Origin: Apostichopus japonicus
Taxonomy: Eukaryota > Echinodermata > Holothuroidea > Aspidochirotida > Stichopodidae
DNA: 64,000 nt
Assembly: GCF_037975245.1 (NCBI RefSeq)
Contig: NC_092564.1
Span: 13,914,484-13,978,483, forward strand
Reading direction: 5' to 3'
The notes under the pieces are model-generated. The model had not been told where the DNA came from, made no database searches, and saw only the letters and a list, made by a program, of their open reading frames with translations. Shown here in pieces: positions 1-64,000 of this stretch. A program made the translations under genes and the position numbers. Position 1 is the first letter of the stretch. The number at the start of each line of letters is the position of its first letter.

Positions 1-2
1 AG

Positions 3-881
3 CAGGTGCAGTTGCCACGTGACGTCCTCGTGGATAAATCTGATCTTATCGTCGCAGATGGCATACGTAGGCGTGTAATTAGAGTCTCAATGGTCCAAGA
101 ATCAGAACAAGAAGAATATATGGTGCCAAGCGAGAACTTTTCTCCAATAGGTCTTGCCATGAAGAGAGACACGACGTCAGAAGAAAATAATGAGTTATAC
201 GTCACTGATCTCACCAACGCATGCGTCCATGTCTTCCACGGTCCGCATAAGCTTCTGGAGAGCTTTGGTAAAAATGTTCTAAAGCGACCAACAGGAATAG
301 CTATTGACGATGATGGTTTTATATTTGTGGCTGATCACGAAGCCAAGAGAATCTTCCAGTTCAGCCCAGACTACGAGCTTGTGAATGATGACACACCTCA
401 TCTATTGTCTGGACCGCAACTCATGACGATTCACAAAACCGTCTCTTCCTTTGGTGCGGAATCATCTACCTTACTCGTTGCCAATCGCACAGAAAGTAAG
501 GTATCATTATTCAACATACAACAACCAACAGAGGGCGAACCTCATAAGAAATTAGTTCATATAACGGATCTGAAAATTGATATCGACGCCCTCAGTTGTA
601 AATTCGTCATGCCATTCAGCGTGGCGTGTGATCCTGACGGTCATATCTTTATCGCCGGTCAGGTCATGACGCAAAACGGCGAGAGAAAGGGTTTCATCTG
701 GTTCAAGGACATGAATAGTTCATTATTTGGAGGTTCTAAGATGATCGACTGGTCGTTCGGTGGCGGATTACGTAATCCGGGTGGTATGCGCATCGTGGAA
801 GAAGTTGACGGTAGATACCTCTATATAACAGACATGAGGGGAAAGAATGCCAACAACTGTATCAACAAATACTTACTTTAA
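3..881 (+). CDS. NHL-repeat beta-propeller protein, C-terminal part
   Basis: An open frame runs from the window edge to a TAA at 879-881 and encodes about 292 residues. The first bases (AG before GTGCAG) could be a splice acceptor, so this is probably the last coding exon of a longer gene. The clearest repeat is around residues 96-125: RPTGIAIDDDGFIFVAD followed by a conserved basic and aromatic stretch. This is the NHL pattern of a PxGIA strand, a D-G turn and a VAD/ITD strand. Similar blades are visible near residues 205-218 (SVACDPDGHIFIAG) and 258-277 (NPGGMRIVEE, then LYITD). NHL propellers bind protein or RNA, as in TRIM-NHL proteins, but no RING, B-box or coiled coil lies in the window, so the subfamily is unknown. 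The product lacks a visible membrane segment. Confidence is high that it codes and moderate for the NHL assignment. Confidence 0.8.
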   Translation, partial: QVQLPRDVLVDKSDLIVADGIRRRVIRVSMVQESEQEEYMVPSENFSPIGLAMKRDTTSEENNELYVTDLTNACVHVFHGPHKLLESFGKNVLKRPTGIAIDDDGFIFVADHEAKRIFQFSPDYELVNDDTPHLLSGPQLMTIHKTVSSFGAESSTLLVANRTESKVSLFNIQQPTEGEPHKKLVHITDLKIDIDALSCKFVMPFSVACDPDGHIFIAGQVMTQNGERKGFIWFKDMNSSLFGGSKMIDWSFGGGLRNPGGMRIVEEVDGRYLYITDMRGKNANNCINKYLL

Positions 882-1288
882 TAATTGGATAAAAGGTTCT
901 TAAAATTTAAAATCGCATCAACTTTACCATTCAGTTAACTCTTATCAAAGCGAACAATTAAGACAATGGTGGTTTACTGTATTATTGTGGGTTTTTTTAC
1001 TGCTCATTTTTGTTCTTTTCTTGTCTTCGTTTTACTGTAAAGCGGTGCGTGACGCAGTGAGCGTCGCTATATAAAATTATATTAATATTATTATTACTCT
1101 TATCATTATTATAAACAATGTCCTTAGTATCAGTTACGAAAACATATCATTGATTCATTCAGATTGAGGCCTCTGTTAAGCACATTTGTTTTCCATCGAT
1201 CATTGCTAAATATTTCTAAATTATTCAGATCCAATAGTACCGTACTATAAGATAGCGTCATTTTTTCTAGCAGCGCCCGGTTCATTCC

Positions 1289-1294
1289 AATAAA
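1289..1294 (+). terminator. Candidate poly(A) signal for the NHL-repeat gene
   Basis: AATAAA lies on the plus strand about 408 bases after the NHL stop codon and is the first canonical hexamer downstream. Its use is inferred from position only. Confidence 0.35.
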
Positions 1295-1780
1295 AAGACG
1301 AAGAGGAAACAATTGTAACAATTATAAGCCGTTTTTATATTATTAATATTCATATGACAAAATATCTGGGCAACGATAGTTTTAAATCCAAGTGGAACCA
1401 TCACTTACCGTGTTGTCTATTGGCAGAGGCGACGGAGGGTGGTTAAATGTGTTAATGTAGGCAGGGAGGGGGATACACTTCGAAGGGCAGTACGTGAAAC
1501 AAGTGACTTTGATTTGAAAGGGAAAACCAAAATGCAGTGACTAAATGGACCCTCTGTGCTTTCTGTGCCACAAATTCTACTATAAGAATTTTCTACCAAA
1601 AATATCTCACTTAAGACTTTATTAAAGACAGTAGATTTAATGAAGTTATTAGTGTCAAGCTTCGTGTGAACGCTTTGTGGTAATTGAATATTTCGTCTCC
1701 TCCAGGGGCTGCAATGAGTTGCCGGTGGTAACAATAGTCTGTTACGATAATGTTAACGTCAGCACAGACTCTTCAATACA

Positions 1781-1786
1781 TTTATT
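1781..1786 (-). terminator. Poly(A) signal of the lectin/PAN gene
   Basis: TTTATT on the plus strand reads AATAAA on the minus strand, about 160 bases past the TAA stop at 1946-1948. Distance and orientation fit the end of the lectin/PAN transcript. Confidence 0.55.
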
Positions 1787-1945
1787 ACGTCACTAAATAT
1801 ATATTATAATATGAGAAAGAAGAAACGTATCTATAGGCTACTTCAAACATTTTTCTTTGTTTTTAAAGTCTTTAATTGAAATGGCTTGACCTGAAGTAAA
1901 ATCAATTGAGTCGAACAGTATTGAATTCAGTAACAAAGTCAATTT

Positions 1946-2208
1946 TTAAGTGATGTAAAGTAAACTAAGACCTGACGATTGGCGATTTCTTAGTGCAGTG
2001 ATTCTGTCATCAATATCAAAGTCCTTTCCATATATTTGGCATTGGAAGCCTTCTTCGTTGATATTAACACAGAATGCAGAGCATTTGATTGGTTGGGAGG
2101 CACAGTACAATGCGCACGACATAACTGACGTTGACTGATATACCAGCAGAGGGCGCTCCATCATACACCAATTGTCATCATTACCAAAGCTACCATTCGT
2201 CTCACTCT
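1946..2208 (-). CDS. Lectin gene exon 5: PAN/Apple-like domain and stop
   Basis: The exon follows a long pyrimidine tract ending in TTCCAG. It encodes a Cys-rich segment spaced like a PAN/Apple module: C, then SCALYC, then KCSAFC, then QCQIYG. It ends LSLLYIT and TAA at 1948-1946. PAN modules mediate protein or carbohydrate binding in secreted proteins. The fold assignment rests on cysteine pattern and length only. Confidence 0.6.
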
Positions 2209-5200
2209 CTGGAAGAAAGAAAGAAAAGAAAAAAGAAAAGCTATTGGGTTTGTTTGATTCCGAAACCAATAGAGAGAATATATAATGTATAACTTAGTAA
2301 ATATGTAGGACATCAAAATAGCCGGATAAGTTATCGTAATGTTGTCCTCTTTGTTGGAGATAAGATATAAAAACCCCATTTTTGTCGGATTTTAGGCTTA
2401 TTTTCCTAACAAGAAAATGATGTTTCTTCTAGAGTAAAACTTACACAAAAACCTTCACTGACAATCGGGAAGGAAGCATATAGTCACAGTGTACACTGGA
2501 ACTAAGTACACGCAGGTAGTGCGTATGTAACATAGCCTACAGCCAGAACGTTTCGGTTACTATGGTTTACTGTAGCACATTTTGACTTTTTAGTATGGTC
2601 ACATACTGTCACATATGTGGCCTCACCACGGCAATGGAGTTTTAATCAAAATGTTCCTAGAAGCACTAAATATCGTAAATGTTAATTAAATTTCAAAGTT
2701 GTTCTGAAACTAAAATTCTACAATACCAGAAATTTAGCACCGTCCATGGAGGTGAACATTACTTTGGTGACATAACGTACATTCGTTCCAATTTTGTTAA
2801 AACATGAACTAAAGGATATTAACAATATGGAAAAAATATATATAATGAATAGGTGTTTTGAATTACCGTTCGTACTTTCTCTCAGTGTTATGAGTCTATA
2901 CGTCACTGTGGTAGTATTTCGAACTCGGCGTGGTATTGGTTGGTAAGAACAGTTACTGTTTAAGGCTACTGCATCATGGTTATGAGTAAGATTTCTATCT
3001 TCCCCTGCACTGGTGTCACGTGGCAGAGAAGTTGACGACTGGACCGTTCTCGATACGTCGGTCTTGCGTCGTGACCGTAACGTGGAAAATAATGGAATGT
3101 TTGGCGTAGAGTATGAAAGACTAGGCTTTTGGGACGAGGTCGTACTTTCCTCTGACGAAGTAACTCGGGGAAAATGTGCTCCCTGATTGGTTGACGGTGT
3201 ATTGAGAGTGACTGATGCCATCACTTCATATTCGGTGGGAGGCGTAGAACCGTAGGCTGATGTCGAAGGTTGAATTGGAACTGTGCTCGTTTCAACTAGG
3301 AGGGTGAAGGGTGCCACTGGATTGGTGGAGGGAGCATTGACGGATGTCATCGTTTCTGATCCAATAGTGGGCGTATAGTCGTATGGTGACGTCATAGGTC
3401 GATGCGACAGTGTGCTCGTATCAGTTTCCCCCAAGTGTTTCGTTGAAATTCCAGAATATGTTGTAAAGTCACTTTCAAGAGATGATGACTTCATAACAGG
3501 TTCCTGGCTACCATCTTGATGTGTATATTCAGTGGTTTCCATGTTAGTGAGTATTTCTGTTTGCAAAGAATATTGGGTATCTTCAACACTATTGGTCGCC
3601 AGAGCTGATCCTGAGGAAGTAATAAAATAAGTAAATTATAGAAGATATAAAAATGTTATACCCAGAACTATGTGACATCCTTCTGCTAATGTGTTGTAAA
3701 CAGTATTACTATATTGGGATGGTAAAAGAATACTATTTAGTTAGAAACGAGATTAAACTTGAATCGTTGGCCTCTAGATAACATGTCTGCTATATGACGC
3801 TCTAGTTAAGAGCTGGTCCTCGTATCCCATTATTTGCTGTAAATGCGATAGTCTTAAAAGATAGCGTAGTGTCGTTTATCTTTTTATGTTATTTCACTTC
3901 AGTTTTCATTTCCATATGTACTGAAGGTAAGTTACTCTGTTGTGAACATTTAATCAGTGATCATTCAATATAAGATGGCCATTATGCGTCGTTATAGTGA
4001 ATAGATAATACTCAAAACGTCACATAACTGAATCCTGAACTTTGGCAGGGTGTGGGGTGACATGCATTTGAGGGGGTGATGGTGTGGTTGATAAGGGCAG
4101 AGGAAGAGGGAGTACATCGTTATCACTGGTGCTACCACAAGCTACCAGCCGAGTCCCATTGCTGCAAGCTTAAGGCAGTCAATTTAAGTAAGTCAAATGT
4201 ATAACAGCCGAGGACGAAATGGTGTAAGACTTGTCAATTTTTACTAGTTTTATACATATAATTTTTGGCTTACATCATAACATCGAGCTTATTATCTGGA
4301 AACGACATATGTGTTAATAGAAATTATCAATTATTATCAAATTATCAGTTGTTAGCGGCGGAGAGTGCGTTTCACCTCTCAGTCACGAATACAAGGTAGC
4401 AGCGACAAAGGGCATATTGCTCGAGGACCCCGCTATTCCATGGTATTCTTTGCTTGTATAAGATGTGTCAGGGTTTATTTAAGCACAGAAAAAAATGACA
4501 GCTCCTCATCCCCTCTTCCTCATCTGGCTTATCCTAGAACGTACTAGATATAAAACACCTTATACGTTATTGTGGGAATTACTGAATAGCCTAGTTATGT
4601 TAATACTCTTAATTCGAACACCTATATACCACTCAATGTTGGGAAAGGCAGTTTTTTTTTATTACGACGGTGTTTCAAGGAGAGTCGAGAGATACAGAGC
4701 AGCAACACCCTGTCTTCCTTTCAACCCGTCATACCCCCTATATCCATAACTTTATGTATACATAGATATGCTAGGCGGGAGAAAGAAAGACTATGATGTC
4801 TCTTCGGCTGTGCTATCTATGTATTGCAGAGTACAGACAGGTCATGAATGAAATAATGAAGTTGATAAAGCAAACCATCTAGATTTATATTGGAATAAGA
4901 TTCAAAATCAAACTCCCAAACAACAAGGCCAATTAATATATAAATCTGCTAAAAGCATTCTTGTTGTCCCGAAGATCGATGTAAAAAAGATAAGGGCATC
5001 CTTGTGTCCCTATAATAAGATAGAGAGCATACTTTCTGTGAGTATATTTTGAGTATGAGTACAATGTCCCGAGAGCGAGTACAATCCCATGGGTACGAGC
5101 ACGATAGCAGAAAAAGGTATACGAGTAAGCGCAGGAGAACGGACTCTTGTACTCCAAGTTGGGTACTTGGCATGCTGGTTGTATCATTGAAAGCTTAGGT

Positions 5201-7370
5201 AAAACGTTGACTTAATGTAATTCATTATGCGATAGTCGTTTCTATAGTAACTGATATCTACTCACGGGACTCATTGTGACTCACTAAGAAATACAGTTGC
5301 CTAGTCTTACCTGATAGTTGTGTAGCTGATGGACTAGGAGAAGTCGCCTGAACCGGCGACTTGCATACTGCGTTTAAGTACACTCCTTCACACACGATCG
5401 GTATCCACCATTCAAAATCACTCGACATAGTCAGGCAAAGTTCCAAAGTCGTGGAAACAAATGAAATATCTTGGTAAAATGCTGGTAAGAGAGGAAGCAA
5501 ATTATCCTGTATGATAGTGTACCATAATTACGAATGATTAGCCTAGGTCTACAATAAATGAAAAATTGAGGCAGTACATATATGAACTGTGCCAAAGACG
5601 TCATGGATATTTAATTACTGGAGTGGTCTGAATTCCTGAGATATACTTGGGACTTGGTCAAATAGAAATACTTTCGTGATTAAAGAGTATGGCCACGAAA
5701 TGCCTGTAAAATGCCTTTAAAATGCCTAAATAACAGTGTCTTGCAGAGGATTTCAAAGATGGTGTGAAATCCTACATCATCCCCATACTCTTCCTCAAGA
5801 CTGATTGAAGTAAGAACATGAACCTTTGGAGGTTCCTGGGCCCAGAGGAGTGGTCTAATTCTGCTCCGACTGCAGGTAGAACATATCCCGACTGAAAGTT
5901 TTACAGCCAAAGACTATAGAGGTAAGTGGGAGGGGTGGGGTGGTTACGTAACACTGCATCGTTCGACGTGAGAAAGAGGGAAGAAAATGGCAAGAAGAAA
6001 AATTACAAATTAATTTTCTTCGCATATTTTACCCCATAATCCAGACTGGTTTGAATTTGAGTAAAAGTAAACATCTTCTTTGGGTTCTCCGATACAGTAG
6101 TAAGCCAAAGATGTTTCTTCCTTCCAGCATCCCAACCAAACAAATTCACTGGTTGCATGAGAGCCCAAAGCTGAAGTTACTTCGTTGAGTTCCTCTTCAG
6201 TGTGAAGAACAAGGAGGTCTGCATTAGGGTCACGAGTTTGACACATTTCAATAGCATCCCGCCATGTTGTAGTCGATCCCGTGACGTAATAGCAGTAATT
6301 TGCATACTCCCAATCTGCATTTGGGCAGTTGGTTAACGCATTCGGAAGCACAGAACCATCTAAGACACAATAATACACAATGATACACAATGCTGTTGTC
6401 ATATTGTCAAAAAAGAAAAGAAATTGAGAACAATTTGTGTTCAATGCCGTAAATTGTATTTGCTTGATGTTGTTTTTATAGATAATTTACTACATTTATA
6501 TGATTGTGCAGTAATAAATATGTGACTGTGCGTCAATGTATTCCATTAATTTGCAGCACGCAAGTAATAAAAGTAGCTGATGCATATACAGAATCAAATT
6601 ACTGGAAATAATAAACGAATAGAATGATTCAACATTCTTGTTTGTCGGATACTTTTTTCATGAGTTTTGCGCTAAAAGGGAGTGAGCTCAATTTTTGGAT
6701 ATGACTTTACAATTAATGATACTTTCTTTGCCAGTTTTAGCTTGCGACCTATTTCCTTCAGTTAACAATACGCTGATAATTAGAACATTAGAACAAACTT
6801 TGAGCTCAATAGTAATAAATACTGTCCCGGCTTTGACTAAATAGGTTATGAAGGCTAGTACACGCACTACTGTAGTACCCGATAACCGAACCGACTAGTC
6901 TGCACCTGTTAAACAGATACTTCTACAGCAAATATTTTATTGGCAACTGAAAGTAAAATTTTAACAACGTTCTTGAATTCCTAAGGTACCTTACTGTATT
7001 TGAGCACAATTTCGATCCCGGGTAAATTACAAATATACAGCAAAAGAGGCAATTTTTAAACTTTTAGCAAAGTACTAAAAGACCAAATGAAAAAGAATTT
7101 CTAACAATAATTAACTAAAAACAAAAGAGAAAGAAGAAAAAAGAAAGAATAAAGACCGATAATGTAGTGCCAACATGATTTTGAGTAACAAAAAAATACA
7201 AATTCTCCATCGGAATCCACTTTTTGAACTCCAGATTGAATTAAGTGTAACATCATCACCTCTGAATTAAATATTATTAATAAAAAACGTAATAAAATAA
7301 GAAAAAGGTGCATTTACTAACCGGCAAGTATCATCGTAGAAAGCAAAACAGCAATCCTGATAAAATTCAT
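1946..7370 (-). CDS. Secreted C-type lectin with mucin-like stalk and PAN/Apple-like module (five exons)
   Basis: Reconstructed as join of 7370-7322, 6359-6033, 5481-5311, 3610-2867 and 2208-1946 on the minus strand, 1554 nt or 517 codons plus TAA. Each junction has GT..AG ends, a pyrimidine-rich acceptor, and the same phase: one base is left over at every donor and two bases open the next exon. Domains in order: hydrophobic signal peptide (about residues 1-16), long-form C-type lectin domain (about 20-165), Ser/Thr/Pro-rich stalk (about 170-430), and a Cys-rich PAN/Apple-like domain (about 435-500). No transmembrane helix or GPI signal is evident, so the product is probably secreted. Family knowledge suggests carbohydrate or microbial-surface recognition. 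The EPN/QPD sugar-binding motifs are not obvious, so calcium-dependent binding is unproven. The stalk holds N-glycosylation sequons (NLT, NCS, NTT). The main uncertainty is whether all five exons belong to one transcript. Confidence 0.7.
2867..3610 (-). CDS. Lectin gene exon 4: Ser/Thr-rich mucin-like stalk
   Basis: A 744-nt exon with acceptor TTACTTCCTCAG just 5' of 3610 and donor G|GTAATT at 2867/2866. About 247 residues are dominated by Ser, Thr and Pro, with loosely repeated segments (for example STNPVAPF and STNQGAHF, PYDYTPTIGSE and AYGSTPPTEYE). This suggests internal duplication of a roughly 45-residue unit. Dense O-glycosylation and an extended stalk are the expected consequence. A basic cluster RSRRK in the middle could be a protease site. 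Confidence 0.65.
3611..5310 (-). other. Intron 3 of the lectin gene
   Basis: About 1.7 kb between the CTLD-end exon and the stalk exon. Short open frames here (4365-4749 plus strand, 4933-5187 minus strand) have no recognisable domain and no paired splice sites. I see no mobile element or strong repeat. Confidence 0.55.
5311..5481 (-). CDS. Lectin gene exon 3: C-terminal end of the C-type lectin domain
   Basis: The acceptor tract CTTCCTCTCTTACCAG ends at 5482 and the donor GTAAGA starts at 5310. The exon supplies the closing CTLD signature, FEWWIPIVC followed by AVCK, with cysteine spacing typical of the third and fourth conserved cysteines. It then runs into SPSPSATQLS, the start of the stalk. 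Phase matches exon 2 and exon 4. Confidence 0.7.
6033..6359 (-). CDS. Lectin gene exon 2: N-terminal two thirds of the C-type lectin domain
   Basis: The acceptor TGTGTCTTAG precedes 6359. The exon encodes the long-form pair of cysteines (NCPN..ANYCYY), the first helix with W-R-D-A-I-E-M-C, the LLVLHTEEELNEV helix-2 motif and the FVWLGC core. It ends at TGG G then GTAAAA (donor at 6032-6031). If the donor is not used, the frame continues seven codons to TAA at 6012-6010 and gives a truncated 132-residue protein lacking the last two canonical CTLD cysteines. Confidence 0.7.
7322..7370 (-). CDS. Lectin gene exon 1: start codon and signal peptide
   Basis: ATG at 7370-7368 begins MNFIRIAVLLSTMILA, a basic then hydrophobic secretion leader. 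It ends in a GTTAGT donor at 7321. A TATA box lies 57 bases upstream, giving a 5' leader of roughly 30 bases. The single base left over joins the next exon to read D-G-S. Confidence 0.7.
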
Positions 7371-7426
7371 GCTGGTGACCTTCTCTCGACTGAGAAATGT
7401 AATGCTACGCACTATTGCACTAAAAC

Positions 7427-7432
7427 TATATA
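7427..7432 (-). promoter_or_regulatory. TATA box of the lectin gene
   Basis: TATATA reads within CTATATAG on the minus strand, 57 bases 5' of the start codon. That places initiation about 30 bases upstream of the ATG. Identified by position only. Confidence 0.45.
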
Positions 7433-7803
7433 GCCGGCAAACAGTACTTACTTCTCCATAATTACACCTCTACATTTTAAGTGATTTAAGATTAAAGAGA
7501 GACAGAGGGAGGGAAAGAGAAAATGAGTGAGACAAAAAAAGAGTTATTGGCCTCCTTCTAAATCAATAGCTAATTGAAGAGTTTAGTTGATTGAGTTCAT
7601 TATTGGACTTTATTGTTTACTGTATTAATGAAGTCGACAAGCCTCTACACCGTAACGGATAATGGCAAATTACTTTGAGGCACAAGGTTGCCTCAATGGA
7701 TTAATAAGTATATCGCTAATTACGTTTCTAAAGATAACCTTGTTTGATTGAATTTTGTAAATTGGACTGACTGACTCTCGGTTGGACTTACAAGCTTGAA
7801 TAA
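7433..7803. other. Upstream flank of the lectin gene
   Basis: AT-rich sequence with a purine-rich run (GAGAGACAGAGGGAGGG) near 7496-7520. No gene, RNA or element is recognised. Confidence 0.4.

Positions 7804-7886
<83 letters not shown>
7804..7886. repeat. (AT)n microsatellite
   Basis: About 83 bases of uninterrupted alternating A/T except for one C near 7819. It directly abuts the 3' tail (on the minus strand) of the SINE-like element at 7887-8004 and may be that element's simple-repeat tail. Confidence 0.95.
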
Positions 7887-7889
<3 letters not shown>

Positions 7890-8004
7890 ATTCAATAAAG
7901 AATAACACACCAGAAAAATGCGAAGGTAGGAATCGAACCCCGGATCTTCGTGTCACGAACCGAAGTCCGTACCACTCAACCACCGTGATTCTTCTGGTGT
8001 GTTA
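7887..8004 (-). mobile_element. tRNA-derived SINE-like fragment
   Basis: On the minus strand this contains an A-box-like TGGTTGAGTGGT and, about 45 bases later, a perfect B box GGTTCGATTCC, the internal RNA polymerase III promoter of tRNAs. A tail (ATTTTTCTGG..TTCTTTATTG) runs into the (AT)n tract. The spacing and a long variable arm resemble a degenerate Ser-type tRNA head, but the acceptor stem does not pair, so it is not a functional tRNA. The segment is also bounded by 13-bp inverted repeats, TAACACACCAGAA at 7903-7915 and its complement at 7992-8004. Its sequence is shared, inverted, with the ribozyme element at 8079-8180. Confidence 0.6.
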
Positions 8005-8078
8005 AAGCGTATAAATTGGCTTTGAATAACTGTCATTATAGGGGCGTATTATCCAAGTGTTATGATTGATAATCACCT

Positions 8079-8180
8079 CGGGGTGCGATTCCTACCTTCG
8101 CCTGATGAGTCCCAAAAGGACGAAACCGGTCGTGAAGTGGAATTTTTCTGGGGTGTTATTCTTTATTGAATTACTATATA
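8079..8180 (+). mobile_element. Hammerhead-bearing retroelement terminus
   Basis: The segment from CGGGGT to the ACTATATA end matches the inverted SINE-like copy on both sides of the ribozyme. The left part (GATTCCTACCTTCGC) and the right part (ATTTTTCTGG, TGTTATTCTTTATTGAATTAC) are almost identical, with about 40 bases of ribozyme core inserted between them. Hammerheads of this kind are known from Penelope-like elements and small circular-RNA retrozymes in animals. No reverse transcriptase is present here, so this is a non-autonomous or truncated copy. Confidence 0.6.
8087..8144 (+). ncRNA. Type I hammerhead self-cleaving ribozyme
   Basis: All catalytic positions are present. Core CTGATGA is at 8102-8108. 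Stem II is GTCC/GGAC (8109-8112 with 8118-8121) closing a CAAAA loop. GAAA is at 8122-8125. Stem III is ACC/GGT at 8125-8130, and the cleavage triplet GTC ends at 8131. Stem I pairs CTTCGC (8096-8101) with GTGAAG (8132-8137) with one G-U wobble. After a small internal loop (8093-8095 opposite 8138) it continues as GATTCC (8087-8092) with GGAATT (8139-8144). The internal loop is where stem I normally contacts loop II. Stem III has no hairpin loop: ACCGGT is a palindrome, so efficient cleavage would probably need a dimeric form, as described for minimal retroelement hammerheads. Confidence 0.88.
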
Positions 8181-8333
8181 TCTGTCATACCACTTGCTAC
8201 ACATTCAATTCTTATTTACGCTTGCTTGGCTTGCATAAAGAGTGGTTATTCTGTGTAAAATTGTCAGATTTAAAGCGCCAGGAGGGTGTACACAACAAAC
8301 ACACACATAAAGATATATTTATATCTATGTAAG
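8181..8333. other. Unassigned spacer before the satellite
   Basis: About 150 bases between the ribozyme element and the first satellite-related sequence. No gene or repeat is recognised. Confidence 0.4.
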
Positions 8334-8465
8334 TGTGATTTTGTCGATTTTCGGCCAAGATCATGACTTTTTAAATTTCTCCGAAAATCATGCGTAGGCC
8401 ATGTGGGTCAACTCGACTACATTCCGGGTAATAAGATGCTATTATGTCGCCCTCAGTATATAAAC
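8334..8465 (+). repeat. Divergent satellite-related monomer, left border
   Basis: The sequence aligns with the 323-bp satellite in outline (GATTTT..CGATTTTCGGCCAAGATCATGAC, then an AATTTCTCCGAAAATC stretch) but is strongly diverged and lacks the short segment present between the two GATTTT blocks of the canonical unit. About 75 bases (8378-8450) match the right border at 54638-54712 much better than any internal monomer. Confidence 0.7.
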
Positions 8466-9440
8466 CATTGGAGTCTGCTATATCATCCTTTCCATATTTT
8501 TGGCCCAAATTTGAAAACTCTCATTTTTGGCCCAATTTCGACAATTTTGTAAGGCTATGATTTTGTTCGATTTTGATTTTGTTTGATTTTGATTTTGTTC
8601 GATTTTGGCCAAAATCACGACTTTTTGAATTCTTCCCAAAATTGTACCTGCGGTGTGTGGCGCCCTTTTGATTCCATTCCATGTGAAAAAGTGAAGTATA
8701 AACACTCATATTTTGGTGGAAAAATGATATTTAATAACCATATCTTGACGCCATTTCATATCAAATTTAAATGACTAAAGCTTTGTCGAATGCCACTTTT
8801 GTCTCGGAAAAGGCGTGTACAGGGTGCTGGGAGTCTGTTATATCATCCTGACAGGAATTTGAAAACTCTCATTTTTGGCCCAAATCCGACAATTTTGTAA
8901 GGCTATACCCTTATGATTTTGTTCGATTTTGGCCAAAATCACGACTTTTTTAATTCTTCCCAAAATTGTACCTGCGGTGTGTGGCGTCCTTTTGATTCCA
9001 TTCCGTGTGAAAGAGTAGTATAAACACTCATATTTTGGTGGAAAAATGATATTTAATAACCATATCTTGACGCCATTTCATATCAAATTTAAATGACTAA
9101 AGTTTGTTCGAATGCCACTTTTGTCTCGGAAAAGGCGTGTACAGGGTGCTGGGAGTCTGTAATATCATCCTGACAGGAATTTGAAAACTCTCATTTTAGG
9201 CCCAAATTCGACAATTTTGTAAGGCTATACCCTTATGATTTTGTTCGATTTTGGCCAAAATCACGACTTTTTTCATTCTTCCCAAAATTGTACCTGAGGT
9301 GTGTGCGGTGTGTGGCGTCCTTTTGATTCCATTCCATGTGAAAAGAGTAGTATAAACCCTCATATTTTAGTGGCAAAATGATATTTAATAACCATATTTT
9401 GACGTCATTTCATATCAAATTTAAATGACTAAAGCTTGTT
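8466..9440 (+). repeat. Diverged leftmost canonical monomers
   Basis: The first three units carry many private changes. These include expansion of a GATTTTGTTC-like decamer at 8562-8606, a duplicated GGTGTGTG at 9298-9312, and CTCTCA in place of the usual CTTTGA. Divergence falls off toward the interior, the gradient expected when unequal exchange homogenises the centre of an array. Confidence 0.75.
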
Positions 9441-12400
9441 CGAATGTCACTTTTGTCTCGGAAAAGGCGTGTACAGGGTGCTGGGAGTCTGTTATATCAT
9501 CCTGACAGGAATTTGAAAACTTTGATTTTTGGCACAAATTCGACAATTTTGTAAGGCTATACCCTTATGATTTTGTTCGATTTTGGCCAAAATCACGACT
9601 TTTTTAATTCTTCCCAAAATTGTACCTGAGGTGTGTGGCGCCCTTTTGATTCCATTCCATGTGAAAAGAGTAGTATAAACACTCATATTTTGGTGGAAAA
9701 ATGATATTTAATAACCATATCTTGACGTCATTTCATATCAAATTTAAATGACTAAAGTTTGTTCGAATGCCACTTTTGTCTCGGAAAAGGCGTGTACAGG
9801 GTGCTGGGAGTCTGTTATATCATCCTGACAGGAATTTGAAAACTTTGATTTTTGGCACAAATTCGACAATTTTGTAAGGCTATACCCTTATGATTTTGTT
9901 CGATTTTGGCCAAAATCACGACTTTTTTAATTCTTCCCAAAATTGTACCTGCGGTGTGTGGCGCCCTTTTGATTCCATTCCATGTGAAAAGAGTAGTATA
10001 AACACTCATATTTTGGTGGAAAAATGATATTTAATAACCATATCTTGAAGTCATTTCATATGAAATTAAAATGACTAAAGCTTCGTCGAATGCCACTTTT
10101 GTCTCGGAAAAGGCGTGTACAGGGTGCTGGGAGTCTGTTATATCATCCTGACAGGAATTTGTAAACTTTGATTTTTGGCCAAAATTCGACAATTTTGTAA
10201 GGCTATACCCTTATGATTTTGTTCGATTTTGGCCAAAATCACGACTTTTTTAATTCTTCCCAAAATTGTACCTGCGGTGTGTGGCGCCCTTTTGATTCCA
10301 TTCCATGTGAAAAGAGTAGTATAAACACTCATATTTTGGTGGAAAAATGATATTAAATAACCATATTTTGACGTCATTTCATATCAAATTTAAATGACTA
10401 AAGCTTGCTCGAATGCTACTTTTGTCTCGGAAAAGGCCTGTACAGGGTGCTGGGAGTCTGTAATATCATCCTGACAGGAATTTGAAAACTTTAATTTTTG
10501 GCCCAAATTCGACAATTTTGTAAGGCTATACCCTTATGATTTTGCTCGATTTTGGCCAAAATCACGACTTTTTTAATTCTTCCCAAAATTGTACCTGCGG
10601 TGTGTGGCGCCCTTTTGATTCCATTCCATGTGAAAAGTGTAGTATAAACACTCATATTTTGGTGGAAAAATGATATTTAATAACCATATTTTGACGTCAT
10701 TTCATATCAAATTTAAATGACTAAAGTTTGTTCGAATGCCACTTTTGTCTCGGAAAAGGCGTGTACAGGGTGCTGGGAGTCTGTTATATCATCCTGACAG
10801 GAATTTGTAAACTTTGATTTTTGGCCCAAATTCGACAATTTTGTAAGGCTATACCCTTATGATTTTGTTCGATTTTGGCCAAAATCACGACTTTTTTAAT
10901 TCTTCCCAAAATTGTACCTGCGGTGTGTGGCGCCCTTTTGATTCCATTCCATGTGAAAAGTGTAGTATAAACACTCATATTTTGGTGGAAAAATGATATT
11001 TAATAACCATATTTTGACGCCATTTCATATCAAATTTAAATGACTAAAGTTTGTTCGAATGCCACTTTTGTCTCGGAAAAGGCGTGTACAGGGTGCTGGG
11101 AGTCTGTTATATCATCCTGACAGGAATTTGTAAACTTTAATTTTTGGCCCAAATTCGACAATTTTGTAAGGCTATACCCTTATGATTTTGTTCGATTTTG
11201 GCCAAAATCACGACTTTTTTAATTCTTCCCAAAATTGTACCTGCGGTGTGTGGCGCCCTTTTGATTCCATTCCATGTGAAAAGAGTAGTATAAACACTCA
11301 TATTTTGGTGGAAAAATGATATTTAATAACCATATTTTGACGTCATTTCATATCAAATTTAAATGACTAAAGCTTGCTCGAATGCTACTTTTGTCTCGGA
11401 AAAGGCGTGTACAGGGTGCTGGGAGTCTGTAATATCATCCTGACAGGAATTTGAAAACTTTAATTTTTGGCCCAAATTCGACAATTTTGTAAGGCTATAC
11501 CCTTATGATTTTGTTCGATTTTGGCCAAAATCGCGACTTTTTTAATTCTTCCCAAAATTGTACCTGCGGTGTGTGGCGCCCTTTTGATACCAATCCATGT
11601 GAAAAAAGAAGTATAAACACTCATATTTTGGTGGAAAAATGATATTTAATAACCATATTTTGACGCCATTTCATATCAAATTTAAATGACTAAAGTTTGT
11701 TCGAATGCCACTTTTGTCTCGGAAAAGGCCTGTACAGGGTGCTGGGAGTCTGTTATATCATCCTGACAGGAATTTGTAAACTTTGATTTTTGGCCCAAAT
11801 TCGACAATTTTGTCAGGCTATACCCTTATGATTTTGTTCGATTTTGGCCAAAATCACGACTTTTTTAATTCTTCCCAAAATTGTACCTGCGGTGTGTGGC
11901 GCCCTTTTGATTCCACTCCATGTGAAAAGAGTAGTATAAACACTCATATTTTGGTGGAAAAATGATATTAAATAACCATATTTTGACGTCATTTCATATC
12001 AAATTTAAATGACTAAAGTTTGTTCGAAAGCCTCTTTTGTCTCGGAAAAGGCCTGTACAGGGTGCTGGGAGTCTGTAATATCATCCTGACAGGAATTTGA
12101 AAACTTTGATTTTTGACCCAAATTCGACAATTTTGTAAGGCTATACCCTTATGATTTTGTTCGATTTTGGCCAAAATCACGACTTTTTTAATTCTTCCCA
12201 AAATTGTACCTGCGGTGTGTGGAGCCCTTTTGATTCCATTCCATGTGAAAAGAGTAGTATAAACACTCATATTTTGGTGGAAAAATGATATTTAATAACC
12301 ATATTTTGACGCCATTTCATATCAAATTTAAATGACTAAATTTTGTTCGAAAGCCACTTTTGTCTCGGAAAAGGCGTGTACAGGGTGCTGGGAGTCTGTA

Positions 12401-14330
12401 ATATCATCCTGACAGGAATTTGAAAACTTTGATTTTTGGCCCAAATTCGACAATTTTGTAAGGCTATACCCTTATGATTTTGTTCGATTTTGGCCAAAAT
12501 CGCGACTTTTTTAATTCTTCCCAAATTTGTACCTGCGGTGTGTGGCGCCCTTTTGATTCCATTCCATGTGAAAAAAGAAGTATAAACACTCATATTTTGG
12601 TGGAAAAATGATATTTAATAACCATATTTTGACGTCATTTCATATCAAATTTAAATGACTAAAGTTTGTTCGAAAGCCACTTTTGTCTCGGAAAAGGCGT
12701 GTACAGGGTGCTGGGAGTCTGTAATATCATCCTGACAGGAATTTGAAAACTTTGATTTTTGGCCCAAATTCGACAATTTTGTAAGGCTATACCCTTATGA
12801 TTTTGTTCGATTTTGGCCAAAATCACGACTTTTTTAATTCTTCCCAAAATTGTACCTGAGGTGTGTGGCGCCCTTTTGATTCCATTCCATGTGAAAAGAG
12901 TAGTATAAACACTCATATTTTAGTGGAAAAATGATATTAAATAACCATATTTTGACGCCATTTCATATCAAATTTAAATGACTAAAGCTTGTTCGAATGC
13001 CACTTTTGTCTCGGAAAAGGCCTGTACAGGGTGCTGGGAGTCTGTAATATCATCCTGACAGGAATTTGAAAACTTTGATTTTTGGCCCAAATTCGACAAT
13101 TTTGTAAGGCTATACCCTTATGATTTTGTTCGATTTTGGCCAAAATCACGACTTTTTTAATTCTTCCCAAAATTGTACCTGCGGTGTGTGGCGCCCTTTT
13201 GATTCCATTCCATGTGAAAAGAGTAGTATAAACACTCATATTTTGGTGGAAAAATGATATTTAATAACCATATCTTGACGTCATTTCATATCAAATTTAA
13301 ATGACTAAAGTTTGTTCGAATGCCACTTTTGTCTCGGAAAAGGCGTGTACAGGGTGCTGGGAGTCTGTTATATCATCCTGACAGGAATTTGTAAACTTTG
13401 ATTTTTGGCCCAAATTCGACAATTTTGTAAGGCTATACCCTTATGATTTTGTTCGATTTTGGCCAAAATCACGACTTTTTTAATTCTTCCCAAAATTGTA
13501 CCTGCGGTGTGTGGCGCCCTTTTGATTCCATTCCATGTGAAAAGTGTAGTATAAACACTCATATTTTGGTGGAAAAATGATATTTAATAACCATATTTTG
13601 ACGTCATTTCATATCAAATTTAAATGACTAAAGTTTGTTCGAATGCCACTTTTGTCTCGGAAAAGGCGTGTACAGGGTGCTGGGAGTCTGTTATATCATC
13701 CTGACAGGAATTTTTAAACTTTGATTTTTGGCCCAAATTCGACAATTTTGTAAGGCTATACCCTTATGTTCGATTTTGGCCAAAATCACGACTTTTTTAA
13801 TTCTTCCCAAAATTGTACCTGCGGTGTGTGGCGCCCTTTTGATTCCACTCCATGTGAAAAGAGTAGTATAAACACTCATATTTTGGTGGAAAAATGATAT
13901 TAAATAACCATATTTTGACGCCATTTCATATCAAATTTAAATGACTAAAGCTTGTTCGAATGCCACTTTTGTCTCGGAAAAGGCCTGTACAGGGTGCTGG
14001 GAGTCTGTAATATCATCCTGACAGGAATTTGAAAACTTTGATTTTTGGCCCAAATTCGACAATTTTGTAAGGCTATACCCTTATGATTTTGTTCGATTTT
14101 GGCCAAAATCACGACTTTTTTAATTCTTCCCAAAATTGTACCTGCGGTGTGTGGCGCCCTTTTGATTCCATTCCATGTGAAAAAAGAAGTATAAACACTC
14201 ATATTTTGGTGGAAAAATGATATTTAATAACCATATTTTGACGCCATTTCATATCAAATTTAAATGACTAAAGTTTGTTCGAAAGCCACTTTTGTCTCGG
14301 AAAAGGCGTGTACAGGGTGCTGGGAGTCTG

Positions 14331-17300
14331 TTATATCATCCTGACAGGAATTTGAAAACTTTGATTTTTGGCCCAAATTCGACAATTTTGTAAGGCTATA
14401 CCCTTATGATTTTGTTCGATTTTGGCCAAAATCGCGACTTTTTTAATTCTTCCCAAATTTGTACCTGCGGTGTGTGGCGCCCTTTTGATTCCATTCCATG
14501 TGAAAAAAGAAGTATAAACACTCATATTTTGGTGGAAACATGATATTTAATAACCATATCTTGACGCCATTTCATATCAAATTTAAATGACTAAAGCTTG
14601 TTCGAATGCCACTTTTGTCTCGGAAAAGGCCTGTACAGGGTGCTGGGAGTCTGTAATATCATCCTGACAGGAATTTGAAAACTTTGATTTTTGGCCCAAA
14701 TTCGACAATTTTGTAAGGCTATACCCTTATGATTTTGTTCGATTTTGGCCAAAATCACGACTTTTTTAATTCTTCCCAAAATTGTACCTGCGGTGTGTGG
14801 CGCCCTTTTGATTCCATTCCATGTGAAAAGTGTAGTATAAACACTCATATTTTGGTGGAAAAATGATATTTAATAACCATATTTTGACGTCATTTCATAT
14901 CAAATTTAAATGACTAAAGTTTGTTCGAATGCCACTTTTGTCTCGGAAAAGGCGTGTACAGGGTGCTGGGAGTCTGTTATATCATCCTGACAGGAATTTG
15001 AAAACTTTGATTTTTGGCCCAAATTCGACAATTTTGTAAGGCTATACCCTTATGATTTTGTTCGATTTTGGCCAAAATCACGACTTTTTTAATTCTTCCC
15101 AAAATTGTACCTGCGGTGTGTGGCGCCCTTTTGATTCCATTCCATGTGAAAAAAGAAGTATAAACACTCATATTTTGGTGGAAAAATGATATTTAATAAC
15201 CATATTTTGACGCCATTTCATATCAAATTTAAATGACTAAAGTTTGTTCGAAAGCCACTTTTGTCTCGGAAAAGGCGTGTACAGGGTGCTGGGAGTCTGT
15301 TATATCATCCTGACAGGAATTTGAAAACTTTGATTTTTGGCCCAAATTCGACAATTTTGTAAGGCTATACCCTTATGATTTTGTTCGATTTTGGCCAAAA
15401 TCGCGACTTTTTTAATTCTTCCCAAATTTGTACCTGCGGTGTGTGGCGCCCTTTTGATTCCATTCCATGTGAAAAAAGAAGTATAAACACTCATATTTTG
15501 GTGGAAACATGATATTTAATAACCATATCTTGACGCCATTTCATATCAAATTTAAATGACTAAAGCTTGTTCGAATGCCACTTTTGTCTCGGAAAAGGCC
15601 TGTACAGGGTGCTGGGAGTCTGTAATATCATCCTGACAGGAATTTGAAAACTTTGATTTTTGGCCCAAATTCGACAATTTTGTAAGGATATACCCTTATG
15701 ATTTTGTTCGATTTTGGCCAAAATCACGACTTTTTTAATTCTTCCCAAAATTGTACCTGCGGTGTGTGGCGCCCTTTTGATTCCATTCCATGTGAAAAGA
15801 GTAGTATAAACACTCATATTTTGGTGGAAAAATGATATTTAATAACCATATTTTGACGCCATTTCATATCAAATTTAAATGACTAAAGTTTGTTCGAATG
15901 CCACTTTTGTCTCGGAAAAGGCCTGTACAGGGTGCTGGGAGTCTGTAATATCATCCTGACAGGAATTTGAAAACTTTGATTTTTGGCCCAAATTCGACAA
16001 TTTTGTAAGGCTATACCCTTATGATTTTGTTCGATTTTGGCCAAAATCACGACTTTTTTAATTCTTCCCAAAATTGTACCTGCGGTGTGTGGCGCCCTTT
16101 TGATTCCATTCCATGTGAAAAAAGAAGTATAAACACTCATATTTTGGTGGAAACATGATATTTAATAACCATATTTTGACGCCTTTCATATCAAATTTAA
16201 ATGACTAAAGCTTGTTCGAATGCCACTTTTGTCTCGGAAAAGGCGTGTACAGGGTGCTGGGAGTCTGTAATATCATCCTGACAGGAATTTGAAAACTTTG
16301 ATTTTTGGCCCAAATTCGACAATTTTGTAAGGCTATACCCTTATGATTTTGTTCGATTTTGGCCAAAATCGCGACTTTTTTAATTCTTCCCAAAATTGTA
16401 CCTGCGGTGTGTGGCGCCCTTTTGATTCCATTCCATGTGAAAAAAGAAGTATAAACACTCATATTTTGGTGGAAAAATGATATTTAATAACCATATTTTG
16501 ACGCCATTTCATATCAAATTTAAATGACTAAAGTTTGTTCGAAAGCCACTTTTGTCTCGGAAAAGGCGTGTACAGGGTGCTGGGAGTCTGTTATATCATC
16601 CTGACAGGAATTTGAAAACTTTGATTTTTGGCCCAAATTCGACAATTTTGTAAGGCTATACCCTTATGATTTTGTTCGATTTTGGCCAAAATCGCGACTT
16701 TTTTAATTCTTCCCAAATTTGTACCTGCGGTGTGTGGCGCCCTTTTGATTCCATTCCATGTGAAAAAAGAAGTATAAACACTCATATTTTGGTGGAAACA
16801 TGATATTTAATAACCATATCTTGACGCCATTTCATATCAAATTTAAATGACTAAAGCTTGTTCGAATGCCACTTTTGTCTCGGAAAAGGCCTGTACAGGG
16901 TGCTGGGAGTCTGTAATATCATCCTGACAGGAATTTGAAAACTTTGATTTTTGGCCCAAATTCGACAATTTTGTAAGGCTATACCCTTATGATTTTGTTC
17001 GATTTTGGCCAAAATCACGACTTTTTTAATTCTTCCCAAAATTGTACCTGCGGTGTGTGGCGCCCTTTTGATTCCATTCCATGTGAAAAGTGTAGTATAA
17101 ACACTCATATTTTGGTGGAAAAATGATATTTAATAACCATATTTTGACGTCATTTCATATCAAATTTAAATGACTAAAGTTTGTTCGAATGCCACTTTTG
17201 TCTCGGAAAAGGCGTGTACAGGGTGCTGGGAGTCTGTAATATCATCCTGACAGGAATTTGAAAACTTTGATTTTTGGCCCAAATTCGACAATTTTGTAAG

Positions 17301-20300
17301 GCTATACCCTTATGATTTTGTTCGATTTTGGCCAAAATCGCGACTTTTTTAATTCTTCCCAAAATTGTACCTGCGGTGTGTGGCGCCCTTTTGATTCCAT
17401 TCCATGTGAAAAGAGTAGTATAAACACTCATATTTTGGTGGAAACATGATATTTAATAACCATATCTTGACGCCATTTCATATCAAATTTAAATGACTAA
17501 AGCTTGTTCGAATGCCACTTTTGTCTCGGAAAAGGCGTGTACAGGGTGCTGGGAGTCTGTAATATCATCCTGACAGGAATTTGAAAACTTTGATTTTTGG
17601 CCCAAATTCGACAATTTTGTAAGGCTATACCCTTATGATTTTGTTCGATTTTGGCCAAAATCGCGACTTTTTTAATTCTTCCCAAATTTGTACCTGCGGT
17701 GTGTGGCGCCCTTTTGATACCAATCCATGTGAAAAAAGAAGTATAAACACTCATATTTTGGTGGAAAAATGATATTTAATAACCATATTTTGACGTCATT
17801 TCATATCAAATTTAAATGACTAAAGCTTGTTCGAATGTCACTTTTGTCTCGGAAAAGGCGTGTACAGGGTGCTGGGAGTCTGTTATATCATCCTGACAGG
17901 AATTTGAAAACTTTGATTTTTGGCACAAATTCGACAATTTTGTAAGGCTATACCCTTATGATTTTGTTCGATTTTGGCCAAAATCACGACTTTTTTAATT
18001 CTTCCCAAAATTGTACCTGAGGTGTGTGGCGCCCTTTTGATTCCATTCCATGTGAAAAGAGTAGTATAAACACTCATATTTTGGTGGAAAAATGATATTT
18101 AATAACCATATCTTGACGTCATTTCATATCAAATTTAAATGACTAAAGTTTGTTCGAATGCCACTTTTGTCTCGGAAAAGGCGTGTACAGGGTGCTGGGA
18201 GTCTGTTATATCATCCTGACAGGAATTTGAAAACTTTGATTTTTGGCACAAATTCGACAATTTTGTAAGGCTATACCCTTATGATTTTGTTCGATTTTGG
18301 CCAAAATCACGACTTTTTTAATTCTTCCCAAAATTGTACCTGCGGTGTGTGGCGCCCTTTTGATTCCATTCCATGTGAAAAAAGAAGTATAAACACTCAT
18401 ATTTTGGTGGAAAAATGATATTTAATAACCATATTTTGACGCCATTTCATATCAAATTTAAATGACTAAAGTTTGTTCGAAAGCCACTTTTGTCTCGGAA
18501 AAGGCGTGTACAGGGTGCTGGGAGTCTGTTATATCATCCTGACAGGAATTTGAAAACTTTGATTTTTGGCCCAAATTCGACAATTTTGTAAGGCTATACC
18601 CTTATGATTTTGTTCGATTTTGGCCAAAATCGCGACTTTTTTAATTCTTCCCAAATTTGTACCTGCGGTGTGTGGCGCCCTTTTGATTCCATTCCATGTG
18701 AAAAAAGAAGTATAAACACTCATATTTTGGTGGAAACATGATATTTAATAACCATATCTTGACGCCATTTCATATCAAATTTAAATGACTAAAGCTTGTT
18801 CGAATGCCACTTTTGTCTCGGAAAAGGCCTGTACAGGGTGCTGGGAGTCTGTAATATCATCCTGACAGGAATTTGAAAACTTTGATTTTTGGCCCAAATT
18901 CGACAATTTTGTAAGGCTATACCCTTATGATTTTGTTCGATTTTGGCCAAAATCACGACTTTTTTAATTCTTCCCAAAATTGTACCTGCGGTGTGTGGCG
19001 CCCTTTTGATTCCATTCCATGTGAAAAGAGTAGTATAAACACTCATATTTTGGTGGAAAAATGATATTTAATAACCATATTTTGACGCCATTTCATATCA
19101 AATTTAAATGACTAAAGTTTGTTCGAATGCCACTTTTGTCTCGGAAAAGGCCTGTACAGGGTGCTGGGAGTCTGTAATATCATCCTGACAGGAATTTGAA
19201 AACTTTGATTTTTGGCCCAAATTCGACAATTTTGTAAGGCTATACCCTTATGATTTTGTTCGATTTTGGCCAAAATCACGACTTTTTTAATTCTTCCCAA
19301 AATTGTACCTGCGGTGTGTGGCGCCCTTTTGATTCCATTCCATGTGAAAAAAGAAGTATAAACACTCATATTTTGGTGGAAAAATGATATTTAATAACCA
19401 TATTTTGACGCCATTTCATATCAAATTTAAATGACTAAAGTTTGTTCGAAAGCCACTTTTGTCTCGGAAAAGGCGTGTACAGGGTGCTGGGAGTCTGTTA
19501 TATCATCCTGACAGGAATTTGAAAACTTTGATTTTTGGCCCAAATTCGACAATTTTGTAAGGCTATACCCTTATGATTTTGTTCGATTTTGGCCAAAATC
19601 GCGACTTTTTTAATTCTTCCCAAATTTGTACCTGCGGTGTGTGGCGCCCTTTTGATTCCATTCCATGTGAAAAAAGAAGTATAAACACTCATATTTTGGT
19701 GGAAACATGATATTTAATAACCATATCTTGACGCCATTTCATATCAAATTTAAATGACTAAAGCTTGTTCGAATGCCACTTTTGTCTCGGAAAAGGCCTG
19801 TACAGGGTGCTGGGAGTCTGTAATATCATCCTGACAGGAATTTGAAAACTTTGATTTTTGGCCCAAATTCGACAATTTTGTAAGGCTATACCCTTATGAT
19901 TTTGTTCGATTTTGGCCAAAATCACGACTTTTTTAATTCTTCCCAAAATTGTACCTGCGGTGTGTGGCGCCCTTTTGATTCCATTCCATGTGAAAAGAGT
20001 AGTATAAACACTCATATTTTGGTGGAAAAATGATATTTAATAACCATATTTTGACGTCATTTCATATCAAATTTAAATGACTAAAGTTTGTTCGAATGCC
20101 ACTTTTGTCTCGGAAAAGGCGTGTACAGGGTGCTGGGAGTCTGTTATATCATCCTGACAGGAATTTGAAAACTTTGATTTTTGGCCCAAATTCGACAATT
20201 TTGTAAGGCTATACCCTTATGATTTTGTTCGATTTTGGCCAAAATCACGACTTTTTTAATTCTTCCCAAAATTGTACCTGCGGTGTGTGGCGCCCTTTTG

Positions 20301-20984
20301 ATTCCATTCCATGTGAAAAAAGAAGTATAAACACTCATATTTTGGTGGAAAAATGATATTTAATAACCATATTTTGACGCCATTTCATATCAAATTTAAA
20401 TGACTAAAGTTTGTTCGAAAGCCACTTTTGTCTCGGAAAAGGCGTGTACAGGGTGCTGGGAGTCTGTTATATCATCCTGACAGGAATTTGAAAACTTTGA
20501 TTTTTGGCCCAAATTCGACAATTTTGTAAGGCTATACCCTTATGATTTTGTTCGATTTTGGCCAAAATCGCGACTTTTTTAATTCTTCCCAAATTTGTAC
20601 CTGCGGTGTGTGGCGCCCTTTTGATTCCATTCCATGTGAAAAAAGAAGTATAAACACTCATATTTTGGTGGAAACATGATATTTAATAACCATATCTTGA
20701 CGCCATTTCATATCAAATTTAAATGACTAAAGCTTGTTCGAATGCCACTTTTGTCTCGGAAAAGGCCTGTACAGGGTGCTGGGAGTCTGTAATATCATCC
20801 TGACAGGAATTTGAAAACTTTGATTTTTGGCCCAAATTCGACAATTTTGTAAGGCTATACCCTTATGATTTTGTTCGATTTTGGCCAAAATCACGACTTT
20901 TTTAATTCTTCCCAAAATTGTACCTGCGGTGTGTGGCGCCCTTTTGATTCCATTCCATGTGAAAAGTGTAGTATAAACACTCAT
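14331..20984 (+). repeat. Three-monomer higher-order repeat (969 bp)
   Basis: A distinctive monomer combining ATCGCG, AAATTTG and GAAAAAAGAAG recurs at 14331, 15300, 18529, 19498 and 20467, that is at 969-bp steps within each cluster. It is followed by two units of fixed type. The clusters are interrupted between about 15560 and 18400 by units in a different order. Confidence 0.6.
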
Positions 20985-23373
20985 ATTTTGGTGGAAAAAT
21001 GATATTTAATAACCATATTTTGACGTCATTTCATATCAAATTTAAATGACTAAAGTTTGTTCGAATGCCACTTTTGTCTCGGAAAAGGCGTGTACAGGGT
21101 GCTGGGAGTCTGTTATATCATCCTGACAGGAATTTGAAAACTTTGATTTTTGGCCCAAATTCGACAATTTTGTAAGGCTATACCCTTATGATTTTGTTCG
21201 ATTTTGGCCAAAATCACGACTTTTTTAATTCTTCCCAAAATTGTACCTGCGGTGTGTGGCGCCCTTTTGATACCAATCCATGTGAAAAAAAGAAGTATAA
21301 ACACTCATATTTTGGTGGAAACATGATATTTAATAACCATATTTTGACGCCTTTCATATCAAATTTAAATGACTAAAGCTTGTTCGAATGCCACTTTTGT
21401 CTCGGAAAAGGCCTGTACAGGGTGCTGGGAGTCTGTAATATCATCCTGACAGGAATTTGAAAACTTTGATTTTTGGCCCAAATTCGACAATTTTGTAAGG
21501 CTATACCCTTATGATTTTGTTCGATTTTGGCCAAAATCGCGACTTTTTTAATTCTTCCCAAAATTGTACCTGCGGTGTGTCGCGCCCTTTTTATTCCATT
21601 CCATGTGAAAAGAGTAGTATAAACACTCATATTTTGGTGGAAACATGATATTTAATAACCATATCTTGACGCCATTTCATATCAAATTTAAATGACTAAA
21701 GCTTGTTCGAATGCCACTTTTGTCTCGGAAAAGGCGTGTACAGGGTGCTGGGAGTCTGTAATATCATCCTGACAGGAATTTGAAAACTTTGATTTTTGGC
21801 CCAAATTCGACAATTTTGTAAGGCTATACCCTTATGATTTTGTTCGATTTTGGCCAAAATCGCGACTTTTTTAATTCTTCCCAAAATTGTACCTGCGGTG
21901 TGTGGCGCCCTTTTGATTCCATTCCATGTGAAAAAAGAAGTATAAACACTCATATTTTGGTGGAAAAATGATATTTAATAACCATATTTTGACGCCATTT
22001 CATATCAAATTTAAATGACTAAAGTTTGTTCGAAAGCCACTTTTGTCTCGGAAAAGGCGTGTACAGGGTGCTGGGAGTCTGTTATATCATCCTGACAGGA
22101 ATTTGAAAACTTTGATTTTTGGCCCAAATTCGACAATTTTGTAAGGCTATACCCTTATGATTTTGTTCGATTTTGGCCAAAATCGCGACTTTTTTAATTC
22201 TTCCCAAATTTGTACCTGCGGTGTGTGGCGCCCTTTTGATTCCATTCCATGTGAAAAAAGAAGTATAAACACTCATATTTTGGTGGAAACATGATATTTA
22301 ATAACCATATCTTGACGCCATTTCATATCAAATTTAAATGACTAAAGCTTGTTCGAATGCCACTTTTGTCTCGGAAAAGGCCTGTACAGGGTGCTGGGAG
22401 TCTGTAATATCATCCTGACAGGAATTTGAAAACTTTGATTTTTGGCCCAAATTCGACAATTTTGTAAGGCTATACCCTTATGATTTTGTTCGATTTTGGC
22501 CAAAATCACGACTTTTTTAATTCTTCCCAAAATTGTACCTGCGGTGTGTGGCGCCCTTTTGATTCCATTCCATGTGAAAAGTGTAGTATAAACACTCATA
22601 TTTTGGTGGAAAAATGATATTTAATAACCATATTTTGACGTCATTTCATATCAAATTTAAATGACTAAAGTTTGTTCGAATGCCACTTTTGTCTCGGAAA
22701 AGGCGTGTACAGGGTGCTGGGAGTCTGTAATATCATCCTGACAGGAATTTGAAAACTTTGATTTTTGGCCCAAATTCGACAATTTTGTAAGGCTATACCC
22801 TTATGATTTTGTTCGATTTTGGCCAAAATCGCGACTTTTTTAATTCTTCCCAAAATTGTACCTGCGGTGTGTGGCGCCCTTTTGATTCCATTCCATGTGA
22901 AAAGAGTAGTATAAACACTCATATTTTGGTGGAAACATGATATTTAATAACCATATCTTGACGCCATTTCATATCAAATTTAAATGACTAAAGCTTGTTC
23001 GAATGCCACTTTTGTCTCGGAAAAGGCGTGTACAGGGTGCTGGGAGTCTGTAATATCATCCTGACAGGAATTTGAAAACTTTGATTTTTGGCCCAAATTC
23101 GACAATTTTGTAAGGCTATACCCTTATGATTTTGTTCGATTTTGGCCAAAATCGCGACTTTTTTAATTCTTCCCAAATTTGTACCTGCGGTGTGTGGCGC
23201 CCTTTTGATACCAATCCATGTGAAAAAAGAAGTATAAACACTCATATTTTGGTGGAAAAATGATATTTAATAACCATATTTTGACGTCATTTCATATCAA
23301 ATTTAAATGACTAAAGTTTGTTCGAATGCCACTTTTGTCTCGGAAAAGGCGTGTACAGGGTGCTGGGAGTCTG

Positions 23374-26300
23374 TTATATCATCCTGACAGGAATTTGAAA
23401 ACTTTGATTTTTGGCCCAAATTCGACAATTTTGTAAGGCTATACCCTTATGATTTTGTTCGATTTTGGCCAAAATCACGACTTTTTTAATTCTTCCCAAA
23501 ATTGTACCTGCGGTGTGTGGCGCCCTTTTGATACCAATCCATGTGAAAAAAAGAAGTATAAACACTCATATTTTGGTGGAAACATGATATTTAATAACCA
23601 TATTTTGACGCCTTTCATATCAAATTTAAATGACTAAAGCTTGTTCGAATGCCACTTTTGTCTCGGAAAAGGCCTGTACAGGGTGCTGGGAGTCTGTAAT
23701 ATCATCCTGACAGGAATTTGAAAACTTTGATTTTTGGCCCAAATTCGACAATTTTGTAAGGCTATACCCTTATGATTTTGTTCGATTTTGGCCAAAATCG
23801 CGACTTTTTTAATTCTTCCCAAAATTGTACCTGCGGTGTGTGGCGCCCTTTTGATTCCATTCCATGTGAAAAGAGTAGTATAAACACTCATATTTTGGTG
23901 GAAACATGATATTTAATAACCATATCTTGACGCCATTTCATATCAAATTTAAATGACTAAAGCTTGTTCGAATGCCACTTTTGTCTCGGAAAAGGCGTGT
24001 ACAGGGTGCTGGGAGTCTGTTATATCATCCTGACAGGAATTTGAAAACTTTGATTTTTGGCCCAAATTCGACAATTTTGTAAGGCTATACCCTTATGATT
24101 TTGTTCGATTTTGGCCAAAATCGCGACTTTTTTAATTCTTCCCAAAATTGTACCTGCGGTGTGTGGCGCCCTTTTGATTCCATTCCATGTGAAAAGAGTA
24201 GTATAAACACTCATATTTTGGTGGAAAAATGATATTTAATAACCATATTTTGACGCCATTTCATATCAAATTTAAATGACTAAAGTTTGTTCGAATGCCA
24301 CTTTTGTCTCGGAAAAGGCCTGTACAGGGTGCTGGGAGTCTGTAATATCATCCTGACAGGAATTTGAAAACTTTGATTTTTGGCCCAAATTCGACAATTT
24401 TGTAAGGCTATACCCTTATGATTTTGTTCGATTTTGGCCAAAATCACTACTTTTTTAATTCTTCCCAAAATTGTACCTGCGGTGTGTGGCGCCCTTTTGA
24501 TTCCATTCCATGTGAAAAGTGTAGTATAAACACTCATATTTTGGTGGAAAAATGATATTTAATAACCATATTTTGACGTCATTTCATATCAAATTTAAAT
24601 GACTAAAGTTTGTTCGAATGCCACTTTTGTCTCGGAAAAGGCGTGTACAGGGTGCTGGGAGTCTGTTATATCATCCTGACAGGAATTTGAAAACTTTGAT
24701 TTTTGGCCCAAATTCGACAATTTTGTAAGGCTATACCCTTATGATTTTGTTCGATTTTGGCCAAAATCACGACTTTTTTAATTCTTCCCAAAATTGTACC
24801 TGCGGTGTGTAACGCCCTTTTGATTCCATTCCATGTGAAAAAAGAAGTATAAACACTCATATTTTGGTGGAAAAATGATATTTAATAACCATATCTTGAC
24901 GCCATTTCATATCAAATTTAAATGACTAAAGCTTGTTCGAATGCCACTTTTGTCTCGGAAAAGGCGTGTACAGATAGCTGGGAGTCTGTAATATCATCCT
25001 GACAGGAATTTGAAAACTTTGATTTTTGGCCCAAATTCGACAATTTTGTAAGGCTATACCCTTATGATTTTGTTCGATTTTGGCCAAAATCACGACTTTT
25101 TTAATTCTTCCCAAAATTGTACCTGCGGTGTGTGGCGCCCTTTTGATTCCATTCCATGTGAAAAGTGTAGTATAAACACTCATATTTTGGTGGAAAAATG
25201 ATATTTAATAACCATATTTTGACGTCATTTCATATCAAATTTAAATGACTAAAGTTTGTTCGAATGCCACTTTTGTCTCGGAAAAGGCGTGTACAGGGTG
25301 CTGGGAGTCTGTTATATCATCCTGACAGGAATTTGAAAACTTTGATTTTTGGCCCAAATTCGACAATTTTGTAAGGCTATACCCTTATGATTTTGTTCGA
25401 TTTTGGCCAAAATCACGACTTTTTTAATTCTTCCCAAAATTGTACCTGCGGTGTGTGGCGCCCTTTTGATTCCATTCCATGTGAAAAGAGTAGTATAAAC
25501 ACTCATATTTTGGTGGAAACATGATATTTAATAACCATATCTTGACGCCATTTCATATCAAATTTAAATGACTAAAGCTTGTTCGAATGCCACTTTTGTC
25601 TCGGAAAAGGCGTGTACAGGGTGCTGGGAGTCTGTTATATCATCCTGACAGGAATTTGAAAACTTTGATTTTTGGCCCAAATTCGACAATTTTGTAAGGC
25701 TATACCCTTATGATTTTGTTCGATTTTGGTCAAAATCGCGACTTTTTTAATTCTTCCCAAAATTGTACCTGCGGTGTGTGGCGCCCTTTTGATTCCATTC
25801 CATGTGAAAAGAGTAGTATAAACACTCATATTTTGGTGGAAAAATGATATTTAATAACCATATTTTGACGCCATTTCATATCAAATTTAAATGACTAAAG
25901 TTTGTTCGAATGCCACTTTTGTCTCGGAAAAGGCCTGTACAGGGTGCTGGGAGTCTGTAATATCATCCTGACAGGAATTTGAAAACTTTGATTTTTGGCC
26001 CAAATTCGACAATTTTGTAAGGCTATACCCTTATGATTTTGTTCGATTTTGGCCAAAATCACTACTTTTTTAATTCTTCCCAAAATTGTACCTGCGGTGT
26101 GTGGCGCCCTTTTGATTCCATTCCATGTGAAAAGTGTAGTATAAACACTCATATTTTGGTGGAAAAATGATATTTAATAACCATATTTTGACGTCATTTC
26201 ATATCAAATTTAAATGACTAAAGTTTGTTCGAATGCCACTTTTGTCTCGGAAAAGGCGTGTACAGGGTGCTGGGAGTCTGTTATATCATCCTGACAGGAA

Positions 26301-29300
26301 TTTGAAAACTTTGATTTTTGGCCCAAATTCGACAATTTTGTAAGGCTATACCCTTATGATTTTGTTCGATTTTGGCCAAAATCACTACTTTTTTAATTCT
26401 TCCCAAAATTGTACCTGCGGTGTGTGGCGCCCTTTTGATTCCATTCCATGTGAAAAAAGAAGTATAAACACTCATATTTTGGTGGAAAAATGATATTTAA
26501 TAACCATATCTTGACGCCATTTCATATCAAATTTAAATGACTAAAGCTTGTTCGAATGCCACTTTTGTCTCGGAAAAGGCCTGTACAGGGTGCTGGGAGT
26601 CTGTTATATCATCCTGACAGGAATTTGAAAACTTTGATTTTTGGCCCAAATTCGACAATTTTGTAAGGCTATACCCTTATGATTTTGTTCGATTTTGGCC
26701 AAAATCGCGACTTTTTTAATTCTTCCCAAATTTGTACCTGCGGTGTGTGGCGCCCTTTTGATTCCATTCCATGTGAAAAAAGAAGTATAAACACTCATAT
26801 TTTGGTGGAAACATGATATTTAATAACCATATCTTGACGCCATTTCATATCAAATTTAAATGACTAAAGCTTGTTCGAATGCCACTTTTGTCTCGGAAAA
26901 GGCCTGTACAGGGTGCTGGGAGTCTGTAATATCATCCTGACAGGAATTTGAAAACTTTGATTTTTGGCCCAAATTCGACAATTTTGTAAGGCTATACCCT
27001 TATGATTTTGTTCGATTTTGGCCAAAATCGCGACTTTTTTAATTCTTCCCAAATTTGTACCTGCGGTGTGTGGCGCCCTTTTGATACCAATCCATGTGAA
27101 AAAAGAAGTATAAACACTCATATTTTGGTGGAAAAATGATATTTAATAACCATATTTTGACGTCATTTCATATCAAATTTAAATGACTAAAGTTTGTTCG
27201 AATGCCACTTTTGTCTCGGAAAAGGCGTGTACAGGGTGCTGGGAGTCTGTTATATCATCCTGACAGGAATTTGAAAACTTTGATTTTTGGCCCAAATTCG
27301 ACAATTTTGTAAGGCTATACCCTTATGATTTTGTTCGATTTTGGCCAAAATCACGACTTTTTTAATTCTTCCCAAAATTGTACCTGCGGTGTGTGGCGCC
27401 CTTTTGATACCAATCCATGTGAAAAAAAGAAGTATAAACACTCATATTTTGGTGGAAACATGATATTTAATAACCATATTTTGACGCCTTTCATATCAAA
27501 TTTAAATGACTAAAGCTTGTTCGAATGCCACTTTTGTCTCGGAAAAGGCCTGTACAGGGTGCTGGGAGTCTGTAATATCATCCTGACAGGAATTTGAAAA
27601 CTTTGATTTTTGGCCCAAATTCGACAATTTTGTAAGGCTATACCCTTATGATTTTGTTCGATTTTGGCCAAAATCGCGACTTTTTTAATTCTTCCCAAAA
27701 TTGTACCTGCGGTGTGTGGCGCCCTTTTGATTCCATTCCATGTGAAAAGAGTAGTATAAACACTCATATTTTGGTGGAAACATGATATTTAATAACCATA
27801 TCTTGACGCCATTTCATATCAAATTTAAATGACTAAAGCTTGTTCGAATGCCACTTTTGTCTCGGAAAAGGCGTGTACAGGGTGCTGGGAGTCTGTTATA
27901 TCATCCTGACAGGAATTTGAAAACTTTGATTTTTGGCCCAAATTCGACAATTTTGTAAGGCTATACCCTTATGATTTTGTTCGATTTTGGCCAAAATCGC
28001 GACTTTTTTAATTCTTCCCAAAATTGTACCTGCGGTGTGTGGCGCCCTTTTGATTCCATTCCATGTGAAAAGAGTAGTATAAACACTCATATTTTGGTGG
28101 AAAAATGATATTTAATAACCATATTTTGACGCCATTTCATATCAAATTTAAATGACTAAAGTTTGTTCGAATGCCACTTTTGTCTCGGAAAAGGCCTGTA
28201 CAGGGTGCTGGGAGTCTGTAATATCATCCTGACAGGAATTTGAAAACTTTGATTTTTGGCCCAAATTCGACAATTTTGTAAGGCTATACCCTTATGATTT
28301 TGTTCGATTTTGGCCAAAATCACTACTTTTTTAATTCTTCCCAAAATTGTACCTGCGGTGTGTGGCGCCCTTTTGATTCCATTCCATGTGAAAAGTGTAG
28401 TATAAACACTCATATTTTGGTGGAAAAATGATATTTAATAACCATATTTTGACGTCATTTCATATCAAATTTAAATGACTAAAGTTTGTTCGAATGCCAC
28501 TTTTGTCTCGGAAAAGGCGTGTACAGGGTGCTGGGAGTCTGTTATATCATCCTGACAGGAATTTGAAAACTTTGATTTTTGGCCCAAATTCGACAATTTT
28601 GTAAGGCTATACCCTTATGATTTTGTTCGATTTTGGCCAAAATCACGACTTTTTTAATTCTTCCCAAAATTGTACCTGCGGTGTGTAACGCCCTTTTGAT
28701 TCCATTCCATGTGAAAAAAGAAGTATAAACACTCATATTTTGGTGGAAAAATGATATTTAATAACCATATCTTGACGCCATTTCATATCAAATTTAAATG
28801 ACTAAAGCTTGTTCGAATGCCACTTTTGTCTCGGAAAAGGCGTGTACAGATAGCTGGGAGTCTGTAATATCATCCTGACAGGAATTTGAAAACTTTGATT
28901 TTTGGCCCAAATTCGACAATTTTGTAAGGCTATACCCTTATGATTTTGTTCGATTTTGGCCAAAATCACGACTTTTTTAATTCTTCCCAAAATTGTACCT
29001 GCGGTGTGTGGCGCCCTTTTGATTCCATTCCATGTGAAAAGTGTAGTATAAACACTCATATTTTGGTGGAAAAATGATATTTAATAACCATATTTTGACG
29101 TCATTTCATATCAAATTTAAATGACTAAAGTTTGTTCGAATGCCACTTTTGTCTCGGAAAAGGCGTGTACAGGGTGCTGGGAGTCTGTTATATCATCCTG
29201 ACAGGAATTTGAAAACTTTGATTTTTGGCCCAAATTCGACAATTTTGTAAGGCTATACCCTTATGATTTTGTTCGATTTTGGCCAAAATCACGACTTTTT

Positions 29301-32300
29301 TAATTCTTCCCAAAATTGTACCTGCGGTGTGTGGCGCCCTTTTGATTCCATTCCATGTGAAAAGAGTAGTATAAACACTCATATTTTGGTGGAAACATGA
29401 TATTTAATAACCATATCTTGACGCCATTTCATATCAAATTTAAATGACTAAAGCTTGTTCGAATGCCACTTTTGTCTCGGAAAAGGCGTGTACAGGGTGC
29501 TGGGAGTCTGTTATATCATCCTGACAGGAATTTGAAAACTTTGATTTTTGGCCCAAATTCGACAATTTTGTAAGGCTATACCCTTATGATTTTGTTCGAT
29601 TTTGGTCAAAATCGCGACTTTTTTAATTCTTCCCAAAATTGTACCTGCGGTGTGTGGCGCCCTTTTGATTCCATTCCATGTGAAAAGAGTAGTATAAACA
29701 CTCATATTTTGGTGGAAAAATGATATTTAATAACCATATTTTGACGCCATTTCATATCAAATTTAAATGACTAAAGTTTGTTCGAATGCCACTTTTGTCT
29801 CGGAAAAGGCCTGTACAGGGTGCTGGGAGTCTGTAATATCATCCTGACAGGAATTTGAAAACTTTGATTTTTGGCCCAAATTCGACAATTTTGTAAGGCT
29901 ATACCCTTATGATTTTGTTCGATTTTGGCCAAAATCACTACTTTTTTAATTCTTCCCAAAATTGTACCTGCGGTGTGTGGCGCCCTTTTGATTCCATTCC
30001 ATGTGAAAAGTGTAGTATAAACACTCATATTTTGGTGGAAAAATGATATTTAATAACCATATTTTGACGTCATTTCATATCAAATTTAAATGACTAAAGT
30101 TTGTTCGAATGCCACTTTTGTCTCGGAAAAGGCGTGTACAGGGTGCTGGGAGTCTGTTATATCATCCTGACAGGAATTTGAAAACTTTGATTTTTGGCCC
30201 AAATTCGACAATTTTGTAAGGCTATACCCTTATGATTTTGTTCGATTTTGGCCAAAATCACTACTTTTTTAATTCTTCCCAAAATTGTACCTGCGGTGTG
30301 TGGCGCCCTTTTGATTCCATTCCATGTGAAAAAAGAAGTATAAACACTCATATTTTGGTGGAAAAATGATATTTAATAACCATATCTTGACGCCATTTCA
30401 TATCAAATTTAAATGACTAAAGCTTGTTCGAATGCCACTTTTGTCTCGGAAAAGGCCTGTACAGGGTGCTGGGAGTCTGTTATATCATCCTGACAGGAAT
30501 TTGAAAACTTTGATTTTTGGCCCAAATTCGACAATTTTGTAAGGCTATACCCTTATGATTTTGTTCGATTTTGGCCAAAATCGCGACTTTTTTAATTCTT
30601 CCCAAATTTGTACCTGCGGTGTGTGGCGCCCTTTTGATTCCATTCCATGTGAAAAAAGAAGTATAAACACTCATATTTTGGTGGAAACATGATATTTAAT
30701 AACCATATCTTGACGCCATTTCATATCAAATTTAAATGACTAAAGCTTGTTCGAATGCCACTTTTGTCTCGGAAAAGGCCTGTACAGGGTGCTGGGAGTC
30801 TGTAATATCATCCTGACAGGAATTTGAAAACTTTGATTTTTGGCCCAAATTCGACAATTTTGTAAGGCTATACCCTTATGATTTTGTTCGATTTTGGCCA
30901 AAATCACGACTTTTTTAATTCTTCCCAAAATTGTACCTGCGGTGTGTGGCGCCCTTTTGATTCCATTCCATGTGAAAAGTGTAGTATAAACACTCATATT
31001 TTGGTGGAAAAATGATATTTAATAACCATATTTTGACGTCATTTCATATCAAATTTAAATGACTAAAGTTTGTTCGAATGCCACTTTTGTCTCGGAAAAG
31101 GCGTGTACAGGGTGCTGGGAGTCTGTAATATCATCCTGACAGGAATTTGAAAACTTTGATTTTTGGCCCAAATTCGACAATTTTGTAAGGCTATACCCTT
31201 ATGATTTTGTTCGATTTTGGCCAAAATCGCGACTTTTTTAATTCTTCCCAAAATTGTACCTGCGGTGTGTGGCGCCCTTTTGATTCCATTCCATGTGAAA
31301 AGAGTAGTATAAACACTCATATTTTGGTGGAAACATGATATTTAATAACCATATCTTGACGCCATTTCATATCAAATTTAAATGACTAAAGCTTGTTCGA
31401 ATGCCACTTTTGTCTCGGAAAAGGCGTGTACAGGGTGCTGGGAGTCTGTAATATCATCCTGACAGGAATTTGAAAACTTTGATTTTTGGCCCAAATTCGA
31501 CAATTTTGTAAGGCTATACCCTTATGATTTTGTTCGATTTTGGCCAAAATCGCGACTTTTTTAATTCTTCCCAAATTTGTACCTGCGGTGTGTGGCGCCC
31601 TTTTGATACCAATCCATGTGAAAAAAGAAGTATAAACACTCATATTTTGGTGGAAAAATGATATTTAATAACCATATTTTGACGTCATTTCATATCAAAT
31701 TTAAATGACTAAAGTTTGTTCGAATGCCACTTTTGTCTCGGAAAAGGCGTGTACAGGGTGCTGGGAGTCTGTTATATCATCCTGACAGGAATTTGAAAAC
31801 TTTGATTTTTGGCCCAAATTCGACAATTTTGTAAGGCTATACCCTTATGATTTTGTTCGATTTTGGCCAAAATCACGACTTTTTTAATTCTTCCCAAAAT
31901 TGTACCTGCGGTGTGTGGCGCCCTTTTGATACCAATCCATGTGAAAAAAAGAAGTATAAACACTCATATTTTGGTGGAAACATGATATTTAATAACCATA
32001 TTTTGACGCCTTTCATATCAAATTTAAATGACTAAAGCTTGTTCGAATGCCACTTTTGTCTCGGAAAAGGCCTGTACAGGGTGCTGGGAGTCTGTAATAT
32101 CATCCTGACAGGAATTTGAAAACTTTGATTTTTGGCCCAAATTCGACAATTTTGTAAGGCTATACCCTTATGATTTTGTTCGATTTTGGCCAAAATCGCG
32201 ACTTTTTTAATTCTTCCCAAAATTGTACCTGCGGTGTGTGGCGCCCTTTTGATTCCATTCCATGTGAAAAGAGTAGTATAAACACTCATATTTTGGTGGA

Positions 32301-33969
32301 AACATGATATTTAATAACCATATCTTGACGCCATTTCATATCAAATTTAAATGACTAAAGCTTGTTCGAATGCCACTTTTGTCTCGGAAAAGGCGTGTAC
32401 AGGGTGCTGGGAGTCTGTTATATCATCCTGACAGGAATTTGAAAACTTTGATTTTTGGCCCAAATTCGACAATTTTGTAAGGCTATACCCTTATGATTTT
32501 GTTCGATTTTGGCCAAAATCGCGACTTTTTTAATTCTTCCCAAAATTGTACCTGCGGTGTGTGGCGCCCTTTTGATTCCATTCCATGTGAAAAGAGTAGT
32601 ATAAACACTCATATTTTGGTGGAAAAATGATATTTAATAACCATATTTTGACGCCATTTCATATCAAATTTAAATGACTAAAGTTTGTTCGAATGCCACT
32701 TTTGTCTCGGAAAAGGCCTGTACAGGGTGCTGGGAGTCTGTAATATCATCCTGACAGGAATTTGAAAACTTTGATTTTTGGCCCAAATTCGACAATTTTG
32801 TAAGGCTATACCCTTATGATTTTGTTCGATTTTGGCCAAAATCACTACTTTTTTAATTCTTCCCAAAATTGTACCTGCGGTGTGTGGCGCCCTTTTGATT
32901 CCATTCCATGTGAAAAGAGTAGTATAAACACTCATATTTTGGTGGAAACATGATATTTAATAACCATATCTTGACGCCATTTCATATCAAATTTAAATGA
33001 CTAAAGCTTGTTCGAATGCCACTTTTGTCTCGGAAAAGGCGTGTACAGGGTGCTGGGAGTCTGTTATATCATCCTGACAGGAATTTGAAAACTTTGATTT
33101 TTGGCCCAAATTCGACAATTTTGTAAGGCTATACCCTTATGATTTTGTTCGATTTTGGTCAAAATCGCGACTTTTTTAATTCTTCCCAAAATTGTACCTG
33201 CGGTGTGTGGCGCCCTTTTGATTCCATTCCATGTGAAAAGAGTAGTATAAACACTCATATTTTGGTGGAAAAATGATATTTAATAACCATATTTTGACGC
33301 CATTTCATATCAAATTTAAATGACTAAAGTTTGTTCGAATGCCACTTTTGTCTCGGAAAAGGCCTGTACAGGGTGCTGGGAGTCTGTAATATCATCCTGA
33401 CAGGAATTTGAAAACTTTGATTTTTGGCCCAAATTCGACAATTTTGTAAGGCTATACCCTTATGATTTTGTTCGATTTTGGCCAAAATCACTACTTTTTT
33501 AATTCTTCCCAAAATTGTACCTGCGGTGTGTGGCGCCCTTTTGATTCCATTCCATGTGAAAAGTGTAGTATAAACACTCATATTTTGGTGGAAAAATGAT
33601 ATTTAATAACCATATTTTGACGTCATTTCATATCAAATTTAAATGACTAAAGTTTGTTCGAATGCCACTTTTGTCTCGGAAAAGGCGTGTACAGGGTGCT
33701 GGGAGTCTGTTATATCATCCTGACAGGAATTTGAAAACTTTGATTTTTGGCCCAAATTCGACAATTTTGTAAGGCTATACCCTTATGATTTTGTTCGATT
33801 TTGGCCAAAATCACTACTTTTTTAATTCTTCCCAAAATTGTACCTGCGGTGTGTGGCGCCCTTTTGATTCCATTCCATGTGAAAAAAGAAGTATAAACAC
33901 TCATATTTTGGTGGAAAAATGATATTTAATAACCATATCTTGACGCCATTTCATATCAAATTTAAATGA
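23374..33969 (+). repeat. Twelve-monomer higher-order repeat (3876 bp), about 2.7 copies
   Basis: Private variants recur at exactly 3876-bp offsets: TGTAACGCCC at 24789 and 28665, CAGATAGCTGG near 24972 and 28848, and TTGGTCAAAATCGCG near 25728 and 29604, the last also near 33157. The copies start at about 23374, 27250 and 31772, each with the monomer bearing an extra A (GAAAAAAAGAAG). Copy two has two additional monomers near 30740-31385. Copy three lacks three monomers after 32935. Confidence 0.75.
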
Positions 33970-35907
33970 CTAAAGCTTGTTCGAATGCCACTTTTGTCTC
34001 GGAAAAGGCCTGTACAGGGTGCTGGGAGTCTGTAATATCATCCTGACAGGAATTTGAAAACTTTGATTTTTGGCCCAAATTCGACAATTTTGTAAGGCTA
34101 TACCCTTATGATTTTGTTCGATTTTGGCCAAAATCGCGACTTTTTTAATTCTTCCCAAAATTGTACCTGCGGTGTGTGGCGCCCTTTTGATTCCATTCCA
34201 TGTGAAAAGAGTAGTATAAACACTCATATTTTGGTGGAAAAATGATATTTAATAACCATATTTTGACGCCATTTCATATCAAATTTAAATGACTAAAGTT
34301 TGTTCGAATGCCACTTTTGTCTCGGAAAAGGCCTGTACAGGGTGCTGGGAGTCTGTAATATCATCCTGACAGGAATTTGAAAACTTTGATTTTTGGCCCA
34401 AATTCGACAATTTTGTAAGGCTATACCCTTATGATTTTGTTCGATTTTGGCCAAAATCACGACTTTTTTAATTCTTCCCAAAATTGTACCTGCGGTGTGT
34501 GGCGCCCTTTTGATTCCATTCCATGTGAAAAGTGTAGTATAAACACTCATATTTTGGTGGAAAAATGATATTTAATAACCATATTTTGACGTCATTTCAT
34601 ATCAAATTTAAATGACTAAAGTTTGTTCGAATGCCACTTTTGTCTCGGAAAAGGCGTGTACAGGGTGCTGGGAGTCTGTTATATCATCCTGACAGGAATT
34701 TGAAAACTTTGATTTTTGGCCCAAATTCGACAATTTTGTAAGGCTATACCCTTATGATTTTGTTCGATTTTGGCCAAAATCACGACTTTTTTAATTCTTC
34801 CCAAAATTGTACCTGCGGTGTGTGGCGCCCTTTTGATACCAATCCATGTGAAAAAAGAAGTATAAACACTCATATTTTGGTGGAAACATGATATTTAATA
34901 ACCATATTTTGACGTCATTTCATATCAAACTTAAATGACTAAAGCTTGTTCGAATGCCACTTTTGTCTCGGAAAAGGCCTGTACAGGGTGCTGGGAGTCT
35001 GTAATATCATCCTGACAGGAATTTGAAAACTTTGATTTTTGGCCCAAATTCGACAATTTTGTAAGGCTATACCCTTATGATTTTGTTCGATTTTGGCCAA
35101 AATCACGACTTTTTTAATTCTTCCCAAAATTGTACCTGCGGTGTGTGGCGCCCTTTTGATACCAATCCATGTGAAAAAAGAAGTATAAACACTCATATTT
35201 TGGTGGAAACATGATATTTAATAACCATATTTTGACGTCATTTCATATCAAATTTAAATGACTAAAGCTTGTTCGAATGCCACTTTTGTCTCGGAAAAGG
35301 CCTGTACAGGGTGCTGGGAGTCTGTAATATCATCCTGACAGGAATTTGAAAACTTTGATTTTTGGCCCAAATTCGACAATTTTGTAAGGCTATACCCTTA
35401 TGATTTTGTTCGATTTTGGCCAAAATCGCGACTTTTTTAATTCTTCCCAAAATTGTACCTGCGGTGTGTGGCGCCCTTTTGATTCCATTCCATGTGAAAA
35501 GAGTAGTATAAACACTCATATTTTGGTGGAAAAATGATATTTAATAACCATATTTTGACGCCATTTCATATCAAATTTAAATGACTAAAGTTTGTTCGAA
35601 TGCCACTTTTGTCTCGGAAAAGGCGTGTACAGGGTGCTGGGAGTCTGTTATATCATCCTGACAGGAATTTGAAAACTTTGATTTTTGGCCCAAATTCGAC
35701 AATTTTGTAAGGCTATACCCTTATGATTTTGTTCGATTTTGGCCAAAATCACGACTTTTTTAATTCTTCCCAAAATTGTACCTGCGGTGTGTGGCGCCCT
35801 TTTGATACCAATCCATGTGAAAAAAGAAGTATAAACACTCATATTTTGGTGGAAACATGATATTTAATAACCATATTTTGACGTCATTTCATATCAAATT
35901 TAAATGA

Positions 35908-37457
35908 CTAAAGCTTGTTCGAATGCCACTTTTGTCTCGGAAAAGGCCTGTACAGGGTGCTGGGAGTCTGTAATATCATCCTGACAGGAATTTGAAAACT
36001 TTGATTTTTGGCCCAAATTCGACAATTTTGTAAGGCTATACCCTTATGATTTTGTTCGATTTTGGCCAAAATCACGACTTTTATAATTCTTCCCAAAATT
36101 GTACCTGCGGTGTGTGGCGCCCTTTTGATTCCATTCCATGTGAAAAGAGTAGTATAAACACTCATATTTTGGTGGAAAAATGATATTTAATAACCATATT
36201 TTGACGCCATTTCATATCAAATTTAAATGACTAAAGTTTGTTCGAATGCCACTTTTGTCTCGGAAAAGGCCTGTACAGGGTGCTGGGAGTCTGTAATATC
36301 ATCCTGACAGGAATTTGAAAACTTTGATTTTTGGCCCAAATTCGACAATTTTGTAAGGCTATACCCTTATGATTTTGTTCGATTTTGGCCAAAATCACGA
36401 CTTTTTTAATTCTTCCCAAAATTGTACCTGCGGTGTGTGGCGCCCTTTTGATTCCATTCCATGTGAAAAAAGAAGTATAAACACTCATATTTTGGTGGAA
36501 AAATGATATTTAATAACCATATTTTGACGCCATTTCATATCAAATTTAAATGACTAAAGTTTGTTCGAATGCCACTTTTGTCTCGGAAAAGGCCTGTACA
36601 GGGTGCTGGGAGTCTGTAATATCATCCTGACAGGAATTTGAAAACTTTGATTTTTGGCCCAAATTCGACAATTTTGTAAGGCTATACCCTTATGATTTTG
36701 TTCGATTTTGGCCAAAATCGCGACTTTTTTAATTCTTCCCAAAATTGTACCTGCGGTGTGTGGCGCCCTTTTGATTCCATTCCATGTGAAAAGAGTAGTA
36801 TAAACACTCATATTTTGGTGGAAAAATGATATTTAATAACCATATTTTGACGCCATTTCATATCAAATTTAAATGACTAAAGTTTGTTCGAATGCCACTT
36901 TTGTCTCGGAAAAGGCCTGTACAGGGTGCTGGGAGTCTGTAATATCATCCTGACAGGAATTTGAAAACTTTGATTTTTGGCCCAAATTCGACAATTTTGT
37001 AAGGCTATACCCTTATGATTTTGTTCGATTTTGGCCAAAATCACGACTTTTATAATTCTTCCCAAAATTGTACCTGCGGTGTGTGGCGCCCTTTTGATTC
37101 CATTCCATGTGAAAAGAGTAGTATAAACACTCATATTTTGGTGGAAAAATGATATTTAATAACCATATTTTGACGCCATTTCATATCAAATTTAAATGAC
37201 TAAAGTTTGTTCGAATGCCACTTTTGTCTCGGAAAAGGCCTGTACAGGGTGCTGGGAGTCTGTAATATCATCCTGACAGGAATTTGAAAACTTTGATTTT
37301 TGGCCCAAATTCGACAATTTTGTAAGGCTATACCCTTATGATTTTGTTCGATTTTGGCCAAAATCACGACTTTTTTAATTCTTCCCAAAATTGTACCTGC
37401 GGTGTGTGGCGCCCTTTTGATTCCATTCCATGTGAAAAAAGAAGTATAAACACTCAT
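35908..37457 (+). repeat. Local 969-bp duplication marked by a TTTTATAAT variant
   Basis: The unit with TTTTATAATTC instead of TTTTTTAATTC occurs near 36081 and again 969 bases later near 37050. It is flanked by the same neighbouring monomer types, so three units were duplicated. Confidence 0.6.
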
Positions 37458-40400
37458 ATTTTGGTGGAAAAATGATATTTAATAACCATATTTTGACGTC
37501 ATTTCATATCAAATTTAAATGACTAAAGTTTGTTCGAAAGCCACTTTTGTCTCGGAAAAGGCGTGTACAGGGTGCTGGGAGTCTGTTATATCATCCTGAC
37601 AGGAATTTGAAAACTTTGATTTTTGGCCCAAATTCGACAATTTTGTAAGGCTATACTCTTATGATTTTGTTCGATTTTGGCCAAAATCACGACTTTTTTA
37701 ATTCTTCCCAAAATTGTACCTGCGGTGTGTGGCGCCCTTTTGATTCCATTCCATGTGAAAAGAGTAGTATAAACACTCATATTTTGGTGGAAAAATGATA
37801 TTTAATAACCATATTTTGACGCCATTTCATATCAAATTTAAATGACTAAAGTTTGTTCGAAAGCCACTTTTGTCTCGGAAAAGGCGTGTACAGGGTGCTG
37901 GGAGTCTGTAATATCATCCTGACAGGAATTTGAAAACTTTGATTTTTGGCCCAAATTCGACAATTTTGTAAGGCTATACCCTTATGATTTTGTTCGATTT
38001 TGGCCAAAATCACGACTTTTTTAATTCTTCCCAAATTTGTACCTGCGGTGTGTGGCGCCCTTTTGATTCCATTCCATGTGAAAAGAGTAGTATAAACACT
38101 CATATTTTGGTGGAAAAATGATATTTAATAACCATATTTTCACGTCATTTCATATCAAATTTAAATGACTAAAGCTTGTTCGAATGCCACTTTTGTCTCG
38201 GAAAAGGCCTGTACAGGGTGCTGGGAGTCTGTAATATCATCCTGACAGGAATTTGAAAACTTTGATTTTTGGCCCAAATTCGACAATTTTGTAAGGCTAT
38301 ACCCTTATGATTTTGTTCGATTTTGGCCAAAATCACGACTTTTTTAATTCTTCCCAAAATTGTACCTGCGGTGTGTGGCGCCCTTTTGATACCAATCCAT
38401 GTGAAAAAAGAAGTATAAACACTCATATTTTGGTGGAAACATGATATTTAATAACCATATTTTGACGTCATTTCATATCAAATTTAAATGACTAAAGCTT
38501 GTTCGAATGCCACTTTTGTCTCGGAAAAGGCCTGTACAGGGTGCTGGGAGTCTGTAATATCATCCTGACAGGAATTTGAAAACTTTGATTTTTGGCCCAA
38601 ATTCGACAATTTTGTAAGGCTATACTCTTATGATTTTGTTCGATTTTGGCCAAAATCACGACTTTTTTAATTCTTCCCAAAATTGTACCTGCGGTGTGTG
38701 GCGCCCTTTTGATTCCATTCCATGTGAAAAGAGTAGTATAAACACTCATATTTTGGTGGAAAAATGATATTTAATAACCATATTTTGACGCCATTTCATA
38801 TCAAATTTAAATGACTAAAGTTTGTTCGAATGCCACTTTTGTCTCGGAAAAGGCCTGTACAGGGTGCTGGGAGTCTGTAATATCATCCTGACAGGAATTT
38901 GAAAACTTTGATTTTTGGCCCAAATTCGACAATTTTGTAAGGCTATACCCTTATGATTTTGTTCGATTTTGGCCAAAATCACGACTTTTTTAATTCTTCC
39001 CAAAATTGTACCTGCGGTGTGTGGCGCCCTTTTGATTCCATTCCATGTGAAAAGAGTAGTATAAACACTCATATTTTGGTGGAAAAATGATATTTAATAA
39101 CCATATTTTGACGCCATTTCATATCAAATTTAAATGACTAAAGTTTGTTCGAATGCCACTTTTGTCTCGGAAAAGGCCTGTACAGGGTGCTGGGAGTCTG
39201 TAATATCATCCTGACAGGAATTTGAAAACTTTGATTTTTGGCCCAAATTCGACAATTTTGTAAGGCTATACCCTTATGATTTTTTTCGATTTTGGCCAAA
39301 ATCACGACTTTTTTAATTCTTCCCAAAATTGTACCTGCGGTGTGTGGCGCCCTTTTGATTCCATTCCATGTGAAAAAAGAAGTATAAACACTCATATTTT
39401 GGTGGAAAAATGATATTTAATAACCATATTTTGACGTCATTTCATATCAAATTTAAATGACTAAAGTTTGTTCGAAAGCCACTTTTGTCTCGGAAAAGGC
39501 CTGTACAGGGTGCTGGGAGTCTGTAATATCATCCTGACAGGAATTTGAAAACTTTGATTTTTGGCCCAAATTCGACAATTTTGTAAGGCTATACCCTTAT
39601 GATTTTGTTCGATTTTGGCCAAAATCACTACTTTTTTAATTCTTCCCAAAATTGTACCTGCGGTGTGTGGCGCCCTTTTGATTCCATTCCATGTGAAAAG
39701 TGTAGTATAAACACTCATATTTTGGTGGAAAAATGATATTTAATAACCATATTTTGACGTCATTTCATATCAAATTTAAATGACTAAAGTTTGTTCGAAT
39801 GCCACTTTTGTCTCGGAAAAGGCGTGTACAGGGTGCTGGGAGTCTGTTATATCATCCTGACAGGAATTTGAAAACTTTGATTTTTGGCCCAAATTCGACA
39901 ATTTTGTAAGGCTATACCCTTATGATTTTGTTCGATTTTGGCCAAAATCACGACTTTTTTAATTCTTCCCAAAATTGTACCTGCGGTGTGTGGCGCCCTT
40001 TTGATTCCATTCCATGTGAAAAAAGAAGTATAAACACTCATATTTTGGTGGAAAAATGATATTTAATAACCATATCTTGACGCCATTTCATATCAAATTT
40101 AAATGACTAAAGCTTGTTCGAATGCCACTTTTGTCTCGGAAAAGGCGTGTACAGGGTGCTGGGAGTCTGTAATATCATCCTGACAGGAATTTGAAAACTT
40201 TGATTTTTGGCCCAAATTCGACAATTTTGTAAGGCTATACCCTTATGATTTTGTTCGATTTTGGCCAAAATCACGACTTTTTTAATTCTTCCCAAAATTG
40301 TACCTGCGGTGTGTGGCGCCCTTTTGATTCCATTCCATGTGAAAAGTGTAGTATAAACACTCATATTTTGGTGGAAAAATGATATTTAATAACCATATTT

Positions 40401-40752
40401 TGACGTCATTTCATATCAAATTTAAACGACTAAAGTTTGTTCGAATGCCACTTTTGTCTCGGAAAAGGCGTGTACAGGGTGCTGGGAGTCTGTTATATCA
40501 TCCTGACAGGAATTTGAAAACTTTGATTTTTGGCCCAAATTCGACAATTTTGTAAGGCTATACCCTTATGATTTTGTTCGATTTTGGCCAAAATCACGAC
40601 TTTTTTAATTCTTCCCAAAATTGTACCTGCGGTGTGTGGCGCCCTTTTGATACCAATCCATGTGAAAAGAGTAGTATAAACACTCATATTTTAGTGGAAA
40701 AATGATATTAAATAACCATATTTTGACGCCATTTCATATCAAATTTAAATGA

Positions 40753-43700
40753 CTAAAGCTTGTTCGAATGCCACTTTTGTCTCGGAAAAGGCCTGTACAG
40801 GGTGCTGGGAGTCTGTAATATCATCCTGACAGGAATTTGAAAACTTTGATTTTTGGCCCAAATTCGACAATTTTGTAAGGCTATACCCTTATGATTTTGT
40901 TCGATTTTGGCCAAAATCACGACTTTTTTAATTCTTCCCAAAATTGTACCTGCGGTGTGTGGCGCCCTTTTGATACCAATCCATGTGAAAAAAGAAGTAT
41001 AAACACTCATATTTTGGTGGAAACATGATATTTAATAACCATATTTTGACGTCATTTCATATCAAATTTAAATGACTAAAGCTTGTTCGAATGCCACTTT
41101 TGTCTCGGAAAAGGCCTGTACAGGGTGCTGGGAGTCTGTAATATCATCCTGACAGGAATTTGAAAACTTTGATTTTTGGCCCAAATTCGACAATTTTGTA
41201 AGGCTATATACCCTTATGATTTTGTTCGATTTTGGCCAAAATCGCGACTTTTTTAATTCTTCCCAAAATTGTACCTGCGGTGTGTGGCGCCCTTTTGATT
41301 CCATTCCATGTGAAAAGAGTAGTATAAACACTCATATTTTGGTGGAAAAATGATATTTAATAACCATATTTTGACGCCATTTCATATCAAATTTAAATGA
41401 CTAAAGTTTGTTCGAATGCCACTTTTGTCTCGGAAAAGGCGTGTACAGGGTGCTGGGAGTCTGTTATATCATCCTGACAGGAATTTGAAAACTTTGATTT
41501 TTGGCCCAAATTCGACAATTTTGTAAGGCTATACCCTTATGATTTTGTTCGATTTTGGCCAAAATCACGACTTTTTTAATTCTTCCCAAAATTGTACCTG
41601 CGGTGTGTGGCGCCCTTTTGATACCAATCCATGTGAAAAAAGAAGTATAAACACTCATATTTTGGTGGAAACATGATATTTAATAACCATATTTTGACGT
41701 CATTTCATATCAAATTTAAATGACTAAAGCTTGTTCGAATGCCACTTTTGTCTCGGAAAAGGCCTGTACAGGGTGCTGGGAGTCTGTAATATCATCCTGA
41801 CAGGAATTTGAAAACTTTGATTTTTGGCCCAAATTCGACAATTTTGTAAGGCTATACCCTTATGATTTTGTTCGATTTTGGCCAAAATCACGACTTTTTA
41901 ATTCTTCCCAAAATTGTACCTGCGGTGTGTGGCGCCCTTTTGATACCAATCCATGTGAAAAAAGAAGTATAAACACTCATATTTTGGTGGAAAAATGATA
42001 TTTAATAACCATATTTTGACGTCATTTCATATCAAATTTAAATGACTAAAGCTTGTTCGAATGCCACTTTTGTCTCGGAAAAGGCCTGTACAGGGTGCTG
42101 GGAGTCTGTAATATCATCCTGACAGGAATTTGAAAACTTTGATTTTTGGCCCAAATTCGACAATTTTGTAAGGCTATACCCTTATGATTTTGTTCGATTT
42201 TGGCCAAAATCGCGACTTTTTTAATTCTTCCCAAAATTGTACCTGCGGTGTGTGGCGCCCTTTTGATTCCATTCCATGTGAAAAGAGTAGTATAAACACT
42301 CATATTTTGGTGGAAAAATGATATTTAATAACCATATTTTGACGTCATTTCATATCAAATTTAAACGACTAAAGTTTGTTCGAATGCCACTTTTGTCTCG
42401 GAAAAGGCGTGTACAGGGTGCTGGGAGTCTGTTATATCATCCTGACAGGAATTTGAAAACTTTGATTTTTGGCCCAAATTCGACAATTTTGTAAGGCTAT
42501 ACCCTTATGATTTTGTTCGATTTTGGCCAAAATCACGACTTTTTTAATTCTTCCCAAAATTGTACCTGCGGTGTGTGGCGCCCTTTTGATACCAATCCAT
42601 GTGAAAAAAGAAGTATAAACACTCATATTTTGGTGGAAACATGATATTTAATAACCATATTTTGACGTCATTTCATATCAAATTTAAATGACTAAAGCTT
42701 GTTCGAATGCCACTTTTGTCTCGGAAAAGGCCTGTACAGGGTGCTGGGAGTCTGTAATATCATCCTGACAGGAATTTGAAAACTTTGATTTTTGGCCCAA
42801 ATTCGACAATTTTGTAAGGCTATACCCTTATGATTTTGTTCGATTTTGGCCAAAATCACGACTTTTTTAATTCTTCCCAAAATTGTACCTGCGGTGTGTG
42901 GCGCCCTTTTGATACCAATCCATGTGAAAAAAGAAGTATAAACACTCATATTTTGGTGGAAACATGATATTTAATAACCATATTTTGACGTCATTTCATA
43001 TCAAATTTAAATGACTAAAGCTTGTTCGAATGCCACTTTTGTCTCGGAAAAGGCCTGTACAGGGTGCTGGGAGTCTGTAATATCATCCTGACAGGAATTT
43101 GAAAACTTTGATTTTTGGCCCAAATTCGACAATTTTGTAAGGCTATATACCCTTATGATTTTGTTCGATTTTGGCCAAAATCGCGACTTTTTTAATTCTT
43201 CCCAAAATTGTACCTGCGGTGTGTGGCGCCCTTTTGATTCCATTCCATGTGAAAAGAGTAGTATAAACACTCATATTTTGGTGGAAAAATGATATTTAAT
43301 AACCATATTTTGACGCCATTTCATATCAAATTTAAATGACTAAAGTTTGTTCGAATGCCACTTTTGTCTCGGAAAAGGCGTGTACAGGGTGCTGGGAGTC
43401 TGTTATATCATCCTGACAGGAATTTGAAAACTTTGATTTTTGGCCCAAATTCGACAATTTTGTAAGGCTATACCCTTATGATTTTGTTCGATTTTGGCCA
43501 AAATCACGACTTTTTTAATTCTTCCCAAAATTGTACCTGCGGTGTGTGGCGCCCTTTTGATACCAATCCATGTGAAAAAAGAAGTATAAACACTCATATT
43601 TTGGTGGAAACATGATATTTAATAACCATATTTTGACGTCATTTCATATCAAATTTAAATGACTAAAGCTTGTTCGAATGCCACTTTTGTCTCGGAAAAG

Positions 43701-46700
43701 GCCTGTACAGGGTGCTGGGAGTCTGTAATATCATCCTGACAGGAATTTGAAAACTTTGATTTTTGGCCCAAATTCGACAATTTTGTAAGGCTATACCCTT
43801 ATGATTTTGTTCGATTTTGGCCAAAATCACGACTTTTTTAATTCTTCCCAAAATTGTACCTGCGGTGTGTGGCGCCCTTTTGATACCAATCCATGTGAAA
43901 AAAGAAGTATAAACACTCATATTTTGGTGGAAACATGATATTTAATAACCATATTTTGACGTCATTTCATATCAAATTTAAATGACTAAAGCTTGTTCGA
44001 ATGCCACTTTTGTCTCGGAAAAGGCCTGTACAGGGTGCTGGGAGTCTGTAATATCATCCTGACAGGAATTTGAAAACTTTGATTTTTGGCCCAAATTCGA
44101 CAATTTTGTAAGGCTATATACCCTTATGATTTTGTTCGATTTTGGCCAAAATCGCGACTTTTTTAATTCTTCCCAAAATTGTACCTGCGGTGTGTGGCGC
44201 CCTTTTGATTCCATTCCATGTGAAAAGAGTAGTATAAACACTCATATTTTGGTGGAAAAATGATATTTAATAACCATATTTTGACGCCATTTCATATCAA
44301 ATTTAAATGACTAAAGTTTGTTCGAATGCCACTTTTGTCTCGGAAAAGGCGTGTACAGGGTGCTGGGAGTCTGTTATATCATCCTGACAGGAATTTGAAA
44401 ACTTTGATTTTTGGCCCAAATTCGACAATTTTGTAAGGCTATACCCTTATGATTTTGTTCGATTTTGGCCAAAATCACGACTTTTTTAATTCTTCCCAAA
44501 ATTGTACCTGCGGTGTGTGGCGCCCTTTTGATACCAATCCATGTGAAAAAAGAAGTATAAACACTCATATTTTGGTGGAAACATGATATTTAATAACCAT
44601 ATTTTGACGTCATTTCATATCAAATTTAAATGACTAAAGCTTGTTCGAATGCCACTTTTGTCTCGGAAAAGGCCTGTACAGGGTGCTGGGAGTCTGTAAT
44701 ATCATCCTGACAGGAATTTGAAAACTTTGATTTTTGGCCCAAATTCGACAATTTTGTAAGGCTATACCCTTATGATTTTGTTCGATTTTGGCCAAAATCG
44801 CGACTTTTTTAATTCTTCCCAAAATTGTACCTGCGGTGTGTGGCGCCCTTTTGATTCCATTCCATGTGAAAAGAGTAGTATAAACACTCATATTTTGGTG
44901 GAAAAATGATATTTAATAACCATATTTTGACGCCATTTCATATCAAATTTAAATGACTAAAGTTTGTTCGAATGCCACTTTTGTCTCGGAAAAGGCCTGT
45001 ACAGGGTGCTGGGAGTCTGTAATATCATCCTGACAGGAATTTGAAAACTTTGATTTTTGGCCCAAATTCGACAATTTTGTAAGGCTATACCCTTATGATT
45101 TTGTTCGATTTTGGCCAAAATCACGACTTTTATAATTCTTCCCAAAATTGTACCTGCGGTGTGTGGCGCCCTTTTGATTCCATTCCATGTGAAAAGAGTA
45201 GTATAAACACTCATATTTTGGTGGAAAAATGATATTTAATAACCATATTTTGACGCCATTTCATATCAAATTTAAATGACTAAAGTTTGTTCGAATGCCA
45301 CTTTTGTCTCGGAAAAGGCCTGTACAGGGTGCTGGGAGTCTGTAATATCATCCTGACAGGAATTTGAAAACTTTGATTTTTGGCCCAAATTCGACAATTT
45401 TGTAAGGCTATACCCTTATGATTTTGTTCGATTTTGGCCAAAATCACGACTTTTTTAATTCTTCCCAAAATTGTACCTGCGGTGTGTGGCGCCCTTTTGA
45501 TACCAATCCATGTGAAAAAAGAAGTATAAACACTCATATTTTGGTGGAAACATGATATTTAATAACCATATTTTGACGTCATTTCATATCAAATTTAAAT
45601 GACTAAAGCTTGTTCGAATGCCACTTTTGTCTCGGAAAAGGCCTGTACAGGGTGCTGGGAGTCTGTAATATCATCCTGACAGGAATTTGAAAACTTTGAT
45701 TTTTGGCCCAAATTCGACAATTTTGTAAGGCTATACCCTTATGATTTTGTTCGATTTTGGCCAAAATCACGACTTTTTTAATTCTTCCCAAAATTGTACC
45801 TGCGGTGTGTGGCGCCCTTTTGATACCAATCCATGTGAAAAAAGAAGTATAAACACTCATATTTTGGTGGAAACATGATATTTAATAACCATATTTTGAC
45901 GTCATTTCATATCAAATTTAAATGACTAAAGCTTGTTCGAATGCCACTTTTGTCTCGGAAAAGGCCTGTACAGGGTGCTGGGAGTCTGTAATATCATCCT
46001 GACAGGAATTTGAAAACTTTGATTTTTGGCCCAAATTCGACAATTTTGTAAGGCTATATACCCTTATGATTTTGTTCGATTTTGGCCAAAATCGCGACTT
46101 TTTTAATTCTTCCCAAAATTGTACCTGCGGTGTGTGGCGCCCTTTTGATTCCATTCCATGTGAAAAGAGTAGTATAAACACTCATATTTTGGTGGAAAAA
46201 TGATATTTAATAACCATATTTTGACGCCATTTCATATCAAATTTAAATGACTAAAGTTTGTTCGAATGCCACTTTTGTCTCGGAAAAGGCGTGTACAGGG
46301 TGCTGGGAGTCTGTTATATCATCCTGACAGGAATTTGAAAACTTTGATTTTTGGCCCAAATTCGACAATTTTGTAAGGCTATACCCTTATGATTTTGTTC
46401 GATTTTGGCCAAAATCACGACTTTTTTAATTCTTCCCAAAATTGTACCTGCGGTGTGTGGCGCCCTTTTGATACCAATCCATGTGAAAAAAGAAGTATAA
46501 ACACTCATATTTTGGTGGAAACATGATATTTAATAACCATATTTTGACGTCATTTCATATCAAATTTAAATGACTAAAGCTTGTTCGAATGCCACTTTTG
46601 TCTCGGAAAAGGCCTGTACAGGGTGCTGGGAGTCTGTAATATCATCCTGACAGGAATTTGAAAACTTTGATTTTTGGCCCAAATTCGACAATTTTGTAAG

Positions 46701-48190
46701 GCTATACCCTTATGATTTTGTTCGATTTTGGCCAAAATCACGACTTTTTTAATTCTTCCCAAAATTGTACCTGCGGTGTGTGGCGCCCTTTTGATACCAA
46801 TCCATGTGAAAAAAGAAGTATAAACACTCATATTTTGGTGGAAACATGATATTTAATAACCATATTTTGACGTCATTTCATATCAAATTTAAATGACTAA
46901 AGCTTGTTCGAATGCCACTTTTGTCTCGGAAAAGGCCTGTACAGGGTGCTGGGAGTCTGTAATATCATCCTGACAGGAATTTGAAAACTTTGATTTTTGG
47001 CCCAAATTCGACAATTTTGTAAGGCTATATACCCTTATGATTTTGTTCGATTTTGGCCAAAATCGCGACTTTTTTAATTCTTCCCAAAATTGTACCTGCG
47101 GTGTGTGGCGCCCTTTTGATTCCATTCCATGTGAAAAGAGTAGTATAAACACTCATATTTTGGTGGAAAAATGATATTTAATAACCATATTTTGACGCCA
47201 TTTCATATCAAATTTAAATGACTAAAGTTTGTTCGAATGCCACTTTTGTCTCGGAAAAGGCGTGTACAGGGTGCTGGGAGTCTGTTATATCATCCTGACA
47301 GGAATTTGAAAACTTTGATTTTTGGCCCAAATTCGACAATTTTGTAAGGCTATACCCTTATGATTTTGTTCGATTTTGGCCAAAATCACGACTTTTTTAA
47401 TTCTTCCCAAAATTGTACCTGCGGTGTGTGGCGCCCTTTTGATACCAATCCATGTGAAAAAAGAAGTATAAACACTCATATTTTGGTGGAAACATGATAT
47501 TTAATAACCATATTTTGACGTCATTTCATATCAAATTTAAATGACTAAAGCTTGTTCGAATGCCACTTTTGTCTCGGAAAAGGCCTGTACAGGGTGCTGG
47601 GAGTCTGTAATATCATCCTGACAGGAATTTGAAAACTTTGATTTTTGGCCCAAATTCGACAATTTTGTAAGGCTATACCCTTATGATTTTGTTCGATTTT
47701 GGCCAAAATCGCGACTTTTTTAATTCTTCCCAAAATTGTACCTGCGGTGTGTGGCGCCCTTTTGATTCCATTCCATGTGAAAAGAGTAGTATAAACACTC
47801 ATATTTTGGTGGAAAAATGATATTTAATAACCATATTTTGACGCCATTTCATATCAAATTTAAATGACTAAAGTTTGTTCGAATGCCACTTTTGTCTCGG
47901 AAAAGGCCTGTACAGGGTGCTGGGAGTCTGTAATATCATCCTGACAGGAATTTGAAAACTTTGATTTTTGGCCCAAATTCGACAATTTTGTAAGGCTATA
48001 CCCTTATGATTTTGTTCGATTTTGGCCAAAATCACGACTTTTATAATTCTTCCCAAAATTGTACCTGCGGTGTGTGGCGCCCTTTTGATTCCATTCCATG
48101 TGAAAAGAGTAGTATAAACACTCATATTTTGGTGGAAAAATGATATTTAATAACCATATTTTGACGCCATTTCATATCAAATTTAAATGA
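40753..48190 (+). repeat. Nested repeats of 971 bp and 2911 bp marked by a TA insertion
   Basis: Monomers with an extra TA (GGCTATATACCC) occur near 41204, 43143, 44114, 46054 and 47025. Spacing of 971 bp defines a trimer of two normal units plus one +2 unit. The interval of about 42692-45280 is repeated at 45603-48190 with a constant 2911-bp offset, including the TTTTATAAT monomer (near 45130 and 48041). Confidence 0.75.
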
Positions 48191-51097
48191 CTAAAGTTTG
48201 TTCGAATGCCACTTTTGTCTCGGAAAAGGCCTGTACAGGGTGCTGGGAGTCTGTAATATCATCCTGACAGGAATTTGAAAACTTTGATTTTTGGCCCAAA
48301 TTCGACAATTTTGTAAGGCTATACCCTTATGATTTTGTTCGATTTTGGCCAAAATCACGACTTCTTTAATTCTTCCCAAAATTGTACCTGCGGTGTGTGG
48401 CGCCCTTTTGATTCCATTCCATGTGAAAAAAGAAGTATAAACACTCATATTTTGGTGGAAAAATGATATTTAATAACCATATTTTGACGTCATTTCATAT
48501 CAAATTTAAATGACTAAAGTTTGTTCGAAAGCCACTTTTGTCTCGGAAAAGGCGTGTACAGGGTGCTGGGAGTCTGTTATATCATCCTGACAGGAATTTG
48601 AAAACTTTGATTTTTGGCCCAAATTCGACAATTTTGTAAGGCTATACTCTTATGATTTTGTTCGATTTTGGCCAAAATCACGACTTTTTTAATTCTTCCC
48701 AAAATTGTACCTGCGGTGTGTGGCGCCCTTTTGATTCCATTCCATGTGAAAAGAGTAGTATAAACACTCATATTTTGGTGGAAAAATGATATTTAATAAC
48801 CATATTTTGACGCCATTTCATATCAATTTTAAATGACTAAAGCTTGTTCGAATGCCACTTTTGTCTCGGAAAAGGCCTGTACAGGGGGCTGGGAGTCTGT
48901 TATATCATCCTGACAGGAATTTGAAAACTCTCATTTTTGGCCCAAATCCGACAATTTTGTAAGGCTATACCCTTATGATTTTGTTCGATTTTGGCCAAAA
49001 TCACGACTTTTTTAATTCTTCCCAAATTTGTACCTGCGGTGTGTGGCGCCCTTTTGATTCCATTCCATGTGAAAAGAGTAGTATAAACACTCATATTTTG
49101 GTGGAAAAATGATATTTAATAACCATATTTTGACGCCATTTCATATCAAATTTAAATGACTAAAGCTTGTTCGAATGCCACTTTTGTCTCGGAAAAGGCC
49201 TGTACAGGGTGCTGGGAGTCTGTAATATCATCCTGACAGGAATTTGAAAACTTTGATTTTTGGCCCAAATTCGACAATTTTGTAAGGCTATACCCTTATG
49301 ATTTTGTTCGATTTTGGCCAAAATCACGACTTTTTTAATTCTTCCCAAAATTGTACCTGCGGTGTGTGGCGCCCTTTTGATTCCATTCCATGTGAAAAGA
49401 GTAGTATAAACACTCATATTTTGGTGGAAAAATGATATTTAATAACCATATTTTGACGCCATTTCATATCAAATTTAAATGACTAAAGTTTGTTCGAATG
49501 CCACTTTTGTCTCGGAAAAGGCCTGTACAGGGTGCTGGGAGTCTGTAATATCATCCTGACAGGAATTTGAAAACTTTGATTTTTGGCCCAAATTCGACAA
49601 TTTTGTAAGGCTATACCCTTATGATTTTGTTCGATTTTGGCCAAAATCACGACTTTTATAATTCTTCCCAAAATTGTACCTGCGGTGTGTGGCGCCCTTT
49701 TGATTCCATTCCATGTGAAAAGAGTAGTATAAACACTCATATTTTGGTGGAAAAATGATATTTAATAACCATATTTTGACGCCATTTCATATCAAATTTA
49801 AATGACTAAAGTTTGTTCGAATGCCACTTTTGTCTCGGAAAAGGCCTGTACAGGGTGCTGGGAGTCTGTAATATCATCCTGACAGGAATTTGAAAACTTT
49901 GATTTTTGGCCCAAATTCGACAATTTTGTAAGGCTATACCCTTATGATTTTGTTCGATTTTGGCCAAAATCACGACTTCTTTAATTCTTCCCAAAATTGT
50001 ACCTGCGGTGTGTGGCGCCCTTTTGATTCCATTCCATGTGAAAAAAGAAGTATAAACACTCATATTTTGGTGGAAAAATGATATTTAATAACCATATTTT
50101 GACGTCATTTCATATCAAATTTAAATGACTAAAGTTTGTTCGAAAGCCACTTTTGTCTCGGAAAAGGCGTGTACAGGGTGCTGGGAGTCTGTTATATCAT
50201 CCTGACAGGAATTTGAAAACTTTGATTTTTGGCCCAAATTCGACAATTTTGTAAGGCTATACTCTTATGATTTTGTTCGATTTTGGCCAAAATCACGACT
50301 TTTTTAATTCTTCCCAAAATTGTACCTGCGGTGTGTGGCGCCCTTTTGATTCCATTCCATGTGAAAAGAGTAGTATAAACACTCATATTTTGGTGGAAAA
50401 ATGATATTTAATAACCATATTTTGACGCCATTTCATATCAATTTTAAATGACTAAAGCTTGTTCGAATGCCACTTTTGTCTCGGAAAAGGCCTGTACAGG
50501 GGGCTGGGAGTCTGTTATATCATCCTGACAGGAATTTGAAAACTCTCATTTTTGGCCCAAATCCGACAATTTTGTAAGGCTATACCCTTATGATTTTGTT
50601 CGATTTTGGCCAAAATCACGACTTTTTTAATTCTTCCCAAATTTGTACCTGCGGTGTGTGGCGCCCTTTTGATTCCATTCCATGTGAAAAGAGTAGTATA
50701 AACACTCATATTTTGGTGGAAAAATGATATTTAATAACCATATTTTGACGCCATTTCATATCAAATTTAAATGACTAAAGCTTGTTCGAATGCCACTTTT
50801 GTCTCGGAAAAGGCCTGTACAGGGTGCTGGGAGTCTGTAATATCATCCTGACAGGAATTTGAAAACTTTGATTTTTGGCCCAAATTCGACAATTTTGTAA
50901 GGCTATACCCTTATGATTTTGTTCGATTTTGGCCAAAATCACGACTTTTTTAATTCTTCCCAAAATTGTACCTGCGGTGTGTGGCGCCCTTTTGATTCCA
51001 TTCCATGTGAAAAGAGTAGTATAAACACTCATATTTTGGTGGAAAAATGATATTTAATAACCATATTTTGACGCCATTTCATATCAAATTTAAATGA
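47868..51097 (+). repeat. Five-monomer tandem duplication (1615 bp)
   Basis: Private variants are all repeated 1615 bases apart: GACTTCTTTAATTC at 48360 and 49975, ATACTCTTATG near 48646 and 50261, ATCAATTTTAAATG near 48822 and 50437, and CAGGGGGCTGG near 48883 and 50498. The duplication looks very recent. Confidence 0.75.
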
Positions 51098-52055
51098 CTA
51101 AAGTTTGTTCGAAAGCCACTTTTGTCTCGGAAAAGGCCTGTACAGGGTGCTGGGAGTCTGTAATATCATCCTGACAGGAATTTGAAAACTTTGATTTTTG
51201 GCCCAAATTCGACAATTTTGTAAGGCTATACCCTTATGATTTTGTTCGATTTTGGCCAAAATCACGACTTTTTTAATTCTTCCCAAAATTGTACCTGCGG
51301 TGTGTGGCGCCCTTTTGATTCCATTCCATGTGAAAAGAGTAGTATAAACACTCATATTTTGGTGGAAAAATGATATTTAATAACCATATTTTGACGCCAT
51401 TTCATATCAAATTTAAATGACTAAAGCTTGTTCGAATGCCACTTTTGTCTCGGAAAAGGCGTGTACAGGGTGCTGGGAGTCTGTTATATCATCCTGACAG
51501 GAATTTGAAAACTCTCATTTTTGGCCCAAATCCGACAATTTTGTAAGGCTATACCCTTATGATTTTGTTCGATTTTGGCCAAAATCACGACTTTTTTAAT
51601 TCTTCCCAAATTTGTACCTGCGGTGTGTGGCGCCCTTTTGATTCCATTCCATGTGAAAAGAGTAGTATAAACACTCATATTTTGGTGGAAAAATGATATT
51701 TAATAACCATATTTTGACGCCATTTCATATCAAATTTAAATGACTAAAGTTTGTTCGAATGCCACTTTTGTCTCGGAAAAGGCGTGTACAGGGTGCTGGG
51801 AGTCTGTTATATCATCCTGACAGGAATTTGTAAACTTTGATTTTTGGCCCAAATTCGACAATTTTGTAAGGCTATACCCTTATGATTTTGGCCAAAATCA
51901 CGACTTTTTTAATTCTTCCCAAAATTGTACCTGCGGTGTGTGGCGCCCTTTTGATTCCATTCCATGTGAAAAGAGTAGTATAAACACTCATATTTTGGTG
52001 GAAAAATGATATTTAAAACCATATTTTGACGCGATTTCATATCAAATTTAAATGA

Positions 52056-54545
52056 CTAAAGTTTGTTCGAATGCCACTTTTGTCTCGGAAAAGGCGTGAA
52101 CAGGGTGCTGGGAGTCTGTAATATCATCCTGACAGGAATTTGAAAACTTTGATTTTTGGCCCAAATTCGACAATTTTGTAAGGCTATACCCTTATGATTT
52201 TGTTCGATTTTGGCCAAAATCACGACTTTTTTAATTCTTCCCAAAATTGTACCTGCCGTGTGTGGCGCCCTTTTGATTCCATTCCATGTGAAAAGAGTAG
52301 TATGAACACTCATATTTTGGTGGAAAAATGATATTTAATAACCATATTTTGACGCCATTTCATATCAAATTTAAATGACTAAAGCTTGTTCGAATGCCAC
52401 TTTTGTCTCGGAAAAGGCGTGTACAGGGTGCTGGGAGTCTGTAATATCATCCTGACAGGAATCTGGCTCAAATTCGACAATTTTGTAAGGCTATACCCTT
52501 ATGATTTTGCTCGATTTTGGCCAAAATCATGACCTTTTTAATTTTTCCCAAAATTGTACCTGCGGTGTGTGGCGCCCTTTTGATTCCATTCCATGTGAAA
52601 AGAGTATTATAAACACTCATATTTTGGTGGAAAAATGAAATTTAATAACCATATCTTGACGTCATTTCATATCAAATTTAAATGACTAAAGCTTTGTCGA
52701 ATGCCACTTTTGTCTCGGAAAAGGGCGTGTACAGGGTGCTGGGAGTCTGTTATATCATCCTCTCATTTTTGGCCCAAATCCAAATCGGAAAGGGTGTGTA
52801 CAGGGTGTCTGATATACCATCCTGACAGGAATTTGAAAACTCTCATTTTTGGCCCAAATCCGACAATTTTGTAAGGCTATACCCTTATGATTTTGTTCGA
52901 TTTTGGCCAAAATCACGACTTTTTTAATTCTTCCCAAATTTGTACCTGCGGTGTGTGGCGCCCTTTTGATTCCATTCCATGTGAAAAGAGTAGTATAAAC
53001 ACTCATATTTTGGTGGAAAAATGATATTTAATAACCATATTTTGACGCCATTTCATATCAAATTTAAATGACTAAAGTTTGTTCGAATGCCACTTTTGTC
53101 TCGGAAAAGGCGTGAACAGGGTGCTGGGAGTCTGTAATATCATCCTGACAGGAATTTGAAAACTTTGATTTTTGGCCCAAATTCGACAATTTTGTAAGGC
53201 TATACCCTTATGATTTTGTTCGATTTTGGCCAAAATCATGACCTTTTTAATTTTTCCCAAAATTGTACCTGCGGTGTGTGGCGCCCTTTTGATTCCATTC
53301 CATGTGAAAAGAGTATTATAAACACTCATATTTTGGTGGAAAAATGAAATTTAATAACCATATCTTGACGTCATTTCATATCAAATTTAAATGACTAAAG
53401 CTTTGTCGAATGCCACTTTTGTCTCGGAAAAGGGCGTGTACAGGGTGCTGGGAGTCTGTTATATCATCCTCTCATTTTTGGCCCAAATCCAAATCGGAAA
53501 GGGTGTGTACAGGGTGTCTGATATACCATCCTGACAGGAATTTGAAAACTCTCATTTTTGGCCCAAATCCGACAATTTTGTAAGGCTATACCCTTATGAT
53601 TTTGTTCGATTTTGGCCAAAATCACGACTTTTTTAATTCTTCCCAAATTTGTACCTGCGGTGTGTGGCGCCCTTTTGATTCCATTCCATGTGAAAAGAGT
53701 AGTATAAACACTCATATTTTGGTGGAAAAATGATATTTAATAACCATATTTTGACGCCATTTCATATCAAATTTAAATGACTAAAGTTTGTTCGAATGCC
53801 ACTTTTGTCTCGGAAAAGGCGTGAACAGGGTGCTGGGAGTCTGTAATATCATCCTGACAGGAATTTGAAAACTTTGATTTTTGGCCCAAATTCGACAATT
53901 TTGTAAGGCTATACCCTTATGATTTTGTTCGATTTTGGCCAAAATCACGACTTTTTTAATTCTTCCCAAAATTGTACCTGCGGTGTGTGGTGCCCTTTTG
54001 ATTCCATTCCATGTGAAAAGAGTAGTATGAACACTCATATTTTGGTGGAAAAATGATATTTAATAACCATATTTTGACGCCATTTCATATCAAATTTAAA
54101 TGACTAAAGCTTGTTCGAATGCCACTTTTGTCTCGGAAAAGGCGTGTACAGGGTGCTGGGAGTCTGTAATATCATCCTGACAGGAATCTGGCTCAAATTC
54201 GACAATTTTGTAAGGCTATACCCTTATGATTTTGCTCGATTTTGGCCAAAATCATGACCTTTTTAATTTTTCCCAAAATTGTACCTGCGGTGTGTGGTGC
54301 CCTTTTGATTCCATTCCATGTGAAAAGAGTATTATAAACACTCATATTTTGGTGGAAAAATGAAATTTAATAACCATATCTTGACGTCATTTCATATCAA
54401 ATTTAAATGACTAAAGCTTTGTCGAATGCCACTTTTGTCTCGGAAAAGGGCGTGTACAGGGTGCTGGGAGTCTGTTATATCATCCTCTCATTTTTGGCCC
54501 AAATCCAAATCGGAAAGGGTGTGTACAGGGTGTCTGATATACCAT
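52056..54545 (+). repeat. Rearranged right-end monomers (A-B-C, hybrid-C, A-B-C)
   Basis: Three unit types recur here. A has GCGTGAACAGGG. B has a deletion giving CAGGAATCTGGCTCAAATTC and also ATGACCTTTTTAATTTTTCCC changes. C has an extra stretch with CCAAATCGGAAAGGGTGTG. Order is A (52056), B (near 52450), C (near 52760), an A-to-B hybrid (53072), C (near 53470), A (53781), B (near 54185), C (near 54490). The hybrid is best explained by exchange between A and B that removed one monomer length. Confidence 0.75.
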
Positions 54546-54990
54546 CCTGACAGGAATTTGAAAACTCTGATTTTTGGCGAAAATTCGACAATTTTGAAAG
54601 GCTATACCCGTGTGATTTTGACTTTTTTAATTTCTCCGAAAATCATGCGTAGGCCATGTGGGGTCAACTCGACTACCTTCCGGGTAAAGAAAATGCTACT
54701 ATGTCGCCCTAACCCGACGAAAAAAATTGAAATTTGAATACCATATCATCATGTCACCATATCATCAGCATACCTTCCGGTAAAAAAAAATGTTATATTA
54801 TCGCCATCACCAGAGAATCTATGGGGAGCATCCTGACCGAAATTTGAAAATTGCCATTTTCTGCTCAAATTTGACGATTTTCGGACAAAATCAGGACTTT
54901 TCAAATCACTCCAAAAAATGCGTTATAGGATAAGTGGCAACCCCTCGAATACCTACCGGGTAAAGAAAATACCATTATTCGCTCGAATTT
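54546..54990 (+). repeat. Divergent satellite-related monomers, right border
   Basis: Two decayed units follow the last C-type monomer. The first (to about 54780) carries the same CCGAAAATCATGCGTAGGCC block as the left border. The second (about 54810-54975) retains GCATCCTGACCGAAATTTGAAAA and a CGATTTTCGGACAAAATCAGGAC block. It lacks the roughly 35 bases that separate the two GATTTT blocks in the canonical unit. These look like older forms of the satellite. Confidence 0.65.
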
Positions 54991-57507
54991 CATTAGTGGT
55001 TTGAAACGTTGAACCTCTGGACACACAATCAATGGTTAGAGTGTTCCATGTAAAGCGTGATGCCCGGGTTGAATTGCCTTGGTAAAAGGTATACCTAGTT
55101 AAAATACCGGAAGACATCAGTGGCGTGTTGTCAGCATCATCTTGCTTGTCTTTTGGCAAAATAAACTCTTAAATGAAAGGTCGCTTTTTAATTAAAACAA
55201 GAAAGTATTGCAGATATAATTAGTAACCCGGGATACTTTAGTTTAAATTCATTGACCAGTTTTAGGTCATTTGAAACACCAGACTAATCTCATTGAACCC
55301 TATTTATCAACCTGAACCACGTAAAAATTCTTGGCGATTGAACCTTTAGCTGTCATTAAAGACAAAATCACAACATTTTAGTATCATGTAAAAAAATCTA
55401 AATACTTCGAGAATCTTCACAACTTTGAAATATATAGAAACAAATTCACTTATCAGTGATTCGTGGTTGTTGGAGGAGGAAGACTGTTCTCTTCAGTTTC
55501 ACCCTGCGGGTCAAAACGCTTGTATTCTGATTTATGACTAACCTAGCCCGAACTGGTAACAACTTCTAGGTAGTTAAGGAAAAAAAAAGAAAAATAAAGA
55601 AATAAAGAAAATTACAAAATGTTTCAAGGTGGTTGGACTTAAAGACACCCTTATTTTTTATTTAAGTAACATTTAACTTATATAAAAAAAATCATGGGGG
55701 ATTTTGCTTTACATATAATACTGGTAAGAGCTAGTTTGTCTTCTCCCATCACCTTGGTGTAGGTTGAGGATATGCATATTTCTGTTATGTTTATAACATT
55801 GTGTTGTAAGGAGCGGGATCATAAAGGGTCTCTGATCGGATAAATGATCTACAATATACATGTTGAACAGTAAATCTAGTAGTCATAACATCTATTCCAG
55901 ATTTGACCATGACACCCAAGCACAGGGCTGATTGGCTTATCGGGAAACAGTGCACCACTGGCTAAAAGGCTTGAAGTCACAGTATCACTTGTGCTAAAAA
56001 CTTAAATGAGACTTGTTATCCATTTCTTGATTTTCTGTAAATATATCTTGATTTTCTGTAAACATTGTTTGACAAATATTGTTTTCATCACTGACTAATA
56101 TTGGTTTTGTTTTGAGTAGTGATATTACTTGCTCTTACCATGAGGACATGACACAAAAATATAACCAAAGGAAATCTAGGATATTTAAATTTCTTCTGGT
56201 AGTGTGTCTTCACAAATTGACAAAATGGCTGCTTGATGCCATGATGCATGAATTATTATCTCCCAAATAGAAGACTTTTCTTCAAGGTTACTATTATTTT
56301 TTTTGGGGGGGGGGAGGGGGAAATGTTCCTCACAAGCATGTTTATCACATACAATAGTGATGATGGTAGTTTGGGTTGTGTCTGTTTTCAAATACATTCT
56401 ACACTTTACGAAAGTAAGTTTTTATCATATATGATTATTCAAGATTTGTGATAGGGTATCACACACTCTGTTAAACAGATTACTACAAAGGTGTGAATAT
56501 GAAAGATTATTTCACACATCTTTGTACAACAAAGTAATTACAACTTGAAAAGGAAATGTTTGGCGTTATAACTGGCCTTCAAAGATAAATATCTGGGGTT
56601 GTTTACCTAAAATGATTCTTTGATATGAGACTCACTTTAAAACTTTTTAAAGATCACAGAAGTTACTGACGAAAAGGATTAAAAACTCTGGCCTCTGGAA
56701 AATAAAGTCCTCACTCTTAAAAATGTTTTGAATTGATCTGAAACAAATAAATAGCGGTATATCAACAGTCGAAAGGAGACACCCAATCGTTACCTTTAAC
56801 CCCATCCATGATAGAGATCTTTCGTGAAGAAAAACTCTCCCAAACAGCCAACTATGAAAACTATTTCTCAGATTAGGAGATATCCATGTTTAAATGCTTT
56901 TGTCTGGAAGCTGTCATTACACCTGTGATAGTGTCATTGTTCCACTTGGTTTCTGATACCTTTCATGTTTCTGTTTGTTGTTTGCCTCATATTAAGTCAG
57001 AAGGAACATTCAACATGGAAATAGATTCTGCGTAGCTGCTTGAGGAAGTTATCTCTATAATGCAGGCTAATGATTATAGTTGGGTTTGTGTCTCCTTTCC
57101 ATATTTTTTTGGCGATGATTATGGACTAAAACAACAGATGACGAGTCCAGCTACATTATTAACCTCTTTAACCTCTCTCTCCAGCAAGCTTGTGTCAACC
57201 ACCAGAATACAGCTGTATGCACTGAATCGAATTTTGTCATGTCCAACCAAACACAACTTCGGACCTTGTAAACATGATCACACCGGCGACTGTCCTGACA
57301 TCAGACTGAGAACCAGAAGGGTGACACATTCCTTCACTGTATCATCACTAGTTCAACTGCCTCACTTTCTGCAAGTAACAACTCCCTCGTCGTTAACACT
57401 CAACGGTATTCATGCTGTTTGGAAACTGGTTGCATCACAATTCTATCCAGCATTTTGTCAGTCCCTTCCAGCCCTCTACCACCGTTCTGCAGTAAGCAAT
57501 ATCTCCA
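54991..57507. other. Interval between satellite and PRPF3 stop codon
   Basis: Probably contains the 3'UTR and polyadenylation region of PRPF3 (minus strand). The nearest canonical AATAAA on that strand is at 55662-55657, about 1.8 kb away, so the true end is uncertain. A minus-strand open frame at 54953-55159 and a plus-strand one at 57060-57581, which overlaps the last PRPF3 exon in antisense, show no recognisable domain. A short tandem duplication of TCTTGATTTTCTGTAAA occurs near 56025-56062. Confidence 0.45.
56297..56320 (+). repeat. T8-G10-A-G5 homopolymer run
   Basis: A run of T followed by ten G, one A and five G. The G-rich part could form a G-quadruplex. It is also a likely site of sequencing length error. 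Confidence 0.85.
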
Positions 57508-63830
<6,323 letters not shown>

Positions 63831-64000
63831 CTGACGAAGAAAGAAAACTAGAGCAATGAAGACAATACTAGCCAGGAATGGAAAGAGAAACAAAAGAAAC
63901 CTATCATGTTAGAATAAAATTTGGTAAGGAAACCAGATGACTCCATTGAAAACTTCTTAAAACTATAATTGTGGGAAACTCAAGCTTATTCAAGCCTTGT

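Follow-up and report, generated by a model that had tools for sequence, protein, structure and literature searches.

What is a hammerhead ribozyme doing beside a satellite array in the genome of the sea cucumber Apostichopus japonicus, and how did it come to be there? The question extends beyond this locus to the machinery that moves animal retrozymes, which we addressed here through a genomic signature of insertion. The starting point was a stretch of 64,000 nucleotides, hereafter called the window.

The window hammerhead

The hammerhead is of type I, with an extended stem I, and occupies positions 8087-8144 of the plus strand (core 8102-8131). The covariance search that an earlier note on this DNA had proposed matched Rfam model RF00163 (Hammerhead_1) to 8096-8137 (+) over the whole model, 1-45, with 38.8 bits and an E value of 2.8e-6. 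This is above the gathering score of 34 and is a type I score. The hammerhead was the sole match, with no second Rfam RNA family at the gathering threshold within the 64-kb window. Every core position is present when read on the sequence, together with the GUC (NUH) cleavage triplet, as the earlier note had stated. In hammerhead numbering, we take C3-U4-G5-A6-U7-G8-A9 to be 8102-8108, followed by G12-A13-A14, the pair A15.1/U16.1 and C17 at 8131; the predicted cut would fall at 8131/8132. Stem II is GUCC/GGAC with the loop CAAAA, and stem I consists of 6 bp, the internal loop UAC/U and then 6 outer pairs, so both loops named in the earlier note are there. The extended stem I with its internal loop refutes another of its statements, namely that this is a minimal hammerhead of the type found in Penelope-like elements (PLEs). 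For the sister loci L013 and L029, the best Rfam match was HH9 with 40 bits, which is below the HH9 gathering score of 52.

Stem III is the self-complementary ACCGGU (ACCGGT in DNA). It is indeed too short for a monomer, in which it is limited to one A-U pair around CCGG, short of the stem III of a type I hammerhead. RNAfold gave -17.4 kcal/mol for the 58-mer (z -2.23), with a minimum free energy (MFE) structure that mispairs the core, versus -14.8 for the monomer folded as a hammerhead without stem III. For two copies, the MFE structure was a double hammerhead joined via ACCGGU/ACCGGU, at -38.9 versus 2 x -17.4. This folding model supports the proposal that the RNA would be cleaved by way of a dimer. 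The same weak stem III is described for newt-type hammerheads (PMC7229834).

The exact core pattern was found at no fewer than 332 places genome-wide (163 + 169 by strand) versus 0 + 0 when read backwards, so the hammerhead is not a product of chance; the genome-wide place counts are lower bounds. An RF00163 search of the genome, in which 74 of 66,307 first-look candidates were scored, yielded 59 matches at E<=1e-3, 50 of them above the cut-off. The observation of a hammerhead is thus confirmed.

The retrozyme unit and its copy in the window

The hammerhead is part of a non-coding unit of about 340 nt, which is sometimes tandem. Counted from the cut, the unit consists of the 3' strand of stem I, a T5 run, a tail in which two notable sites fall 45 and 84 nt beyond the ribozyme cut, the body, an A box (TGGTCGAGTGG), a B box (GGTTCGATTCC), the 5' strand of stem I and the hammerhead, which directly follows the boxes. 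In 8 loci, two cut sites enclose complete units, nine in total and 323-352 nt long, and the family has tandem units with one hammerhead each, as do metazoan non-LTR retrozymes. It also resembles them in GC content below 50% and in the lack of coding capacity, both assessed on one unit (41.5% GC; when the unit is doubled, no stop-free run is longer than 62 codons). In 65 of 94 cases, the core is followed by CCGGTCGT, which comprises stem III and the base triplet after it. We conclude with high confidence that the family is an animal non-LTR retrozyme, and the link to animal retrozymes and PLEs drawn in the earlier note is upheld.

A stable fold of the whole circle was considered and rejected, as z was inconsistent across 8 units (-0.03 to -4.14). 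Beside a retrozyme dimer in L013, positions 1124-1217 form a long near-perfect hairpin, for which Rfam reports MIR1513 with 50.5 bits (gathering score 95). At G000:C1:12105673-12119566, retrozyme matches recur every 5.3-7.9 kb, as if a larger block had been duplicated.

Internal A and B boxes, which characterize tRNA-derived SINEs, are present as motifs. The strict A-box + B-box pattern precedes 34 of the 94 hammerhead cores, truncated copies being among the 94. ARAGORN, applied to 13 loci for a tRNA fold, made 3 calls, none inside a retrozyme segment, and in the 4 loci searched with Rfam, tRNA families did not reach E<=1. Runs of at least four T occur within 40 nt after the core in 82/94 cases, and runs of at least five in 71/94. 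The sole run of four or more in the unit is located just after the hammerhead. Pol III would therefore stop there, which counts against Pol III transcription of the retrozyme; judged from these motifs, we regard such transcription as an evenly balanced possibility.

The window copy is truncated. BLAST aligned 8079-8282 (+) with unit 288 to 150, a stretch of 0.6 unit that shares 94% identity with the L013 unit. As the copy starts just before the B box, it has no A box; its B-box-like motif (8082-8092, +) carries one substitution, and a T5 run resembling a Pol III terminator (8143-8147, +) follows 12 nt after the predicted cut. The right end, unit 150, coincides with neither of the two tail sites (start sites). 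An inverted copy is joined to this one 5'-to-5'. It comprises unit 164-310 at 7920-8068 (-; BLAST), where a B-box-like motif (7929-7939, -) and an A-box-like motif (7972-7982, -) were read on the sequence, and continues with unit 11-50 at 7880-7919 (-), where it has lost the hammerhead and has its 3' end at start site 1. An (AT)n microsatellite (7800-7886) lies at this 3' end and is the presumed insertion target.

The inverted copy (7880-8068) thus has no hammerhead between unit 310 and 11, and the locus contains a single one. A skip by the reverse transcriptase (RT) or a DNA deletion could have caused this precise loss. A separate hammerhead-less family was rejected, because a genome search allowing <=3 mismatches located the junction (7908-7939, -) at 1 place, in the window. 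The window copy does not form a tandem, and as it is truncated and has one hammerhead and a partner without one, it can form no dimer or circle in cis.

The satellite has a period of 323 bp and forms an array at 8590-52761, with degraded copies to 54486 and about 137 copies at 97%. It gave no retrozyme match (BLAST, E<=1e-4) and no hammerhead at the Rfam gathering score. The earlier note was right that a satellite array adjoins the hammerhead, but the two are not related, and the satellite is a bystander. What remains at the locus is a broken insertion, ordinary debris with an unrelated satellite as its neighbour, and the earlier interpretation as a whole is partly supported. Two more tandem arrays are present in the window, at 57983-58997 (period about 102/204 bp) and at 61989-62517 (about 50/99 bp).

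We collected 91 loci of the family with 128 segments. Seven loci were dropped as duplicates judged by their flanks (L007, L051, L052, L057, L059, L062, and L076), as were two repeated segments, one in L019 and one in L084, leaving 84 de-duplicated loci with 118 segments. The hammerhead had served to choose 71 of the 91 loci, from the best 12 of the 59 RF00163 matches and the 100 listed of the 332 core places (contigs C1-C8, tandem-looking pairs first). Only the 20 independent loci (L081-L100), picked by body sequence alone and regardless of the hammerhead, therefore bear on hammerhead conservation and provide unbiased 3' ends. They hold 22 of the 49 exact places among the matches listed (100 of 311) in the body-sequence search.

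Compared with the reference, the hammerhead (unit 311-340) of the 20 independent loci differs at 17/855 positions and the body at 293/3629; of 18 segments, 16 change more slowly in the hammerhead than in the body and 2 change faster. Such counts per segment supplement Fisher tests in which sites are treated as independent. The rate for the 5' strand of stem I (38/214) is inflated by a private base of the reference at 308, where 25 of 26 copies differ. We read these differences as a sign that the ribozyme is maintained. In 13 diverged de-duplicated segments (<85% identity, 11 loci), the A and B boxes together differ at 25/253 positions, the inter-box spacer at 126/337 and the body at 330/1474, and the boxes are slower than the body in 9/9 diverged segments. 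They are less distinct from the body in the 20 independent loci (A box, 11/317; B box, 22/305). Less surely, the promoter module also appears to be maintained.

Insertion ends and the Penelope-like elements of the genome

Among the 113 free 3' ends in the 84 loci, site 1 (unit 44-52) accounts for 49 and site 2 (unit 73-90) for 31, the other 33 lying elsewhere. Thus, two sites about 39 nt apart take 80/113; without removal of duplicates, the 123 free 3' ends are divided into 50, 32, and 41, and in the 20 independent loci 12 + 8 of 27 ends are at the two sites. Only 3 + 1 of 64 free 5' ends are at these sites, the remainder being spread over the unit. Within 40 bp outside the 3' ends, (AT)>=12 is present in 41/49 cases at site 1, 21/31 at site 2, and 6/33 elsewhere, and it lies outside 16/64 free 5' ends. 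Accordingly, 62 of the 80 site ends run into (AT)n and 18 are without (AT)>=12. Random 40-mers (4000 each) contain (AT)>=12 in 0.25% of cases in the non-satellite window and 3.3% in the distal flanks of L001-L012.

This non-random choice of 3' ends and targets argues against a satellite or dead repeat that was spread by DNA-level duplication and in which the hammerhead is a relic. Some loci are plain duplicates (the 7 dropped) and most copies are truncated, as such a history predicts, but the family is found at hundreds of dispersed places on many contigs, and the slower change of the hammerhead core in 16/18 segments does not suit a relic. We consider spread by duplication extremely improbable.

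Among the 118 segments, 23 are longer than 1.05 units, the longest being 2.28. Both sites lie past the ribozyme cut and the copies run back through it, so the templates were continuous across the cut, that is, circles or uncut multimers. In multi-lap insertions (n=20), the laps are closer to each other than the median of the other copies in 15/20 cases, and as close as or closer than the nearest other copy in 3/20. The laps are thus often not mutually closest copies, which does not favour the simple case of a single circle copied by rolling, but the comparison is compatible with either a circle or a multimer as template.

The same ends bear on the possibility that an ordinary LINE mobilizes the family as a tRNA-derived SINE, with (AT)n as its 3' tail rather than a target and with an incidental hammerhead, as described for Sm-alpha of Schistosoma. 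Sm-alpha and Sj-alpha provide a precedent (PMC2770079), and the A/B motifs 5' of the hammerhead, conserved in diverged copies at the rates given above, agree with it. However, the 5' ends of such an element should be fixed at the promoter rather than spread over the unit, the (AT)>=12 should not also lie by 16/64 5' ends, and copies should not cross the ribozyme cut for up to 2.28 laps. An ordinary SINE-like family of the genome, unrelated to the retrozyme, lacked the signature, with (AT)>=12 at 0/20 3' ends and 0/20 5' ends; this control (L141-L160) represents 20 of 979 places at <=1 mismatch, with estimated boundaries, and L159 and L160 look duplicated. A LINE-driven origin is thus quite unlikely in our view. 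The control family has a tRNA-Ser-like A box, and in two of its copies (TTA)n takes over at the B box.

Inverted copies lying no more than 25 bp apart formed 25 pairs joined 5'-to-5' and 0 pairs joined 3'-to-3' (p 6e-8 versus even chance). In 10 pairs both outer ends coincide with a site, in 14 one does, and in 1 neither. Two target-primed starts predict the 10/25 pairs in which both outer ends are at start sites, and in vitro a PLE protein has been found to cleave AT-rich DNA on both strands and to extend each of them (PMC11167929). Both observations weigh against a PLE-driven process in which the head-to-head copies come, as was suggested for the Penelope elements of rotifers, from an antisense template that primes itself and not from two DNA ends. 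Head-to-head copies are common in PLEs and have been explained by such antisense self-priming, with junction palindromes (PMC3846280); for the retrozyme, we judge this route improbable and prefer priming at two DNA ends.

Two PLE proteins from the genome, PLE-A and PLE-B, both carry RT and GIY-YIG in one frame. GIY-YIG has 37 matches in the genome (150 of 626 candidates scored), and the 231-nt 3' region of PLE-A has 42 (40 of 79 candidates scored), which include possible duplicates. The 3' ends of PLE-A are distributed between one site (21) and a second about 32 nt on (20), with 1 tandem junction, and 41/41 site ends run into (AT)>=12. Opposite-strand PLE-A neighbours within 5 kb face outward in 7/7 pairs, of which two C16 pairs are equally spaced and may be one event. 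The optional 3' tail of Penelope is described as 31 bp (PMC3846280) or as 30-40 bp with two reverse-transcription start sites (PMC11167929), and insertion of RNA uncut by its own hammerhead and head-to-head copies are among the Penelope hallmarks (PMC11167929, PMC3846280). The retrozyme shows the hallmarks of this mechanism, namely two-site 3' ends, an AT-rich target and head-to-head copies, and its two 3'-end sites, (AT)n target and outward inverted pairs match the PLE signature. It is not itself a PLE, as its unit has no RT or GIY-YIG ORF. From these sequence patterns, PLE-type target-primed insertion of the retrozyme is probably the correct account and the best explanation that we have.

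No solved structure related to the PLE-A protein was found at E<=0.01. In L041, PLE-A is tandem (2999 bp apart), and 1847-4042 and 5774-7969 form a 2196-nt inverted repeat with 100% complementarity. A hammerhead in PLE-A was rejected, as only a degenerate remnant (stem II, GAAAC, GTC) can be discerned by eye; Rfam detected no hammerhead in L033-L040 at E<=1 or in L041-L042 at E<=5.

The mobilizer might instead be another PLE family, such as PLE-B. The PLE-B-like loci L034, L036, and L042 run into (AT)n and have a hammerhead-like core by eye, whose stem II in L034 is unlike that in L036/L042 on both sides. Against this stand the absence of an Rfam hammerhead in these three loci and the two-site 3' end, which was measured for PLE-A only. 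We regard PLE-B as a somewhat doubtful candidate and PLE-A as the preferred one.

A 3' sequence common to the retrozyme and PLE-A seemed plausible by eye but was not supported, as 229/300 shuffles, and 510/1000 for the tails, reach its score. When the two tails are aligned from an anchor, an arrangement chosen after the data were seen, 222/5000 dinucleotide and 79/5000 mononucleotide shuffles reach the score; for local alignment, the numbers are 1635/5000 and 873/5000. The true tail window, also chosen after the data were seen, ranks 1st of 340 positions. The anchored likeness of the tails is at most suggestive.

A model of insertion and its relation to known systems

In the model that we favour, the A and B boxes would be a type-2 Pol III-like promoter just before a hammerhead whose stem III is completed only in a dimer. 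Hammerheads acting in pairs would cleave the RNA of tandem copies, and this RNA, by analogy with published retrozymes, would probably be closed into a circle. It would serve as a substitute template for a PLE, whose enzyme would open an (AT)n microsatellite and prime at the RNA site 45 or 84 nt past the cut. Copying would proceed backwards through the hammerhead and cover anything between part of a lap and 2.3 laps. Priming would often occur from both DNA ends, and the two cDNAs would then be joined 5' to 5'. The window copy may be a truncated product of such an insertion. Cleavage, circularization, Pol III transcription, and trans-mobilization are the steps that we infer.

The model may apply more widely. 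Animal retrozymes would then be non-autonomous SINE-like partners of PLEs: a promoter-bearing retrozyme would be inserted in trans by the PLE RT, primed from both ends of an (AT)n break at two internal RNA sites, with its cDNAs joined 5'-to-5' and without recognizable similarity to PLE RNA. We lean towards this wider view.

Animal retrozymes, their circles and their proposed mobilization by PLEs have already been published, the mobilization having been proposed from co-occurrence and common traits (PMC7229834, PMC7761336). Our search of the open-access literature revealed no previous description of the sea cucumber element, nor of a retrozyme with such an insertion signature. What is new is the manner of insertion, together with a promoter-like module, in a retrozyme family. 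As the retrozyme and the PLE have in common the 3' ends at two sites, the insertion in (AT)n and the outward pairs, the question of the mobilizer can be put directly to the test in vitro. The view that retrozymes depend on read-through transcription would need qualification if an internal promoter-like module is conserved. According to a review, published retrozymes seem promoterless (PMC7761336), whereas the sea cucumber family has conserved A/B-box motifs; a promoter has been reported in the LTR of a plant retrozyme.

The family is close to several known systems in different respects. Metazoan non-LTR retrozymes (Acropora, Mytilus, axolotl; PMC7229834) are alike in the type I hammerhead, in GC-poor, non-coding tandem units of about 170-400 nt and in the presence of PLEs in the same genome, and the axolotl retrozyme also in a weak, dimer-favouring stem III. 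They differ from the present family in its (AT)n insertion, two fixed 3' sites, and 5'-to-5' inverted pairs. Sm-alpha and Sj-alpha of Schistosoma (PMC2770079, PMC8490949), likened by their description, are likewise short, multi-copy elements with a tRNA-like part and a type I hammerhead; in the sea cucumber family, by contrast, ARAGORN and Rfam recognized no tRNA and the insertion signature is of the Penelope type. The satellite hammerheads of newt and axolotl (PMC7229834, PMC6155905) also have a one-pair stem III and a palindromic tetraloop, with the dimer as the expected active form, whereas here the copies are dispersed truncated insertions and not large numbers of satellite repeats. PLEs (PMC11167929, PMC3846280) have in common with the retrozyme the AT-rich targets, two start sites, tandem and head-to-head copies and a template uncut at the hammerhead, and in contrast to them the retrozyme unit has neither reverse transcriptase nor endonuclease.
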